A stretch of DNA of 64,000 bases from contig NZ_JALJFG010000012.1 of assembly GCF_023242475.1 (NCBI RefSeq), positions 62,001 to 126,000 of the forward strand, given 5' to 3'. Made by a program: the position numbers and the translations under genes. This DNA is from Pseudomonas sp. MWU15-20650. Its GTDB lineage: Bacteria; Pseudomonadota; Gammaproteobacteria; Pseudomonadales; Pseudomonadaceae. Each line of letters starts with the position of its first letter. Position 1 is the stretch's first letter. Below the pieces are notes generated by a model that was not told where the DNA came from, did no database searches, and saw nothing but the letters and a program-made list of their open reading frames with translations. This document shows, piece by piece, positions 1 through 64,000 of this stretch.

Positions 1-297
1 GAACGTCGCCGCGAGATCGGTATTCGCATGGCCCTGGGCGCGCGCCAGCGCGATATTCGCAACCTGTTCCTGCTCGAAGCGGTGACGCTGACCGCCGTGG
101 GCGCACTGTGCGGCGCGGTGCTGGGCATGACCGCCGCGTGGCTGTATGCGTGGCTGTCGGGCTGGGCATTTTCCCTGGCCGTTGCCGCGTTGCCCCTCGG
201 GGTCGGCAGCACGTTGCTGGTGGGCTTGTTCTTTGGCATTTACCCGGCAGTATCGGCCTCGCGGTTGCAACCGGTGGAGGCCCTGCGTGATGAATAA
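1..297 (+). CDS. ABC transporter permease, MacB/FtsX type (3' end only)
   Basis: The frame is open from base 1, so the 5' part of the gene lies outside the window and only about 98 C-terminal residues are present. They begin with the ERREIGIRMALGA motif, typical of the last FtsX/MacB_PCD domain just before the final membrane helices. Two or three hydrophobic segments follow, and the end PVEALRDE is the usual end of this family. The stop codon overlaps the start of the next gene by 8 bp, so it is co-transcribed with the TolC-like and adaptor genes. The three together make a MacAB-TolC-like exporter in which this is the inner-membrane permease. The substrate cannot be told from the sequence; peptide or siderophore export are common roles for such systems. 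Confidence 0.9.
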   Translation, partial: ERRREIGIRMALGARQRDIRNLFLLEAVTLTAVGALCGAVLGMTAAWLYAWLSGWAFSLAVAALPLGVGSTLLVGLFFGIYPAVSASRLQPVEALRDE

Positions 298-1771
298 GCG
301 CCTGTTGCTGCTGCTTGCGCTGGTCAGCCTGCCGGGCATGGCCGCCGATGTGGTGATTCGCCCTCAAGCGCCCAGCAGCACCCGCAGCGGCTATGATCGC
401 GGCGTGTCGCTCAATGCCCAGGCCACCACCATGACCCTGGGCGACGCGGTGTACCTGGGCCTGCGCAACAACCCGGCAATCCGCAGCGCCTACCTGCAAC
501 GGGTCGCGCAGAAATTCGACCTGCGCGTCGCCGAAGACGTGTTCAACCCCAAGCTCACGCTCAACAGCTACTACCGTACCACTCGGGGCTCCCAGGACAA
601 CACCCGTAACGCCAACGTGGCGCCGGCCACCAGTCTGCTCGGCGAATACGGCACCCGCTTGAGCATGGCCTGGACCCAGCAGTTGAACAATGCCGACCGC
701 GCCGGCCGCTACCGCAGCGATGGCCTGGACCTGGCCATCATCCAACCGCTGATGCGTGGCGCCGGCTGGGATGCCACCACCGCGCCGCTGCGCCTGTCGC
801 GCCTGGCTGAGCAGGCCAACCGGCTGAACCTCAAGGCCACCGTGGCGCAGACTATCAGCCAGATCATCGCCACGTACCGCGAGTTGCTGCGCGCCCAGGA
901 ACAACTGGTGATCGTCCAGGAAGCCCTCAAACGCTCCAACACTTTGCTGGACGTGAACAAGGCGTTGATCAGCGCCGGGCGCATGGCCGAGTTCGAAATC
1001 GTGCAGACCGAAGCCGACATCGCCACCCAGCAACTGGGCGTGGAAGAAGCGCAGAACCAACTGGACACCAGCCGCCTGGCCTTGTTGCGGCTACTGGCCC
1101 TGGACTTGTCGACCCCGATTCGCGCCACCGAAGCCCTGGAAGCCAAGCCCATGGAGATCGACAAGCGCCAAGCCTTTAACCTGGCACAGAACCAGCAACC
1201 GGAATACCTCGCCGCCCTGCTCGGCAGCCAGCAGGCCGACCTCAACCTGGTGATCGCCAAGGACTCTGGGCGCTGGCAAGTGGACCTGGTGGCCGGCGCA
1301 AACCAAGTGCGCGCCGCCACCAACAACGATGACGGCTACAACAATAACCGCACCTGGAACAGCTATGCCGGCGTGCAGGTGCAGATCCCCATCGGCGATA
1401 TCAGCACACGCCAGGCCGAAGTGCGCGCGCGGGTGAATGTCGAGGACCAGGAGATCCGCATTACCGATGCCCGCCAGGAGCTGGAGCGCAACGTCAATAA
1501 TGTGGTGCGCGACCTCGGCACCCGCTGGCGCCAGTATGAAATCTCCCAGCGTGCGGTGGAGTTGTCCCGGCGCAAAATCGAGATCGAGCGGGAAAAGCTC
1601 AGTGCCGGGCGCTCCACCAACTTCCAGGTATTGAGCTTCGAGACCGACTTGCGCAACGCCGAAAATGCGCAGCTCAACGCGCTGATCGCTTATTTGAACG
1701 CCCAGACCCAGCTCGATCTGACCCTGGGCATGACGCTGGAAAGTTGGGAAATCGCCCTCAATGACTACTAA
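290..1771 (+). CDS. TolC-family outer membrane channel protein
   Basis: 493 residues with a signal peptide at residues 1-18 (MNKRLLLLLALVSLPGMA), then two repeated outer-membrane-efflux-protein halves of long amphipathic helices with beta hairpins (for example around NNPAIRSAYLQ and QTQLDLTLGMTLESW). The ATG at 290 overlaps the permease stop and gives a clean signal peptide; the frame stays open upstream to 146, but that part would not make a secretion signal. The product is the outer-membrane channel of the exporter encoded by the flanking permease and adaptor genes. It overlaps the adaptor gene by 11 bp, which indicates translational coupling. Confidence 0.92.
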   Translation: MNKRLLLLLALVSLPGMAADVVIRPQAPSSTRSGYDRGVSLNAQATTMTLGDAVYLGLRNNPAIRSAYLQRVAQKFDLRVAEDVFNPKLTLNSYYRTTRGSQDNTRNANVAPATSLLGEYGTRLSMAWTQQLNNADRAGRYRSDGLDLAIIQPLMRGAGWDATTAPLRLSRLAEQANRLNLKATVAQTISQIIATYRELLRAQEQLVIVQEALKRSNTLLDVNKALISAGRMAEFEIVQTEADIATQQLGVEEAQNQLDTSRLALLRLLALDLSTPIRATEALEAKPMEIDKRQAFNLAQNQQPEYLAALLGSQQADLNLVIAKDSGRWQVDLVAGANQVRAATNNDDGYNNNRTWNSYAGVQVQIPIGDISTRQAEVRARVNVEDQEIRITDARQELERNVNNVVRDLGTRWRQYEISQRAVELSRRKIEIEREKLSAGRSTNFQVLSFETDLRNAENAQLNALIAYLNAQTQLDLTLGMTLESWEIALNDY

Positions 1772-3014
1772 TAAAAAACGCCTGCTGGCGGTGAGCGTGA
1801 TCGTGCTGTTGGCCGGCGCCGGTGTTAGCGTGCTCAGCCAGCGCAGTGGGGCCGAGCCGTCGAGTACAGCCGAGCAATGGCTGGCGGTGAAACCCGACCC
1901 GCTGGTGCACCAGATCGGCCTGGTGGGCAAGATCGAGCCCGACACCACCATCACCCTCACCGCCCCGTTCGACGGCAACGTGCTGGCCAACCTGGTCGAA
2001 CAAGGCCAGCGCGTCGAGGCCGGCCAGGTGCTGTTGCGCATGGACCCGTCCACCCTCGAAGTGCAGTTGCGCGACGCCCTCTCCGCCCAGCTCAAGGCCC
2101 GGCGTACTGTGCAGGAAATGCAGGACTGGGACAGCAGCCCCGCCGTCAGCCGCGCCCGGCGTAGTTTGCGCACGGCAGAAATGACCGCCGGCAACACCCA
2201 ACGCAAACTTACCGAGAGCGAAAACCTGTTCAAGCGCGGCATTATCCCGCGCAACGAGCTGGACGATCTCAAGCAACAGACCCAGCAGCAGCAACTGGAC
2301 CTGATGGCTGCGCGCAGTGAGCTTCAGCAGGCGCAGGATCAAGGCAAGGGTGAATACCGGCAGATCGCCGAGATGGAACTGACCAATACCACGGTGAAAT
2401 ACGAGGCCCTGCACAAGCTGCTCGAAGGCAAGGAGGTCAAGGCACCGTTCTCCGGCATCGTGGTGCCCGCCCCCGGCAGCAACAACGCCGCCCAAAGTGG
2501 TGGCAACAGCAATGCCCCGGTACAGGCCGGCAGCAAGGTCAGCCAGGGCCAAGTGTTGTTCGGGCTGGCCAATATCGAACGGCTGAAAATCGTCGCCAAG
2601 GTCTCCGAACTGGACATCAACCAATTGCACCAGGGCCAGGCGGTGGAGGTCATGGGCGATGGTTTCGATGGCGAGCGGCTGACGGGCTCGGTCAGCGTGG
2701 TCAGTGGCTTGGCCATCGCCAGCGACAGCCAGGGCAGCGCGCAGTTTCCGGTGACCCTGTCGATTCCCAAGCTGACACCTCAGCAGCTGCAGCGAGTGCG
2801 GCTGGGCATGAGTGCGCGGCTAACCATCGTGACTTACAACAATGACCAGGCGATTGTGATTCCCAGCCAGGCGATCCGGACGGATATGACAGTGGAGTAT
2901 CGACCAGCGATGGATAAACCGGTGGAGCGAGTAAAGGTCACCACCGGGCAATCGACGCCGCAGGGCGTTGAGGTATTCGGACTCAAGCCAGGCTTTGTGA
3001 AAACCTCAAGATAA
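1761..3014 (+). CDS. Periplasmic adaptor (HlyD/MacA-type membrane fusion protein)
   Basis: 417 residues. An N-terminal membrane anchor (about residues 7-24, LLAVSVIVLLAGAGVSVL) precedes a lipoyl/barrel-sandwich half motif (GQRVEAGQVLLRMD), a coiled-coil hairpin (about 110-210) and the second lipoyl half (VKAPFSGIVVPAPG), then beta-barrel and membrane-proximal domains. It bridges the inner-membrane ABC permease and the TolC-like channel. It is last in the operon and is followed at once by a REPIN. The last residues (LKPGFVKTSR) look short for the family, so a small loss of the original C terminus at the repeat junction is possible. Confidence 0.9.
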   Translation: MTTNKKRLLAVSVIVLLAGAGVSVLSQRSGAEPSSTAEQWLAVKPDPLVHQIGLVGKIEPDTTITLTAPFDGNVLANLVEQGQRVEAGQVLLRMDPSTLEVQLRDALSAQLKARRTVQEMQDWDSSPAVSRARRSLRTAEMTAGNTQRKLTESENLFKRGIIPRNELDDLKQQTQQQQLDLMAARSELQQAQDQGKGEYRQIAEMELTNTTVKYEALHKLLEGKEVKAPFSGIVVPAPGSNNAAQSGGNSNAPVQAGSKVSQGQVLFGLANIERLKIVAKVSELDINQLHQGQAVEVMGDGFDGERLTGSVSVVSGLAIASDSQGSAQFPVTLSIPKLTPQQLQRVRLGMSARLTIVTYNNDQAIVIPSQAIRTDMTVEYRPAMDKPVERVKVTTGQSTPQGVEVFGLKPGFVKTSR

Positions 3015-3029
3015 GCGCAGATCAACCTG

Positions 3030-3116
3030 TGGGAGGGGGCTTGCTCCCGATAGCGGTGCATCAGCCACAAATGTATTTACTGACACGCCCTCATCGGGAG
3101 CAAGCCCCCTCCCACA
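3030..3116. repeat. REPIN (inverted pair of GTGGGAGGGGGCTTGC arms)
   Basis: Two arms starting GTGGGAGGGGGCTTGCTCCCGAT, about 40 bp apart in inverted orientation. It lies between the convergent adaptor gene and the FAD/NAD(P) gene. Elements of this kind are scattered through P. fluorescens-group genomes and are moved by a RAYT transposase encoded elsewhere; no RAYT gene is in this window. Confidence 0.9.
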
Positions 3117-3182
3117 TTTGATTTTCGTTGCTTTGAGCATTGACGTTCACTTCGCGGATCAGGGCTTGCTCACCTCCCCCAC

Positions 3183-4577
3183 TTAGATCTGTGTGAGCTT
3201 GGTTGCCAGTGTCTTGGCCTGAAGCGCCACATCCGTCACCGCCGTACTCTCCCACCACATCCCACGCAATGGCGGGCCCATAGCGAACAGCCGCTGGCTA
3301 ACCTGTCCTTGAGCATCGAGCACCGCTCCCGAAGCATCCGCCGCAATGCCCAACGCCAACGGCCCGGGCTGGATCAACCCGCGCCTGAGCAACTGTTGTG
3401 GCAACGGCCGGGCCACGCGGCGCCAGTCGTATTCAATGCCGCTGGAGTTGATCAGCGCCGCCCCCGACACGTGGGTGGTCCCTTGCTCGCCGCGAGGGCG
3501 CAAGGCGATGGCAACGCCCTCATCCGACGGCACCAGCCCTTTGAACGATGCCGCACGAATCCGCAAGCGCCCTTCCCCGTGCAAGCGCTCCACCAACTGC
3601 GCACTCAACGGCGGTGAACGGTGGTGATGGCTCTCCCACCAGGGCCGCACATGCCGCACGAACTGGCGCTTCTCGCGTTCGCTGGCCTGGCTCCATAACC
3701 GCGCAATATGCGCCCGCACAGTGTCCAGCGGGGCTTGCCAATCGATGCCTTGCTCAAGCGCGCCCTGGCATTGCCGGCGGACCTCGCGCAGCAATTGCCG
3801 AGGGCTGCGCACGCTAGGGTCTTGGGCGAGGAAGTCGACCCAGCTTGGCGGTTGCCGACGCACATGGGGCAATAACCCATGGCGCGAAAACACCTCGATG
3901 GGCCCGCGATGCCCGGCCTGCTCCAGGGAGACGACGGCGTCGACCATGGTCAACCCGGAACCGATGATCAGCACCGTGGAGAGCGGGTCGAGCTGGGTCA
4001 TGGCCTGTACATCCCATGGGTCCACCGCTGCCGCGTTCAAACCCGTGGACTGGGTCTGCGGCGTACGCGCCGCCGGGAACATGCCGGTGGCCAATACCGC
4101 AATAGCACCACGCAGTTGTTGGCCGTTATCGAGCGTCAGCAACGTTGAAGCACCCTCGACGTGCAGGTCGACCGCTTCGGCACGCACATGCTCGACGCTG
4201 GACGCCGACCGCGCTTTGGCTTGCGCTAGCCGCTGCTGGGCATACATACCAAAAATCCCGCGTGGCGGGAACAGTTCGCTGATGGGCACGTGCTGTTGGT
4301 CCGATTCTGGCCAGCCACCGGCACCGATGTAGTCGGTGAGCCATTGGGTCAGGTCATCTGCGTTGTCCGGGTCGACACTCATGCGCGCCGCATTACCGTT
4401 CAAGGTGTGGCCCAGCTCGACGGCGCTGTACGCCTCGCCGCGTCCCAGCTCAGCGCGCGGTTCGATCACCAGGATTTGCCGCTGCCCAGGCAGGCGCAAC
4501 AGCTGCACGGCCAGCATCGTGCCGCTCAGGCCGCCGCCGATGATCAGGACATCAGCGTTGCGGATGGATTCGCTCAT
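3183..4577 (-). CDS. FAD/NAD(P)-binding oxidoreductase
   Basis: 464 residues with an N-terminal Rossmann FAD motif (GGGLSG at residues 14-19). A second dinucleotide-binding motif (VLIIGSGLTMVDA) lies in the middle, preceded by the ATG-type motif AVLATGMFP. This arrangement fits the NAD_binding_9 / hydroxylase-like flavoprotein family, a set of mostly uncharacterised oxidoreductases. The product is predicted to be cytosolic. Directly upstream on the same strand lies the decayed end of a LivF-like ABC ATPase gene. The gene may therefore once have been the last member of a transporter operon that has since been deleted. The substrate is unknown. Confidence 0.85.
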   Translation of the reverse strand: MSESIRNADVLIIGGGLSGTMLAVQLLRLPGQRQILVIEPRAELGRGEAYSAVELGHTLNGNAARMSVDPDNADDLTQWLTDYIGAGGWPESDQQHVPISELFPPRGIFGMYAQQRLAQAKARSASSVEHVRAEAVDLHVEGASTLLTLDNGQQLRGAIAVLATGMFPAARTPQTQSTGLNAAAVDPWDVQAMTQLDPLSTVLIIGSGLTMVDAVVSLEQAGHRGPIEVFSRHGLLPHVRRQPPSWVDFLAQDPSVRSPRQLLREVRRQCQGALEQGIDWQAPLDTVRAHIARLWSQASEREKRQFVRHVRPWWESHHHRSPPLSAQLVERLHGEGRLRIRAASFKGLVPSDEGVAIALRPRGEQGTTHVSGAALINSSGIEYDWRRVARPLPQQLLRRGLIQPGPLALGIAADASGAVLDAQGQVSQRLFAMGPPLRGMWWESTAVTDVALQAKTLATKLTQI

Positions 4578-4589
4578 GCACGTTCGCCC

Positions 4590-4757
4590 TTACTGTTTAC
4601 CCAGATAAATGTCATGCAAATCGCCCCGCGCCAACAGCTCGGCGGCGCTGCCCTTCAAGACCGCCCGCCCAGTATCCAGCACGTTACCCTGGGACGCATA
4701 GGCGAGCGCGACGTTGATGTTCTACTTGGCGAGCAAAAAGCTGAAGCGATACACGCC
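4590..4757 (-). pseudogene. Remnant of a branched-chain-amino-acid-type ABC ATPase (LivF-like C terminus)
   Basis: On the minus strand the bases translate to a segment with the C-terminal features of LivF ATPases: LLAK, then a TAG stop at 4722-4724, then NINVALAYA, GNVLDTGRAVLKG, AAELLARGDLHDIYLG, and a normal TAA stop at 4590-4592. The internal TAG stands where the family has Gln in the motif LLVEQN, so one CAG-to-TAG change explains it. Only about 55 codons remain; Walker A, the signature motif and Walker B are missing. The remnant is 12 bp upstream of the FAD/NAD(P) gene on the same strand. The family call rests on motif memory only. Confidence 0.6.
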
Positions 4758-4814
4758 TTAAGCACGTTGAGCAGCGAGCCGTTCGGCAGGCCGTGCCCAC
4801 ACCGGTGCAGGTTT

Positions 4815-5047
4815 ATATCTACCTGAGTCATGGAGATCAAAATGTGGGAGGGGGCTTGCTCCCGATGGCGGTGGCTCAGTCACAGAGGCATTGACTGTCA
4901 CTCCCTCATCGGGGGCAAGCCCCCTCCCACATTGGGTCCTCGCCCGTCCGGCCAGCGTGGTTCAACGGGAAGCCTGAGATCAAAAAGCCGATAGATATCT
5001 ACCTGAGTCATGGTGATCAAAATGTGGGAGGGGGCTTGCGCCCGATG
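4815..5047. repeat. 53-bp direct repeat (copies at 4815-4867 and 4995-5047)
   Basis: Two 53-bp copies exactly 180 bp apart differ at only two positions (TGGAGATC/TGGTGATC and TTGCT/TTGCG). Each copy starts ATATCTACCTGAGTCATGG and ends with a left REP arm. The second copy has only this single arm (5024-5047) and no partner. The repeat encloses a full REPIN (4844-4930) plus about 60 bp of other sequence, so it probably comes from a local duplication or from a recombination that also removed the LivF gene. Confidence 0.85.
4844..4930. repeat. REPIN
   Basis: Inverted pair of GTGGGAGGGGGCTTGC-type arms about 40 bp apart. The right arm carries one change (GGGGGCAAG in place of GGGAGCAAG). It sits beside the truncation point of the LivF-like remnant and is part of the 53-bp direct repeat described separately. 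Confidence 0.88.
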
Positions 5048-5249
5048 AGCATAGGTATCTACACAACTAATGATTTAATAGCGCTCTTGGCCCGGGACCA
5101 ATCAGCAAATTGTCCAAACACTGTTGCACCCTGAACAGTTGGGTCTTTCGTGATGCTTCAAGCCTGTCTCGACTCATCCACCACGGACGCAATACTCAGG
5201 GCAGCAGCCCTGAGTATTGAGCGTCAATGATCAACAGATCAGGAACTTA
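5048..5249. other. Non-coding stretch with an 11-bp perfect inverted repeat
   Basis: About 200 bp without a credible gene. The only clear structure is the inverted repeat AATACTCAGGG-N6-CCCTGAGTATT at 5191-5218. It lies 32 bp beyond the stop of the minus-strand gene at 5250, where a terminator would be expected. No T-tract follows on that strand, so it may only be a 3' end stabiliser. Confidence 0.6.
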
Positions 5250-5597
5250 TTATTCCTCCAACACGGTATAGGTACTCTCATGAGAATAACCAATAATCTC
5301 CGCGTCGTCTTTCACAAAGTAACTGGCCACCACCTCCTCTGTTTTGAATACAACATCAAACTTCAAAGTTCTCTCATAATGGGCTTCCACCTTATCAATC
5401 TTAAAAGATGAAAACTCGAGCCCATTGCCCTTCACGCTCCAGTAAACCGTGTGCCCCACCGCAAGCGCTGGAGAGTGTGGAATAACAATACGCCCCTTAC
5501 CGCCGGTCACCTCATGATACTTCACCACGGTGCCGTGAGACGGTTTAATTTCAGGAGCGAGAAATAACTGTTTTCTTGATAAATGTTTTGAGTCCAT
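5250..5597 (-). CDS. Hypothetical protein, beta-rich, 115 residues
   Basis: I do not recognise a named family. The start at 5597 (MDSKHLSRKQ) is chosen because GGAGAG lies 7 bases upstream on the coding strand; the frame is open to 5633. The product has no signal peptide or membrane segment and is mostly predicted beta strand. The segment GGKGRIVIPHSPALAVGHTVYW resembles a motif I associate with repeat units of large Pseudomonas Ig-like-repeat proteins (pattern V-I-P-Y-x-x-M-x-V-G-D-T-V), so it could be a free-standing unit of that fold. Base composition is visibly lower in GC than the flanks, suggesting acquisition by transfer. Confidence 0.7.
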   Translation of the reverse strand: MDSKHLSRKQLFLAPEIKPSHGTVVKYHEVTGGKGRIVIPHSPALAVGHTVYWSVKGNGLEFSSFKIDKVEAHYERTLKFDVVFKTEEVVASYFVKDDAEIIGYSHESTYTVLEE

Positions 5598-5963
5598 CTG
5601 CATTCTCTCCATGAGCTGATTAAAACCACCCAACTTCTATCGCCTTGGCATAAGCCGACTTTATTGAGCGGCAGACTTAACCCTACTCCCTCTGCCAAAT
5701 GAGACAAGCTGTGAAATCTGACAGTTGACAGCCCTACGAAACAGTGATCACCAGATGAGCATATCTCTAACAAACCGCACAATACTATCCACTCGCCGCG
5801 ATGATACTAAGCACCTCTGAAACAACAGTGGCTCATTCGCCGGCAAGCGCCTCAAGTGCTTCTGGTATAAAAACAAATTCTTTTATACCTGTTATTTTTG
5901 ATAGTCGGCACAGCCCCTCACGGTTAATAACCTAACGCTCACGCCTCTATCAGGAGATGCGTG
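5598..5963. other. AT-rich intergenic region with a 9-bp inverted repeat
   Basis: 366 bp between two divergent unrecognised genes, with no credible open frame. A perfect inverted repeat, GGTATAAAA-N8-TTTTATACC, lies at 5864-5889, about 75 bp before the small gene at 5964. It could be a regulator-binding site or a hairpin. No confident promoter hexamers were found in either direction. Confidence 0.5.
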
Positions 5964-6125
5964 ATGAATAACACCGCCCGTTACAAGTCAAACGCTATTT
6001 CGGGAACATGCACTGTCGAGGGCAAACCTGTCGACGGCTCTCTGGATGAAAAGCTCATTGGGAAATTTCATCTTTACCAGGACGGCCACACTTGGAGATG
6101 GCAGTGTACAGCGCCTAAACATTGA
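5964..6125 (+). CDS. Small hypothetical protein, 53 residues
   Basis: ATG at 5964 is preceded by AGGAG (5952-5956) at 7 bases, a near-ideal ribosome-binding site, and the frame runs to TGA at 6123-6125. The product begins MNNTARYKSNAISG and ends QCTAPKH. It has two cysteines, no membrane segment and no recognisable motif. The strong Shine-Dalgarno and the inverted repeat upstream (5864-5889) support a real gene. It shares the low-GC character of the divergent gene at 5250-5597, and the two may have arrived together. No function can be proposed. Confidence 0.55.
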   Translation: MNNTARYKSNAISGTCTVEGKPVDGSLDEKLIGKFHLYQDGHTWRWQCTAPKH

Positions 6126-6226
6126 AAATGGAAAACTCAACTTCGAACCCTAAAAACCTGTTGTTGTTTTCCAGAGGCGTGTTGCGAACCAGCAACGTGT
6201 AGTTCCACTGTCGCGGGGGTGAACAG

Positions 6227-6802
6227 TTAGATCACCACGTTGCGCACGAAGCGCACCGCCACGTCACCATCATTGCGATAGCCGTGGGCTTGGCGGCTGG
6301 CAAACATATAGAACTCACCCGCCGCAACGTGTTTTTCCTGGCCATCCAGGATCAGCGTCAGGCAGCCCTCGAACACAAACAGCTGCACGCTCCAGCCGTC
6401 CGGGTCCGGTTCCGGGCTGTAGCGGTCTGCGGGCTCCAGGCGCATCTCCCACAACTCGACTTCACGCCGCGCGGTGGCCTTGGCCAACAACACGGCTTTA
6501 CTGCCGGGAATGTCACCGGCCCAGGCCAGCTCGTTGATACGGCTGTGATCGCCGGCGTCAGGGGCCTGGATCAGGTCGCTGAAGGCGACGTCCAAGGCTT
6601 CGGCCACGCGGTCGAGGGTCGACAGGCTGACGTTCTTCTCCCCCGCCTCGATGGCCACCAGCATGCGCCGGCTGACCCCGGACTTTTCCGAGAGCGCGGT
6701 CTGGCTGAGGTCGGCGGCATGGCGCAGGCGCCGAACATTCTGGCTGACGTGCTGGAGGACCGAAGCCCGTTGTGGATTTTCTTTGTGCACTATATTGCTC
6801 AA
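6227..6802 (-). CDS. XRE-family regulator with C-terminal cupin domain
   Basis: 191 residues: a helix-turn-helix of the XRE/Cro type at about residues 18-72 (LRHAADLSQTALSEKSGVSRRMLVAIE) and a cupin barrel at about 105-190 (including DGWSVQLFVFEG and AAGEFYMFASRQAHGYRN). Such proteins bind DNA and sense a small ligand in the cupin. The longest frame starts with TTG at 6802; GTG at 6790 is an alternative, and the true start is uncertain because no good ribosome-binding site precedes either. It is divergent from an EamA exporter gene, and the gap contains a perfect palindrome (6816-6827), so it probably controls that gene and itself. Confidence 0.85.
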   Translation of the reverse strand: MSNIVHKENPQRASVLQHVSQNVRRLRHAADLSQTALSEKSGVSRRMLVAIEAGEKNVSLSTLDRVAEALDVAFSDLIQAPDAGDHSRINELAWAGDIPGSKAVLLAKATARREVELWEMRLEPADRYSPEPDPDGWSVQLFVFEGCLTLILDGQEKHVAAGEFYMFASRQAHGYRNDGDVAVRFVRNVVI

Positions 6803-6815
6803 TCAGTGGGTGTGC

Positions 6816-6827
6816 GCAGTATACTGC
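6816..6827. promoter_or_regulatory. Palindrome GCAGTATACTGC, candidate operator
   Basis: A 12-bp perfect palindrome lies in the 80-bp gap between the divergent XRE-cupin and EamA genes, 56 bp before the EamA ATG. Its centre contains a TATACT hexamer that could itself be a -10 element. Its symmetry and position fit an operator for the XRE-cupin regulator. Confidence 0.5.
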
Positions 6828-6882
6828 CCAGCGTGCGGCGCATTGTGCGGTCCGTGCCTTTCCCTTGCAAGACCGAGCCGCC

Positions 6883-7812
6883 ATGACCGCCCCGAATGCC
6901 TCCCCACGTATCAAACGTTTCAGCAAAGCCGAATGCATCCTGGTGCTGATCACCATGATTTGGGGCGGTACGTTTTTGTTGGTGCAACACGCCATGACCG
7001 TCAGCGGGCCGATGTTTTTCGTGGGCCTGCGGTTTGCGGCGGCGGCAATCGTGGTCGGCTTCTTCTCATTGAAAACCCTGCGTGACCTGACCCTGTTTGA
7101 ATTGAAAGCCGGCGCCTTCATCGGCACGTCGATCATGTTGGGCTATGGCATGCAGACCATCGGCCTGCAAACCATACCCAGCAGCCAATCGGCGTTCATC
7201 ACCGCTCTGTATGTGCCGTGCGTGCCGCTGTTGCAGTGGCTGGTGCTGGGACGTCGCCCAGGGCTGATGCCGAGCATTGGCATCATGCTGGCGTTTACCG
7301 GGCTGATGCTGCTGACCGGCCCCGCCGGTGCCTCCCTGAACTTCAGCCCCGGCGAGATCGCTACGCTGATCTGTGCGATCGCGGTGGCGGCCGAAATCAT
7401 CCTCATCGGCACCTACGCAGGCCAAGTCGATGTGCGCCGCGTGACGGTGGTGCAGTTGGCCACGGCGTCGTTACTGTCATTTCTGATGGTGGTGCCGATG
7501 GGCGAGGCGCTGCCGGGATTCTCGTGGTTGCTGGTGTTCAGTGCGGTGGGCCTGGGCTTGACCAGCGCGGTGATCCAGGTGGCCATGAACTGGGCACAGC
7601 AGAGTGTTTCGCCCACGCGGGCCACCTTGATCTATGCCGGCGAGCCGGTGTGGGCCGGGGTGATCGGGCGGATTGCCGGTGAGCGCTTCCCGCCGATTGC
7701 CATGGTCGGGGCGGCGTTGATTGTGGTGGCGGTGATTGTGAGTGAGCTGAAGACGCGCGGGCAGAAGGCCGTAGAAGTGGCCGATGAGAGGGAACAGGAA
7801 CGCCAGGGTTGA
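6883..7812 (+). CDS. EamA/DMT-family transporter
   Basis: 309 residues with about ten membrane helices in two EamA repeats. The first begins at WGGTFLLVQHAM and the second in the region after SPGEIATLICAIAVAAEIILIGTYAG. The ATG at 6883 (MTAPNASPRIKRF) is preferred over upstream in-frame starts because the family starts with a short cytoplasmic tail and then the first helix. The product is an inner-membrane exporter of the drug/metabolite superfamily, of a kind often used for amino acids or small metabolites. It is paired with the divergent XRE-cupin regulator, which likely senses the exported compound. Confidence 0.88.
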   Translation: MTAPNASPRIKRFSKAECILVLITMIWGGTFLLVQHAMTVSGPMFFVGLRFAAAAIVVGFFSLKTLRDLTLFELKAGAFIGTSIMLGYGMQTIGLQTIPSSQSAFITALYVPCVPLLQWLVLGRRPGLMPSIGIMLAFTGLMLLTGPAGASLNFSPGEIATLICAIAVAAEIILIGTYAGQVDVRRVTVVQLATASLLSFLMVVPMGEALPGFSWLLVFSAVGLGLTSAVIQVAMNWAQQSVSPTRATLIYAGEPVWAGVIGRIAGERFPPIAMVGAALIVVAVIVSELKTRGQKAVEVADEREQERQG

Positions 7813-7964
7813 GGTCCGAAGTGCGCCGATAGCTGTCAGATTGCCATCACGGGCAATCCCGGTTCCCAGATTGCCCGGGGTCGTTGGTGGGAAAGAGGGC
7901 TTCTGAAACAATGCCAAACAAGAGTCTTCGGCCTATCTTGTAGGATCCTGCCACATCTTGCCGT

Positions 7965-7993
7965 TTGGTGATCGAGAAAGCGGCACGTATGAT
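7965..7993 (+). promoter_or_regulatory. Candidate sigma-70 promoter of the mrp operon
   Basis: TTGGTG (7965-7970), a 17-bp spacer and TATGAT (7988-7993) lie about 30 bp before the mrpA ATG. Hexamers and spacing fit a housekeeping promoter. The rest of the gap after the EamA stop holds a small inverted repeat (ATTGCC/GGCAAT near 7841-7858). Confidence 0.5.
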
Positions 7994-8023
7994 GCATCCC
8001 AAACTCCCGCAGATTAGAAGCCT

Positions 8024-10945
8024 ATGTCCCTGATAGTTCTACTGCTTCTGCCTTTTATCGGCAGCTGTCTGGCGGCTTTGCTGCCGCACAACGCACGTAA
8101 CACCGAATCCCTGCTGGCTGGCCTTGTGGCCTTGGTCGGTACTATTCAAGTCGCCCTGTTCTACCCTCAGATCGCCGATGGTGGCGTGATCCGTGAAGAA
8201 TTCATGTGGTTGCCCAGCCTCGGGCTGAACTTCGTGCTGCGCATGGACGGGTTTGCCTGGCTGTTCTCGATGCTGGTGCTGGGCATCGGCACGCTGGTGT
8301 CGCTGTATGCGCGTTACTACATGTCGCCGCAAGACCCGGTGCCGCGCTTCTTCGCGTTTTTCCTGGCCTTTATGGGCGCCATGCTCGGGCTGGTGATTTC
8401 CGGCAACCTGATCCAGATCGTGTTCTTCTGGGAACTGACCAGCCTGTTCTCGTTCCTGCTGATCGGCTATTGGCACCACCGCGCCGATGCCAGGCGCGGT
8501 GCCTACATGGCCTTGATGGTCACCGGCGCAGGCGGCCTTTGCCTGCTGGCGGGCGTGATGCTGCTGGGGCATATCGTCGGCAGCTATGACCTGGACCAGG
8601 TGCTGGCGGCGGGCGATCAGATTCGCGCGCACTCGCTGTACCCGGTGATGCTGGCCCTGGTATTGATCGGCGCCCTGAGCAAGAGCGCACAGTTCCCGTT
8701 CCACTTCTGGCTACCCCACGCCATGGCGGCGCCCACCCCGGTTTCAGCCTACCTGCACTCGGCGACGATGGTGAAGGCCGGCGTGTTCCTGCTGGCCCGC
8801 CTGTGGCCGTCGCTGTCCGGCAGCGAAGAATGGTTCTGGATCGTCGGCGGCGCCGGCGCACTCACCCTCCTCCTCGGCGCTTACTGCGCCATGTTTCAAA
8901 ATGATCTCAAGGGCCTGCTGGCCTATTCCACCATCAGCCATCTCGGGCTGATCACCTTGTTGTTGGGCCTCAACAGCCCGCTGGCCGCCGTCGCCGCGGT
9001 CTTCCATATCCTCAACCATGCCACGTTCAAGGCGTCGCTGTTCATGGCGGCAGGTATCATCGACCACGAAAGCGGCACGCGGGATATCCGCAAGCTCAGT
9101 GGGCTGGTGCGCCTGATCCCGTTTACCGCGACCTTGGCGATGGTGGCCAGTGCGTCCATGGCCGGGGTGCCATTGCTCAATGGTTTCCTCTCCAAAGAGA
9201 TGTTCTTCGCCGAAACCGTGTTTATCTCATCGACCGCCTGGGTGGAAATCGCCCTGCCGGTGATCGCGACCATCGCCGGTACGTTCAGCGTGGCCTATGC
9301 CCTGCGTTTTACCGTAGATGTTTTTTTCGGCCCACCTGCAACCGACCTGCCCCACACTCCCCACGAACCCCCGCGCTGGATGCGCGCACCGGTCGAGCTG
9401 CTGGTGTTCACCTGCCTGCTGGTGGGGATTTTCCCGGCCCAGGTGGTCGGTTCGATCCTCGCCGCGGCCGCGCTGCCCGTTGTCGGCGGCGTGCTGCCCG
9501 ACTACAGCCTGGCGATCTGGCACGGCTGGAACGCACCGATGATCATGAGCCTGGTGGCCATGTCCGGTGGCGTCGTGCTCTACCTGCTGCTGCGCAAGCA
9601 ACTCAAGCGCGGGCGCTTCAAGTACCCGCCGATCATCAGCTACTTCAACGGCAAGCGCATGTTCGAACGCTGCCTGGTGGTGATGATGCGTGGCGTGCGC
9701 AAGATCGAGAAACGTATCAGCACCAAGCGCCTGCAAACCCAACTGTTCCTGTTGGTGTTGGCAGCGGTGGTCGCCGGTTTGATCCCGATGCTGCACAGCG
9801 GCATCAGTTGGGGTGACCGGCCGAAGATCCCGGGCTCCATCGTGTTCGTGACCCTGTGGCTGCTGGCGATTGCCTGCGCCCTCGGCGCTGCGTGGCAAGC
9901 CAAGTACCACCGGCTGGCGGCCCTGACCATGGTCAGTGTGTGCGGCATGGTGACCTGCATCACCTTCGTCTGGTTCTCGGCCCCCGACCTGGCACTGACC
10001 CAGTTGGTGGTGGAAGTGGTCACCACCGTGCTGATCCTGCTCGGCCTGCGCTGGCTGCCGCGACGGATCGAAGAGGTTTCGCCGCTCCCTAGCTCGTTGC
10101 CCAAGGCACGCCTCCGGCGCCTGCGCGACTTCCTGCTGTCCACCGTGGTGGGCGGCGGCATGGCGCTGCTGTCCTACGCGATGCTGACCCGCCAGACCCC
10201 CAACGATATCTCTTCGTTCTACTTGAGCCGCGCCCTGCCCGAAGGCGGCGGCAGCAATGTGGTGAACGTGATGCTGGTGGACTTCCGTGGCTTCGACACC
10301 CTGGGCGAAATCACCGTGCTCGGCGCTGTGGCGTTGACCGTGTATGCCCTGCTACGGCGGTTCCGCCCCTCGAAAGAAAGCATGCAACTGCCCGCGCAAC
10401 AGCGCCAACTGGCGCCCGACGTGGCCACCGACCTGGTCAACCCGCGCCAGGCCAGCGACACCGCCCTGGGCTTCATGATGGTGCCGGCGGTGCTGGTGCG
10501 CCTGCTGCTGCCGATTGCCCTGGTGGTATCGTTCTACCTGTTCATGCGTGGTCACAACCTGCCGGGCGGTGGCTTTGTCGCCGGCCTGGTGATGTCGGTG
10601 GCGTTTATCCTGCAATACATGGTCGCAGGCACCCAGTGGGTCGAGGCGCAGATGAGCCTGCGACCGATGCGCTGGATGGGTTTCGGCCTGCTCTCGGCAA
10701 CCTTGACCGGGCTCGGCGCGCTGTTTGCCGGGTATCCGTTCCTCACCACACATACCTGGCATATCAGCGTGCCGGTGCTGGGCGATGTCCACATCGCCAG
10801 CGCGTTGTTCTTTGACATTGGTGTGTACGCCATGGTCGTCGGCTCGACCTTGCTGATGCTCACCGCCCTCGGCCACCAATCGGTGCGCGCCCATAAGCCG
10901 AGCAACCAGCCTAAAACCGTTGCCACACCGGAAGGAGCCGCCTGA
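8024..10945 (+). CDS. mrpA: Na+(K+)/H+ antiporter subunit A/B fusion (Mrp/Mnh/Sha/Pha)
   Basis: 973 residues with about twenty or more membrane helices. The N-terminal 500 residues are the NuoL-like proton-translocating module (for example HFWLPHAMAAPTPVSAYLHS and FKASLFMAAGIIDHESGTRDI). The middle part contains the MrpA C-terminal region. The last 130 residues (from LLPIALVVSFYLFMRGHNLPGGGF) are a complete MrpB/MnhB domain. Subunits A and B are therefore fused, as in Pseudomonas and rhizobial Mrp systems. It is first in a six-gene operon; the stop overlaps the mrpC start by one base. The complex exchanges cytoplasmic Na+ or K+ for protons in the inner membrane and supports alkali and salt tolerance. 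Confidence 0.95.
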   Translation: MSLIVLLLLPFIGSCLAALLPHNARNTESLLAGLVALVGTIQVALFYPQIADGGVIREEFMWLPSLGLNFVLRMDGFAWLFSMLVLGIGTLVSLYARYYMSPQDPVPRFFAFFLAFMGAMLGLVISGNLIQIVFFWELTSLFSFLLIGYWHHRADARRGAYMALMVTGAGGLCLLAGVMLLGHIVGSYDLDQVLAAGDQIRAHSLYPVMLALVLIGALSKSAQFPFHFWLPHAMAAPTPVSAYLHSATMVKAGVFLLARLWPSLSGSEEWFWIVGGAGALTLLLGAYCAMFQNDLKGLLAYSTISHLGLITLLLGLNSPLAAVAAVFHILNHATFKASLFMAAGIIDHESGTRDIRKLSGLVRLIPFTATLAMVASASMAGVPLLNGFLSKEMFFAETVFISSTAWVEIALPVIATIAGTFSVAYALRFTVDVFFGPPATDLPHTPHEPPRWMRAPVELLVFTCLLVGIFPAQVVGSILAAAALPVVGGVLPDYSLAIWHGWNAPMIMSLVAMSGGVVLYLLLRKQLKRGRFKYPPIISYFNGKRMFERCLVVMMRGVRKIEKRISTKRLQTQLFLLVLAAVVAGLIPMLHSGISWGDRPKIPGSIVFVTLWLLAIACALGAAWQAKYHRLAALTMVSVCGMVTCITFVWFSAPDLALTQLVVEVVTTVLILLGLRWLPRRIEEVSPLPSSLPKARLRRLRDFLLSTVVGGGMALLSYAMLTRQTPNDISSFYLSRALPEGGGSNVVNVMLVDFRGFDTLGEITVLGAVALTVYALLRRFRPSKESMQLPAQQRQLAPDVATDLVNPRQASDTALGFMMVPAVLVRLLLPIALVVSFYLFMRGHNLPGGGFVAGLVMSVAFILQYMVAGTQWVEAQMSLRPMRWMGFGLLSATLTGLGALFAGYPFLTTHTWHISVPVLGDVHIASALFFDIGVYAMVVGSTLLMLTALGHQSVRAHKPSNQPKTVATPEGAA

Positions 10946-11289
10946 TGGAAGAAGTCATCGCAATTGCCATTGGGGTCCTCGCGGCCTCGGGTGTCTGGTT
11001 GATCCTGCGGCCACGGACGTTCCAGGTGGTGATGGGCCTGTGCCTGTTGTCGTACGGGGTCAACCTGTTCATTTTCAGCATGGGCAGCCTGTTTATCGGC
11101 AAGGAGCCGATCATCAAGGACGGCGTGCCGCAAGACCTGCTCAACTACACCGACCCCCTGCCCCAGGCCCTGGTGTTGACGGCCATCGTGATCAGCTTCG
11201 CCATGACTGCGCTGTTCCTGGTGGTACTGCTGGCCTCCCGGGGCTTGACCGGCACGGACCATGTGGATGGCCGGGAGCCCCGGGAATGA
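10945..11289 (+). CDS. mrpC: Mrp antiporter subunit C (NuoK-like)
   Basis: 114 residues with three membrane helices, the NuoK/MnhC fold. YGVNLFIFSMG and the helix LVLTAIVISFAMTALFLVVLLA are family features. ATG at 10945 uses the last base of the mrpA stop, and the end overlaps mrpD by 4 bp (ATGA). It is an inner-membrane subunit needed for assembly of the A/B-D antiporter modules. Confidence 0.94.
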   Translation: MEEVIAIAIGVLAASGVWLILRPRTFQVVMGLCLLSYGVNLFIFSMGSLFIGKEPIIKDGVPQDLLNYTDPLPQALVLTAIVISFAMTALFLVVLLASRGLTGTDHVDGREPRE

Positions 11290-12968
11290 CGTGGATGAAT
11301 CAACTGATCGTCGCGCCGATCCTGCTGCCGTTGCTGACCGCCGCGCTGATGCTGATGCTGGGCGAGAAACGCCGCCCGTTGAAAGCTAAAATCAACCTGT
11401 TCTCCAGCATCGTCGGGCTGGGCATTGCCCTCTTGCTGCTGTACTGGACACAGCAAGGCGGCCCCGGCTCGATCGGTGTGTACCTGCCGGGGAACTGGCA
11501 GGTGCCCTTCGGCATCGTCCTGGTGGTGGATCAACTGTCGGCAATGATGCTGGTCCTGACCGGGATCATCGGCGTGAGCGCGCTGCTGTTCGCCATGGCC
11601 CGCTGGGACCGTGCGGGCACCAGTTTCCACGCCCTGTTCCAGATCCAGCTGATGGGGTTGTACGGCGCGTTCCTGACGGCGGACCTGTTCAACCTGTTCG
11701 TGTTCTTCGAGGTGCTGCTGGCGGCTTCCTACGGTTTGATGCTGCACGGCTCCGGCCGCGCGCGGGTGTCGTCAGGGCTGCATTACATTGCGATCAACCT
11801 GCTGGCGTCGTCGCTGTTCCTGATTGGCGCGGCGATGATCTACGGCGTCACCGGCACGCTGAACTTCGCTGACCTGGCGCTGAAAATCCCGTTGGTGGCG
11901 CAAGCCGATCGCGGCCTTCTGCACGCTGGCGCAGCCATCCTGGCCGTGGCTTTCCTGGCCAAGGCCGGCATGTGGCCGCTGAACTTCTGGCTGGCGCCTG
12001 CCTACTCGTCAGCCAGCGCGCCGGTGGCGGCCATGTTTGCGATCATGACCAAGGTTGGCGTGTACACCGTGCTGCGCCTGTGGACCCTGCTGTTCTCCGG
12101 CCAGGCCGGCGCCTCGGCGCTGTTTGGCGGCGACTGGCTGGTGTACGGCGGCATGGCGACGATCATCTGCGCCGCGCTGGCAATGATCGCGGCGCAACGC
12201 CTGGAGCGCATGGCCAGCCTGAGTATCCTAGTGTCGGCAGGTATCCTGCTGTCGGCGGTGGGGTTTGCCCAGCCGAGCCTGACGGCCGGGGCGTTGTTCT
12301 ATCTGGTCAGCTCTACCCTGGCCTTGAGTGCACTGTTCCTGTTGGCGGAGTTGATCGAGCGCTCGCGCTCGGCCAACGACCTGCCGCTGGATGAAGAAAT
12401 CGATGCACTGCCCAAAGCCATGGAGTCCTTGCACCCGCAGCCCGGCGTCAACCTGGACGATGAGCAGAAAGCCGTCGTCGGCCAAGTCATCCCGTGGACC
12501 ATGGCGTTCCTCGGCTTGAGCTTTATCGCCTGTGCGCTGCTGATTATCGGCATGCCACCGTTGTCCGGGTTTATCGGCAAGCTCAGCTTGTTGAGCGCAC
12601 TGGTCAACCCACTGGGCTTGGGCGCAGGCGTCGATGAGCCGATCCGCCCAGCCGCCTGGGGCTTGGTGGCGCTGCTGATCCTGTCCGGCCTGGCTTCGCT
12701 GATCGCCTTCGCCCGCCTGGGCATCCAGCGTTTCTGGACCCCAGAGGAGCGACCATCGCCGCTGCTGCGCCGCTACGAGTGCGTGCCGATTTTCTTCCTG
12801 CTCGGCTTGAGCATCCTGCTGACCTTCAAGGCCGAGCCGCTGATGCGCTACACCCAGGCCACCGCCGAGAGCCTGAACAACCCGGAACACTACGTGATGG
12901 CCGTGATGGCGACCCGACCAGTCCCCAGCCCTGAAGCCAAGGCCGCCGCCCTGGAGGTGCAGCCATGA
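11286..12968 (+). CDS. mrpD: Mrp antiporter subunit D (NuoN/NuoM-like)
   Basis: 560 residues. The start ATG at 11286 overlaps the mrpC TGA; the frame is open further upstream to 10920 but those codons lie inside mrpC. About 14 membrane helices form a proton-pumping module related to NuoM/N (AFLAKAGMWPLNFWLAPAYSSASAPVAAMF, and GMPPLSGFIGKLSLLSA near the end). The product partners with MrpA as the second ion-translocating subunit. It is slightly longer than many MrpD proteins because of a hydrophilic loop around residues 365-395 (LPLDEEIDALPKAMESLHPQ). Confidence 0.94.
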   Translation: MTWMNQLIVAPILLPLLTAALMLMLGEKRRPLKAKINLFSSIVGLGIALLLLYWTQQGGPGSIGVYLPGNWQVPFGIVLVVDQLSAMMLVLTGIIGVSALLFAMARWDRAGTSFHALFQIQLMGLYGAFLTADLFNLFVFFEVLLAASYGLMLHGSGRARVSSGLHYIAINLLASSLFLIGAAMIYGVTGTLNFADLALKIPLVAQADRGLLHAGAAILAVAFLAKAGMWPLNFWLAPAYSSASAPVAAMFAIMTKVGVYTVLRLWTLLFSGQAGASALFGGDWLVYGGMATIICAALAMIAAQRLERMASLSILVSAGILLSAVGFAQPSLTAGALFYLVSSTLALSALFLLAELIERSRSANDLPLDEEIDALPKAMESLHPQPGVNLDDEQKAVVGQVIPWTMAFLGLSFIACALLIIGMPPLSGFIGKLSLLSALVNPLGLGAGVDEPIRPAAWGLVALLILSGLASLIAFARLGIQRFWTPEERPSPLLRRYECVPIFFLLGLSILLTFKAEPLMRYTQATAESLNNPEHYVMAVMATRPVPSPEAKAAALEVQP

Positions 12969-13453
12969 AGCGCCTGTTCCCTGCCCCGTGGCTATCGCTG
13001 GCGTTGTGGGTGTTGTGGCTGGTGTTGAACCTGTCGATCAGCCCCGGCAACCTGTTGCTCGGCGCGCTGATGGGTTTTCTTGCACCGCTGCTGATGGCGC
13101 CGTTGCGCCCGCTGCCGATCCGTATCCGCCGCCCTGGGGTCATCATCCGTCTGTTCTTGCGGGTGGGCGGTGACGTGATCCTCTCCAACCTGCAAGTGGC
13201 CTGGGGCGTCCTGACCTGCGGCTCACGCCCACCGCGCTCGCGCTTTATCAAGATCCCCCTGGACCTGCGCGACGCCAATGGCCTGGCCGTGCTGGCGATG
13301 ATCACCAGCGTGACCCCCGGCACGGTCTGGTCGGAACTGGCCCTGGACCGCAGCATCCTGCTGTTGCACGTCTTTGACCTGGAGGACGAGGCGCCGTTTA
13401 TCCAACACTTCAAGCACGCCTACGAACGGCCCCTGATGGAGATCTTCGAATGA
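12965..13453 (+). CDS. mrpE: Mrp antiporter subunit E
   Basis: 162 residues. Two hydrophobic helices in the first 60 residues (PWLSLALWVLWLVLNLSISPGNLLLGALMGF) are followed by the soluble MNHE domain (VILSNLQVAWGVL, SVTPGTVWSELALD). ATG overlaps the mrpD stop by 4 bp and its own stop overlaps mrpF by 4 bp. It is an accessory subunit of the membrane complex. Confidence 0.94.
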   Translation: MKRLFPAPWLSLALWVLWLVLNLSISPGNLLLGALMGFLAPLLMAPLRPLPIRIRRPGVIIRLFLRVGGDVILSNLQVAWGVLTCGSRPPRSRFIKIPLDLRDANGLAVLAMITSVTPGTVWSELALDRSILLLHVFDLEDEAPFIQHFKHAYERPLMEIFE

Positions 13454-13728
13454 GTGCCCTGCTCGCCAATGCGATCCTGTTCAGCCTGTTCCTGTTCTCC
13501 CTGGCCATGGTGCTGACCCTGGTGCGCCTGTTCAAAGGCCCCTCGGCCCAGGACCGGGTACTGGCGCTGGACTACCTGTACATCCTGGCGATGCTGATGA
13601 TGCTGACCCTGGGCATTCGCTATGCCAGTGACACCTATTTTGAGGCGGCGCTATTGATCGCGCTGTTCGGCTTCGTCGGCTCGTTTGCCCTGGCGAAATT
13701 CCTGCTGCGTGGGGAGGTGATTGAATGA
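13450..13728 (+). CDS. mrpF: Mrp antiporter subunit F
   Basis: 92 residues with three membrane helices and the family motif VRLFKGPSAQDRVLALD between helices 1 and 2. It overlaps mrpE and mrpG by 4 bp each. It is a small structural subunit of the Mrp complex. Confidence 0.94.
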   Translation: MSALLANAILFSLFLFSLAMVLTLVRLFKGPSAQDRVLALDYLYILAMLMMLTLGIRYASDTYFEAALLIALFGFVGSFALAKFLLRGEVIE

Positions 13729-14063
13729 TGCCGTTATGGGTAGAAATCATCGTCGCGGCGTTGCTGTTGCTCAGCAGCGGCTTTGCGTTGATAGGCGCGA
13801 TTGGGTTGTTGCGGATGAAGGACTTCTTCCAGCGCATGCACCCGCCGGCGTTGGCCTCGACGCTGGGCGCGTGGAGTGTGGCGTTGGCGTCGATCATCTA
13901 CTTTTCGGTGCTCAAATCCGGGCCGGTGTTGCATGGCTGGTTGATTCCGATTTTGTTGGCGATTACCGTGCCAGTCACCACCCTGCTACTTGCGCGAACG
14001 GCCCTGTTCCGCAAGCGCATGGCCGGTGACGACGTGCCCGCCGAAGTCAGCAGCCGCCGCTGA
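13725..14063 (+). CDS. mrpG: Mrp antiporter subunit G
   Basis: 112 residues with three membrane helices and the PhaG/MnhG motif GLLRMKDFFQRMHPPALASTLG. It is last in the operon and a REPIN starts 27 bp after its stop. With subunits A/B, C, D, E and F it completes the Mrp set. Confidence 0.94.
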   Translation: MMPLWVEIIVAALLLLSSGFALIGAIGLLRMKDFFQRMHPPALASTLGAWSVALASIIYFSVLKSGPVLHGWLIPILLAITVPVTTLLLARTALFRKRMAGDDVPAEVSSRR

Positions 14064-14089
14064 TTTATCAAGCGAGCACAGTAAAAAGT

Positions 14090-14176
14090 GTGGGAGCGGG
14101 CTTGCTCGCGAATGCGGTTTTTCAGGCAGCGTTTCAGTGACTGATCCACCGCATTCGCGAGCAAGCCCGCTCCCAC
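14090..14176. repeat. REPIN, GTGGGAGCGGGCTTGCTCGCGAA subtype
   Basis: Inverted pair of arms of the second subtype in this window (GCGGG and CTCGCGAA in place of GGGGG and CTCCCGAT). It lies between the convergent mrpG and HIT genes. Confidence 0.9.
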
Positions 14177-14189
14177 ATTTGGTTTTGCA

Positions 14190-14648
14190 TTAGACAAAAG
14201 ATCTGATGTGCGCCGCCAACTCCGCTAGCTCAGCTTCATCCGCCCGCACGAAATCGTGGGACGAGATATACCCCTCATACGCCTCGAAAAACTTATCCAC
14301 CTTAGAACTGATGGGTTTGAACGCGCTGTCCGTCCCCGTCCCATGCATGGGAAACAGCTTCGCATGCAGATGATCCACTCCATACCCTTCCAGCATCATC
14401 CCCGTGCGCGCCACATCGGGAAATGCGCGGTCGATCAGCAATGCGGTTTTCTTGGTCGCGACCATCAGATCGGCCAACACCTCATCCGGCTGTGCAAACG
14501 CATAGCTGCCGTAGTGCTGCTTGGGGATCACCACGCTGAAACCTGGCGTGTTGGGGAAGATCGACAGGAACGCCATATGCTTGTCATCCTCCCACAGGAT
14601 ATGGGCCGGGGAGGTCTTGCGGACAATGCTGCAGAAAATACACTCCAT
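14190..14648 (-). CDS. HIT-family nucleotide-binding protein
   Basis: 152 residues from the ATG at 14648 (MECIFCSIV), which is preceded by GGTGA at a suitable distance and gives the usual N terminus. The frame is open to 14693, so a start at 14684 or 14693 is possible. The HIT motif region reads GYGVDHLHAKLFPMHGT. The first two histidines of HxHxH are present and the third position is Lys, which I recall as normal for this subfamily. Cytosolic hydrolases or transferases of this fold act on nucleotide phosphoramidates or dinucleoside polyphosphates. Confidence 0.85.
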   Translation of the reverse strand: MECIFCSIVRKTSPAHILWEDDKHMAFLSIFPNTPGFSVVIPKQHYGSYAFAQPDEVLADLMVATKKTALLIDRAFPDVARTGMMLEGYGVDHLHAKLFPMHGTGTDSAFKPISSKVDKFFEAYEGYISSHDFVRADEAELAELAAHIRSFV

Positions 14649-14789
14649 TTGAATCACCGCCAGTTTCGTCTTGGGTTTAGTCATGGCAACCATCTAAAGT
14701 CAGGATGGAATGAGCGTCAAACCCTACGGGCATTTTTAGAAATGTCCTAAGACCTGGGTATGCCCGCTGTGCTGAGACAGGAGTTCATC

Positions 14790-15485
14790 ATGGATAAAAA
14801 CATCATTGTCATCGGCGGCGAATCCAGCGAGGACATGACGCGCATGACCCGCATCGACGAATATATCGTCGCTTCCTCGGGCAAAACCCAGCCCACGGTG
14901 CTCTATATCTCCACCGCCAATGGCGATGACCGTACGAAGATTGCCGACTTCACGCTCAAATACCAAAGCGCCGGCTGCACCGTTGTGCCATTGACGTTTT
15001 TCATTCCGCCTTTTCCAGCCCCGGGTCATGTTGCCGCGCTGTTTGAGCAGGCTGACATCATCTATGTGGCCGGCGGCAACACCCGAGCCTTGCTGGCCAT
15101 CTGGCGTGAATTTGACGTGACCGCCCTTTTGAAGCAAGCCCAGGAACACGGCAAAGTGCTTTGCGGCGTCAGTGCCGGTGCCATCTGCTGGTTCGACCAC
15201 GGGCATTCCGACTCAGGGGGCGTATATGCGCTGGTCGACGGGCTGGGTTTTCTCCCTGGCGCGCTGTGCCCGCACTTCAGCTCAGAGGCGGGGAGAGAAT
15301 CTTCGTTTGTTGAACTGGTTCGACTTGAAAACATACACCCCGCCTACGCGCTGGATGACGGCGTTGCCCTGCATTTCAAGAACGGTGAATACCATGCGAC
15401 TGTCCATAACGACGCGGCGGGTAGTGCATATGAACTCAGCAGCACTTCGGAGCCCATTGCAAGGAAACGCCCTACAGCTCTTTAG
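14790..15485 (+). CDS. Peptidase E-like protein (S51 family)
   Basis: 231 residues. ATG at 14790 is preceded by AGGAG at 8 bases, so the longer frame from 14760 is rejected. The nucleophile motif is CGVSAGAICWF with Ser128, and GGNTRALL (residues 95-102) is the oxyanion-loop region, as in dipeptidase E (Asp-X dipeptidase) and cyanophycinase relatives. It is predicted cytosolic. The C-terminal part (ENIHPAYALDDGVALHF) contains the usual late strands. It stands alone between the HIT gene and the truncated DUF6124-like gene. Confidence 0.85.
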   Translation: MDKNIIVIGGESSEDMTRMTRIDEYIVASSGKTQPTVLYISTANGDDRTKIADFTLKYQSAGCTVVPLTFFIPPFPAPGHVAALFEQADIIYVAGGNTRALLAIWREFDVTALLKQAQEHGKVLCGVSAGAICWFDHGHSDSGGVYALVDGLGFLPGALCPHFSSEAGRESSFVELVRLENIHPAYALDDGVALHFKNGEYHATVHNDAAGSAYELSSTSEPIARKRPTAL

Positions 15486-15521
15486 GGTTGCCGCTCAGAA
15501 AATGGCTGCCTAATCTTCGGC

Positions 15522-15695
15522 GGTCGCTGCAAATTCAGCGACCGGGTTTCGCAGCCCGGTTAAACTCTAGACGCACAGCGTCCACCTCAGATAGCGGGCG
15601 CTTTTTAATGCCTGATGTTATGGCGGCTGTGCGCGGGATACCTTCGGGTATGCCGGGTGCTAGAGTCCCGGCCTGCGAACCTGCGTACAGCTGCC
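15522..15695 (+). ncRNA. Candidate structured RNA leader upstream of a DUF6124-like gene
   Basis: Successive foldable parts: GGTCGCTG-N6-CAGCGACC (15522-15543), CCGGG-N8-CCCGG (15542-15559), and a closing stem GGCGGCTGT/ACAGCTGCC (15622-15630 with 15687-15695, one G-U pair). Inside the last stem is a hairpin with a UUCG tetraloop (ATACC-TTCG-GGTAT, 15638-15651, extended by CGG/CCG). I recall closely similar sequence upstream of DUF6124/DUF3077-type genes in other Pseudomonas genomes, but I cannot assign an RNA family. The short frames across it look like translations of the RNA. Confidence 0.45.
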
Positions 15696-15717
15696 ACCCA
15701 AATATCGTTTCGCAGCG

Positions 15718-15915
15718 ATGGGTTTAGACGTCGAGACGCTGCTGGTCAACGCATCGGAGGATCTTGCGTCGGTTCAAGCGCTGGCAAGCCATTTGGCTTT
15801 TGAGATCGAAGGCACCCCGCGTAGCGTAGCTCTGGGAATTTGCCGGATGCTGGAGGGGATTCAGCTGATGGTGGATAAAACGCTAAAACTCAAAGACAAA
15901 CCAATTCACGGATAG
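15718..15915 (+). pseudogene. Truncated DUF6124-like gene (C-terminal part only)
   Basis: The frame encodes 65 residues (DVETLLVNASEDL, LASHLAFEIEG, VALGICRMLEGIQLMVDKTL) that match, from memory, the C-terminal half of the roughly 110-residue Pseudomonas DUF6124 proteins; an intact relative is at 59446-59796. The N-terminal half, normally beginning MFKVTPNPP, is absent, and the upstream RNA-like element runs almost directly into the middle of the gene. There is no Shine-Dalgarno before the ATG at 15718. A deletion of about 50 codons joining leader and gene body is the simplest reading. The remaining frame is intact, so a short product cannot be excluded. Confidence 0.5.
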
Positions 15916-15954
15916 ATCTGATCCGAAGACCGAGCAAAGTGGGCACGGTCAAAT

Positions 15955-15972
15955 GTGGGAGTGAGCCCCCAC
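15955..15972. repeat. Collapsed REP element
   Basis: GTGGGAGTGAGCCCCCAC: the outer ends of two REP arms directly joined, probably a REPIN that lost its centre. It lies 40 bp after the truncated DUF6124-like gene. Confidence 0.6.
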
Positions 15973-15973
15973 C

Positions 15974-16345
15974 TTTTACGGTGCTGTGTCAGGACAATTA
16001 AACTGCCTGCAATAGCAACCGCCGCCGGCAAGGCCAGCACCTTCAATAACAAACACACAGCAGATCCAAGTGTGGGAGGGGGCTTGCTCCCGATAGTGGT
16101 GGATCAGTCAGCTTATCCTCAGCTGGCGCACCGCCATCGGGAGCAAGCCCCCTCCCACATTTTTACGGTGTTGTGTCAGGACAATTAAACTGCCTGTAAT
16201 AGCAACCGCCGCCGGCAAGGCCAGCACCTTCAATACCAGACACACAGCAGATCAAAGTGTGGGAGGGGGCTTGCTCCCGATAGCGGTGGATCAGTCAGCT
16301 TATCCTCAGTTGACCCACTGCCATCGGGAGCAAGCCCCACATCTG
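15974..16345. repeat. 187-bp tandem duplication, each copy with a REPIN
   Basis: Copy 1 is 15974-16160 and copy 2 begins at 16161. The two align base for base with period 187 and only scattered differences until the right REP arm of copy 2, which lacks CTCCC. Each copy has about 95 bp of unique sequence and then a REPIN (16072-16158 and 16259-16340). On the minus strand the unique part of both copies is open and reads KVLALPAAVAIAGSLIVLTQ, like the hydrophobic end of a membrane protein, so it may be a captured gene tail. This and the collapsed REP fill the gap up to cysS. Confidence 0.85.
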
Positions 16346-16347
16346 GA

Positions 16348-17736
<1,389 letters not shown>

Positions 17737-17757
17737 GACATTTCCCTTAAGACAGAA

Positions 17758-19458
17758 TCACTGGCCCCACGAATCACGCAAGGTCACGGTACGGTTGAAT
17801 ACCGGCGCACCAGGTTTCGAGTCCTTGATATCCGCGCAGAAGTAACCTTCGCGCTCGAACTGGAAACGGTCTTCCGGCTGTGCGTCGCCAAGCGATGGCT
17901 CGGCACGACAACCCGTGAGAACTTGCAGGGAGTCAGGGTTGATGTTGTCCAGGAAGCTGGCGCTGTCTTCAGCCTTCTCAGGGTTCGGCGAACGGAACAG
18001 ACGATCGTACAGGCGCACTTCGCACTCGATGCTGGCAGCAGCCGGCACCCAGTGAACGACGCCTTTGACCTTACGACCTTCAGGGTTCTTGCCCAGGGTG
18101 TCCGGGTCGTACGAGCAACGCAGTTCGACGATGTTGCCATCGGCGTCCTTGATCGCTTCGTCGGCACGGATCACGTAGCTGCCACGCAGGCGCACTTCGC
18201 CGTTCGGCTCCAGGCGCTTGTAGCCCTTCGGTGGCTCTTCCATGAAGTCGTCGCGGTCGATGTAGATCTCACGCGCGAACGGCAGCTTGCGCACACCGAG
18301 TTCTTCTTTCTGCGGATGACGCGGCAGTTCGAGGTTGTCGACCTTGTCTTGCGGGTAGTTGGTGATCACCACTTTCAACGGGCGCAGTACGCACATGGCG
18401 CGCGGCGCGTTCGCGTCGAGGTCCTGGCGGATACTGAACTCAAGCATGCCGTAGTCGACCACGCCGTCGGAGCGGTTGGTGCCGACCATGTCGCAGAAGC
18501 TACGGATCGACGCCGGGGTGTAGCCACGACGACGGAAGCCCGACAGGGTGGACATGCGCGGGTCATCCCAGCCGTGCACGTGCTTTTCGTCCACCAACTG
18601 CTTGAGCTTGCGCTTGCTGGTGATGGTGTAGTTCAGGTTCAGGCGGCTGAACTCGTACTGACGCGGGTGCGCCGGTACCGGCAGGCTGTCCAGGAACCAC
18701 TCGTACAGCGGGCGATGGCTTTCGAACTCCAGGGTGCAGATGGAGTGGGTGATGCCTTCGATGGCGTCCGACTGACCGTGGGTGAAGTCGTAGTTCGGGT
18801 AGATGCACCACTTGTCACCGGTCTGGTGGTGGTGGGCATGGCGGATGCGGTACATGATCGGGTCGCGCAGGTTCATGTTCGGCGAGGCCATGTCGATCTT
18901 GGCACGCAGCACGCGGGCGCCGTCCGGGAATTCGCCGGCGCGCATACGGTTGAACCAGTCCAGGTTCTCTTCTACCGAACGGTCGCGGAACGGGCTGTTC
19001 TTGCCCGGTTCGGTCAGCGTGCCACGGTATTCCTTGGCCTGTTCTGGCGTCAGGTCGTCGACATAGGCTTTGCCGGCCTTGATCAGCTCGACGGCCCAGT
19101 CGAACAACTGGTCGAAATACTTGGAGGCATAGCGCACTTCACCGGACCATTCAAAGCCCAGCCACTTGATGTCGCTTTCGATGGCGTCGATGTATTCCTG
19201 GTCTTCCTTGGCCGGGTTGGTGTCGTCGAAACGCAGGTGCGTGACGCCACCGAACTCCTGGGCCAGGCCGAAGTTCACACAGATCGACTTGGCGTGACCG
19301 ATGTGCAGGTAGCCGTTGGGCTCTGGCGGGAAGCGGGTGACGATCTGCGTGTGCTTGCCCGAATCCAGGTCCGCCTGGATGATCGGGCGCAGGAAATTGA
19401 CCGGGACGGCAGGTCCGGCCTTGGAATTCGAGGTAGTGTCGACAGTGGGCTTGCTCAT
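17758..19458 (-). CDS. glnS: Glutaminyl-tRNA synthetase
   Basis: 566 residues from the ATG at 19458 ([12 protein letters not shown]), which is preceded by AAGGA; an in-frame extension to 19557 has no ribosome-binding site. Motifs: [17 protein letters not shown] (HIGH), [19 protein letters not shown], and the C-terminal anticodon-binding beta barrels. It is a class Ib synthetase acting in the cytoplasm. It is first gene of the glnS-cysS pair and divergent from ppiB; the 248-bp gap to ppiB has no clear consensus promoter that I could fix. Confidence 0.97.
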
Positions 19459-19706
19459 AGGATCCTTGAACAGACAGGTTCGTGGCCAGGTGGGGCCAGA
19501 TAAAACAAAGGGCTCATAATAGCCGAAGCAGTCAATACACTGACAGAGCACGACCAAAAACTGCTGCTTTAATTGCCCTGGCGGTAAAAAACCACCTCGA
19601 AATTCCTGCAGGGCACGCTAAACTGCGCGCCTTGGCCGTCGTTTAGCCAGACAGGTAAGGTGCCCAGGCGCCCACACCCACGAATTCCCTGAAAAGAGTA
19701 GTGAAC

Positions 19707-20210
19707 ATGACTCAAGTCAAACTGACCACCAACCACGGTGACATCGTCATCGAGCTGAACGCCGAGAAAGCGCCGATCACCGTCGCCAACTTCATCGAAT
19801 ACGTGAAAGCCGGCCACTACGAAAACACTGTTTTCCACCGTGTCATCGGCAACTTCATGATCCAGGGCGGCGGTTTCGAGCCTGGCATGAAAGAAAAGAA
19901 AGACAAGCGCCCAAGCATCCAGAACGAAGCGGACAACGGCCTTTCCAACGACAAGTACACCGTCGCCATGGCCCGTACCATGGAGCCGCATTCGGCCTCC
20001 GCGCAGTTCTTCATCAACGTTGCCGACAACACCTTCCTGAACCACAGCGGCAAGAACGTGCAGGGTTGGGGCTACGCGGTGTTCGGTAAAGTCACCGAAG
20101 GCCAGGACGTCGTGGACAGCATCAAGAAAGTGTCTACCGGTTCCAAAGCAGGTCACCAGGACGTACCGAGCGAAGACGTAATCGTCGAGAAAGCCGAGAT
20201 CGTTGAGTGA
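19707..20210 (+). CDS. ppiB: Peptidyl-prolyl cis-trans isomerase B (cyclophilin)
   Basis: 167 residues from ATG at 19707 ([17 protein letters not shown]). It has the cyclophilin active-site motifs [30 protein letters not shown] and [13 protein letters not shown]. There is no signal peptide, so it is the cytoplasmic form, similar in length to E. coli PpiB. Its stop overlaps the lpxH GTG start by 4 bp, so the two are translationally coupled. Confidence 0.96.
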
Positions 20211-20977
20211 TATTGCTGATTTCAGACTTGCATCTGGAAGAGGAACGCCCGGACATTACCCGGGCGTTTCTGGATCTGCTCCACGGCCGCGCCCGTGGCG
20301 CCCAGGCGTTGTACATTCTGGGGGACTTCTTCGAAGCCTGGATTGGCGACGATGGGATGACGCCCTTCCAGCGTTCCATTTGTGAAGCACTGCGTGAGCT
20401 GAGCGACAGCGGCACCCCGATTTTCATCATGCATGGCAACCGCGATTTCCTGATCGGCAAGGCGTTCTGCAAAGCGGCAGGCGCCACCCTGCTCAAGGAC
20501 CCGAGTGTCGTGCAATGCTATGGCGAGCCTGTGCTGTTGATGCACGGCGACAGCCTCTGCACCCGCGACGTTGGCTATATGAAGCTGCGGCGCATCCTGC
20601 GTAACCCCATCACCCTGTTTATCCTGCGCCACCTGCCCCTGCGCAGCCGTCATAAGCTGGCGCGCAAGCTGCGCAGTGAGAGCCGTACGCAGGTGCGCAT
20701 GAAGGCCAACGACATTGTCGACGTCACACCCGAGGAAGTCCCGCGGGTGATGCAGCAGTTCGGCGTGCGCACCCTGGTACACGGCCATACACACCGCCCG
20801 GCCATCCATAAGTTGCAGATTGGCGACCAGGCGGCCAAGCGCATTGTGCTGGGCGATTGGGACAAACAGGGTTGGGTGTTGCAGGTGGATGAGCAAGGTT
20901 TCCAACTGGCGGCGTTTGACTTCGTCAATCCGCAGCTCGCGCTGCCTGGCGCCAACCCTCTGACACCGCCAAGCTAA
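20207..20977 (+). CDS. lpxH: UDP-2,3-diacylglucosamine diphosphatase
   Basis: About 256 residues starting with GTG at 20207 overlapping the ppiB stop. Metallophosphoesterase motifs appear in order: [40 protein letters not shown] and LVHGHTHRP, giving the two-metal site. It cleaves UDP-2,3-diacylglucosamine to lipid X in lipid A synthesis on the inner face of the inner membrane. The ppiB-lpxH linkage is conserved in gamma-proteobacteria. Confidence 0.95.
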
Positions 20978-20996
20978 TGTGAATAGAGATCAAACT

Positions 20997-21083
20997 GTGG
21001 GAGGGGGCTTGCTCCCGATGAGGGAGTGTCAGTTGATACATCTGTAACTGACTCACCGCCATCGGGAGCAAGCCCCCTCCCAC
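20997..21083. repeat. REPIN
   Basis: Inverted GTGGGAGGGGGCTTGCTCCCGAT arms with a centre of about 40 bp, between the convergent lpxH and efflux genes. Confidence 0.9.
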
Positions 21084-21110
21084 AGTTGATTGCATTTCAA
21101 CCCTTGGCTT

Positions 21111-22640
21111 TCAGTGGCCCGAGGCTGCTGGGCCCGCTTTTGCGGTGAACGGCGGCTTGGCCAGCCACACCAGCAACATCAAGCCCATGAACATCCACCC
21201 CAGCAACGTGAAGTAATCGACGGTGGACATCATGTAGGCCTGGCTGGTGAGAATCTGGTCCAGCTGCGCATACGCCTTGTGCCCTGCCCCACCCAGCGCC
21301 TGTAACGCATCACGGGTGGCCGAGTCGTAGGGGGTCATGTTCTCGCTCATGTACGCATGGTGCTGGTCCGCCCGGCGAATCCAGATCCACGTCGTCAGCG
21401 ACGCCGCAAAGCTGCCGCCCAGGGTCCGCAGGAAGGTGGCCAGCCCCGCGCCGTCAGCAATCTGGTGCGGCGGCAGGTCGGACATCAGGATGCTCAAGGT
21501 CGGCATGAAGAACAGCGCCACGCCGATCCCCATGAACAGTTGCACCAGGGCGATGTGGGTGAAGTCCACCTCATTGGTGAAGCCCGCCCGCATGAAGCAG
21601 CTCAAGCCAATCGCCAGGAAGGCCAGGCCCGCCAGCAGGCGCAGGTCGAACTTGTTCGCGTACTTGCCCACGAACGGTGACATCAGCACCGGCAGAATGC
21701 CGATCGGTGCCACCGCCAGCCCGGCCCAGGTCGCGGTGTAGCCCATCTGGGTCTGCAGCCATTGCGGCAGGATCAGGTTGATACCGAAGAAGCCCGCATA
21801 ACCGAGGATCAACACAATGGTGCCGATCCGAAAGTTACGGTAGGCAAACAACCGCAGGTTCACCACCGGGTGCTTATCGGTCATTTCCCAGATCACGAAC
21901 ACCGCCAGGGCAACCGCCGAAACCACCGCCCCCATGATGATGAAGTTGGATTCGAACCAGTCCAGGTCATTGCCCTTGTCGAGGATGATCTGCAAGGCAC
22001 CGACCCCTACGATCAAGCTCAGCAGGCCGACGTAATCCATCGGTTGGTAACTGGTGACCACGGGGCGTTTCTTCAATTGCGAACGCACCACCATCACCGC
22101 AAAGATACCGATGGGCACGTTGATAAAGAAGATCCACGGCCAGCTATAACTGTCGGTAATCCAGCCACCGAGGATAGGGCCGGCAATCGGCGCCACCACC
22201 GTGACCATCGCCAGTAACGCCAAGGCCATGCCGCGCCTGGCTGGTGGGTAAACTGCGATCAGCAAGGTCTGGGTCATCGGGTACAGCGGCCCCGCCACCA
22301 AACCTTGCAGCACCCGAAAGCCGATCAGCTCGGGCATGGAGGTGGAAACGCCACAGAGAAACGAGGCCAGCACAAACAGGATAGTCGCCCACAGGAACAG
22401 CTTCACCTCACCAAAGCGCCGGCTCAACCAGCCGGTGAGCGGCAAGGCGATAGCGTTGCTCACCGCAAACGAAGTAATGACCCAGGTGCCCTGCTCCGAA
22501 CTCACCCCCAGGTTGCCGGAGATGGTCGGCAACGCCACGTTGGCGATGGTGGTGTCGAGCACCTGCATAAAGGTCGCCAGCGACAGGCCAATAGTGGCCA
22601 TCAACAGGCTGGGTGGCGTGAAGGAGGCGTTATTGCTCAT
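21111..22640 (-). CDS. DHA2-family MFS multidrug transporter (EmrB-like)
   Basis: 509 residues with 14 predicted membrane helices. The first reads LATFMQVLDTTIANVALPTI, the signature of EmrB/QacA drug:H+ antiporters (motif D1), followed by motif A (GWLSRRFGEVKLF). It works with the adjacent EmrA-like adaptor and outer-membrane factor as a three-part pump across both membranes. The start ATG overlaps the adaptor stop by one base. It is last gene of the four-gene operon that begins with the MarR regulator. Confidence 0.93.
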   Translation of the reverse strand: MSNNASFTPPSLLMATIGLSLATFMQVLDTTIANVALPTISGNLGVSSEQGTWVITSFAVSNAIALPLTGWLSRRFGEVKLFLWATILFVLASFLCGVSTSMPELIGFRVLQGLVAGPLYPMTQTLLIAVYPPARRGMALALLAMVTVVAPIAGPILGGWITDSYSWPWIFFINVPIGIFAVMVVRSQLKKRPVVTSYQPMDYVGLLSLIVGVGALQIILDKGNDLDWFESNFIIMGAVVSAVALAVFVIWEMTDKHPVVNLRLFAYRNFRIGTIVLILGYAGFFGINLILPQWLQTQMGYTATWAGLAVAPIGILPVLMSPFVGKYANKFDLRLLAGLAFLAIGLSCFMRAGFTNEVDFTHIALVQLFMGIGVALFFMPTLSILMSDLPPHQIADGAGLATFLRTLGGSFAASLTTWIWIRRADQHHAYMSENMTPYDSATRDALQALGGAGHKAYAQLDQILTSQAYMMSTVDYFTLLGWMFMGLMLLVWLAKPPFTAKAGPAASGH

Positions 22641-23839
22641 CAGCGTTGCACAGCCTTGGGCGCGGCGAGGCTGTTGTCATGGATCAACTGGGTGATCATG
22701 GCGTCAGCCTCGGCCAGTTGGCGGTCATACACGTTGGTGGTGAACGAGGCCTTCTGTGGTGCCTGTTGCGCCAGCACCGGGCCGCTTTGGTCGTGCAGGT
22801 TGACGTTGACCACGGTACTCAGGCCCACACGCAGCGGGTGTTTGGTCAGTTCATCGGCATTGATGTGAATGCGCACCGGCACCCGTTGCACGATCTTGAT
22901 CCAGTTACCCGTGGCGTTCTGCGCCGGCAGCAGGGCAAACGCGCTGCCGGTACCGGCGCCGAGGCTGTCGACGGTGCCGCTGAATTTCACATCGCTGCCG
23001 TAGATATCCGATTCAATATCCACCGGTTGGCCGATGCGCATGTCACGCAACTGGGTTTCCTTGAAGTTGGCGTCGATCCACAGCTGGTCCAGCGGGATCA
23101 CCGCCATCAGCGCGGTGCCCGGCTGGACACGCTGGCCCAGTTGCACGGTGCGCTTGGCCACATACCCGGTGACTGGCGCGATCAAGGTGCTGCGCGCATT
23201 GGCCAGGTACGCCTGGCGCAGTTGCGCGGCGGCAGCCTGCACGTCGGGATGGGACGAAATCACCGTGTCATCCACCAGGGCATTGGTGGTTTTGAGTTGT
23301 TGCTCAAGGTTGGTCAAGGCGTTCTTGGCGGCGGTCAGGCTGTCGCGGGCATGGGACAGTTCTTCCTGGGAAATCGCACCACCCTGGGCCAGGGTTTTAC
23401 GCCGGTTGTAGTTGTCCTGGGCGGTTTGCACATCGGCTTTCTGTGCATTGACCTGGGCTTTCATGCCATCGACGTTGCTATACAAACCACGCACCTGGCG
23501 CACGGTGCGGGCCAGGTTGGCCTGGGCACTTTGCAGGCCGACAGCGGCGTCGTTGGGGTCGAAGTTGATCAGCACCTGGCCTTCATGAACCAGGTCGCCA
23601 TCGTCGGCGCCGATGCTGACCACGGTGCCGGTGACCAGCGGGGTGATTTCCACCACGTTGCCGTTTACATAGGCGTCGTCGGTGCTTTCGTTGAAGCGCC
23701 CGTAGAACTCGTACCAGCCCCACACGCCCACGGCGCCGAGGATGACGATCAGCGCCAGGCCGATCAGCATCACTTTGCGTTTGCGCGGGTTGTTGTCCTT
23801 TGCTTGTTCTGTTGCGTTGCTGCTGTCGGCAGTGGCCAT
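22640..23839 (-). CDS. EmrA-like periplasmic adaptor (HlyD family)
   Basis: 399 residues: a cytoplasmic tail of about 20 residues, one membrane helix (VMLIGLALIVILGAVGVWGWYEF), biotinyl/lipoyl halves (GDLVHEGQVLINFDPND and LIAPVTGYVAKRTVQLGQRVQPG) and a long coiled coil between them. It links the EmrB-like inner-membrane pump to the NodT-type channel. It overlaps emrB by one base and follows the channel gene by 15 bp. Confidence 0.93.
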   Translation of the reverse strand: MATADSSNATEQAKDNNPRKRKVMLIGLALIVILGAVGVWGWYEFYGRFNESTDDAYVNGNVVEITPLVTGTVVSIGADDGDLVHEGQVLINFDPNDAAVGLQSAQANLARTVRQVRGLYSNVDGMKAQVNAQKADVQTAQDNYNRRKTLAQGGAISQEELSHARDSLTAAKNALTNLEQQLKTTNALVDDTVISSHPDVQAAAAQLRQAYLANARSTLIAPVTGYVAKRTVQLGQRVQPGTALMAVIPLDQLWIDANFKETQLRDMRIGQPVDIESDIYGSDVKFSGTVDSLGAGTGSAFALLPAQNATGNWIKIVQRVPVRIHINADELTKHPLRVGLSTVVNVNLHDQSGPVLAQQAPQKASFTTNVYDRQLAEADAMITQLIHDNSLAAPKAVQR

Positions 23840-23854
23840 GACAAATACCTCAAA

Positions 23855-25306
23855 TTATTCCGTGCGTGTGGCAGGGGTGGTTGCGGCGACGTTATGGGCG
23901 TTGAACCCGCCACCCAGTGCCTGCATCAATTGAATCGACAGGTCGATTTGCGCAGCATTCAAGGTCGCCAGTTGACGCTGGGCCTGCAGCAACTGCTGCT
24001 CGATGCTGAGCACATCCAGGTAGTTACCGATCCCCGAGCTGTAGCGCTGAACCCCGGTGTCGTAGGACTGCTGGGCGATGTCCGCGGCATGTTGCTGCGC
24101 CTGGATCTGGCGCCCGGTTTCGCGCAGTTGCACCAGGGTGTTGCCGATATCGCCCAAGGCTTGCACCAGGGTTTTGTTGTACTGGGCCACGGCCAGGTCG
24201 TAATCGGCGTCGCGGGCGTCGAGGTCGGCGCGCAAGCGGCCACCGTCGAAGATCGGCAACGAGATCGTCGGCGCAATGCTGAAGAAACGGCTGGCCGAAC
24301 CAAACATCGCATCCCCCAACAACGACTCGGCCCCGGCACTCGCGCTCAGGTTGAGGTTGGGGTAGAAGCGGGTTTTGCTCGCGGCGACGTTCTTGCTCGC
24401 CGCCTCCACCCGCCAGCGTGCGGCGATCAGGTCCGGACGACGGCCGAGCAGTTCGGCAGGCAACACCGATGGCACGGCCACGGCGCTGGGTTTCAACACG
24501 TTCGGACGAGCCAGCTCCGCGCCGCGGTCCGGGCCTTTGCCGAGCAATACGGCGAGGGCGATCTTGGCACTTTGCAGTTGTTTTTCCGCATCGATCAACT
24601 GCGACTGGGAGCTGGCTTCCAGGCTTTCGGTCTGCTGGTACTGGTACTGGCTGTCGATACCGGAACTCAGGCGGCGCTTGCTCAGGTCGAGCATCTGGCG
24701 GGTGCGCTTGAGGTCGTCATTGGCCAGGTCACGCACGATATGGGCCTGGCCCAAGTCGCTATAAGCCTTGGCCACGTTGGCGGCCAACGTCAGGCGTGCG
24801 GCTTGCTGATCGACTTCGGCGGCGCGGGCCTGGCCCAAGGCGGCTTCCCAGGCAGCGCGCTGGCCACCCCAGAGGTCGAAGTTGTAGTTGAAGCCGGCGC
24901 TGATGTTACGCACGGTGGCGTAGGCGTCGCCCGCGCCGCGTGGGTCCTGGTCCTTGGCCAAACGCGAACGGCTAATCCCCGCGCTGGCATCCAGGGTCGG
25001 CATGCGTGCCGCGTCAGCAGCGTAGGCAGCGGCTTCGGCCTGGTGGGCACGCGCACTGGCGACTTGCATGTCGGGGCTGTTTTGCAGCGCTTCATGGATC
25101 AGGCCGTCGAGCTGTGGGTCACCCAGGCTTTTCCACCAGTCGGCGGCCGGCCAGGCGGCGCTGGACAAGGTCACGCCGCTCAAGGATTTGCCGGTGTGCA
25201 ACGTGTTGGCGTCGAGGCGTTGGCCTTGGGTGTCGAGGCCACTGAAGTTGGCGCAACCGGCCATACTCATCGCCACCAGCACCAGGCTAAGTGCGCGCAT
25301 TTTCAT
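23855..25306 (-). CDS. NodT-type outer membrane efflux lipoprotein
   Basis: 483 residues. The N terminus MKMRALSLVLVAMSMAGC is a lipoprotein signal with lipobox MAGC (Cys18), so the mature channel is lipidated. Two OEP repeats follow (SPDMQVASARAHQAEAAAY and the C-terminal VQRYSSGIGNYLDVLSIEQQLLQAQR). It forms the outer-membrane duct of the EmrAB-type pump. It overlaps the MarR gene by 4 bp. Confidence 0.92.
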   Translation of the reverse strand: MKMRALSLVLVAMSMAGCANFSGLDTQGQRLDANTLHTGKSLSGVTLSSAAWPAADWWKSLGDPQLDGLIHEALQNSPDMQVASARAHQAEAAAYAADAARMPTLDASAGISRSRLAKDQDPRGAGDAYATVRNISAGFNYNFDLWGGQRAAWEAALGQARAAEVDQQAARLTLAANVAKAYSDLGQAHIVRDLANDDLKRTRQMLDLSKRRLSSGIDSQYQYQQTESLEASSQSQLIDAEKQLQSAKIALAVLLGKGPDRGAELARPNVLKPSAVAVPSVLPAELLGRRPDLIAARWRVEAASKNVAASKTRFYPNLNLSASAGAESLLGDAMFGSASRFFSIAPTISLPIFDGGRLRADLDARDADYDLAVAQYNKTLVQALGDIGNTLVQLRETGRQIQAQQHAADIAQQSYDTGVQRYSSGIGNYLDVLSIEQQLLQAQRQLATLNAAQIDLSIQLMQALGGGFNAHNVAATTPATRTE

Positions 25307-25776
25307 TGTTTACCTACCCGCTGGATGACAATGGCGTCACCGGCAGCTACCAGAATTTTCGTGAGGATTTTTTCCAGGGTTTGCAACTCGCCAGGCTCCA
25401 GGGCGCCGGCCAGCTCGTTCATCGACTGGGCGCCGATGTGCGGCAGCATGTCGGCCAGGCGCTGGCCGTCTTCCGTGAGAACCAGTTGCACCTGGCGCCG
25501 GTCCAGCTCGGAACGCTTGCGCGCCAGCAGGCCCTTTTGCTCCAGGCGGTCGAGCATGCGCGTCATGGAACCGCTGTCCAGGGACAGGTTGCGGCACAGC
25601 TCGGCCGGGGTGTCGACATCGAACTGGGCAATGATGATCAACACCTTGAACTGTGCGGCGGTGACGCCGTACGGCTCCATATGGGTGTCGATGATGCGGT
25701 CTTTGAGCAGCGCCGCCCGGCCCAGCAACAGGCCGAGGTGGCAGTTGCGGAAGCTATCAGGGGTGAAGTGGGTCAT
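25303..25776 (-). CDS. MarR-family transcriptional regulator of the efflux operon
   Basis: 157 residues with the winged-helix core at about 30-115 (QFKVLIIIAQFDVDTPAELCRNLSLDSGSMTRMLDRLEQKGLLAR, wing ERRQ-like stretch SELDRRQVQLVLTEDG). It is first gene of the operon with channel, adaptor and MFS pump, like E. coli EmrR. Two near-identical palindromic sites overlap its promoter (25791-25841), so it very likely represses its own operon and is released by the pump substrates. Confidence 0.93.
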   Translation of the reverse strand: MTHFTPDSFRNCHLGLLLGRAALLKDRIIDTHMEPYGVTAAQFKVLIIIAQFDVDTPAELCRNLSLDSGSMTRMLDRLEQKGLLARKRSELDRRQVQLVLTEDGQRLADMLPHIGAQSMNELAGALEPGELQTLEKILTKILVAAGDAIVIQRVGKQ

Positions 25777-25790
25777 CGAAAGTCACCTTA

Positions 25791-25848
25791 TTGCTGCCTA
25801 GGCAGCGAGTGTGTGACAAGATGTTACTGCTTAGGCAGCGAATGTCAA
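25791..25848 (-). promoter_or_regulatory. MarR operon promoter with two operator copies
   Basis: On the minus strand TTGACA (25843-25848), a 16-bp spacer and TAACAT (25821-25826) make a good sigma-70 promoter. CTGCTTAGGCAGCGA (25827-25841) fills the spacer and CTGCCTAGGCAGCGA (from 25794) lies after the expected start of transcription. The second copy has the 14-bp perfect palindrome GCTGCCTAGGCAGC (25793-25806). The copies are 33 bp apart, three helical turns, so two dimers would bind the same face of the DNA. Confidence 0.75.
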
Positions 25849-25892
25849 AGGGAATAATTAGGTTGCTTGGTAATGGGCGGCTAAACAGTGCG

Positions 25893-25938
25893 TTCTAAGG
25901 ATCGTCTGATTCTTCCTGCACCCGGCCTTCACTAGTGT
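25893..25938 (+). promoter_or_regulatory. Promoter of the sensor-kinase operon with RcsB-like box
   Basis: TTCTAAGGATCGTCTGATTC begins at 25893 and matches a copy before the pilin gene (33858) at 21 of 23 positions. Its core TAAGGATCGTCTGA (25896-25909) resembles the enterobacterial RcsB box as I recall it (T-N-R-G-A-N4-T-C-Y-N-A), differing at one place. It abuts a weak -35 (TTCTTC, 25910-25915); 17 bp on is TAGTGT (25933-25938). The predicted transcript start falls at or next to the ATG at 25945. Confidence 0.6.
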
Positions 25939-25944
25939 GCCGGG

Positions 25945-28746
25945 ATGAGATTAAAGAATTACCTCCATCAGATCAGCCCGGTCCTTTCCACCCCCCACGC
26001 CGCGCAACGCCTACTGCGCATTTTTGCCCTGGTGCTGTTGGTGGGTATCCTGGGTGGCGTGTACAGCTTCCTGCTGTTTACCTTCAACAACGAAATTTCC
26101 CAGCGACGCAGCTACATGAGCAGCGCCATCGCCGAGGCGCATACGTTTTTCACCACCCGTGAAGCGCTGTTGGCAAGCCTGAGCTTGTCGGCCACGCGCA
26201 AGACCGAAGTGAATGAGCCGGTGTCCGACGAGGAAGTGCGCCTGCTGCTCGGGCAAACCCCGGGCAAGCAATGGAGCATCTGGTTGACCCTGCGCATGCG
26301 CGAACACCTGAAAGCCAGGCAACTCAACCTATTGTATGTGGGCACCGAAGGCCAGGTGTTGCGGCTGTACAACGCCACGGCGGTGACTGCGACCTTCCCC
26401 CAGGCCATGCTGGATCAATTGGAAGCCCTCAAGCTCTCGAAAACGTTGCAAGAGCTGTGGCTGACGCATGTGTCAGATGGGCACTCACGCCTGTACATCT
26501 TTATTCGCCTGGACGAACGTGACGTGCAATCCGGCTGGCTTGGCCTGGAGATGGACGACCGCGAAGTCTCCAGCGCCTTGAGCGATCACAGCGCCGGCGA
26601 GTTCACCATGTTCAACGCCCAAGGCATGGCCCTCTTCAGCAACAGCCACAAGCCGCCGCCCGGGCAGAACCTGCCACTGTTGCGGCAACAGGACTTCTTT
26701 GGTTTTGTCGGCAACGGCTGGCTGCCCGAACAGTTGGTGTTGCGCAAGCAACTGAAATCTTCGGATTGGCAGCTCACCTACTCCATCGACTTGCTCGCGG
26801 TGGTATGGGCACTGTGGCCACAGATGCTCGGCGCGCTGGTGTTCTGCCTGTTGAGCATCAGCCTGGTGTGCGTACTGACTCGGCGCCTGGAGCACCGCTT
26901 CATTACGCCGGCGATCCACCGGATTCAGGCGCTGGTGGAAAGCGAGTTGTTCAGCCGCGACGTGATCCAGACCGCCCCCGTGGCACTGTGCGTGTTGCGC
27001 CGCACCGATGGCCGGGTGGTGTTGGACAACACCCTCGCCCGACAGTGGCTTGGCCAATGCAGCGAGCAATTGGGCCCCGCCTGGATTCGCAATGCCTTTG
27101 ACCCCATTGCACCCTGCCTCACGGATTACCTGGAGACCGCCGACCGCCGCCACCTCTACCTGAGCTGTGCACCCACCCGCTACAAAGGTGAAGACGTGTT
27201 GCTGTGTGCCTTCAGCGACATCAGTGCCCGCACGCAGATCGAAGTGCAGTTGGAGCAGGCACGCCAATCGGCCGATGCCGCCAATGAAGCGAAGACCCTG
27301 TTTCTCGCTACCATGAGCCACGAAATTCGCACGCCGCTCTACGGCGTGCTCGGCACCCTGGAGCTGCTCGGTCGAACGCACCTGGATAGCCAACAAAAAA
27401 CTTACCTGCGGGCCATCGAAGGTTCGTCCGCCACCTTGCTGCAATTGATTTGTGATGTGCTGGACGTGTCGAAGATCGAGGCCGGGCAACTGGCCCTGGA
27501 GTTGAGTGAATTTTCGGTCCTGGCCCTGGTGCAAGAGGTGGTGCAAGGTTATGCCGCAGCAGCACAAAGCAAAGGCTTGCAGCTGTATGCCTGCCTGGAC
27601 CCGCAACTGCCGGACGCGTTGCTCGGCGATGTCAGCCGTGTGCGACAGATCCTCAATAACCTGCTGAGCAATGCGGTCAAGTTCACCGATTCCGGGCGCG
27701 TGGTGCTGCGGGTCAAGCTGCTCAGCCGCGAAGGCGAACGGGTGTGTCTGCAATGGCAGGTCTCGGACACCGGCAAAGGCATTGCCCATGACGATCAGGC
27801 GTGTATTTTCGAGCCGTTCTACCAGACGCAAGGCAACACCAACGTGGTGGCCGGCAGCGGCCTGGGCCTGCCGATTTGCCTGCGCCTGACCCACTTGATG
27901 AACGGCACCTTGCGCATGGTCAGTGAACCGGGCCTGGGTAGCAGTTTTTCCCTCACCGTGCCGTTGGAGCAACGCTCATGCAGCCCGTTTCCGGCAGTGC
28001 CGCAGGCACTGACGGCGGACACTGTCTATGTGGTCTCGCCCATCCTCGAACTGGCACAAAGTATCTGCGGCTGGCTGCGTCGCTGGGGCGCCCGGCCCCA
28101 GATCGGCGCACCTGCCAGCCAGGCGCTGGGCGCTGCGGGCGTACTGCTCGAACTCTACCCCGAGGCGACCGAGCCGCGCCCACGCCTGCCGTGGCGCGGA
28201 CCACGGGTCATCGCCCGTTGCGACGGCGCCCACGAGCCGCAATTCAGCGGCGATGGCTGGCGTGTCAATCTCAATGACCTGAACGCCATCCATCAGGCGG
28301 TTCGCCAAGCCCAGGGTGGCCAACTGGCCCCTCCCCAACGGGCCAGCGAGCCGCGCGATTTGCGCCCGTTGCACCTGCACATCCTGGTAGCCGAAGACAA
28401 CGTCATCAACCAATTGATCCTGCGCGACCAACTCGAAGAACTGGGCTGCACCGTGACGCTGACCAGCGATGGTGAAGAAGCCCTGTCACGCTGGCCCGAC
28501 GGCGGCTTCGACATCGTGCTCACCGACGTCAACATGCCCCGGCTCAACGGCTACGAACTGGCTGAAGCCTTGCGCCGCCTGGACTGCACCATTCCCATCA
28601 TCGGTGCCACAGCCAACGCCCTGCGCGGCGAGGAGGCCCTGTGCCTGGCCGCTGGCATGAACCACTGCCTGATCAAACCTTTTACGCTGCGAGCCTTGTT
28701 CACTGCCCTGGCTCCCTACGAACGAGTCGCCCATGAAGCTGTGTAG
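25945..28746 (+). CDS. Hybrid sensor histidine kinase (PvrS/RcsC/RocS-like)
   Basis: 933 residues. Membrane helix 1 is at about 23-46 and helix 2 at about 288-312, enclosing a periplasmic sensor domain of some 240 residues. A short PAS-like segment is followed by HisKA with His459 (ATMSHEIRTPLYG). The ATPase domain shows an N box near 568, DTGKGI near 608 and GSGLGLPI near 640. The receiver domain has EDN at 817-819, Asp861 (LTDVNMP) and Lys911. There is no HPt domain after the receiver, unlike the second kinase at 30007. No Shine-Dalgarno is visible, and with the predicted promoter the message would be almost leaderless. The gene overlaps the REC-EAL gene by 14 bp. Confidence 0.92.
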   Translation: MRLKNYLHQISPVLSTPHAAQRLLRIFALVLLVGILGGVYSFLLFTFNNEISQRRSYMSSAIAEAHTFFTTREALLASLSLSATRKTEVNEPVSDEEVRLLLGQTPGKQWSIWLTLRMREHLKARQLNLLYVGTEGQVLRLYNATAVTATFPQAMLDQLEALKLSKTLQELWLTHVSDGHSRLYIFIRLDERDVQSGWLGLEMDDREVSSALSDHSAGEFTMFNAQGMALFSNSHKPPPGQNLPLLRQQDFFGFVGNGWLPEQLVLRKQLKSSDWQLTYSIDLLAVVWALWPQMLGALVFCLLSISLVCVLTRRLEHRFITPAIHRIQALVESELFSRDVIQTAPVALCVLRRTDGRVVLDNTLARQWLGQCSEQLGPAWIRNAFDPIAPCLTDYLETADRRHLYLSCAPTRYKGEDVLLCAFSDISARTQIEVQLEQARQSADAANEAKTLFLATMSHEIRTPLYGVLGTLELLGRTHLDSQQKTYLRAIEGSSATLLQLICDVLDVSKIEAGQLALELSEFSVLALVQEVVQGYAAAAQSKGLQLYACLDPQLPDALLGDVSRVRQILNNLLSNAVKFTDSGRVVLRVKLLSREGERVCLQWQVSDTGKGIAHDDQACIFEPFYQTQGNTNVVAGSGLGLPICLRLTHLMNGTLRMVSEPGLGSSFSLTVPLEQRSCSPFPAVPQALTADTVYVVSPILELAQSICGWLRRWGARPQIGAPASQALGAAGVLLELYPEATEPRPRLPWRGPRVIARCDGAHEPQFSGDGWRVNLNDLNAIHQAVRQAQGGQLAPPQRASEPRDLRPLHLHILVAEDNVINQLILRDQLEELGCTVTLTSDGEEALSRWPDGGFDIVLTDVNMPRLNGYELAEALRRLDCTIPIIGATANALRGEEALCLAAGMNHCLIKPFTLRALFTALAPYERVAHEAV

Positions 28747-29920
28747 CATTCTGATTGTCGAAGACCATCCCTTCCAGCACCTGTATTTACAGAACCTGTT
28801 CAACGCCTTGGGCGACTTTGACCTGGTGTTTGCCAGGGACGGCGAAGAAGCACTGGCCTGCCTGAAAAGACGCGCCTTCGACCTGGTGCTCACCGACCTG
28901 TTGATGCCGGGCATGGACGGCGTGCAATTTATCCAGGGCCTGGCCGCGCAATCCTCGCGACCGGCGCTGGCAATCATGAGTGCCGCCTCGCGCCGTATGT
29001 TGATGGGGGCCAGCCTAGTGGCGAGCAACCTGCAAGTAAAAGTCATCGGGTTGATTTCCAAACCGGTGAGTGCGGCCGCCCTGCGCTGCCTGATTGATCA
29101 ACTGCAGGCGGTGCGCCAGATCGCGCCCGCCGAAACGATGCCCGGTATCGACCGCCGCAGCCTGTCGGACGCCCTCGACAATGGCGAACTGCACGCCTGG
29201 TTCCAGCCCAAGAAAGCCCTGGAAAATGGCCGGATCGTGGCCGCCGAAGCCTTGGTGCGCTGGGTTCACCCCGAACATGGCATGTTGCTGCCGGGGGTAT
29301 TCCTGCCAGCGTTGATCGCCTTCAATCTCGAAGAGCACCTGCTGTGGCGCGTGTTGGAACAGGCAATGCTCGCACAGGCGGCATGGCGCCAACAGGGCTA
29401 TGACATCCCTGTATCGATCAACCTGCCCACACACCTGCTCAACAGCCATGACCTGCCCGACCGCATCCTCGCCTTCGTGCTGGAACATCAAGGCTTGCCT
29501 GCGCGTATCTGCTTCGAGCTGATGGAGTGCTCGGTACCCGACGACATCAGCAACTTCTACGCCGGCGCCTGCCGATTGCGGATCAAGGGGTTTGGTTTGT
29601 CCCAAGATGATTTCGGCAAGGGCTACAGCTCATACATGAACCTGGTGTCGGCACCCTTCACCGAATTGAAGATCGACCGCGCGCTGGTGCAGGGCTGCAA
29701 CGCCAACGAGGAGTTGGCCCAGGCGTTGACCAGTATTGTCAGCCTCGGCCGCCAACTGGGCCTGACCGTGGTGGCCGAAGGCGTAGAAACCGCGCAAGAA
29801 CTTGCACTGTTGCGTAAGATCGACTGCACTCAGGTACAGGGTTTCCTGATCTCTCATGCCGTGTCTGCGGATCAGTTCCAGCAGTTGCTGACCCATGACG
29901 GGCCGGCGAACATCTATTGA
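28733..29920 (+). CDS. Response regulator with EAL phosphodiesterase domain (PvrR/RocR-like)
   Basis: 395 residues: a receiver domain with acidic pair Glu10-Asp11, Asp55 (LTDLLMP) and Lys110, then an EAL domain. The EAL motif at 172-174 (AAEALVRW), FELMEC, DDFGKGYSS, ELKIDR and VAEGVET carry the metal and catalytic residues, so cyclic-di-GMP hydrolysis is expected to be possible. The architecture and length match RocR and PvrR of P. aeruginosa (about 390-400 residues). Those proteins sit beside sensor kinases that control Cup fimbriae. It lies between two hybrid kinases in one operon and probably competes with the RcsB-like regulator for the phosphorelay or lowers c-di-GMP. Confidence 0.92.
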   Translation: MKLCSILIVEDHPFQHLYLQNLFNALGDFDLVFARDGEEALACLKRRAFDLVLTDLLMPGMDGVQFIQGLAAQSSRPALAIMSAASRRMLMGASLVASNLQVKVIGLISKPVSAAALRCLIDQLQAVRQIAPAETMPGIDRRSLSDALDNGELHAWFQPKKALENGRIVAAEALVRWVHPEHGMLLPGVFLPALIAFNLEEHLLWRVLEQAMLAQAAWRQQGYDIPVSINLPTHLLNSHDLPDRILAFVLEHQGLPARICFELMECSVPDDISNFYAGACRLRIKGFGLSQDDFGKGYSSYMNLVSAPFTELKIDRALVQGCNANEELAQALTSIVSLGRQLGLTVVAEGVETAQELALLRKIDCTQVQGFLISHAVSADQFQQLLTHDGPANIY

Positions 29921-30006
29921 CCCGCAGGACGGTGTGGCCATACGTCATTCACAGTAGGGATCATTGTGTCCAAAGGTTGTTCCACCACAACTGCCCAGGC
30001 GCTGTA

Positions 30007-33000
30007 ATGCAACATCCCAATGCCTTCCTGGAGAAGCTGGCCAGTAGTTCGCTGCGCCTGAACAAAAGTTTGCTGGTGCTCGGCGCCTTGATGCTGTTGC
30101 TGCTGGGCGTCAGTTACCTGGGCGTGCAGCGCATGGTCGAAGAGCAGAGCGATACCCTGCACTTTCACTTCGCCCGGCTGATGGAAAATATCCATGAGCA
30201 GGAGGTGTTCCTGCGCGATGCCTCGCTGGAAAGTGCCAAGGGCCGGGTCAACCCCGCGTCCATGTTGCCGCCCTATATACAAAGGCCACTGCCCGAAGAA
30301 GGGCCGAATATCTATGAGGGCCGGGGCCTGCAGTTCTCCTTGCCTTACAGTTTGAAGATCAATCCGGACAAGATCGCCGTCAGCCAATACGACAAAGTCT
30401 TCACCTTGGGTACCTACCTGGCCGCCTACTACAGCGCGTTCTGGGCCACGTCGCACTATCAGTCGCCCCAGGTAATGCTGCTCAATGGCGCCGACAACTT
30501 TGATATAACCGTGCCAGCCACCGGCCGATATCGCGGTGCAGGGCCGATCCATGTGGGCGCACTGGTCGAGGTGATGAGCCAACTGAACGAGCACCTGCGA
30601 ACGCAAGACATCTCGCAGGTGGAGCATCAGGTGCACTGGGAGCCCTACCCCGCCGCACCGGGGAATAACCCCGCGCCTACGCTGTTGGCTTACGTCGCTA
30701 TCGACCTGTCTGGAAAGCCCTTGAGCATTGAGGGCACCAGTCCCCGGGTAGTGTTGGGCTCATTGCTGAACCTGTCCCAGGTCAACAACATCGAACGGTT
30801 GATGCAGTGGTCGATCTACGATGACTTCACCCTGGTCACGCCCAAGGGCGTGGTCTTGACCGGCGCATTGAAGCCCGGCCAGAGGCTGGATGAGGGTGCG
30901 AACGTCACTCGCGAAGGCCTGGTATTCAAAATAACCAGTCCCGGTGAGCATCACTGGACAGCCATCTACGTCATCAGTGTGCACAGCTTCCTGAGCTACG
31001 CGCTATGGCCGTTACTGTGCCTGGTGGCCGTGGTACTGGCGGTGCTCGGGTGTAGCCGAGCGATCAATCGTTGGTACGCCGTCCGGGTGGTCCTGCCCGC
31101 CCAAAGCGCGCACGCCAGCGTCGCTGAAAGCGAGGCGTTCAGCCGTGCGGTCATCGACACGGCGCCCACCGGCCTTTGCGTGATCCGCCGCAGCGACCAC
31201 CATGTGCTCTTGCAGAACCAGCGCGCTCAACAATGGCACGATACCCGTCAGTTGATGAGCCTGCTCAAATCGCACACCGAACCTGGCCAGGCGGACCTTG
31301 AGATCGACGGCTGCCACCTGCATGTTGTGTTCGTGCCCACTCGTTACCAGGGCCAGGATGCCTGGCTGTGTGTGCTGCATGACGTGACCCGGCATATCGA
31401 AGACTCCGTCGCCCTGGAAGAGGCGCGGCGGGTGGCCGACTCGGCGAACCAAGCCAAAAGTCGCTTCCTAGCGACCATGAGCCATGAGATCCGCACGCCG
31501 TTGTATGGCGTGCTGGGCACCCTGGAACTGCTTGGCCTGACCACCCTCGCCCCGCGCCAGCAGGACTACCTGCAAACCATCCAGCGCTCGTCTGCCACGC
31601 TGTTCCAGTTGATCAGCGATGTGTTGGATGTATCGAAGATCGAGGCCGGGCAAATGACCCTCGAACTCCAGGACTTCTGCCCGCTGGAACTGACCGAAGA
31701 CTGCGTGCGCACCTACAGTGCGTTTGCCCAATCCAAGGGGTTGCAACTGTATGCCTGCATCGATGCAACGCTGCCGGATCGGCTGCGCGGTGACCCACTG
31801 CGGATTCGCCAGATCCTCAATAACCTGCTGAGCAATGCGATCAAGTTCACCGATAACGGACGCGTGGTGCTGCGAGTGAGGGTGCTGGAAACCGCTGACG
31901 TGCAATGGCAAGTCAGCGACTCGGGCGTGGGGATTTCCCACGCGCAGCAAGTGCAACTGTTCGACCCTTTCTACCAGGTCAACGAGGTCGCCAACCAAGC
32001 CGGCGCCGGCCTGGGCCTGGCTATTTGCAAGTGGCTGTGCGAGTTGATGCAGGGCCAACTGAAGGTGGTCAGCGAGCCGGGCCTTGGCAGCAGTTTTACC
32101 CTGCGATTAACCCTGGAGCGTGTCCCAGGCGGCCTGGAGGATTGCCCCACCTTCGCACCCGGCACCCCGACGGTCTATGTCCGGGCGCAGGTCGCCGAGC
32201 AAGCGCAGCACCTCATCGATTGGCTCACACGTCTTGGACTCGACAGCCGCGCCGTCATGGCGGACGCACCACCGCCCTCCTCGTTGCTGGTGGAGCTTGC
32301 GCCACTGGCTACCCCGACACTCTGGCTCGGCCCGCGCATCACCGCCACTCCAGGCGGGCCCGCCCCGGCGCAACGTTGCGGCACGGATTGGACAGTCGAC
32401 GCCCACGATGTACGTGCGATTGCCAACGCGATTGACCTGGCACAGCACGGCGCCGACGCGCAAAGCCTTCCCGCACGCGCCGAAAAGCCGCGCCACCTGA
32501 ACCTGCGTGTGTTGGTGGCAGAAGACAACCTCATCAACTCAGCCATCATCAAAGAACAACTGGAGGCACTGGGCTGTACGGTGGTAGTGACCGCCAATGG
32601 CGAACAAGCCCTGATGCAGTGGATGCCTGGGCACTTCGACCTGGTGCTCACCGACGTGAATATGCCGGTCATGAATGGCTACCAGTTGGCCGAAGCCCTG
32701 CGCCAACAGGATCAAACCCTGCCGATTATTGGTGTCACCGCCAACGCCCTGCGTGAAGAAGGCCAACGCTGTGCGGCCGTGGGCATGAATGCGTGGCTGG
32801 TCAAGCCGCTGAACCTGTCCACCTTGCGCGTGCAGTTAGAGAAGCACTGTAAAGTCGCCCTGCCGCCGGTGACCGAACCGCTCACGTTGTCCGTGAAAAT
32901 GCGCGAGCTGTTTGTCACGACGCTGCGCCAGGATGTCCAGGCCACGTTGATGGCATTGGAGCGCGCCGATGCCAATGGCGTGGCGCAGCACCTGCACAGC

Positions 33001-33159
33001 ATGGCCGGCGCCCTGGGTTCGGTGCAGGTCAGCGCGCTGGCCACGGCCTTTGTCGAGCTGGAATGCCGCTTGACCGGCATGGCCGTCACACCGGCCTTGG
33101 CCTTGGAGGTCCGACAGCACCTGGCTCGGTTGAATGCTTTATTGGATACCCTTGAATAA
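30007..33159 (+). CDS. Hybrid sensor kinase with HPt domain (RcsC/BvgS-like)
   Basis: 1050 residues from ATG at 30007 (MQHPNAFLEKLASS). A TTG-started frame from 29917 overlapping the EAL stop is possible but lacks a ribosome site. Membrane helices lie at about 18-38 and 325-345 around a periplasmic domain of some 285 residues. His493 in ATMSHEIRTPLYG, an ATPase domain (DSGVGIS, GAGLGLAI), receiver Asp883 (LTDVNMP) and a C-terminal HPt domain with His997 (HLHSMAGALGS) complete an unorthodox relay. It is clearly a paralogue of the kinase at 25945: the stretch from HisKA to receiver is very similar. The HPt can pass phosphate to the RcsB-like regulator encoded 21 bp downstream. Confidence 0.92.
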   Translation: MQHPNAFLEKLASSSLRLNKSLLVLGALMLLLLGVSYLGVQRMVEEQSDTLHFHFARLMENIHEQEVFLRDASLESAKGRVNPASMLPPYIQRPLPEEGPNIYEGRGLQFSLPYSLKINPDKIAVSQYDKVFTLGTYLAAYYSAFWATSHYQSPQVMLLNGADNFDITVPATGRYRGAGPIHVGALVEVMSQLNEHLRTQDISQVEHQVHWEPYPAAPGNNPAPTLLAYVAIDLSGKPLSIEGTSPRVVLGSLLNLSQVNNIERLMQWSIYDDFTLVTPKGVVLTGALKPGQRLDEGANVTREGLVFKITSPGEHHWTAIYVISVHSFLSYALWPLLCLVAVVLAVLGCSRAINRWYAVRVVLPAQSAHASVAESEAFSRAVIDTAPTGLCVIRRSDHHVLLQNQRAQQWHDTRQLMSLLKSHTEPGQADLEIDGCHLHVVFVPTRYQGQDAWLCVLHDVTRHIEDSVALEEARRVADSANQAKSRFLATMSHEIRTPLYGVLGTLELLGLTTLAPRQQDYLQTIQRSSATLFQLISDVLDVSKIEAGQMTLELQDFCPLELTEDCVRTYSAFAQSKGLQLYACIDATLPDRLRGDPLRIRQILNNLLSNAIKFTDNGRVVLRVRVLETADVQWQVSDSGVGISHAQQVQLFDPFYQVNEVANQAGAGLGLAICKWLCELMQGQLKVVSEPGLGSSFTLRLTLERVPGGLEDCPTFAPGTPTVYVRAQVAEQAQHLIDWLTRLGLDSRAVMADAPPPSSLLVELAPLATPTLWLGPRITATPGGPAPAQRCGTDWTVDAHDVRAIANAIDLAQHGADAQSLPARAEKPRHLNLRVLVAEDNLINSAIIKEQLEALGCTVVVTANGEQALMQWMPGHFDLVLTDVNMPVMNGYQLAEALRQQDQTLPIIGVTANALREEGQRCAAVGMNAWLVKPLNLSTLRVQLEKHCKVALPPVTEPLTLSVKMRELFVTTLRQDVQATLMALERADANGVAQHLHSMAGALGSVQVSALATAFVELECRLTGMAVTPALALEVRQHLARLNALLDTLE

Positions 33160-33180
33160 CTTCACTCTGGATAAGCACCC

Positions 33181-33828
33181 ATGGATACCCTCAACGTTGT
33201 CATTGCCGATGACCACCCGATCGTTCTGGTTGGGGTGCGAGAGCTCATCGAACGTGATGAACGCTTTCGCGTGGTGGGCGAGGCCGTGTCCTCCTATGAG
33301 CTGGTCAAACTGTTGGAATCCAGGCCGGTGGACCTGGTAGTCACCGACTTCAACATGCCCGGCGACTCGCCCTACGGTGACGGCCTCAAACTGGTGGAAT
33401 ACCTGACGCGGCACTTTCCCAGCGTGCGGGTACTGGTGCTGACCATGATCTCGAACCCCTTGATCCTGACGCGCCTGCAAGAACTCGGTGTGCTGGCCGT
33501 GATCCAGAAAAACCAGCTGCACAACGAAATCCAGGCCGCGCTCAAGGCCATCGCCCGGGGCAACCCCATTCGCAACAACGGCCCACAGCCGACCTCGGTA
33601 ATGGACGACGGGGCCGACCTGGACGAACGATTCACCCGGCTGTCACCCAAGGAACATGAAATCCTGCGTTTATTTGTCTCGGGACAAAGCGTCAACGAGA
33701 TTGCGCGCGGGCTGAACAGAAGTGCCAAGACCATCAGCACGCAGAAAGTTTCGGCCATGCGAAAACTGGAAGTCAGCAGCGACCAGGACTTGCTGGCTTA
33801 TTGCATAGAGCGCCACTTATTCAATTAA
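33181..33828 (+). CDS. RcsB/RocA-like response regulator (NarL/LuxR family)
   Basis: 215 residues. Receiver: Asp10-Asp11, Asp56 in VVTDFNMPGDSPYGDG, and Lys in VIQKNQ. The NMPGD-S-P-Y-G-D-G stretch is typical of RcsB. LuxR-type HTH at about 155-210: LSPKEHEILRLFVSGQSVNEIARGLNRSAKTISTQKVSAMRKL. It is the DNA-binding output of the kinase cluster. The pilin gene follows after 105 bp, with a promoter that shares a 23-bp element with the kinase operon promoter, so this protein is the likely activator of both. From memory, P. aeruginosa PA14 has the same order pvrS-pvrR-rcsC-rcsB beside cupD. Confidence 0.93.
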   Translation: MDTLNVVIADDHPIVLVGVRELIERDERFRVVGEAVSSYELVKLLESRPVDLVVTDFNMPGDSPYGDGLKLVEYLTRHFPSVRVLVLTMISNPLILTRLQELGVLAVIQKNQLHNEIQAALKAIARGNPIRNNGPQPTSVMDDGADLDERFTRLSPKEHEILRLFVSGQSVNEIARGLNRSAKTISTQKVSAMRKLEVSSDQDLLAYCIERHLFN

Positions 33829-33857
33829 TAGCCCCCACAAAACTTGAACGTTCCCGC

Positions 33858-33903
33858 TTCTAAGGATCGCCTGATTCTCCACTAAGCGCCGCCGCTCTAT
33901 TGT
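33858..33903 (+). promoter_or_regulatory. Pilin promoter with RcsB-like box
   Basis: TTCTAAGGATCGCCTGATTC begins at 33858; its core TAAGGATCGCCTGA is at 33861-33874. It directly precedes a poor -35 (TTCTCC, 33875-33880), and after 17 bp comes TATTGT (33898-33903) as -10. The spacing between box and -10 is identical to the kinase operon promoter at 25893. A weak -35 touching an activator site is what a class II activator such as RcsB needs. Confidence 0.6.
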
Positions 33904-33933
33904 GTTGCCTTCACCCCCAACATGGTAAGCAAC

Positions 33934-34527
33934 ATGAAAAAGTTGTCTCAAACACTTCTCGCCCTGTCGATATTCGCTGCCGCCGGTAATGCCTTCGCAC
34001 TTGACCCACCGACAGGCCCAACCAAGGCCGGCAGCGGCACCATCAACTTCACCGGCACTATCAACAACGATGCCTGTTCCGTTGACGGCGCCGGCTCGAA
34101 CAAAACCATTTCGGTCAACATGGGTGAAGTGTCGATCAAGGACATGGGCACCGCCACCGCACCTAAAGGTACCGGCACGCTGAGCGCCGAGAACTTCGAG
34201 ATGAAGGTCAACTGCAACGCCGGCACCAAGGTGGCAATGATCTTCGAACCGACCAAAGGCGCAGGCTCCGGCATCGTCGCCGGCACCAAAGTACTCAAAA
34301 TCATCGACGGCCTGGGCGCCGCGAAGAACATCGGTATCGCCTTGCTGGATGCCAATGGCGCGTTGATCGACCTGAGCTCGCCAGCCACCTCGAAGATCGA
34401 AAGCAACTTGCAAGACAGCAATGCCTCGCTGAAATTTTCGGCCGCCTACGTCACCACTGCTGATGCAAAAACCGCCGTGGCCGGTCGTGGCGACGCGACC
34501 CTGCCGTTCACCCTGCAATACGAATAA
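33934..34527 (+). CDS. Fimbrial major subunit (chaperone-usher pilin, CupD1/type 1-like)
   Basis: 197 residues from ATG at 33934 (MKKLSQTLLALSIFAAAGNAFA, a clean Sec signal of 22 residues); an in-frame ATG at 33922 adds four residues. The mature part begins LDPPTGPTKAGSGTINFTGTINNDACSVDG. Cys pairing is as in type 1 pilins (NDACSVDG with FEMKVNCNAGT), and the C-terminal beta-zipper strand is GRGDATLPFTLQYE with the penultimate aromatic. The pilin is exported to the periplasm, capped by the chaperone at 34600 and polymerised through the usher at 35435. It follows the RcsB-like regulator on the same strand but has its own promoter. Confidence 0.92.
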   Translation: MKKLSQTLLALSIFAAAGNAFALDPPTGPTKAGSGTINFTGTINNDACSVDGAGSNKTISVNMGEVSIKDMGTATAPKGTGTLSAENFEMKVNCNAGTKVAMIFEPTKGAGSGIVAGTKVLKIIDGLGAAKNIGIALLDANGALIDLSSPATSKIESNLQDSNASLKFSAAYVTTADAKTAVAGRGDATLPFTLQYE

Positions 34528-34549
34528 GCCGCCCGAGCAGTACGGGGCC

Positions 34550-34573
34550 GTGCAGGGCCAATGGGCCCTGCAC
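34550..34573 (+). terminator. 10-bp hairpin between pilin and chaperone genes
   Basis: GTGCAGGGCC-AATG-GGCCCTGCAC is a perfect stem of 10 bp with a 4-base loop, 22 bp after the pilin stop, followed by ATTCATTTATTTG but no clean U-tract. It is likely a partial terminator or RNA-stabilising hairpin that keeps pilin message more abundant than chaperone and usher message. It also argues against a chaperone start at 34561. Confidence 0.65.
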
Positions 34574-34599
34574 ATTCATTTATTTGCGCGGTAGTCATC

Positions 34600-35349
34600 A
34601 TGTTTTATCGTCACTCATTGTCCTTTTGCATGGGTCTGCTGGGCCTGTTGGTGGTCAACCAGGCCACCGCCGGTATCTCCTTGAGCAGCACGCGCCTGGT
34701 ATTCGATGGCAAGCACAAGGAAGCCGGTATCACCGTGCGTAACAGTGGTGCAGACGTGCTGATCCAATCCTGGGTCGACACCGACAACAGCAGTGCCACC
34801 TCTGTACCATTTGCCGTCACCCCACCACTGGCGCGGATCAGCGGCGACGAGCAGCAACTGTTGCGGGTGATCTACGAAGGCACGGGCATGCCGAGCGACC
34901 GCGAGTCGGTGGTGTGGCTCAATGTGCAGGAAATTCCCCAGGCCGCCAAAACCCAGAACACCTTGCAGCTCGCCGTGCGCCAACGCATCAAGGTGTTCTT
35001 CCGGCCCGCCGGGCTGAAAGCCGACGCCTACCTGGCGCCGGCCGCGTTGAAGTGGCACCTGGCTGACCGTGCCGGTAAAAGCGTGCTGGTGGTGCATAAC
35101 CCTGGCCTGTATCACGTGTCGATTGCCGAAATCACCCTGCAATCCGGCGCACTCAGCGAGCAGCCGTTCGACTCGATGATGATTGCGCCTGGCGAACAAA
35201 AAGAGTTCAGCCTGAAACACTTCACAGCGGCCCACGCACCGAGTTTGTTATTTCGCAGCATTAACGACTATGGCGCGCAAGATCGCTATAGCGCGCAACT
35301 TTCCAACTCGGCCGACGTGCAGGCCAGTGTCATTAAAGATTCTCCTTAA
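34600..35349 (+). CDS. Periplasmic fimbrial chaperone (PapD family)
   Basis: 249 residues from ATG at 34600 (MFYRHSLSFCMGLLGLLVVNQATAG), which starts the signal peptide; an upstream in-frame ATG at 34561 lies inside the hairpin and would put hydrophilic residues before it. Two Ig-like domains show family features: GISLSSTRLVFDGKHKEAGITVRN at the start, RISGDEQQLLRVIYEG, ESVVWLNVQEIP, and the F1-G1 region LQLAVRQRIKVFFRP. It stabilises pilin subunits in the periplasm by donor strand complementation. Confidence 0.92.
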   Translation: MFYRHSLSFCMGLLGLLVVNQATAGISLSSTRLVFDGKHKEAGITVRNSGADVLIQSWVDTDNSSATSVPFAVTPPLARISGDEQQLLRVIYEGTGMPSDRESVVWLNVQEIPQAAKTQNTLQLAVRQRIKVFFRPAGLKADAYLAPAALKWHLADRAGKSVLVVHNPGLYHVSIAEITLQSGALSEQPFDSMMIAPGEQKEFSLKHFTAAHAPSLLFRSINDYGAQDRYSAQLSNSADVQASVIKDSP

Positions 35350-35434
35350 TACGCCCGCTTATTCAGCGGTCGCACTGTCACTGTATTTATCTTCGCTCCG
35401 TTAGTTCGTATCGGAGGTGATATAGGGTTCCTGC

Positions 35435-37915
35435 ATGTTTGTATTCAAGTACGATGGGTTGGCACCGCTGTCGGTTGCCCTGATCTTCAGCACCGCATGT
35501 CTGGCCGAAGGCGAAGAACAGTTCAACACATCATTTCTACAAGGCGCAGCGTCTTCCATCGACCTGCAATCACTGCTCGCCAGCAGCAGCGTGCTCCCCG
35601 GCAATTACCGGGTCGACCTGTATGGCAACGACACCCTGGTCGGCCGTCGCGATATCGACTTCCGCCAGAACCCCGGCACCGGCAAGATCGAAGCATGCCT
35701 GACCCTGGAGATGGTGCAGCAATTGGGGGTCGATATCGGCAAACTCCAAGCCATCGGCAAGCTGGCCGACGATGACCCGAATGCCTGCATCGACCTGCCC
35801 GCGTTGATCGAGCATGCCAGCGTGCGCTACGACGTGCCACGCCTGCGCCTGCTGGTGAGCGTGCCGCAAAGCGCCATGGAGCGTGGCCGACGTGGCTATG
35901 TCGATCCGGCCCTATGGGATGACGGCGTGCCTGCGGCATTTATCAACTATCAGCTGAGCAGCAGCCGTAACAGCAGCCAAGGTGAAACCACGCTATCCAA
36001 CAATATCGGCCTGCGCAACGGCATCAACCTGGGCGCGTGGCGGCTGCGCAACGAGTCGAACTTCAACAGCAGCACTGGCCGCCCCAGCACGTTCAAGAGC
36101 AACCGCAGCTACCTGCAACATGACGTGACCGCATGGAAGGGCCAGTTCAGTGCCGGGGATATTTTCTCGGATGCCGACCTGTTCGACAGCGTGCGCTATC
36201 GCGGCTTGAAACTGGCTTCGGACGACGGCATGCGCGCCGACAGCGAGCGCGGCTATGCGCCGATCATTCGCGGTATCGCCCAGTCCAGCGCGACCGTGGA
36301 GATTCGCCAGAACAACTACATCCTCTACACCGCCAACGTGCCGCCGGGCCCGTTCGAGATCAGTGACATCTACCCCAGCGGCTCCAATGGCGACCTGGAA
36401 GTGACGATCATCGAAGCCGATGGCCGCCGCCGAGTCACGCTGCAAGCATTTTCCAGCTTGCCGATCATGGTGCGCCAGGGCCAACTCAAATACAGCGTCT
36501 CGGCCGGCCAATACAACAGCAACAGCGATGACCAACAGTCACCGCAGTTTGTCAGCAGTACCTTGGCCTATGGCATCAGCAGCAACCTGTCGGGGATCGT
36601 CGGCGTGCAAGCCACGCAGGATTTCCAGGCGTTGTCGGTAGGTGCCGGTCGCAACACCGCCATCGGTGCGGTGTCGCTGGACTTGACCCACTCCGAGAGC
36701 CGTACCTTTGGCCAAATGGTCAAGGGCAACAGCCTGCGCGCGTTGTATGCCAAGACGTTTACCGGTACCGACACCAACTTCACCTTGGCAGCCTACCGCT
36801 ATTCGACCGAGGGCTATCGCACCCTCAGCGAGCACGTCGAAGAACTGAGCAATGACGGCCAGAAACGCACGGGTAACTCGAAAACCCGCACCGACCTGAC
36901 CGTCAACCAGAGCCTGGGCCGCAACCAGGAATACGGCAGTATCTACGTGAACGCCAGTGACCAGCGCTACTGGGGCCGTGGCGGTTCGCAAAGCCTGTCG
37001 GCGGGCTACAGCAACTACTGGGATGAGCTGAGTTATAACCTCGGGGCCACGTATTCCAAGGATGTCGGCAATCATGGGCCGTCGAACAATGACACCCTGG
37101 TCAACCTGTCGCTGTCCTTCCCGCTGGGCTCAAAACCTCGCGCGCCGCGGGCCTTTGTCTCCGCCAGTACGCAGAAAGCCAACGACACCACCCAAGTGGG
37201 CATCAACGGCTACCTGTCGGAAAACAGCGACACGTATTACTCGGTACAAGGCGGCAACAGCAGCAACGGCGGCAGCACCGGCTCGGCCAACCTCAGCACC
37301 CGTACCTCGGTGATGGACATCAGCGCCGGCTACAGCCAGGGACGCGGTTACGATTCACAAAACCTCAACCTGGCCGGTTCCGTGGTGGGCCATGGCGGTG
37401 GGCTCAACCTGGGGCAAACCGTGGGTGAGACCTTTGCGCTGGCGCAGGTGGAAGGGGTCGAGGGAGCAAAAATCGGCAGTTTCTCCGGTGCCAAGACCGG
37501 CAGCAACGGCTTTGCGGTGGTGCCCAACGCGCAACCCTATCGCGTCAACTGGATCAGCCTGGACACCCGTGACCTGGGCGCCGAGATCGAGATCGATAAC
37601 GCAACCCAGCAAGTGGTGCCGCGACGCGGTGCGGTGGTACTGGCGCGTTATGCCAGCAAGACCGGGCGGCGCGTGCAGTTCGCCTTGTTCGACGCCCAGC
37701 ACCAGCCCATCCCGTTCGGCGCCGCGCTCGAGGACAGTGCCGGTAAGCAGATTGCAATTGCCGACCCCAGCGGCAAGGCGCTGGCGTTGGTCGAAGCCGA
37801 CACTGGCAGCCTCGTCATCACCTGGAAAGACCAGCGGTGCGAGGCGCCTTATGCGTTGCCGCCGCGTAACAAGGCGTTGAACTATGAGCGGGTTGAGTTG
37901 AGTTGCCGTCCTTAG
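35435..37915 (+). CDS. Outer membrane fimbrial usher (FimD/PapC family)
   Basis: 826 residues. A signal peptide (to about residue 24, STACLAEG) precedes the N-terminal chaperone-binding domain (EQFNTSFLQG). The 24-strand barrel with plug follows (TVEIRQNNYILYTANVPPGPFEISDIYPSGSNGDLEVTIIEADGRR is the family signature), then two C-terminal domains with the disulphide pair ending RCEAPYALPPRN and VELSCRP. It exports and polymerises the pilus. The ATG at 35435 has AGGG at 7 bases; a stronger GGAGGTGAT lies further upstream. It is the last fimbrial gene: no adhesin or second chaperone follows before the convergent tamB. Confidence 0.93.
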   Translation: MFVFKYDGLAPLSVALIFSTACLAEGEEQFNTSFLQGAASSIDLQSLLASSSVLPGNYRVDLYGNDTLVGRRDIDFRQNPGTGKIEACLTLEMVQQLGVDIGKLQAIGKLADDDPNACIDLPALIEHASVRYDVPRLRLLVSVPQSAMERGRRGYVDPALWDDGVPAAFINYQLSSSRNSSQGETTLSNNIGLRNGINLGAWRLRNESNFNSSTGRPSTFKSNRSYLQHDVTAWKGQFSAGDIFSDADLFDSVRYRGLKLASDDGMRADSERGYAPIIRGIAQSSATVEIRQNNYILYTANVPPGPFEISDIYPSGSNGDLEVTIIEADGRRRVTLQAFSSLPIMVRQGQLKYSVSAGQYNSNSDDQQSPQFVSSTLAYGISSNLSGIVGVQATQDFQALSVGAGRNTAIGAVSLDLTHSESRTFGQMVKGNSLRALYAKTFTGTDTNFTLAAYRYSTEGYRTLSEHVEELSNDGQKRTGNSKTRTDLTVNQSLGRNQEYGSIYVNASDQRYWGRGGSQSLSAGYSNYWDELSYNLGATYSKDVGNHGPSNNDTLVNLSLSFPLGSKPRAPRAFVSASTQKANDTTQVGINGYLSENSDTYYSVQGGNSSNGGSTGSANLSTRTSVMDISAGYSQGRGYDSQNLNLAGSVVGHGGGLNLGQTVGETFALAQVEGVEGAKIGSFSGAKTGSNGFAVVPNAQPYRVNWISLDTRDLGAEIEIDNATQQVVPRRGAVVLARYASKTGRRVQFALFDAQHQPIPFGAALEDSAGKQIAIADPSGKALALVEADTGSLVITWKDQRCEAPYALPPRNKALNYERVELSCRP

Positions 37916-37927
37916 TTCGCCCGCCTT

Positions 37928-38025
37928 GTAGGAGCGAGCTTGCTCGCGAAAAACTCACGGGCGCCGCGTGCATTCAGGATGCACGCGTTATCGTTGACGT
38001 CTTTCGCGAGCAAGCTCGCTCCTAC
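37928..38025. repeat. Inverted repeat of the GTAGGAGCGAGCTTGCTCGCGAA type
   Basis: A third subtype of REP-like arms (GTAGGAGCGAG...) in inverted pair, with an internal GTGCAT-type inverted repeat (TGCATTCAGGATGCA). It sits between the convergent usher and tamB genes and ends in CATTTTTT, so it may also act as a terminator for the fimbrial cluster. Confidence 0.85.
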
Positions 38026-38045
38026 ATTTTTTGACCGGGCAAGGC

Positions 38046-41000
38046 TTAGAAATCGCGCTTGTAGAAGATATCCAGAGAACTGGCTACGCCCGTGGCCACT
38101 TCCAGGTACACCTTCTTGCTCAGCAGGTAGCGCAACGCAATGGTATTGGCCGGTTCGAACACTCCTACCCCGTAACGCAGGCTGAGCTTCTCGTTGATCT
38201 TGCCGCTGGCCACCACGGCGGTGCTGTTGCCCGAGCCTTGGGTGTCGAGGTCGAAATCCTGGATGCCGAGTTTATTGGCGATGTCCGAGGTCACGCCGGC
38301 GCTGCCCATCAGGCCCAGGCCCAGCGCGGCTTCGGCGAGCATATTGTTGTCTTCGCCGGTGTTGGTGCGCGAACGACCCAGCACCAGGTAAGACAGCGCA
38401 TCTTCCTGGGCCATGGCGGGCTCGGAAAAAATCTGCGTTGTCGGCTGTTCGGCACTGCCGCTCAAACGAATGCCGGCAGTGACTGTCCTGCTCGACTCGG
38501 TAACGATGCGCACGGCTTCGATATCCAGGAACGGTTGATCCAGCGGCCCGGCGAACAGCAGGCGTGCACGACGCACGTTGAGTCGCTGGCCGTAGGCGCG
38601 GTAGCGGCCATCGTTGAGCCACAGCTCGCCACGGGTGTCCATGTTGTCACCGATGTGCACATGGCCCTGCACCTTGGCAGTGAGGCCAAAGCCGGAGAAG
38701 TTAAGCTGGTCTTCACCCACCTCCACGTCGATATCCATGGCCATGGCCATCGGTGGCTTGCCCTCCTCGGTCTGGCTACCGACGATGATCGTGTCATCGG
38801 AGACCTTGACCGTCGAGGGCGGCAGCTCGCGCACGGTGATGTCACCGCGTGGAATATGCACTTTGCCGGCAATCGCCAATGTGTCGTGCTTGAGGCTGAT
38901 CTTCAGGTCAGGCGCCACTTCCAGCTTGGCATAAGGCTCTACCGTCACCGGCAGTTGCGAACCCTGCAGGCTGAGGTCGACCACCAGGGCGCCACCCCAG
39001 TCGATCTGACCCTTGAGGCTGCCCTGCCCCGCCTTCCCGCTGCGCCAGCCACCGTTGAGCTGCACACTTTCGCCGGCAATCTGCGCCTGTACGTTCAGGC
39101 CCTCGAGGCTGACGGGCAGTTCCGGCCCGGAGATTTCGCCGCCCACCAGGTTCACGCTGCCGTTGACCTGAGGCGCGAGCAAACCACCGGAGATCCGACC
39201 ATTACCATTGAGCTTGCCGTTGAGTTTTTCCACCATCGGCACAAACGGCCGTGCCACGGCGAGGTCGAGGCCGGTGAGGCTGAAGGTGCCCGTGATGGGC
39301 TTGTTTTTCGGCAGTGGGTTGATCTGTGCCTGCAACAGCAACTCACCGAGCTTGCCGCCGCGGAAGTTGAGCTGGGCATCGATGCGCTTGGGGTTGAGGG
39401 TGGTTTCCAGCTTCAGGGTGTCGTAGGGGAAATCCAGCCATTGGTCCTTGTCCTTGACGCGCAAGGTACCACCGCTGGCGTCCACCGCGACGATGCCTTT
39501 GGGGCCACTGGCGGGCAGGTCGAGCTGCACGTCAGCGTTGAGCTTGCCTTGCCAGGCGAAGTCTTTCGGCAAAAATGCCGCCAGGCTGTCGATCGGGAAT
39601 TGCTTGAGGTGGTAACGCAACTTCGGCTCGGGCATCAGGCGTTGGTCCTCGCCACACAGGCTGGCCGCACCCGAGACCCAACAGTGTGCGGCAAAGGTCA
39701 GCTTGCCGTCGGCCAGGCGCTCGATTTTTGCCGGAGCTTGCAGCTTCCAGTCCTGGCCACCGGCTTGCACGTCACCGCTGGCCAGGCGTCCGCGCCAGTT
39801 GCCTTTGTCGAGATTGCCGTCCAAGGCCAGTGCCAGCTTGACCAGAGGGCCGGCCAGGTCCAGCTGGACCTTCTGGCGCTTGATATCGCCCTGGGCGCTG
39901 GCGGTCAGGGTGCCGACCTGGGTGTCACCGGCTTGAATGCCGCTGCCCTTGAGGTCGAGCTTGGCGCTCTGGGCGTTGTCGAGGCTGGCATCGAGGCTGA
40001 GGGTTTGCAGGCGGTTGTCGGCGAACGCCAGTTGCTGGCCCTTGAGGTCGAGTTTGCCTTGCGGCGCCTTCAAGGTACCGGCCACGTCGAGCCGGCCATT
40101 GACCTGGCCGCGCAACTGCGGCCAGAGCTGGGCGAGACGCGCCAGCTTGATATCGATCTGCCCGGCCAGACGTTGTTGCAGGCTGCCACTGCCGTTGATG
40201 CGGTTATCGCCCAGGCGCAGATCCAGGTTGGCGAGGGTCCATTGCTCACCCGCACCTTCGGCCTTGGCCGCCAGTACGGCGGTTTGGCCGCGCAGGCGAC
40301 CCTTGAGGTCGAGGTCGGCATTGAGCTTGAGCTGTTCATTTTTGAACTCGCCTTGGCTGCGCAGCGGCCCGGCCAAGGTGCCCGGTAACTCGGCCACCCA
40401 GTACGCCGGGTTCAGCGCCGACAAATCCAGCGCGGTGTCCCAGGCGATGCCATCGGCGAATTTCAGGTTCAGGTGACCTTCGGCCTTGCCTTGGCCCGCG
40501 CTCAGTTTCAGCTCGGGCAGGAACACTTGCGTGAGGTCGCCACTGAACGGTGTGACCAGATTGAATTTGCCGGCCGGGCCGTCGAGGTCCGCCTTGAGGT
40601 TACCCAGGTAGTTGCCGTCTTTATACGAGATCTCGCCGTTGAAGGTACGCAAGGCCACTTGCGGTTCGTCGATCAAGGGGTAGAGGCGATGCCAGGGAAA
40701 ATCCAGCCAGTCGATTTTTGCGTCGGCGCTGAAGCCTTGCTGCCAGTCCAGATTGGCGCTGAGCTTGAGGCTTTGCTTGTCGCCGGCATTCAGCTCCAGA
40801 CCTGCAATCTGTGCGCCCTTGGCGTCGACCTTGCCCTGCAAGAGCAGATCCACCGGGCCTTTTTCCGCCGGCAGCACAGCCTTGCCCAACAGTTGATAAC
40901 CCTGCTTAAGGTCACCCTGGGCACTGAGGTCCAGTTGATTGAGTTGCAACGTGTCGGGTAGATCGGCGCTGGGCTTGAAACCATCAGCGGTGATGTGCAA

Positions 41001-41735
41001 CTGCGCGGGCAGGTTTTCTACCAGGGGTTGCAGCTCGCCGCTGAGCTTGGCCGGCAGGTAGCCGCTGGAGTCGGCGTCGAGCTTGAGGGTCTTGAGCAAG
41101 TCGCCGTCAACCTTGAGCGCGACGGTCCATGGCGCACCGCCTGGGGCATACGGCAGGCTCAGGTGGCCGGTGGCACTGAGCGGCCAGTCGCCGGTAGGTT
41201 GCAACAGGCCCGATAAATCCAGCACCAGGCCGTCGCGCTGCAAATGCACCGAATCGATCTGCATGCCAGCGCTCGTCCAGTGCGCAGCCAGTTGCAGGCT
41301 CTTGAGCGCTTCGCTGCCGTTAAACAACAGGCGGCCCACACGTACGTCACCCAACTGGATGGCAACGGGCAGTTTCAATGCCGGCAGTTGGATCGGCCCC
41401 TCGCTGCTCGCTTCGGCACTGGGGGGAAATTGCAGGCTGACTTGCTCCACATCCAGCTGATGGATGCACAAGGTCATGCGCAGCAGGCACGTCGGCGACC
41501 AATCGAACTGAGGGGTATTGAGCTCGACACGGCTGCCGTCCTGTTGCCACACCAGGTGATCGGCGCGCCACTGTCCGCCGAGCCGGCCCTGGAAGTTTTC
41601 CACGCTCAAGCCGGGCACTTGGCCCAAGGCCCAGCGGCTGCCCGCCTGGGTACCCAGCACCGACCACAACGCCAATACCACTAACGCGAGGACAGCAATG
41701 ACCACCAGCCCCGCTATTTTCAAACCACGTATCAC
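38046..41735 (-). CDS. tamB: Translocation and assembly module protein TamB
   Basis: 1229 residues. One N-terminal membrane helix (LKIAGLVVIAVLALVVLALWSVLG), then a long run of beta-strand repeats of the AsmA/YtfN type and the C-terminal DUF490 domain ending LSLRYGVGVFEPANTIALRYLLSKKVYLEVATGVASSLDIFYKRDF. It spans the periplasm from the inner membrane to TamA and is implicated in outer-membrane protein assembly and lipid transport. Its ATG overlaps the tamA stop by 4 bp. Confidence 0.94.
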   Translation of the reverse strand: MIRGLKIAGLVVIAVLALVVLALWSVLGTQAGSRWALGQVPGLSVENFQGRLGGQWRADHLVWQQDGSRVELNTPQFDWSPTCLLRMTLCIHQLDVEQVSLQFPPSAEASSEGPIQLPALKLPVAIQLGDVRVGRLLFNGSEALKSLQLAAHWTSAGMQIDSVHLQRDGLVLDLSGLLQPTGDWPLSATGHLSLPYAPGGAPWTVALKVDGDLLKTLKLDADSSGYLPAKLSGELQPLVENLPAQLHITADGFKPSADLPDTLQLNQLDLSAQGDLKQGYQLLGKAVLPAEKGPVDLLLQGKVDAKGAQIAGLELNAGDKQSLKLSANLDWQQGFSADAKIDWLDFPWHRLYPLIDEPQVALRTFNGEISYKDGNYLGNLKADLDGPAGKFNLVTPFSGDLTQVFLPELKLSAGQGKAEGHLNLKFADGIAWDTALDLSALNPAYWVAELPGTLAGPLRSQGEFKNEQLKLNADLDLKGRLRGQTAVLAAKAEGAGEQWTLANLDLRLGDNRINGSGSLQQRLAGQIDIKLARLAQLWPQLRGQVNGRLDVAGTLKAPQGKLDLKGQQLAFADNRLQTLSLDASLDNAQSAKLDLKGSGIQAGDTQVGTLTASAQGDIKRQKVQLDLAGPLVKLALALDGNLDKGNWRGRLASGDVQAGGQDWKLQAPAKIERLADGKLTFAAHCWVSGAASLCGEDQRLMPEPKLRYHLKQFPIDSLAAFLPKDFAWQGKLNADVQLDLPASGPKGIVAVDASGGTLRVKDKDQWLDFPYDTLKLETTLNPKRIDAQLNFRGGKLGELLLQAQINPLPKNKPITGTFSLTGLDLAVARPFVPMVEKLNGKLNGNGRISGGLLAPQVNGSVNLVGGEISGPELPVSLEGLNVQAQIAGESVQLNGGWRSGKAGQGSLKGQIDWGGALVVDLSLQGSQLPVTVEPYAKLEVAPDLKISLKHDTLAIAGKVHIPRGDITVRELPPSTVKVSDDTIIVGSQTEEGKPPMAMAMDIDVEVGEDQLNFSGFGLTAKVQGHVHIGDNMDTRGELWLNDGRYRAYGQRLNVRRARLLFAGPLDQPFLDIEAVRIVTESSRTVTAGIRLSGSAEQPTTQIFSEPAMAQEDALSYLVLGRSRTNTGEDNNMLAEAALGLGLMGSAGVTSDIANKLGIQDFDLDTQGSGNSTAVVASGKINEKLSLRYGVGVFEPANTIALRYLLSKKVYLEVATGVASSLDIFYKRDF

Positions 41736-43459
41736 AGCTCAGGCCCCATGGAAAAGTGCAATCGAATGCCGCCCGGATCTTCGAGGGCATGGGCCAGGTC
41801 GAGGCGGATCGGCCCCACCGGCGAGACCCAACGTACACCAACACCGACGCCGGTTTTCAGGCTGGGCATTTCCAGGGTGTTAAAAGAGTTGCCTTGGTCG
41901 ATAAAGGTCGCGATCCGCCACTTTTCAGCGATGGAATATTGATATTCGGCGCTCAAGGCCACCATGTAGCGGCCCCCGATGCGGTCGCCCTGGTCGTTTT
42001 CAGGCGACAGCGTCTGGTACTCGTAACCACGCACGCTCTGGTCACCACCGGCAAAGAAACGCAGCGACGGCGGCACCGACTTATAGCCGTTGGTGGCACT
42101 GCCGCCGAATTGCGCACGGCCAAGGAAACGGTGGTTGTCCCACAAGGTGGTCAGGCCCTTGATCGTGGCCGTGCCGTACAGCAGGTTGGTGTCGGAACCG
42201 AACCCCTCTTTGGCGACCTTGGTGTCGAACATCAGGCGGTAGCCATTGTGCGGGTCGATGCGATTGTCACTGCGCAGGTAGGAATAGCTGACCCCTGGCA
42301 TGACCAGGTTACTCAGGCCCGAGTCATTGCCCAGACGGTATTCTTCACGTTGGTATTTGAGCGAGATGACCCGCGTCCAGCCACTGGGCAACTTGCTGTG
42401 CCACTCGGGGCCGACGGTAAGCAATTTACTCAGGGTGTCGGTACCGGCCAGTTCTTCATTCTGGTAGCCGCCGGCGAAACGCAATTTATCGGTGAGCGGC
42501 GGGTCGAGCGGGATGTCATACCACAGGCCGACGTTCTGTCGTGGCGCCGACAGCTCGGCTTCCCAGCCGTAGCTATGGCCCTGGGGGTTGACCCAATGGC
42601 GCGTCCAGTTGGCTTTGCCGCGCGGGCCGACGTCGGTGGAATAACCGAGACCCAGGCCCATGGTGCGGGGCTTGCGGGTTTCCAACTGCACGGCAACCGG
42701 GATCACATCGTGGGTCGCGGCGGTGGGGCTGGCGTCTACCCGCACGCCTTCGAAGAAGCCACTGGCTTGCAGGTTCTGGTTGAGTTCGGCGATCAGCTCG
42801 GAGTCATAAGGCGTGCCACTTTTAAACGGCACCATGCGTTGCAACAGGTCTTCATCAAACGGTGTGTCGCCGGTAAAGCTGACCGTGCCCATGGTGTAGC
42901 GCGGGCCACTGTCGTAGATCAGTTCGATATCGGCCACGCCCGCTTGAGGGTCCACCGCCAGTTTCTGGCTGGTAAAACGCCCACTGAAAAAGCCGTAGCG
43001 CGAGGCCTGGTTCTGGATCAGACGCTTGGCGTCGTCGTAATGACCATGGTTGAGTACGGCGCCGGATTTGAGCTCGTCGCCGGCGGGCACGCGAAAGCCT
43101 TTGAGGCTGGCGGCCGGGCCGTCGACCCGAATGGTCACGTTGCGCAAATGCACCGGTTCGCCGGGGTCGATGGAGAGGGTCAGGCGCGGGTTCTTGCCGC
43201 CTTTCACATCGCTGGCGATTCGTGGCTGATAAAAACCCAGGGCCTGGGCCGCTTTGCGCGCCTGCTCCTCGGCGCCACGGCTGAACCGCAGCAAGGCTTC
43301 TTCATCACGATCGCCTACCCCGCCGATATAGCCTTCGATGTTGGCCTTCAGCGCGTCGTTTGAGGGGGTGATCCGCACGTCCAGTTCGCTTTGCGCGAAT
43401 GCGCCGCAGCTTGTGAACAGCAGAATCAAGCCGCTGGTGTATCTTCCTGGAAACTTCAT
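41732..43459 (-). CDS. tamA: Outer membrane assembly protein TamA (Omp85 family)
   Basis: 575 residues: signal peptide ending FTSCGAFAQ, three POTRA domains (about 25-265) and a 16-strand Omp85 barrel. The barrel has the lid-lock motif RFFAGGDQSVRGYEYQTLSP (VRGY) and the final strand GPIRLDLAHALEDPGGIRLHFSMGPEL. It pairs with TamB in the translocation and assembly module. It overlaps tamB by 4 bp, the conserved order. Confidence 0.95.
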   Translation of the reverse strand: MKFPGRYTSGLILLFTSCGAFAQSELDVRITPSNDALKANIEGYIGGVGDRDEEALLRFSRGAEEQARKAAQALGFYQPRIASDVKGGKNPRLTLSIDPGEPVHLRNVTIRVDGPAASLKGFRVPAGDELKSGAVLNHGHYDDAKRLIQNQASRYGFFSGRFTSQKLAVDPQAGVADIELIYDSGPRYTMGTVSFTGDTPFDEDLLQRMVPFKSGTPYDSELIAELNQNLQASGFFEGVRVDASPTAATHDVIPVAVQLETRKPRTMGLGLGYSTDVGPRGKANWTRHWVNPQGHSYGWEAELSAPRQNVGLWYDIPLDPPLTDKLRFAGGYQNEELAGTDTLSKLLTVGPEWHSKLPSGWTRVISLKYQREEYRLGNDSGLSNLVMPGVSYSYLRSDNRIDPHNGYRLMFDTKVAKEGFGSDTNLLYGTATIKGLTTLWDNHRFLGRAQFGGSATNGYKSVPPSLRFFAGGDQSVRGYEYQTLSPENDQGDRIGGRYMVALSAEYQYSIAEKWRIATFIDQGNSFNTLEMPSLKTGVGVGVRWVSPVGPIRLDLAHALEDPGGIRLHFSMGPEL

Positions 43460-43523
43460 AGGCGCGGATGCTACACGAGCTAGGGAGGCTCTTTGAACCC
43501 GGAATTGTCTGAATAATTCTGTC

Positions 43524-44174
43524 CTAAGCCGTTACAGCATGTAACGTCTGCGGGTTGGGGTGAAAAAACACATGCTCCAGGACCGGTCCTACGGCCACTT
43601 CGCCGATTTCCTCATAGCCTTGGCGCGTGTAGAAATCGAGGTAGCGGGAATTGCCGGTGTCGAGGACCACACCGGACGAATGCGGGTCTTCGGCGCACCA
43701 ATTGTGTACGGCTTCCAGCAATTGCTCGCCATAGTGCTTGCCCTGGAACTGTGGGTGTATGCCCAGCAGCGGCAGCACATGCACCGACTCGGTTGGCAGG
43801 CAAGCCAATACAGCCTGATGGTATTCCAGGTAACGCCGCGTACCGCGTACGCCGGTGCTCAGCCACATGCGGATTTGCCAGGCCCAGCTCTCGGTGATGC
43901 CCAGGCGTCGCTGCGGAGGGGCGATCAGGGCGATGCCGATCAAGCGGTCGTTGACGAACAGACCGATGGCAGGAAGTTTCTGGAAAAAATGCTGCTTGAC
44001 CAATTCGCGCACCGTGGCGCGTACCCGCTGTTCATAACCCGGCCGCTCGGCTTCGAAGATGTAGGCGAAGGTGGGCTCATGGCGATAGGCTTGGTAAAGC
44101 AGGGAACGGGCCTCGCGGGAATAGCCGCTATTGAGCAGACGGATTTCGGCAACGGCCGTCAAAGTGTCAGGCAT
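43524..44174 (-). CDS. GNAT-family N-acetyltransferase
   Basis: 216 residues from ATG at 44174 ([14 protein letters not shown]), preceded by AGGGAG; a GTG-started frame runs to 44198. The acetyl-CoA loop reads [28 protein letters not shown] (pattern Q-x-x-G-x-G/Y) and strand beta6 [24 protein letters not shown]. It is a cytosolic acyltransferase of unknown substrate, divergent from the exonuclease III gene. Confidence 0.85.
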
Positions 44175-44342
44175 ACAGTTAATCTCCCTGGGCGCCACTC
44201 AAAAGATGGCGTTCTTATGGGTACGAACCTACGCAGCACCAGTCGTTCCCAGACATTAGCAGCGCATCGGTCCTACCGCCATGCTGGCCCCCGTCCGACT
44301 TGTCGGCTAGCATCGCCCTTTTGCCAGACTGGACTGCCGACC

Positions 44343-45155
44343 ATGAAAATCGTCTCCTTCAATATCAACGGGCTGCGGGCCCGCCCTCACCAGCTGGCGG
44401 CACTGATTGAAAAACATCAACCGGATGTGATCGGCCTGCAGGAAACCAAGGTGCACGATGACCAGTTCCCGTTGGCCGAAGTGCAGGCCCTGGGCTATCA
44501 CGTGTACTACCACGGGCAAAAAGGTCACTACGGCGTGGCCCTGCTCTCGCGCAAAGAAGCGCTGAGCGTGCATAAGGGATTTGCCAGCGATGAAGAAGAC
44601 GCCCAGCGCCGCTTTATCTGGGGCACCTTCGCCGATGAAAACGGCAAGCCCGTAACCGTCATGAACGGCTACTTCCCACAGGGCGAAAGCCGCGACCACC
44701 CGACCAAGTTCCCGGCCAAGCAACGCTTCTACGCAGACCTGCAACAGCTGCTGGAAAGCCAGTTCAGCAATGACCAGGCGCTGGTGGTGATGGGCGACGT
44801 GAATATTTCCCCCGAAGACTGCGACATCGGCATCGGCGCCGACAACGCCAAGCGCTGGCTGAAAACCGGCAAGTGCAGCTTCCTGCCGGAGGAACGCGAG
44901 TGGATGGCGCGCCTGAAGAACTGGGGCCTGGTGGACAGCTTCCGGCACTTGAACCCGGAGGTGGCCGACCGCTTCAGCTGGTTCGATTACCGCAGCCGCG
45001 GGTTCGAAGATGAGCCCAAGCGTGGGCTGCGCATTGACGTGATCATGGCCTCCACCGGCCTGCTGCCGCGAGTCAAGGACGCGGGCGTGGATTACGAATT
45101 GCGCGGGCTGGAAAAGCCATCGGACCATGCGCCGATCTGGCTGGAACTGAGCTGA
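44343..45155 (+). CDS. xthA: Exodeoxyribonuclease III
   Basis: 270 residues from ATG at 44343 ([18 protein letters not shown]). The frame extends upstream but without homology to the family. Catalytic motifs: [11 protein letters not shown] (Glu), [32 protein letters not shown] (Asp/Asn) and [13 protein letters not shown] (Asp-His). It is an AP endonuclease and 3'-5' exonuclease of base-excision repair, of usual length. Confidence 0.94.
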
Positions 45156-45180
45156 TAGCACGCTTGCTGAGGATCAGAAT

Positions 45181-45263
45181 GTGGGGGCTTGCTCCCGATT
45201 GCAGTGGGTCAGCTAAGAACAAGCTGGCTTCACCACCGCTATCGGGAGCAAGCCCCCTCCCAC
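45181..45263. repeat. REPIN with shortened left arm
   Basis: The left arm reads GTGGGGGCTTGCTCCCGAT (five bases shorter than normal) and the right arm is complete (ATCGGGAGCAAGCCCCCTCCCAC). It lies just after the exonuclease III gene and leads into the tandem duplication. Confidence 0.85.
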
Positions 45264-45533
45264 ATTTGCTTTGCGGTGTGCCTGTCAGACCACCATCGAC
45301 AGCAGCATGATGAAGTACTGCTTGACCGGCCCCCCCCCCCGCATCAGATGGGCGAGTACCAAAAACCGGCGCCTGACTCGGTCAACATGTGGGCCCCCTC
45401 CCACATTTGCTTGGCGGTGTGCCTGTCAGACCACCATCGACAGCAGCATGATGAAGTACTGCTTGACCGGCCAGTCCCCCGCATCAGATGGGCGAGTACC
45501 AAAAACCGGCGCCTGACTCGGTCAACATGTGGG
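45253..45533. repeat. Tandem duplication (period about 141 bp) with an 11-C tract
   Basis: Two copies start at CCCCCTCCCACATTTGCTT (45253 and 45394) and run through GCGGTGTGCCTGTCAGACC to GGTCAACATGTGGG. They are nearly identical except that copy 1 has eleven Cs (45330-45340) where copy 2 has CCAGTCCCCC. On the minus strand copy 2 is open and ends GDWPVKQYFIMLLSMVV-stop, which looks like the tail of a membrane protein. No start or upstream part is present. No gene is called in 45156-45626. Confidence 0.8.
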
Positions 45534-45548
45534 TCCCACATGTTGACC
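45520..45548. repeat. 29-bp perfect palindrome
   Basis: GGTCAACATGTGGG-T-CCCACATGTTGACC: 14-bp arms around a single base, at the end of the second tandem copy. It could extrude as a cruciform or form a strong hairpin in RNA. It lies 78 bp before the PstS-OmpA gene and was probably formed by inverted duplication at a REP arm. Confidence 0.85.
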
Positions 45549-45626
45549 TATTGAGTGTCAGTCACAGTGCTGCAATCCAACTGACTTAATCTCGCGGCAC
45601 TCCCTTTGGCTTAAGAAGGTGCCGGC

Positions 45627-46958
45627 ATGAAGCTGCGCGTTCTGTTCCTACTGACCCTTTTTCCCCTCTGCGCCGTTTCTGCTCCCCTCCCCATTTCCGA
45701 CCAAGGCCCGGCATTGCGCATACAGGGCTCCAACACCATTGGTGCGGCGTTGGGGCCGGCACTGGTCAAGGGTTTGATGGAGCATCAAGGTTTGCAGGGC
45801 GTACACAGCGAACCTGCCGAAGGGGCGAATGAACAGCGCGTGGTCGGCCAGACTCGCCAGGGCAAGCGCGTGACCATCGAAGTCGCGGCTCATGGTTCCA
45901 GCACGGGGTTTGCCGCGCTGAAAAAAGCCCACGCCGACCTGGCCGCATCGTCCCGTCCGATCAAGGACAGCGAACTGGTCGACCTCGAACCGCTGGGAGA
46001 CCTGAAAAGCCCCGGCGCTGAACACGTCATCGCCATCGATGGCCTGGCGATCATTCTGAACCCGCGCAATCCACTCCATACTCTCAACACCGAACAACTG
46101 GCGCAGATTTTCAACGGCGAGGTCAGCACCTGGGAAGCATTGGGCGGTATCGGCGGGGCTATTCACTTATATGCCCGAGATGATCAGTCCGGCACCTACG
46201 ACACCTTCAAGGAACTGGTGCTGAACCGGCGCGCAAAACCGCTGGCCGCGTCCGCCAAGCGTTTCGAGTCCAGCGAAGCGCTGTCCGATGCGGTCAGCCA
46301 GGACCCTCAAGGCATTGGGTTTATCGGCCTGCCTTATGTACGCCAGGCCAAGGCAGTGGCGATTGTCGACGGTGACTCACAACCGATGTTGCCGTTGACC
46401 AGCCTGATTGCTACCGAGGACTACCCGCTGTCACGGCGACTGTTCTTTTATCTACCGCCCTCGACCCGCAACCCGTGGGCCAAGGCGTTGGTGGACTTTA
46501 CCCAAAGCAACAAGGGCCAGGCGATCGTCGCCGCCAATGGGTTTATCGCCCAGCAAGTGCAGGCAATTGCCGTGGAGCCACGCGACTCGATGCCCGAGGA
46601 GTACCAGGCCATCGCCCGTGATGCCCAACGCTTGACGGTGAACTTTCGTTTCGAGGAAGGCAGCGCCAGCCTGGACAACAAGGCCCGGCAGGATTTGCAG
46701 CGCGTAGTGGCTTACCTGCAAAACCACGCCAAGCTCGACAAGCAAGTGACACTGGTGGGGTTTGGCGATGCCAAGAACGACCCACAGCGCGCGGCGTTAT
46801 TGTCGAAGCTGCGGGCGATGGCGGTACGCCGGGAATTGGTCAAGAGCGGTGTGGTGCTGCGCGATATTCGCGGGTTTGGCGCGCAGATGCCGGTGGCGGC
46901 CAATACGGCGGATGAGGGGCGGATCAAGAATCGGCGGGTGGAGGTTTGGGTGTACTGA
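45627..46958 (+). CDS. PstS-like phosphate-binding protein fused to an OmpA domain
   Basis: 443 residues: signal peptide MKLRVLFLLTLFPLCAVSA, a PstS/PBP-like domain at about 25-320 (LRIQGSNTIGAALGPAL, SSTGFAALKKAHADLAASSRPIKDSE, QIFNGEVSTWEALGG, RDDQSGTYDTFKELVL), and an OmpA-like peptidoglycan-binding domain at about 335-443 (VNFRFEEGSASLDNKARQDLQ to RIKNRRVEVWV). The fusion suggests a periplasmic ligand-binding protein tethered to peptidoglycan. ATG is preceded by AAGAAGG at 8 bases. No convincing PhoB box was found upstream, and no pst permease genes are adjacent. Confidence 0.88.
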   Translation: MKLRVLFLLTLFPLCAVSAPLPISDQGPALRIQGSNTIGAALGPALVKGLMEHQGLQGVHSEPAEGANEQRVVGQTRQGKRVTIEVAAHGSSTGFAALKKAHADLAASSRPIKDSELVDLEPLGDLKSPGAEHVIAIDGLAIILNPRNPLHTLNTEQLAQIFNGEVSTWEALGGIGGAIHLYARDDQSGTYDTFKELVLNRRAKPLAASAKRFESSEALSDAVSQDPQGIGFIGLPYVRQAKAVAIVDGDSQPMLPLTSLIATEDYPLSRRLFFYLPPSTRNPWAKALVDFTQSNKGQAIVAANGFIAQQVQAIAVEPRDSMPEEYQAIARDAQRLTVNFRFEEGSASLDNKARQDLQRVVAYLQNHAKLDKQVTLVGFGDAKNDPQRAALLSKLRAMAVRRELVKSGVVLRDIRGFGAQMPVAANTADEGRIKNRRVEVWVY

Positions 46959-46990
46959 GGCTTGAGTTTTGTGTGGTGGGCACTGGCCTC

Positions 46991-47072
46991 TTCGCGAGCA
47001 AGCCCGCTCCCACACTCGACCGATTTCCAGCTTGAGGATGCGGTCAAGTGTGGGAGCGGGCTTGCTCGCGAA
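46991..47072. repeat. REP pair in outward orientation (GAGCGGG subtype)
   Basis: TTCGCGAGCAAGCCCGCTCCCAC at 46991 and GTGGGAGCGGGCTTGCTCGCGAA from 47050. The arms face the opposite way to the other REPINs (right arm first), so this pair spans the junction between two elements or is an inverted form. Confidence 0.85.
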
Positions 47073-47088
47073 TACAGGCGACGCGGTG

Positions 47089-48318
47089 TTACTGCCCGCT
47101 GCGCATCAGCTCTTTAGGCACATACTTGCCGATCTCGAACTTGCCGATTGCCGCGCGGTGCACTTCGTCCGGGCCGTCGGCCAGGCGCAGGGTGCGTTGC
47201 ATGGCGTACATGTAGGCCAGCGGGAAGTCATTGGAAACACCGGCACCGCCGTGGATCTGGATCGCGCGGTCAATCACTTTCAAGGCCACGTTCGGCGCCA
47301 CTACCTTGATCTGGGCAATTTCGCTCTTCGCCACTTTGTTACCCACGGTGTCCATCATGTACGCCGCTTTCAAGGTCAGCAGGCGCGCCATGTCGATTTC
47401 CATGCGTGAGTCGGCGATCTTGTCGATATTGCCGCCCAGGCGCGCCAGGGGTTTGCCGAACGCGGTGCGGCTGACGGAGCGTTTGCACATCAATTCCAAC
47501 GCCCGCTCGGCCATGCCGATGGAGCGCATGCAGTGGTGGATACGGCCTGGGCCCAGGCGGCCCTGGGCGATTTCAAAGCCGCGCCCCTCCCCCAGCAGCA
47601 CGTTTTCGTAAGGCACGCGCACGTTGTCAAACAGCACCTCGGCGTGGCCGTGGGGGGCGTCGTCGTAGCCGAACACCGGCAATGGACGCAGGATTTTCAC
47701 GCCGGGGGTGTCGACCGGCACCAGGATCATCGAGTGCTGCTGATGGCGCGGTGCATCCGGGTTGCTCAGGCCCATGAAGATCAGGATCTTGCAGCGCGGG
47801 TCGCAGGCGCCGGAGGTCCACCACTTCTTGCCGTTGATCACCCACTCGTCGCCTTGACGCTCGGCACGGGCGGCCATGTTCGTGGCGTCCGAGGAGGCTA
47901 CGTCCGGTTCGGTCATGGCGAAAGCGGAGCGGATCTCACCGCGCAGCAGCGGTTCGAGCCAGCGCTGCTTTTGCTCTGCATTGGCGTAGCGCACCAGCAC
48001 TTCCATGTTGCCGGTGTCGGGTGCCGAACAGTTGAACGGCTCCGGGCCCAGTAACGAGCGGCCCATGATTTCGGCCAACGGTGCGTATTCGAGGTTGGTC
48101 AGGCCGGCGCCCAGTTCCGATTCCGGCAGGAACAGGTTCCACAGCCCTTCGGCCTTAGCCTTGGCCTTGAGCGCCTCCATGATGGCGGTAGGCTGCCAGC
48201 GATCCCCCTCACTGACCTGACGCTCGAACACCGGCTCGGCCGGGTAGACATAAGCGTCCATGAACGCAGTGACGCGTTCACGCAGTTCCTGAACCTTGGG
48301 CGAATAGGCGAAATCCAT
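47089..48318 (-). CDS. Acyl-CoA dehydrogenase family protein
   Basis: 409 residues with the ACAD fold: [17 protein letters not shown] (FAD/substrate loop), [20 protein letters not shown], the C-terminal helical domain [33 protein letters not shown] and [20 protein letters not shown]. The family oxidises acyl-CoA thioesters at C2-C3 and passes electrons to ETF; this subgroup (ACAD10/11-like, about 410 residues) often acts on unusual acyl-CoAs. It is transcribed divergently from a LysR regulator that probably controls it. Confidence 0.9.
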
Positions 48319-48421
48319 GAGCAGCTCCCTTCTTTGAGAGGTTGTTTAGGTCATGAAATTGATGCTAGAACAGCGCTGATAATTTACCTAGCCTATTCTC
48401 GGCGTGTATTAACATTCATCA

Positions 48422-48436
48422 CCGATATATGATCGG
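48422..48436. promoter_or_regulatory. Inverted repeat CCGAT-N5-ATCGG, candidate LysR site
   Basis: Located in the 151-bp gap between the divergent acyl-CoA dehydrogenase and LysR genes, 34 bp before the LysR ATG. Its dyad shape fits a LysR-type T-N11-A box. Confidence 0.45.
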
Positions 48437-48449
48437 CGTATGAGCACCT

Positions 48450-48457
48450 AACAATAA
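48450..48457 (+). promoter_or_regulatory. AACAATAA motif at the LysR ribosome-binding site (candidate Crc/Hfq target)
   Basis: AACAATAA matches the AAYAAYAA pattern of Hfq/Crc-bound catabolite-repression sites as I recall it. It runs directly into the AAGAG that serves as Shine-Dalgarno for the ATG at 48470, where binding would block translation. Confidence 0.4.
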
Positions 48458-48469
48458 GAGCGCAACGAA

Positions 48470-49405
48470 ATGAATCTGAGCAAGGTCGACCTGAACCTCT
48501 TCATCGTCTTTGATGCGATCTACACCGAAGCCAACCTCACCCGCGCCGGGCAGATTGTCGGCATCACCCAGCCGGCGGTCTCCAACGCTCTGGCACGCCT
48601 GCGCGAGACCTTCAACGACCCGCTGTTCGTGCGCACCGCCCAAGGCATGGTGCCTACGCCGATGGCGCAGAACATTATCGGCCCGGTGCGCAATGCGCTG
48701 TCGTTGCTGCGCGTGTCGGTGCAGGAAAGTCGGATTTTCAATCCGCAGCAAGCCGCCAAGACCTACCGCATCAGCATGACCGACCTCACCGAAGCGGTGA
48801 TCCTGCCGCTGCTGTTCCAGCGCCTGCGCCGCCTGGCGCCCACGGTGGTGATCGAGAGCTTCCTGTCCAAGCGCCGCGAGACCACCAAGGAACTGGCCGC
48901 CGGGCGCCTGGATTTTGCCGTGGATGCGCCGCTCAACAGTGACCCCCAGGTACGCCATGTCAAGCTGATGGAAGACCGCTACGTGTGCGCCATGCGCAAG
49001 GGCCACCCGATGGCGGGCAAGGACAAATTCACCCTGGATGACTACCTGTCGCTGACCCACATCCATATCTCCAGCCGTCGCAACGGCCTGGGCCACGTCG
49101 ACCTGGCCCTGGGCAAGATGGGTATCCAGCGCAAGATCGCCCTGCGCTCCCAGCATTACCTGATGGCCTCGCAAGTGTTGCAGCAGACCGACATGGTCAT
49201 GACCGTGCCTGAGCGCTTCGCCCGGCGCCATGAGCTGCACTGGTTCAACCTGCCGGTGCACGACGTGCCACCGGTGGAAACCCACCTGTACTGGCATGAA
49301 AGCACCGACCAGGACCCGGCTAACCGCTGGATGCGTGAGCAGATGATCGAGTTGTGCCAGCAAGTCACCGCCCATGAGAAGAAGCTGGATAAACAACAAG
49401 CCTGA
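48470..49405 (+). CDS. LysR-family transcriptional regulator
   Basis: 311 residues. N-terminal winged HTH: LNLFIVFDAIYTEANLTRAGQIVGITQPAVSNALARLRETFNDPLFVRTAQGMVPTP; C-terminal effector domain of the NodD/SyrM-like type. ATG at 48470 has AAGAG at a suitable distance. It is divergent from the acyl-CoA dehydrogenase gene and likely regulates it in response to an acyl or aromatic metabolite. Confidence 0.9.
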   Translation: MNLSKVDLNLFIVFDAIYTEANLTRAGQIVGITQPAVSNALARLRETFNDPLFVRTAQGMVPTPMAQNIIGPVRNALSLLRVSVQESRIFNPQQAAKTYRISMTDLTEAVILPLLFQRLRRLAPTVVIESFLSKRRETTKELAAGRLDFAVDAPLNSDPQVRHVKLMEDRYVCAMRKGHPMAGKDKFTLDDYLSLTHIHISSRRNGLGHVDLALGKMGIQRKIALRSQHYLMASQVLQQTDMVMTVPERFARRHELHWFNLPVHDVPPVETHLYWHESTDQDPANRWMREQMIELCQQVTAHEKKLDKQQA

Positions 49406-49422
49406 GGTTGAACAACTGCCTC

Positions 49423-49446
49423 TGTGGGAGGGGCTTGCCACCGATG
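49423..49446. repeat. Single REP arm
   Basis: GTGGGAGGGGCTTGCCACCGATGG, an unpaired and diverged REP arm between the LysR and liuR genes. Confidence 0.7.
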
Positions 49447-49462
49447 GGCTGCGCAGCGGCCC

Positions 49463-49478
49463 TTGACGTTTACGTCAA
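49463..49478. promoter_or_regulatory. LiuR-like operator upstream of liuR
   Basis: TTGACGTTTACGTCAA: TTGACGT and ACGTCAA are exact inverted arms around a TT. It lies 43 bp before the liuR ATG and resembles the two sites before liuA (53034 and 53087), so liuR is probably autoregulated. Confidence 0.7.
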
Positions 49479-49520
49479 CCTGCCATTAGCTTAACGCCAA
49501 GTCCTTCTTGAGTGCCCCCC

Positions 49521-49913
49521 ATGAGCACGACCTACAGCATTTCCGACCTCGCCCGCGAGCTCGACATTACTACCCGCGCCATTCGTTTCTATGAAGAACA
49601 AGGTCTGCTGGCCCCGGAACGCCGAGGCCAGGAACGCATTTATTCAGCGCGGGACAAAGTCAGCCTCAAGCTGATCCTGCGGGGTAAGCGCATCGGGTTT
49701 TCCCTGGCCGAGTGCCGCGAACTGATCGAACTCTACGACCCCACCAGCGGGAACCATATCCAGCTCAACAGCATGCTGGCGAAGATCGCCGAGCGCCGCG
49801 AGCAGTTGGAACAGCAACTGCTGGATATCGAACAGATGAAGCTGGAACTGGACACCGCCGAAGAGCGTTGCACCCAGGCCCTGGCGCACACCATGAGCCA
49901 GACCGGCCATTGA
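49521..49913 (+). CDS. liuR: MerR-family regulator of leucine/isovalerate catabolism
   Basis: 130 residues from ATG at 49521 (MSTTYSISDLARELDITTRAIRFYEEQGLL); an in-frame ATG three codons upstream is less likely. MerR winged HTH at 5-75 and a dimerising coiled coil (KIAERREQLEQQLLDIEQMKLEL). No cysteine metal-binding loop is apparent, as expected for LiuR. It lies 16 bp upstream of liuE. Three TTGACG/TTACGT palindromes in the region are its likely targets. Confidence 0.9.
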   Translation: MSTTYSISDLARELDITTRAIRFYEEQGLLAPERRGQERIYSARDKVSLKLILRGKRIGFSLAECRELIELYDPTSGNHIQLNSMLAKIAERREQLEQQLLDIEQMKLELDTAEERCTQALAHTMSQTGH

Positions 49914-49929
49914 TCAGAAGGTAACTGCC

Positions 49930-50829
49930 ATGTCCCTCCCCTCACATGTCCGCCTGGTAGAAGTCGGCCCCCGCGACGGTTTGCAGAACGAAGCCCAACC
50001 CATCAGCGTGGCGGATAAGGTCCAGTTGGTGGATGCCTTGAGCGCCGCCGGGTTGAGCTACATCGAGGTCGGCAGTTTTGTGTCGCCCAAATGGGTGCCG
50101 CAGATGGCCGGCTCTGCCGAAGTCTTCGCGCAGATCCAACGCAAACCCGGCGTGACCTACGGCGCACTGGCGCCGAACCTGCGCGGTTTTGAAGACGCAT
50201 TGGCGGCCGGCGTCAAGGAAATCGCGGTATTTGCGGCGGCATCGGAGGCATTTTCCCAGCGCAATATCAATTGCTCCATCAGCGACAGCCTGGAACGCTT
50301 CGCGCCGATCATGACTGCGGCCAAACAGCACGGCGTCAGCGTGCGCGGGTATGTGTCGTGTGTGCTGGGCTGCCCCTACGAAGGCGATGTCGCCCCGGAA
50401 CAGGTGGCAGCGGTCGCTCGCGAGCTGTATGCGATGGGCTGCTATGAAGTGTCCCTGGGCGACACCATCGGCACCGGCACGGCGGGGGCTACACGACGGC
50501 TGTTTGAAGTGGTCGGCGCCCAGGTGCCACGGGACAAGCTGGCCGGCCATTTCCACGACACTTACGGCCAGGCGATTGCCAACGTCTATGCCAGCCTGCT
50601 GGAAGGCATCAACGTGTTCGACAGCTCTATCGCGGGCCTTGGCGGTTGCCCTTATGCCAAGGGTGCCAGCGGTAACGTCGCCACCGAGGATGTGCTGTAC
50701 CTGCTCAATGGCCTGGGTATCGAGACGGGTATCGACCTGGAGCGCTTGATCGATGCCGGCCGGCAGATCAGCCATGTGCTGGGGCGGCCGAGTGGATCGC
50801 GTGTCGCGAAAGCCCGTAATGCCGGGTAA
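49930..50829 (+). CDS. liuE: Hydroxymethylglutaryl-CoA lyase
   Basis: 299 residues (also called mvaB). TIM-barrel motifs: VRLVEVGPRDGLQNE (metal and catalytic Arg-Asp), FVSPKWVPQMAG, GHFHDTYGQAIANVYASL (metal His pair) and GLGGCPYAKGASGNVATEDV with the catalytic Cys of the signature. It cleaves HMG-CoA to acetoacetate and acetyl-CoA, the last step of leucine breakdown. It is second gene after liuR; the rest of the pathway is across the crcY-type RNA and the ligase gene. Confidence 0.95.
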   Translation: MSLPSHVRLVEVGPRDGLQNEAQPISVADKVQLVDALSAAGLSYIEVGSFVSPKWVPQMAGSAEVFAQIQRKPGVTYGALAPNLRGFEDALAAGVKEIAVFAAASEAFSQRNINCSISDSLERFAPIMTAAKQHGVSVRGYVSCVLGCPYEGDVAPEQVAAVARELYAMGCYEVSLGDTIGTGTAGATRRLFEVVGAQVPRDKLAGHFHDTYGQAIANVYASLLEGINVFDSSIAGLGGCPYAKGASGNVATEDVLYLLNGLGIETGIDLERLIDAGRQISHVLGRPSGSRVAKARNAG

Positions 50830-50848
50830 GTAGCACGGCCGTGACAAT

Positions 50849-50879
50849 GTGTTACCGCGCACCTGCACAACGGGTAACG
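50849..50879 (+). promoter_or_regulatory. Candidate CbrB upstream activating site
   Basis: TGTTACC and GGTAACG form an inverted repeat about 110 bp upstream of a -24/-12 promoter. This TGTTAC/GTAACA-type dyad is what I recall for CbrB binding at crcZ-family promoters. Confidence 0.6.
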
Positions 50880-50961
50880 CGGGAACATAGTGGGTCGCTT
50901 TTACTGAAAGATATTTCTCACAAAAAATTCAACACACTGATTTTAAAGGATTTTAAAAAGT

Positions 50962-50977
50962 TGGCACGGCTCCTGCT
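50962..50977 (+). promoter_or_regulatory. Sigma-54 promoter of the Crc-antagonist RNA
   Basis: TGGCACGGCTCCTGCT matches the -24/-12 consensus (TGGCAC-N5-TTGCW): the GG and GC are 12 bp apart. Transcription should start about 12 bp after the GC, near 50987. Confidence 0.85.
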
Positions 50978-50986
50978 ATCTCTATG

Positions 50987-51357
50987 GCATAACAAGAATA
51001 AAAAGCACCAAACCTAATAAAAATAAGACGTAACGACTCTGACATAACAAAAACAACACGGCAGAGACGCAGCTAACAGATTTTTTTGGAGAAGATGTGC
51101 TTCACAGGGGACGGCGTGCCGAACCCGCAACCGGATAGAGAAAAATAAAACTACCTCAGGTAGCTACCCACTGGTTGGATCGTTTACGAAGAAGCAGATC
51201 AGCGCTCAAAAAAATACGTTTGCTCTTGACCCCGGATGGGGGTCGCCCAAAACAGCGGTAAAGGGTAACGGTTGCCAAAAACAACAATAGACCGCCCCTC
51301 AATAATAAAAAAAGAGCACGCAACGACACATTAAAGGGGACCTTCGGGTCCCCTTTG
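50987..51357 (+). ncRNA. crcY: CrcY/CrcZ-type Crc-Hfq sequestering RNA
   Basis: About 370 nt without coding capacity between a sigma-54 promoter and an intrinsic terminator. It is A-rich with repeated CA motifs: AACAACAA (51280-51287) and AATAATAA (51301-51308) fit AAYAAYAA exactly, AACAACAC (51052-51059) misses by one, and further ones lie near 50991 and 51016. RNAs of this family soak up the Hfq/Crc complex and relieve carbon catabolite repression under CbrAB control. In P. putida, as I recall, crcY lies directly after the HMG-CoA lyase gene, the same neighbour as here, so crcY is preferred to crcX or crcZ. Confidence 0.85.
51333..51356 (+). terminator. Intrinsic terminator of the crcY-type RNA
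   Basis: AAAGGGGACC-TTCG-GGTCCCCTTT: 10-bp perfect stem with UUCG loop. The closing A-U pairs supply the short U run. It ends 14 bp before the stop of the convergent acyl-CoA ligase gene. Confidence 0.9.
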
Positions 51358-51369
51358 TGCTTCCGGGCG

Positions 51370-53007
51370 TTAATCCCTACCCTGCCCCAGCTCCTCGATC
51401 GAGATCTCGCGCATGCGAAATTTCTGAATCTTGCCCGTCACCGTCATCGGAAACGCCTCCACGAACTTGAAGTGCCTGGGCGTCTTGAAGTGAGCAATGC
51501 GGCCTATGCACCAGCTCTGCAGCTCCAGCGCGTTGGCGACATGCCCCGGATGAAACTTGATCCAGGCGACAATTTCCTCACCGTAGCGCTCATCCGGAAT
51601 GCCGATGACCTGTACATCGGCCACCGCAGGATGGGTGAAGAAGAACTCTTCCAGCTCCCGTGGGTACACGTTTTCACCACCGCGAATAATCATGTCCTTG
51701 TTGCGTCCGGCAATGCATACGTAACCCTGTTCATCCATCGTCGCCAGGTCGCCGGTGTGCATCCAGCCGGCGTCATCGATGGCCTCGCGGGTACCCTCAG
51801 GGTTGTTCCAGTACCCGAGCATCACGCTATAGCCACGGGTGCACAGTTCCCCTATCTCACCGCGCGTCACGGTATTGCCGACGTCGTCGATGATCTTGGT
51901 TTCCAGCTGCGGCTGAGTGCGCCCCACCGTGGTGACGCGTCGTTCGATATCGTCATCCGCCCCGGTCTGGAGCGACACAGGGCTGGTTTCGGTCATGCCA
52001 TAGGCAATCTGCACTTCACTCATGTGCAGTTCGTGGATGACCCGGCGCATCACTTCAATAGGGCATGTCGCCCCCGCCATGATGCCGGTGCGCAGGCTGG
52101 ACAATTCGAACTCAGCCCGGCGCGGGTGATCGAGCATGGCGATAAACATGGTGGGCACGCCATATAAGCCGGTGGCTTTTTCTTCGGCGACGGCGCTCAA
52201 CGTGAGCAGTGGGTCGAACCCGTCATTGGGGTAGATCATCGTAGTGCCGTGGGTAATGCAGCCCAGGTTACCCATCACCATGCCGAAGCAGTGGTAAAGC
52301 GGCACCGGGATCACCAGGCGGTCCAGGGCGGTCAGGCCCAGGCTTTCGCCGACCATGTAGCCGTTATTGAGGATGTTGTGGTGACTGAGGGTAGCGCCCT
52401 TGGGGAAGCCCGTGGTGCCGGAGGTGTACTGGATATTCACCGGTTGGTCGAAGTGCAAGCTGGCCTGGCGGTTGTGCAGTTGCTCGGGCGGGACACCTGC
52501 GCCCAGGGCCGACAACTGTGACCAGGGCAGAAATTCCGGTGGCGGGCTGGGGTCGAGGCTGATGATGGCGCGCAGGTCCGGGTTCAGCGCCTGGAGCATG
52601 GCGTGATAGTCGCAGGTCTTGAACGACCCGGCACACACCAGCCATTGGCAACCGGATTGCTTGAGCACGTACTCCAGTTCACTGCTGCGATACGCCGGGT
52701 TGATATTGACCAGAATCACCCCGAGCTTGGCACTGGCGATCTGGCTGATACACCATTCGGCGCAATTGGGTGCCCAGATACCCAGGCGGTCGCCGGTTTG
52801 CATCCCCAGGGCCAGGAAGGCGCGGGCGTGCACATCAACCGTTTCGGCCAACTGCCGCCAGGTGAAGCGACGCTGCTGGTGGCGCACCACCAGCGCCTCG
52901 CCATCAGGATAGCGTGCCGCGGTGTGGTCGAACGCCTGGCCAATCGTCATGGCCAGCAAGGTCTTGTCCTGGGAGCCACGGCTGTAGCTCTGATTCGGTT
53001 GATCCAT
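51370..53007 (-). CDS. AMP-dependent acyl-CoA synthetase
   Basis: 545 residues of the ANL superfamily. AMP-binding motif [13 protein letters not shown]5 region [11 protein letters not shown]7 [13 protein letters not shown]8 [18 protein letters not shown] and catalytic Lys near the C terminus ([11 protein letters not shown]). It activates a short or branched fatty acid to its CoA ester. It is divergent from liuABCD with a shared LiuR-operator region, so it likely feeds isovalerate or a related acid into the pathway. It is convergent with the crcY-type RNA. Confidence 0.9.
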
Positions 53008-53033
53008 AACGACCCCTGTGTCTTTTTTGTAGG

Positions 53034-53049
53034 TTGACGTAAACGTAAA
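53034..53049. promoter_or_regulatory. LiuR-like operator 1 of the ligase/liuA divergon
   Basis: TTGACGTAAACGTAAA lies 27 bp before the ligase start. Compared with the ideal dyad TTTACGTTAACGTAAA it differs at two positions. Confidence 0.6.
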
Positions 53050-53086
53050 CTACGATTGACAGCATCGCAACGCAAGCTTACGTTAA

Positions 53087-53102
53087 CGTAAAGGTGAGCG
53101 CC
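53087..53102. promoter_or_regulatory. LiuR-like operator 2 of the ligase/liuA divergon
   Basis: CTTACGTTAACGTAAA contains the 14-bp perfect palindrome TTACGTTAACGTAA (53088-53101). It lies about 55 bp before the liuA ATG, suitable for repression of liuABCD. Confidence 0.75.
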
Positions 53103-53124
53103 CCTCCCGGCGCCCGACCCACAC

Positions 53125-53132
53125 AACAACAA
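53125..53132 (+). promoter_or_regulatory. AACAACAA motif in the liuA leader (Crc/Hfq target)
   Basis: An exact CA motif 24 bases before the liuA ATG, in the stretch ACACAACAACAAAGC. This is the kind of site at which Hfq/Crc blocks translation, and it matches the motif repeated in the crcY-type RNA nearby. Confidence 0.6.
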
Positions 53133-53155
53133 AGCTCACATTAAGGTGCCTGTCC

Positions 53156-54319
53156 ATGAGTTACCCGTCCCTGAACTTCGCCCTTGGCGAAACCATCGAC
53201 ATGCTGCGCGACCAGGTGCAGTCCTTCGTGGCCAAGGAGATCGCACCGCGCGCGGCCCAGATCGACATCGACAACCTGTTCCCCGCCGACCTGTGGCGCA
53301 AATTCGGTGACATGGGCCTCTTGGGCATCACCGTGCCGGAAGAGTACGGCGGCGCCGGCCTGGGTTACCTGGCCCATGTGGTGAGCATGGAAGAAATCAG
53401 TCGTGGTTCTGCTTCGGTGGCCCTGTCCTACGGCGCGCACTCCAACCTGTGCGTCAACCAGATCAATCGCAACGGCAACCACGAGCAGAAACTCAAGTAC
53501 CTGCCCAAGCTGATCAGCGGCGAGCACATCGGTGCCCTGGCCATGAGCGAACCGAATGCGGGTTCCGATGTGGTCTCGATGAAGCTGCGCGCCGACAAGC
53601 GCGGTGACCACTACGTGCTCAACGGCAGCAAGACCTGGATCACCAACGGCCCCGACGCCAACACCTATGTGATCTACGCCAAGACCGACCTGGAAAAAGG
53701 CCCCCACGGCATCACCGCGTTTATCGTCGAGCGTGACTGGAAGGGTTTCAGCCGCAGCAACAAGTTCGACAAGCTGGGCATGCGCGGCTCCAACACCTGC
53801 GAGCTGTTCTTCGATGACGTGCAAGTGCCAGAAGAGAACATCCTCGGCGTGCTCAATGGCGGCGTGAAAGTGCTGATGAGCGGCCTGGACTACGAGCGCG
53901 TGGTGCTTTCCGGTGGCCCCACCGGGATCATGCAGGCGTGCATGGATTTGATCGTGCCCTACATTCACGACCGCAAGCAGTTCGGCCAGAGCATCGGCGA
54001 ATTCCAGCTGATCCAGGGCAAGGTCGCCGACATGTACACCCAGCTCAACGCCAGCCGCGCTTACCTCTACGCGGTCGCCCAGGCGTGCGAGCGCGGCGAA
54101 ACCACGCGCAAGGACGCGGCCGGCGTGATCCTGTACAGCGCCGAACGCGCCACACAAATGGCCCTGGATGCGATCCAGATCCTCGGCGGCAACGGCTACA
54201 TCAACGAGTTCCCCGCCGGGCGCCTGCTGCGTGATGCCAAGCTGTACGAAATTGGCGCCGGCACCAGTGAGATTCGCCGGATGTTGATCGGTCGCGAACT
54301 CTTCAACGAAACCCGCTGA
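53156..54319 (+). CDS. liuA: Isovaleryl-CoA dehydrogenase
   Basis: 387 residues of the acyl-CoA dehydrogenase family. [85 protein letters not shown] and [45 protein letters not shown] are the IVD signatures. The catalytic Glu in [10 protein letters not shown] is placed in helix G, as in isovaleryl-CoA dehydrogenases, not near the C terminus. It converts isovaleryl-CoA to 3-methylcrotonyl-CoA. It is first gene of liuABCD; liuB starts 11 bp later. Confidence 0.95.
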
Positions 54320-54330
54320 AGGAGCACACC

Positions 54331-55938
54331 ATGGCCACCCTGCACACCCAGCTCAACCCACGCTCGGCGGAATTCGCCGCCAACAGTGCGGCGATGTGCC
54401 AACAGGTCGATGCCCTGCACACCCTGCTTGCCCACGTGCAGCAAGGCGGCGGCGCCAAGGCTCAGGAGCGCCACACCTCGCGCGGTAAACTGCTGCCACG
54501 CGAGCGCATCAATCGCCTGCTCGACCCAGGCTCACCGTTCCTCGAGCTCAGCCAACTCGCCGCGCACCGGGTGTATGGCGAGGACGTGCCGGCCGCTGGG
54601 GTGATTGCCGGGATCGGTCGCGTCGAAGGCGTCGAGTGCATGATCGTCGCCAACGATGCCACGGTGAAAGGGGGTTCCTACTACCCGCTGACGGTGAAAA
54701 AACACCTGCGCGCCCAAACCATCGCCGAGCAGAACCGCCTGCCCTGTATCTACCTGGTGGACTCCGGCGGCGCCAACCTGCCGCGCCAGGACGAAGTGTT
54801 CCCGGACCGCGAGCACTTCGGCCGAATCTTCTTCAACCAGGCGAACATGAGCGCCCAAGGCATCCCGCAGATCGCCGTGGTGATGGGCTCGTGCACCGCC
54901 GGCGGCGCTTACGTACCGGCCATGGCCGACGAAGCGATCATGGTGCGCCAGCAGGCCACCATCTTCCTCGCCGGCCCGCCGCTGGTGAAGGCGGCCACCG
55001 GTGAAGTGGTCAGCGCCGAAGACCTGGGCGGTGCCGATGTGCACTGCAAAATTTCCGGGGTGGCCGACCACTATGCCGACAGCGATGAGCACGCCCTGGC
55101 CCTGGCACGGCGCAGCGTGGCCAACCTGAACTGGCGTAAACAGGGGCAATTACAGCAACGCCCGCCCGTGGCGCCGCTGTACAGCAGCGAAGAGCTCTAC
55201 GGGGTGATCCCGGCCGATGCCAAGCAACCGTTCGATGTGCGCGAAGTGATCGCGCGCCTGGTGGATGGCTCGGTATTCGATGAGTTCAAGGCGTTGTTCG
55301 GGACCACATTGGTGTGCGGCTTTGCGCATTTGCACGGTTACCCGATTGCGATCCTGGCCAACAACGGCATTCTATTCGCCGAAGCGGCGCAAAAAGGCGC
55401 GCACTTTATCGAACTGGCCTGCCAGCGCGGCATTCCCTTGTTGTTCTTGCAAAACATCACCGGCTTTATGGTCGGCCAGAAATACGAAGCCGGCGGTATC
55501 GCCAAGCATGGGGCCAAGCTGGTGACGGCGGTGGCGTGCGCCAAAGTGCCGAAATTCACCGTGATCATCGGCGGCAGCTTTGGTGCCGGTAACTATGGCA
55601 TGTGCGGCCGGGCCTATGACCCGCGCTTCCTGTGGATGTGGCCCAACGCACGCATCGGCGTGATGGGTGCCGAACAGGCTGCCGGCGTGCTGGTGCAGGT
55701 CAAGCGTGAGCAGGCTGAGCGCGCAGGCTCGGTGTTCAGCGCCAGCGATGAAGCGGCGATCAAACAGCCGATCCTTGACCAGTATGAAACCCAAGGCCAC
55801 CCCTACTACTCCAGCGCCCGTTTGTGGGACGACGGTGTCATCGACCCGTTGCAGACCCGTGACGTGCTGGCCCTGGCCTTGTCCGCTTCGCTGAACGCCC
55901 CCATCGAGCCGAGCCGCTTCGGCGTGTTCCGCATGTAA
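54331..55938 (+). CDS. liuB: Methylcrotonyl-CoA carboxylase beta subunit (carboxyltransferase)
   Basis: 535 residues with the two crotonase-like carboxyltransferase halves: [109 protein letters not shown]. It transfers CO2 from biotin on LiuD to 3-methylcrotonyl-CoA. It is part of the co-transcribed liuABCD set. Confidence 0.96.
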
Positions 55939-55953
55939 ATGGAGCTGTACCCC

Positions 55954-56760
55954 ATGAGCGACTTCAACACCCTCGAACTGATCACCGACAGCCGTGGCTT
56001 TGCCACGCTGTGGCTGAGCCGTGAAGCCAAGAACAACGCGTTCAACGCCGAAATGATCCGCGAACTGATCATCGCCCTCGACCACGTGCAGGGCGACCCA
56101 TCCCTGCGCTTCCTGGTGCTGCGTGGGCGCGGCAAGCACTTCAGCGCCGGCGCCGACCTGGCCTGGATGCAACAGTCGGCCGAGCTGGATTATCACACCA
56201 ACCTGGACGACGCCCGCGAACTGGCGGAGCTGATGTACAACCTGGCCAAGTTGAAAATCCCCACCTTGGCGGTGGTACAAGGCGCGGCCTATGGGGGCGC
56301 ACTGGGGTTGATCAGTTGCTGCGACATGGCCATCGGCGCCGATGACGCGCAGTTCTGCCTGTCGGAAGTACGCATCGGCCTGGCACCTGCCGTGATCAGC
56401 CCGTTCGTGGTAAAGGCCATCGGCGAACGCGCAGCCCGTCGCTATGCCCTGACGGCCGAACGGTTTGGTGGCCAACAGGCGCAGGATATTGGCTTGCTGG
56501 CGCAGAGTTATCCGCTCGAGACCCTGGATCAACAGGTGGAGCAGTGGATCTCCAATCTGCTGCAAAACAGCCCGGCGGCGATGCGCGCCAGTAAGGACTT
56601 ATTGCGCGAAGTGGGTAACGGCGCCCTCACCCCTGCGTTGCGGCGTTATTGCGAAAACGCCATCGCCCGCATTCGCGTGAGTGCCGAAGGCCAGGAAGGC
56701 TTGCGAGCATTCCTGCAAAAACGGGCCCCGAGCTGGCAAGCACAGGAGCCGCGTCCATGA
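55954..56760 (+). CDS. liuC: 3-Methylglutaconyl-CoA hydratase
   Basis: 268 residues from ATG at 55954 (MSDFNTLELITDSRG), preceded by GGAG at about 9 bases; an ATG at 55939 abutting the liuB stop has no ribosome site of its own. Crotonase fold: GRGKHFSAGADLAWMQQSA (oxyanion loop) and AAYGGALGLISCCDMAIGADDAQFCLSEVRIGLAPAVISPFV. It hydrates 3-methylglutaconyl-CoA to HMG-CoA, the substrate of LiuE. It overlaps liuD by 4 bp. Confidence 0.94.
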   Translation: MSDFNTLELITDSRGFATLWLSREAKNNAFNAEMIRELIIALDHVQGDPSLRFLVLRGRGKHFSAGADLAWMQQSAELDYHTNLDDARELAELMYNLAKLKIPTLAVVQGAAYGGALGLISCCDMAIGADDAQFCLSEVRIGLAPAVISPFVVKAIGERAARRYALTAERFGGQQAQDIGLLAQSYPLETLDQQVEQWISNLLQNSPAAMRASKDLLREVGNGALTPALRRYCENAIARIRVSAEGQEGLRAFLQKRAPSWQAQEPRP

Positions 56761-58682
56761 GCACACTGACCACCGTGCTGGTGGCCAACCGTGGTGAAAT
56801 TGCCTGCCGTGTCATGCGCACCGCCAAGGCCATGGGGTTGACCACCGTTGCCGTACACAGCGCCATCGACCGTGACGCCCGGCACAGCCGTGAGGCCGAT
56901 ATCCGCGTCGACCTGGGTGGCAGCAAAGCGACCGACAGTTACCTGCAAATCGACAAACTGATCGCGGCCGCCCACGCCAGCGGCGCCCAGGCGATTCACC
57001 CCGGCTACGGGTTCCTCTCGGAAAACGCAGGCTTTGCCCGCGCCATCGAGGCGGCGGGCTTGATCTTCCTTGGGCCGCCCGCTTCGGCGATCGACGCCAT
57101 GGGCAGCAAGTCGGCGGCCAAGGCGTTGATGGAAACCGCCGGTGTGCCGCTGGTGCCGGGTTATCACGGCGAGGCCCAGGACCTGGAGACGTTCCGGGCG
57201 GCGTGCGAGCGTATCGGCTACCCGGTACTGCTCAAAGCCACGGCGGGGGGCGGCGGCAAGGGCATGAAAGTGGTCGAGGACGTCAGCCAATTGGCTGAAG
57301 CCCTGGCGTCTGCCCAGCGTGAGGCGCTGTCGTCCTTCGGTAATGGGCAGATGCTGGTGGAGAAATACCTGCTCAAGCCGCGTCACGTCGAGATCCAGGT
57401 GTTTGCCGATCAACAGGGCAACTGCCTGTACCTCAATGAGCGTGATTGCTCGATCCAGCGTCGCCACCAAAAGGTCGTGGAAGAAGCACCGGCGCCGGGC
57501 TTGAGTGTTGAGCAGCGCAACGCCATGGGCGAGGCGGCAGTGCGGGCTGCGCAGGCGATCGGCTATGTGGGCGCGGGTACGGTGGAATTCCTGCTGGATG
57601 CGCGCGGCGAGTTTTTCTTCATGGAGATGAACACACGGTTGCAAGTAGAGCATCCCGTGACCGAGGCGATTACCGGTCTCGACCTGGTGGCCTGGCAGAT
57701 CCGTGTCGCTTTGGGAGAAGCACTGCCGATGACGCAGGCGCAGGTGCCCTTGATCGGTCATGCCATTGAAGTGCGCTTGTATGCCGAAGACCCGGCCAAC
57801 GATTTCCTGCCCGCCACCGGACACCTGGCGTTGTACCGCGAGTCCCGCCCAGGCCCGGGGCGCCGCGTGGACAGCGGCGTCGAACAAGGGGACAACGTCT
57901 CGCCCTTCTACGACCCGATGCTCGGCAAGTTGATTGCCTGGGGCGAAGACCGTGAACAGGCACGGTTGCGCTTACTGAGCATGCTCGATGAGTTTGCGGT
58001 CGGGGGGCTCAAGACCAACCTGGGCTTCTTGCGGCGCATCATCGGTCATCCCGCGTTTGCGGCGGCCGAACTGGATACCGGGTTTATCCCGCGCTATCAA
58101 GATGAACTGCTGCCGGTGCCCGGCGCGTTGAGCGATGAGTTCTGGCAAGCAGCAGGTGCGGCGTTTATACAGAGTATGCCCGCGGGCGACGGGCCATGGG
58201 CGGATACCCGCGGCTTTCGCGCGGGGTTGCCTGCCGAGGTCTCGCTGCACCTGAGCTGCGACGGGCAGGCTCGATGGGTGGGGCTGACGGGGGATACGCC
58301 GCTGTTGCGCGGCGAGCACCTGTTGATCGAGCATCAAGGCGTACGCCACGCCCATCTGGCCGTGCGCAGCAATGGCATCCTGTATCTGCGCTGGGACGGT
58401 GAAATGCACGCGGTCAGCCTGTTCGACCCGATTGCGGCCGTCGAGACCAGCCAGTCCCATCAAGGTGGCCTCACGGCACCGATGAACGGCAGCATTGTGC
58501 GGGTATTGGTGGAGGTTGGCCAAACCGTCGAAGCCGGCACCCAGCTGGTGGTGCTGGAAGCGATGAAGATGGAACACAGCATCCGCGCCCCCCAGGCCGG
58601 GGTGGTCAAAGCGCTGTTCTGCCAGGAAGGTGAAATGGTTGTTGAGGGCAGCCCGCTGGTAGCACTCGAAACGACGGACTAG
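56757..58682 (+). CDS. liuD: Methylcrotonyl-CoA carboxylase alpha subunit (biotin carboxylase/carrier)
   Basis: 641 residues from ATG at 56757 overlapping the liuC stop. N-terminal biotin carboxylase (VLVANRGEIACRVMRTAKAMG, ATP-grasp KATAGGGGKGMKVV, YLLKPRHVEIQVFADQQGNC, MNTRLQVEHPVTE) and C-terminal biotin carrier domain with biotinyl Lys604 (VLEAMKMEHS). It carboxylates its biotin with bicarbonate and ATP for LiuB. Its stop overlaps the end of the convergent repressor gene by 4 bp, with no terminator between. Confidence 0.96.
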   Translation: MSTLTTVLVANRGEIACRVMRTAKAMGLTTVAVHSAIDRDARHSREADIRVDLGGSKATDSYLQIDKLIAAAHASGAQAIHPGYGFLSENAGFARAIEAAGLIFLGPPASAIDAMGSKSAAKALMETAGVPLVPGYHGEAQDLETFRAACERIGYPVLLKATAGGGGKGMKVVEDVSQLAEALASAQREALSSFGNGQMLVEKYLLKPRHVEIQVFADQQGNCLYLNERDCSIQRRHQKVVEEAPAPGLSVEQRNAMGEAAVRAAQAIGYVGAGTVEFLLDARGEFFFMEMNTRLQVEHPVTEAITGLDLVAWQIRVALGEALPMTQAQVPLIGHAIEVRLYAEDPANDFLPATGHLALYRESRPGPGRRVDSGVEQGDNVSPFYDPMLGKLIAWGEDREQARLRLLSMLDEFAVGGLKTNLGFLRRIIGHPAFAAAELDTGFIPRYQDELLPVPGALSDEFWQAAGAAFIQSMPAGDGPWADTRGFRAGLPAEVSLHLSCDGQARWVGLTGDTPLLRGEHLLIEHQGVRHAHLAVRSNGILYLRWDGEMHAVSLFDPIAAVETSQSHQGGLTAPMNGSIVRVLVEVGQTVEAGTQLVVLEAMKMEHSIRAPQAGVVKALFCQEGEMVVEGSPLVALETTD

Positions 58683-59314
58683 AACTTGGCCGTGGCTTGC
58701 ACGACGACCCCCAGGATTCGGTAATCGTCGGTGAACAGCAGCTTGGGGTAAGTGGGATTGAGCGGCACGAGGTAGCACTGGCCGCTTTCTTCCTGTAACT
58801 GCCGAAACATGGCCTGGGGGCTGTCGGCGCGCTGGGCAACGACCAACTTGCCGGGTTCGGCGTCGATGGCCGGGTCCACCAGGATCAACATGCCGGTGCC
58901 GATGCTCAGGCCGGTGGGAGCGGTCATGGCGTCTCCCGTCACAGGAAGCCAGAACGCCTCGCCCCGGGCGTGATAGTCCGTCAGCTCGAAACGCGCGGGC
59001 CCATAATGCGCCCGCGCTTCGCGTAGCTCACAGACGGCTTTCCAATCACTGACCGGGTAGCGGAAATAGGGATTGTAGTGTGTTTCCAACACCGGCTTTT
59101 CCGAGGCCCTTTCGCGAATCTCCAGCGCAACCTCCAGGTACCCCAGCCCCAGTTCCGCCAGCACCCGGTTCATATCCGCCAGGCTCGGTACACGGCGCTT
59201 GTTGAGCCAATGGCCCACACCGCCCTGGGACATGCCCAGGCGCTCCGCCAGTGCATCTTGCGTGACCTTGCGGTCTTTCATGTTGGCTCTGACCAACGCT
59301 ATCCAGTTATCCAT
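58679..59314 (-). CDS. LexA/CI-like repressor with degenerate S24 protease domain
   Basis: 211 residues from ATG at 59314 (MDNWIALVRANMKDRK). XRE-type HTH at about 17-55 (VTQDALAERLGMSQGGVGHWLNKRRVPS) and a C-terminal S24/LexA fold (about 120-205). The catalytic Ser of the usual V-S/T-G-D-S-M motif is Ala129 (PVTGDAMTAP) and the usual Lys of the F-K-K-L region is Arg171 (AMFRQL), so self-cleavage should be lost. No Ala-Gly or Cys-Gly cleavage site stands out in the linker. Two matching palindromes lie upstream (59325-59339 and 59384-59398), suggesting it still binds DNA and controls itself and the divergent DUF6124 gene. Confidence 0.88.
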   Translation of the reverse strand: MDNWIALVRANMKDRKVTQDALAERLGMSQGGVGHWLNKRRVPSLADMNRVLAELGLGYLEVALEIRERASEKPVLETHYNPYFRYPVSDWKAVCELREARAHYGPARFELTDYHARGEAFWLPVTGDAMTAPTGLSIGTGMLILVDPAIDAEPGKLVVAQRADSPQAMFRQLQEESGQCYLVPLNPTYPKLLFTDDYRILGVVVQATAKF

Positions 59315-59324
59315 GGCGCCTGAC

Positions 59325-59339
59325 AATACGGTGCGTATT
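59325..59339. promoter_or_regulatory. Candidate repressor operator 1
   Basis: AATACG-GTG-CGTATT, perfect 6-bp arms, ending 11 bp upstream of the repressor ATG. Confidence 0.6.
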
Positions 59340-59383
59340 TTTCAGGGCAATAAACAGTTTGTAGTAATCCATAAAACGACATA

Positions 59384-59398
59384 AATACGATACGTACT
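59384..59398. promoter_or_regulatory. Candidate repressor operator 2
   Basis: AATACG-ATA-CGTACT, the same dyad with one mismatch, 59 bp from operator 1 and about 48 bp before the divergent DUF6124 gene. Confidence 0.55.
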
Positions 59399-59445
59399 AT
59401 CATCGAACATAAGGTTTTCGACACCCACCCAGAGTACCGCCCCTT

Positions 59446-59796
59446 ATGACGACGAGTCCGTATCTACTGCCCGAAACACTTGCACACGATGAGTTACGCA
59501 GCATGCGCAACAGCGACGCCGCCCAACGCGCGCTGGACTATTACTTGAAAGAAGATATGTCGGCTTCAGCCTCGGATGAGGCGTTATTCGCGATCAAGCC
59601 AGGCATCAGCCAGGAAGAGGCCCTGGTACATGCCTCTGACCTGCTGCGCAGCGCAGCAGCCACCGCTTATGAGTCGGCCTGCCGCCATCAAGGCAACCAG
59701 CGGGACTTGGCGTTTTCAGTGGTGTATTTGATCGATATGGCTAAAGCGATGGTGGAGCGGACGCTGCAAGTGCCAGAAGCTCAAGCGCGCGCCTAA
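59446..59796 (+). CDS. DUF6124-family protein (Pseudomonas-specific, unknown function)
   Basis: 116 residues. I recognise the pattern of the small Pseudomonas family I know as DUF6124: AQRALDYYLKED near the N terminus, then DEALFAIKPGISQEEALVHASDLLRSAAATAYESACRH and a C-terminal helix VVYLIDMAKAMVERTL. It is all-alpha, with no signal or membrane helix. It is divergent from the S24-like repressor and has a copy of the repressor dyad before it. A truncated relative is at 15718-15915. The function of the family is unknown to me. Confidence 0.75.
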   Translation: MTTSPYLLPETLAHDELRSMRNSDAAQRALDYYLKEDMSASASDEALFAIKPGISQEEALVHASDLLRSAAATAYESACRHQGNQRDLAFSVVYLIDMAKAMVERTLQVPEAQARA

Positions 59797-59839
59797 CAGG
59801 CACGCAGGAAAAATATTTCTATCCCACGGATAAAAACAT

Positions 59840-59868
59840 TTGACTTGCAAATGATAATGATTATTATT
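59840..59868 (+). promoter_or_regulatory. prrF promoter with Fur box
   Basis: TTGACT (59840-59845), 16-bp spacer and TATTAT (59862-59867). The spacer and -10 are covered by AATGATAATGATTATTATT (59850-59868), which fits the Fur box GATAATGATAATCATTATC well. It would be silenced by Fur-Fe and active in iron starvation. Confidence 0.85.
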
Positions 59869-59875
59869 GGGCTCA

Positions 59876-59988
59876 GCTGATCGCGAGATCAGTCGATAGA
59901 CCAAGGGACCTTAGGTCGGACTCTTGGAATATCTCCTCATCAGGCTAATCACGGTTTTTGACCCGGCTCTTTGGCCGGGTCTTTTTTT
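59876..59988 (+). ncRNA. prrF: PrrF-type iron-responsive small RNA
   Basis: A transcript of about 113 nt is predicted from the Fur-controlled promoter. A 5' hairpin CTGATC-GCGA-GATCAG is followed by the stretch CTCCTCATCAGGCTAATCAC, which I recognise as the conserved target-pairing core of PrrF (antisense to sodB and other iron-protein messages). The RNA ends in an intrinsic terminator. Only one copy is present here, whereas P. aeruginosa has two in tandem. A 63-codon frame beginning inside it is not a gene. Confidence 0.9.
59960..59988 (+). terminator. Intrinsic terminator of prrF
   Basis: GACCCGGC-N6-GCCGGGTC followed by seven Ts (59982-59988), a classical Rho-independent terminator. Confidence 0.93.
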
Positions 59989-60259
59989 GCCAGTCTTGCT
60001 GGCATGGCTTCAGGCTAATGAAGACTGTGTGTTGCTTGATGGCGCGCATGGTAGCAAAAGACCATCGTCAAAAGAAAGCCGAACGACCGCTCTAGCCCGG
60101 AACTTTGCGAATTAGCGCTTGAGAATCAATCTCATAGATTCTAAGCTGCTGATGCGTCAAGGATGACGCCCCCTCCCCGTGCAACAATTTTGCATCCAGA
60201 TTTTACCTGACGCCTGTGTAATATAGCCGCCACATCACTCATATTCAGGCAACCAGACT
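59989..60259. other. Intergenic region with a second Fur-box-like dyad
   Basis: 270 bp between prrF and the carboxypeptidase gene. TGAGAATCAATCTCA (60120-60134) has perfect TGAGA/TCTCA arms and resembles GAGAATC-type Fur boxes. No second PrrF core and no gene were found here, so the site may serve the carboxypeptidase gene or be a relic of a tandem prrF. Confidence 0.45.
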
Positions 60260-61411
60260 ATGACCGTGGCCTTGACTTCCATAAAGATCAGCACCGACTT
60301 CGACAGCGGCAACATCCAGGTTCTGGATGCCAGCGATGCCTATCAGTTACTGCTGGCAATCAAGCCAGATACCCGCAGCGAACACTTCCAGTGGTTTCAC
60401 TTCAAGGCCGAAGGCATGCACGTGGGACACACCCACACCTTTCGCCTGAGCAACGCTGGCCGCTCGTCTTACAAACATGCCTGGAGCGGCTACAACGCCG
60501 TGGCCTCCTACGACCATATCAACTGGTTCCGTGTGCCGACGCGTTTTGATGGCGAGATCCTGCATATCAGCCTCCAGTCACGAGAAAAACATGCCTGGGT
60601 TGCCTACTTCGAGCCCTACAGCCGTGAACGCCATGACTGGCTGATCGAGCAAGCCCTGAACCGTACCGGCGCACACCTGCTCGCCACCGGTAAAAGTGCT
60701 GAAGGCCGCGATATCCAACTGCTCCGCCTTGGCAAAGGTGGCGAAAGCCGCCGCAAAGTCTGGATCATCGCCCAGCAACACCCCGGCGAACACATGGCCG
60801 AATGGTTTATGGAAGGCGTCATCGAACGCCTGCAACAGGATGGCGATGCCGAACTGAAAAAACTGCTGGCCGTCGCCGACTTGTACCTGGTGCCGAACAT
60901 GAACCCTGACGGTGCCTTCCACGACCACCTGCGCACCAACGCCATGGGCCAGGACCTCAATCGCGCCTGGCAAAGCGCCAGCCAGGAAATCAGCCCGGAA
61001 GTGCTGTTCGTCCAGCAGCAGATGGAAAAATACGGCGTCGACCTGTTCCTCGACATCCACGGCGACGAGGAAATCCCCTACATCTTCACGGCTGGCTGCG
61101 AGGGTAACCCGGGGTATACCCCACGCATCGAAGCCCTGGAAAAACACTTCCGTAGCCACCTGAGCGCCCTGACCCGGGACTTCCAGACCACCCACGGCTA
61201 CACCCGCGACCTGCCAGGCCAAGCCAATATGACCTTGGCCTGCAACGCCGTCGGCGAGAAATACGACTGCCTGTCCCTGACCCTGGAAATGCCCTTCAAG
61301 GACAACGACGACGCCCCCAACCCGAAAACCGGTTGGTCCGGTGAACGCTCGAAGCAGCTGGGCAAGGATGTGCTGAGCACCGTGGCGGATATTGTCACCA
61401 CGTTGCGCTGA
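60260..61411 (+). CDS. M14 zinc carboxypeptidase, cytosolic carboxypeptidase (CCP) type
   Basis: 383 residues without signal peptide. An N-terminal beta-sandwich domain (about 1-125, FQWFHFKAEGMHVGHTHTFRL) is characteristic of CCP/AGBL-like proteins. Catalytic domain: zinc ligands His174 and Glu177 (QQHPGEHMAEWFMEG) and His267 (LDIHGDEEIP), substrate Asn-Arg pair in NMNPDGAFHDHLRTN...DLNR, and general base Glu343 (LTLEMPF). Bacterial homologues exist in Pseudomonas and Burkholderia; their natural substrate is not known to me. It stands alone, downstream of prrF. Confidence 0.9.
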   Translation: MTVALTSIKISTDFDSGNIQVLDASDAYQLLLAIKPDTRSEHFQWFHFKAEGMHVGHTHTFRLSNAGRSSYKHAWSGYNAVASYDHINWFRVPTRFDGEILHISLQSREKHAWVAYFEPYSRERHDWLIEQALNRTGAHLLATGKSAEGRDIQLLRLGKGGESRRKVWIIAQQHPGEHMAEWFMEGVIERLQQDGDAELKKLLAVADLYLVPNMNPDGAFHDHLRTNAMGQDLNRAWQSASQEISPEVLFVQQQMEKYGVDLFLDIHGDEEIPYIFTAGCEGNPGYTPRIEALEKHFRSHLSALTRDFQTTHGYTRDLPGQANMTLACNAVGEKYDCLSLTLEMPFKDNDDAPNPKTGWSGERSKQLGKDVLSTVADIVTTLR

Positions 61412-61469
61412 CCGCCCTGTCCTCAATGCCCCTCAGTTAAGGGTGAACGCTGTAGCTGTGCCCCCGGCA

Positions 61470-62009
61470 TCAGTCCTTGGTGCCGGTCATGCTTTGCAGC
61501 ACACCGTCACGCCGGATCAAACCGTGAAACAGCGCCGCCGCCAAGTGCAACAACACCGTCAGGAACAACAGGTAGGCAAGGTAGCCATGGGCCTTGCGCA
61601 ATAACGCAAACAACGGCGCGTTGGCCCCCACCAGCGCAGGCAGTTGCACGGAACGGCTGAGCATCACTGGATCGCCGGCAGCCGAAATCATCGCCCAGCC
61701 CAACAGCGGCAACACCAGCATCAAGGCGTACAGCAGAACATGGGACGCCTTGGCCGCCAGTACCTGCCATACAGGCAAATCCGCCGGCAACGGCGGCTGC
61801 CGTGTTGAAAAGCGCACCACTAACCGCACGACTACCAGGGCCAGAATCGCAATCCCCAGCGGCTTGTGCAGGTGAATCAGCCATTCATGACGTTCCGACA
61901 CCGACGCCGCCATGCCGGCACCGATAAACAACATGGCGATGATCATCAACGCCATCAGCCAATGCAACAGGCGCGCCAGAGGCGCGAAAAACCGTGGTTG
62001 AACATTCAT
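61470..62009 (-). CDS. Cytochrome b561
   Basis: 179 residues with four membrane helices. Haem-ligand histidines appear in LARLLHWLMAL (helix 1), HLHKPLGIAILAL (helix 2), ASHVLLYALMLVLPLLGW (helix 3) and KAHGYLAYLLFLTVLLHLAAALFHGLI (helix 4), the YodB/CybB pattern. It is an inner-membrane di-haem electron carrier. Its ATG overlaps the catalase-like gene stop by 4 bp, so it probably supplies electrons to that protein or works in the same stress response. Confidence 0.92.
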   Translation of the reverse strand: MNVQPRFFAPLARLLHWLMALMIIAMLFIGAGMAASVSERHEWLIHLHKPLGIAILALVVVRLVVRFSTRQPPLPADLPVWQVLAAKASHVLLYALMLVLPLLGWAMISAAGDPVMLSRSVQLPALVGANAPLFALLRKAHGYLAYLLFLTVLLHLAAALFHGLIRRDGVLQSMTGTKD

Positions 62010-63088
62010 GGCTTCGACTCCTGAGGGGCACTGTGCAATGGGCTGACTTCACCGGCGCGGCGCAGGTACGAACTGGCGTAGGCGGCCGAGCGTGCGGCCA
62101 ACAGGGGATCGTTTGAGGCTTCGATACCGCTCGGCAAAATCAGCGGGTCAAAGTTGATATCGCGACAATCGCCGTCCGCTTGCGGCTGGCTGCTTTGCAG
62201 CACCAGGGTGCCGGCGTTCAGCACCTTGTGCTCACCTGCCCAGGTTTTGCTTGCGTCATCCAAGGGGTCGCCGGGGTTGGCCAGGGTCATGTTCAATTGC
62301 CAACGCAACGGCCCGGCAGCCAGGCGCTGCACCAGGTCTTTTTCCAGGAAGTCGCTGCCCGACGGCGTGGTGTCACCCGCTGCGTCCCGGCTTTGCGGCA
62401 CCACGCCCCAACGCACCGCCTGGCGTTTGCCATCGGCGCTCACCAGATAAAACGCGTTGATGCCGTTATAGGTTTCAGTCGCATAACTGGCCGAAGGTTT
62501 GGCAGTCTTGACCCACGCCAGGAACGGCGCTGTCTCTGGGTGCGCGGCAAAGAACGCCGGCATGCTCGCCGGGTTCGGCTTGCCGGTGGCCGGGTCTGGC
62601 GCCCCGGCCTTGAGCATCTGGTAAAACGCCTCCGGCGTGCCCACCGGGAACACCGGCATGCTGTTCATCCCGGTACGCCACTGCTGGCCATTGGCCTGGC
62701 TGAATTGCAGCGCGAAACTGCGAATCGGCACGCTGCTGTCCGGCGCATAGGGGTTGCCGCTGGGCAAGGCAAACCGCCCGATAAACGGGGTTTTCGCCTC
62801 GCTGAACACTTGGGCACTGGAGTACGCGCGCGCATCAGGGCTGCTTTGGAAATAACCGGCCACGCACACGCCCTTGGCGTGGTTACGGCGCAACCCCGGG
62901 TGCAGGCCGTTATTGGTTTCCAAAGCATTCACCAGGGTCTTAGGCCGCAAGCGCTGCGGGTCGAGAGTGCCGTTGACGTAGGCAAACGCCCCGGCTACGA
63001 CAGCAACCACGACACCGATACCGGCGAGCCGTGCGATCAGGCTCGCTGTGCTCAACGCAGGACGGGGCGGTGATGAGTGATCTACCAT
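62006..63088 (-). CDS. Catalase-family (SrpA-like) haem peroxidase
   Basis: 360 residues from ATG at 63088 (MVDHSSPPRPALSTAS), preceded by GGAG at a suitable distance; a longer in-frame start to 63127 is not needed. One N-terminal membrane helix (about 17-40, LIARLAGIGVVVAVVAGAFAYV) precedes a minimal catalase core. LRRNHAKGVCVAGYFQSS carries the distal His of the R-x-H-A-K-G motif, and VPIRSFALQFSQANGQQWRTGMNSMPVFPV follows. It is probably periplasmic and membrane-anchored. Its promoter matches that of the divergent ECF sigma factor gene. Confidence 0.88.
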   Translation of the reverse strand: MVDHSSPPRPALSTASLIARLAGIGVVVAVVAGAFAYVNGTLDPQRLRPKTLVNALETNNGLHPGLRRNHAKGVCVAGYFQSSPDARAYSSAQVFSEAKTPFIGRFALPSGNPYAPDSSVPIRSFALQFSQANGQQWRTGMNSMPVFPVGTPEAFYQMLKAGAPDPATGKPNPASMPAFFAAHPETAPFLAWVKTAKPSASYATETYNGINAFYLVSADGKRQAVRWGVVPQSRDAAGDTTPSGSDFLEKDLVQRLAAGPLRWQLNMTLANPGDPLDDASKTWAGEHKVLNAGTLVLQSSQPQADGDCRDINFDPLILPSGIEASNDPLLAARSAAYASSYLRRAGEVSPLHSAPQESKP

Positions 63089-63142
63089 GACGTAACTCCA
63101 AGGCCAGCGGCCGAAGCGGTGAAACATAAGGTCGGAGCATTA

Positions 63143-63168
63143 AGACGAACGCCGATCGGCCCTATTCC
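63143..63168 (-). promoter_or_regulatory. ECF-type promoter of the catalase-cytochrome b561 operon
   Basis: On the minus strand GGAAT (63164-63168), 16 bp, CGTCT (63143-63147). This fits the GGAA-N16/17-CGTC layout of ECF-sigma promoters and equals the promoter facing the other way at 63198. Confidence 0.75.
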
Positions 63169-63197
63169 CTTCCGCTATGTTTATTTTTCGGTGCTGG

Positions 63198-63223
63198 GAA
63201 TAACCTTCAATGCCGGACGTCTC
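63198..63223 (+). promoter_or_regulatory. ECF-type promoter of the sigma factor gene
   Basis: GGAAT (63198-63202), 16 bp, CGTCT (63219-63223), followed after about 33 bp by the ATG of the sigma gene. The same hexamers and spacing on both sides of the gap indicate that the sigma factor activates itself and the divergent operon. Confidence 0.75.
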
Positions 63224-63256
63224 TCTAGTCCCAGCGTAGTGACCCGCCAGCCAACC

Positions 63257-63763
63257 ATGCACGAACTCGACGAACAGTTACGTGAACTCATCCCCAGGAT
63301 GCGACGCTTTGCCGTATCCCTGACGCGTAACACCAGCAGCGCCGACGACCTGGTGCAGGCGGCCCTTGAACGTGCAATCAAGCGCTGGGCCGACAAACGC
63401 ATCGAAGGCGATCTGCGTGCCTGGCTGTTCTCGATCCTCTACCGGCAGTTCCTCGATGCCCACCGCCGCAGCCGCCGCTATGCGCGCATGCTCGACTTCT
63501 TCACCGGCCGCGATGACGTGCAGCCTTCGGTAGAACGCACGGTGATGGCCCAGTCAGCCCTGCAAGCGTTCGACCAGCTCAATGCCGAACAGCGCGCCCT
63601 GCTGCTCTGGGTGTCCGTCGAAGGCTTAAGCTACAAGGAAGTGGCCGAGATCCTCGATGTGCCGGTCGGCACCGTGATGTCGCGGTTGTCGCGCGCACGT
63701 CAGGCCCTGCGTCAACTCAGCGACGGTGAAATAGCCAACCCTGCCCTGCGGATACTCAAATGA
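63257..63763 (+). CDS. ECF-family RNA polymerase sigma factor
   Basis: 168 residues from ATG at 63257 (MHELDEQLRELIPRMRRFA); an extended frame to 63077 runs across the promoter region and is rejected. Region 2: SADDLVQAALERAIKRWADKR and RAWLFSILYRQFLDAHRR; region 4: LNAEQRALLLWVSVEGLSYKEVAEILDVPVGTVMSRLSRARQAL. It overlaps the anti-sigma gene by 4 bp. It likely responds to an oxidative or envelope stress, given the divergent catalase/cytochrome b561 operon. Confidence 0.93.
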   Translation: MHELDEQLRELIPRMRRFAVSLTRNTSSADDLVQAALERAIKRWADKRIEGDLRAWLFSILYRQFLDAHRRSRRYARMLDFFTGRDDVQPSVERTVMAQSALQAFDQLNAEQRALLLWVSVEGLSYKEVAEILDVPVGTVMSRLSRARQALRQLSDGEIANPALRILK

Positions 63764-64000
63764 TCAGCCTGCCCCCCAGCGAACGAGATTTGCATGCCTA
63801 CATCGACCACCAATTGCTGGAGAGTGATCGACGCGTGCTGGAAACCTGGTTGGCGAGCCACCCCGACGTGGCCGCCCAGGTGCATGCGTGGCAACAGGAT
63901 GCGCAATCGCTGCGCGCGGCGTTAAGCGGCGCGCTGCAACAGCCAGGCAACCCGGCCCTGGACCCGGCGCTGATTCGCCAGCGCGGCAAGTATCAATCCC
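63760..64000 (+). CDS. Anti-sigma factor (5' part, runs off the window)
   Basis: 80 codons are visible from ATG at 63760, overlapping the sigma stop. The product starts MISLPPSERDLHAYIDHQLLES, then VLETWLASHPDVAAQVHAWQQDAQSL, the N-terminal helical domain of FecR/RskA-type anti-sigma factors (D-L-H-A-Y-I-D pattern, without the zinc CxxC). A membrane helix would be expected beyond the window edge. It holds the adjacent ECF sigma factor inactive until a signal arrives. Confidence 0.88.
   Translation, partial: MISLPPSERDLHAYIDHQLLESDRRVLETWLASHPDVAAQVHAWQQDAQSLRAALSGALQQPGNPALDPALIRQRGKYQS

Follow-up and report, generated by a model that had tools for sequence, protein, structure and literature searches.

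A CI-type repressor of Pseudomonas that appears to have lost self-cleavage and to control a neighbouring DUF6124 gene

INTRODUCTION

Repressors of the S24 (LexA/CI) type are usually taken to be DNA-damage switches because they cut themselves. How, then, should a member be read that keeps the fold and has exchanged the residues that do the cutting? This question is raised by a gene in the 64,000-nucleotide stretch of Pseudomonas sp. MWU15-20650 DNA analysed here (the window). The gene encodes a CI-like repressor of 211 amino acids on the minus strand (58679-59314), with its ATG start codon at 59314 and its stop codon at 58681-58679. The initial annotation, which had placed the gene correctly, proposed that Ala129 and Arg171 replace the catalytic pair and that the protein should be unable to cleave itself after DNA damage. 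Here we examine the protein, its relatives across Pseudomonas, its operator-like palindromes and the divergently encoded DUF6124 protein.

RESULTS AND DISCUSSION

An S24 fold without the S24 catalytic residues

The repressor contains both domains of the S24 autopeptidase-repressors. The Pfam models HTH_3 and Peptidase_S24 match residues 9-57 and 108-205, respectively, each above its curated cut-off, with a linker at residues 65-112 and the S24-fold domain extending to residue 211; no NCBIfam model matched the protein over a cut-off. Its best relative in the PDB by sequence, as judged with phmmer, is lambda CI. In the predicted structure (mean pLDDT 71) the helix-turn-helix (HTH) domain is confident, the linker falls below a pLDDT of 50, and the S24 domain matches the C-terminal domain of lambda CI with a Z score of 17.0 and an rmsd of 1.1 over 95 residues at 40% identity. 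Around Ala129 the pLDDT averages 73 (residues 121-130) and 64 (residues 131-140), and therefore the fine geometry of the active site is not readable from the model.

The phmmer alignment with lambda CI confirms both replacements that had been proposed from the letters of the gene. Ala129, within the motif G-D-A-M (codon GCC, 58928-58930, minus strand), aligns with the Ser of lambda CI ‘GNSMTAPTG’, and Arg171 (codon CGG, 58802-58804, minus strand) aligns with the first Lys of ‘FKKL’. We take this Lys to be the catalytic Lys192 in lambda numbering, in keeping with the K192A constructs among the lambda CI matches in the PDB. An alignment of the repressor family agrees on both columns, and it places Val94-Cys95 (59030-59035, minus strand) where the Ser/Lys relatives carry the Ala-Gly cleavage pair. 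As published, the S24 signature comprises the Ser-Lys pair together with Ala-Gly (PMC8565304; PMC13148647). The Ser nucleophile, the catalytic Lys and the Ala-Gly pair are all missing from the repressor, and by sequence it is therefore an S24-fold repressor and not an S24 peptidase.

Loss of the dyad is the trait of a family under purifying selection

A search of 149 genomes of the genus found a match to the repressor in 120 genomes and none in the other 29. From the stronger of the matches listed, 130 loci were fetched and 132 sequences (rows) were aligned; the split gene of L070 does not enter any of the family counts, and the comparison of Arg with Lys rows excludes L123 and L130. Division of the alignment by residue 171 yields an Arg group of 107 rows, representing 104 loci and at least 103 of the 149 genomes. 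All 107 rows carry Arg171, whereas residue 129 is Ala in 79, Ser in 23, Thr in three and Leu in two, and the Ala-Gly pair is left in only three. Lys171 and Ala-Gly occur together in all 23 Ser/Lys rows, and residue 176 shifts from Asp in every one of these 23 to Glu in 98 of the 107 Arg-group rows. Among the best 80 of 118 named relatives, a set that overlaps the Arg group, as contigs of equal length in both indicate, and is titled Pseudomonas throughout, Arg171 is found in all 80, residue 129 is Ala in 70 and Ser in 10, and Ala-Gly occurs in none. The alignment across Pseudomonas that the initial annotation had called for thus reveals the replacements as a family trait and not a one-off. Full-length matches of at least 60% identity were found solely within the genus Pseudomonas when 293 genomes across the order were searched.

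In a FastTree phylogeny of the 132 rows, a branch with a support of 98 separates the Arg-group rows from all others, and the stray Arg row L123 is placed outside the group. Residue 171 changes twice on this tree and the Ser/not-Ser state of residue 129 changes ten times, counts that include the two stray rows outside the Arg group; because the latter changes so often, the nucleophile looks unselected. The simplest history would be a single Lys-to-Arg change on the stem followed by drift of the nucleophile and the scissile bond, its direction being taken from the active relatives because the tree is unrooted. By contrast with drifting residue 129, the invariance of Arg171, together with the shift at residue 176, suggests that this residue has retained a function.

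Beyond the Arg group, 21 of 24 order-level loci examined outside the genus are Ser/Lys, and the others are Ala/Arg (L279), Val/Arg (L297) and Ser/Arg (L300). Within the genus, the family alignment reads Met/Arg in L123 and Leu/Lys in L130. Judged from these alignments, the dyad has been lost more than once. The Ala/Arg repressor of L279 (L279:1186-1908), from another family of the order, represents an independent loss; an integrase-like frame lies downstream of its gene, which may belong to a mobile element. In a separate variation on the family theme, L083, L085 and L086 carry a tandem pair of repressor genes beside liuD, one copy being Ser/Arg and the other Ala/Arg.

The initial annotation had also raised the concern that a Ser and a Lys at nearby positions might complete the dyad. 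Across residues 80-211 of the 79 Ala/Arg rows, we found by sequence no relocated Ser/Lys dyad, and the former active site has acquired no Ser that is fixed in these rows. Three residues have been widely gained, namely Ser89 (71% of Ala/Arg rows), which sits in the linker, Ser134 (58% of Ala/Arg rows versus 30%), where the MWU15-20650 protein has Thr, and Lys191 (84% of Ala/Arg rows versus none of the 23 Ser/Lys rows). By sequence, none of them completes a dyad in the MWU15-20650 protein.

With nucleophile, general base and scissile bond all gone, the MWU15-20650 repressor is very likely unable to cleave itself, and on this point the initial annotation is well supported. The alternative that DNA damage still leads to its cleavage, either by itself or in trans by a different S24 protein, could draw on the S24 fold, predicted to be intact, and on the Ser129 of 23 of the 107 orthologues. 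We consider it very unlikely, given that the MWU15-20650 protein itself has neither catalytic residue and no Ala-Gly bond, and that two S24 proteins with a Ser-to-Ala change, LexA S125A (PMC13114513) and IrvR S224A (PMC7101444), are described as resistant to cleavage. The engineered non-cleavable forms LexA S119A, LexA S125A and IrvR S224A/K260A are changed at the same catalytic residues as the repressor, whose replacements, by contrast, arose in nature and occur across a set of species. A Lys-to-Arg LexA continues to cleave slowly at high pH, and for this reason the Ser/Arg orthologues (23 of 107 rows) may not be fully dead as peptidases. Neither K156R nor KR156 was found among the matches listed in the literature on LexA Lys-to-Arg changes. 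A literature search that covered S24 repressors without catalytic residues, LexA Lys-to-Arg changes and liuD-linked regulators found no description of this repressor family among the matches listed.

Measured against ten members of the named set of 80, the gene has a dN/dS of 0.074-0.147, and the median over 1017 pairs in the named set is 0.165 (range 0.011-0.386). In the HTH domain, Gln30 and Trp36 are invariant over the 107 rows, and Gly31, Gly34 and His35 are nearly so. As estimated from these comparisons, the gene is under purifying selection and encodes a selected protein, not a remnant. A decaying prophage remnant without function would be compatible with the phage-type ancestry and with the L070 orthologue, which is split over two frames by a frameshift or a sequencing error. 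Against such decay stand the low dN/dS values, the nearly invariant HTH residues and the conservation of the locus and its palindromes, and we regard it as extremely improbable. That a conserved and selected family has parted with its nucleophile, its base and its scissile bond suggests that in a repressor the S24 fold can persist after the chemistry is gone, and it warns that domain hits alone should not label such genes as SOS regulators.

A two-gene unit with conserved palindromes

The repressor gene is flanked by a biotin carboxylase gene (methylcrotonyl-CoA carboxylase alpha, liuD-like; 56649-58682, plus strand), whose 3ʹ end overlaps that of the convergent repressor gene by 4 bp. On the other side, a divergent gene (59446-59796, plus strand) encodes a DUF6124 protein of 116 amino acids that is predicted to be helical and is a putative target or partner of the repressor. 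A gene for an M14 carboxypeptidase follows (60260-61411, plus strand). We treat liuD and the carboxypeptidase gene as synteny markers only. Within the fetched stretches, liuD is found for 104 and DUF6124 for 106 of the 107 Arg-group rows, and each is found for none of the 25 other rows; the carboxypeptidase gene is present in 81 of the 107 Arg-group rows, many of the rest being shortened stretches. DUF6124 is divergent from the repressor at all 80 named loci (the best 80 of 118 relatives). Farther along the window, cytochrome b561-like and catalase-like genes adjoin a divergent gene for an ECF-type sigma factor (61470-63763).

The absence of the pair was evaluated in 20 of the 29 match-less genomes by inspecting flanks of 1.5 kb around liuD. 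All 20 genomes carry a liuD homologue, and in 19 neither the repressor nor DUF6124 lies within 1.5 kb of it. The remaining genome (L240) retains 45 amino acids of DUF6124, lying about 20 bp beyond liuD, a remainder that would be expected from a single deletion running through the two genes. Since none of the 20 has an intact DUF6124 gene by liuD, the repressor and DUF6124 are present or absent together where examined.

The proximity of liuD, a leucine-degradation gene abutted by the repressor gene, bears on whether the former active-site cleft with Arg171 might bind a small anionic metabolite that alters DNA binding. Ligand gating of this kind would also suit an Arg171 that is constant in 107 of 107 rows as residue 129 drifts, and the Asp-to-Glu shift at residue 176. 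However, liuD is convergent to the repressor and shares no operon with it, and Arg171 may be structural; the ‘FKKL’ region of lambda CI is near a dimer-dimer contact. We know of no case of ligand binding by an S24 domain and consider such gating unlikely.

The intergenic region (59315-59445) contains two operator-like palindromes, 59 bp apart. The near site O1 (AATACG-GTG-CGTATT, 59325-59339) lies just before the repressor ATG, and the far site O2 (AATACG-ATA-CGTACT, 59384-59398) sits in the spacer of a predicted sigma-70-like promoter directed toward DUF6124 (ACGACA-16-TATCAT, 59376-59403, plus strand). This promoter is a consensus match only, at 9 of 12 positions; the region contains one such match versus a mean of 0.2 in shuffles of the region. 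Of 106 distinct Arg-group upstream regions, 80 match the pattern ARTAC-N5-GTAYT at all 10 fixed positions (0.08 expected from shuffles) and 98 match it at nine or more (1.8 expected), figures whose strength the shuffles overstate because the consensus derives partly from the same sequences and because these share ancestry. A palindrome of nine or more positions is absent from eight of the 106 regions. By the same threshold, the far site is kept in 92 and the near site in 35 of the 107 Arg-group rows. Conserved palindromes in a divergent intergenic region are the arrangement of an autoregulated phage-type repressor with a divergent target, and this locus appears to share it.

Elsewhere the pattern is unremarkable. 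With one mismatch allowed, the window contains two palindrome hits, a count reached in 31 of 100 shuffles. The MWU15-20650 genome contains 10 sites of the pattern, fewer than the 18 of the reversed control; an earlier, looser pattern (two mismatches at most) gave 100 genome sites versus 106 in its control. The eight genome sites outside the repressor locus all fall within open frames of at least 213 codons, which are not proof of genes. A genome-wide regulon was rejected on these grounds, and the lack of enrichment together with the placement of the eight sites leads to a predicted regulon of the repressor locus alone. Among the 13 DUF6124 loci of MWU15-20650 (L146-L158), only that of the repressor (L153) has a palindrome matching at 10 of 10 positions; another, L146, has one that scores nine. 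Control by LexA was set aside as well, since no LexA-box-like site (CTGT-N8-ACAG, at most one mismatch) is present within 56861-61555. The repressor appears to guard a single neighbouring gene, DUF6124, in many Pseudomonas genomes, and it would give one DUF6124 gene a regulator of its own in a family that reaches 41 matches in a single genome of the genus.

Sequence comparison and structure prediction together support the joint absence of the two genes in the genomes examined, the conserved locus and palindromes, the S24 fold and the purifying selection. Beside these features, we think it likely that the protein is a domesticated CI repressor without self-cleavage that represses DUF6124 through the palindromes, and probably also represses itself. 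The S24 domain would now serve as an oligomerisation module devoid of peptidase activity, and the repressor would bind the ARTAC-N5-GTAYT palindromes of the divergent promoter region, with O2 serving to repress DUF6124 and O1 probably serving for autorepression. RecA-stimulated self-cleavage could not remove such a repressor, and we infer, as the initial annotation did, that it no longer responds to DNA damage. Most likely it would act as an autoregulated repressor that holds expression at a set level; any relief would come from a protein partner, which is plausible, or from turnover of the repressor itself.

Phage and pyocin relatives

Among phage records, the top match is a Pseudomonas aeruginosa phage protein, 46% identical over its full length, that keeps the Ser, the Lys and the Ala-Gly pair, all three of which the repressor has lost. 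Repressors of the lambda CI and P22 C2 type have the HTH and the S24 fold in common with it, whereas the repressor is without Ser, Lys and Ala-Gly and is encoded chromosomally, beside liuD. Further relatives are the PrtR-type repressors of L082, L091 and L094, which are 42-43% identical to the repressor and share its palindrome pattern, at -82/-83. They differ in having Ser/Lys/Ala-Gly and an adjacent PrtN gene, neither of which the repressor has. When the 130 family loci were searched for PrtN, only these three gave matches; no linked prtN activator was found at the repressor locus, where the neighbours are liuD, DUF6124 and the M14 carboxypeptidase gene. The two trees disagree on the sister group of the Arg group, since FastTree places L082, L091 and L094 next to it, whereas a quick mixture-model tree of 49 rows, including order-level and phage rows, places them with phage repressors.

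The shared palindrome pattern of the PrtN-linked loci could point to a superrepressor acting at the operators of a cleavable PrtR and keeping a tailocin silent during the SOS response. However, the PrtR-like protein of MWU15-20650 (L263) has a different HTH and no blastp match to the repressor in its own frame at an E value of 1, and the other eight genomic pattern sites are inside long open frames. We consider such a superrepressor highly improbable. The comparisons as a whole favour a domesticated CI repressor of phage or pyocin type without self-cleavage, in which the S24 fold is kept and its catalytic features are lost.

Another parallel is offered by GfoR and GtgR of the Gifsy prophages (PMC3121763). 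These proteins are not inactivated by self-cleavage, as is very likely true of the repressor; they are governed by antirepressors, and the linked small DUF6124 protein would be a candidate partner here. They differ in length (136 to about 150 amino acids) and in being without a C-terminal domain, whereas the MWU15-20650 repressor keeps the full S24 fold. With its C-terminal S24 domain present, it is not a short form of the Gifsy type.

DUF6124 and the relief of repression

DUF6124 is a large and strongly expanded paralogous family. The MWU15-20650 genome has 13 matches, of which 12 exceed the cut-off; ten other genomes of the genus have between 4 and 41 each, and 14 control genomes have none. 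The predicted DUF6124 structure had no Foldseek match in the PDB at an E value of 0.001 or better, and the sole paper found on DUF6124/DUF3077 concerns furfural tolerance and gives no function. In ten genomes, with 150 of the 213 DUF6124 matches listed, 7 of 64 S24 hits have DUF6124 within 3 kb, and all seven neighbours listed are the liuD-linked pair. A general partnership between S24 proteins and DUF6124 is thus not supported among the matches listed. A DUF6124 HMM built here found one weak frame (L125, E value 0.0017) in the loci of the rows outside the Arg group.

These data bear on whether DUF6124, or another small protein, acts as an antirepressor by binding the dead S24 domain and freeing the DNA. 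Such a switch would add a derepression step to the repressor model favoured above without contradicting it, and is in line with the close linkage of the two genes and with a DUF6124 protein predicted to be small and helical. Precedent by analogy comes from a report in which Gifsy antirepressors remove the non-cleavable Gifsy repressors (PMC3121763). The divergent placement of a DUF6124 gene and prtR in the Q8r1-96 tailocin, and the presence of a below-cut-off DUF6124-like gene near an S24 gene on C14 of MWU15-20650, would also fit. On the other side are the size of the paralogous family (4 to 41 matches per genome), the restriction of S24 neighbours to the liuD-linked pair, the single weak frame outside the Arg group and the lack of a PDB match at the stated threshold. 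We regard an antirepressor role as possible, if doubtful. Still more tentatively, the repressor might typify a natural class of pseudopeptidase CI proteins, in which, after a single ancestral Lys-to-Arg change, the S24 domain was reused to sense a protein or a metabolite as its receptor, producing an SOS-blind switch for one copy of the expanded DUF6124 family that is inherited and lost across Pseudomonas as a two-gene unit.

Apart from the liuD-linked pair, DUF6124-like genes occur in two other settings. The Q8r1-96 tailocin (EU982300; L302:52-405 and L302:906-1709), the only record of the phage collection matched at an E value of 0.01, encodes a DUF6124-like protein of 37% identity divergently from prtR, whose product has no significant match to the repressor. 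On C14 of MWU15-20650, a DUF6124-like gene that scores below the cut-off (L265:864-1100) is convergent to an S24-type repressor gene (L265:1402-2175), and this pair lies near an inorganic pyrophosphatase-like gene.
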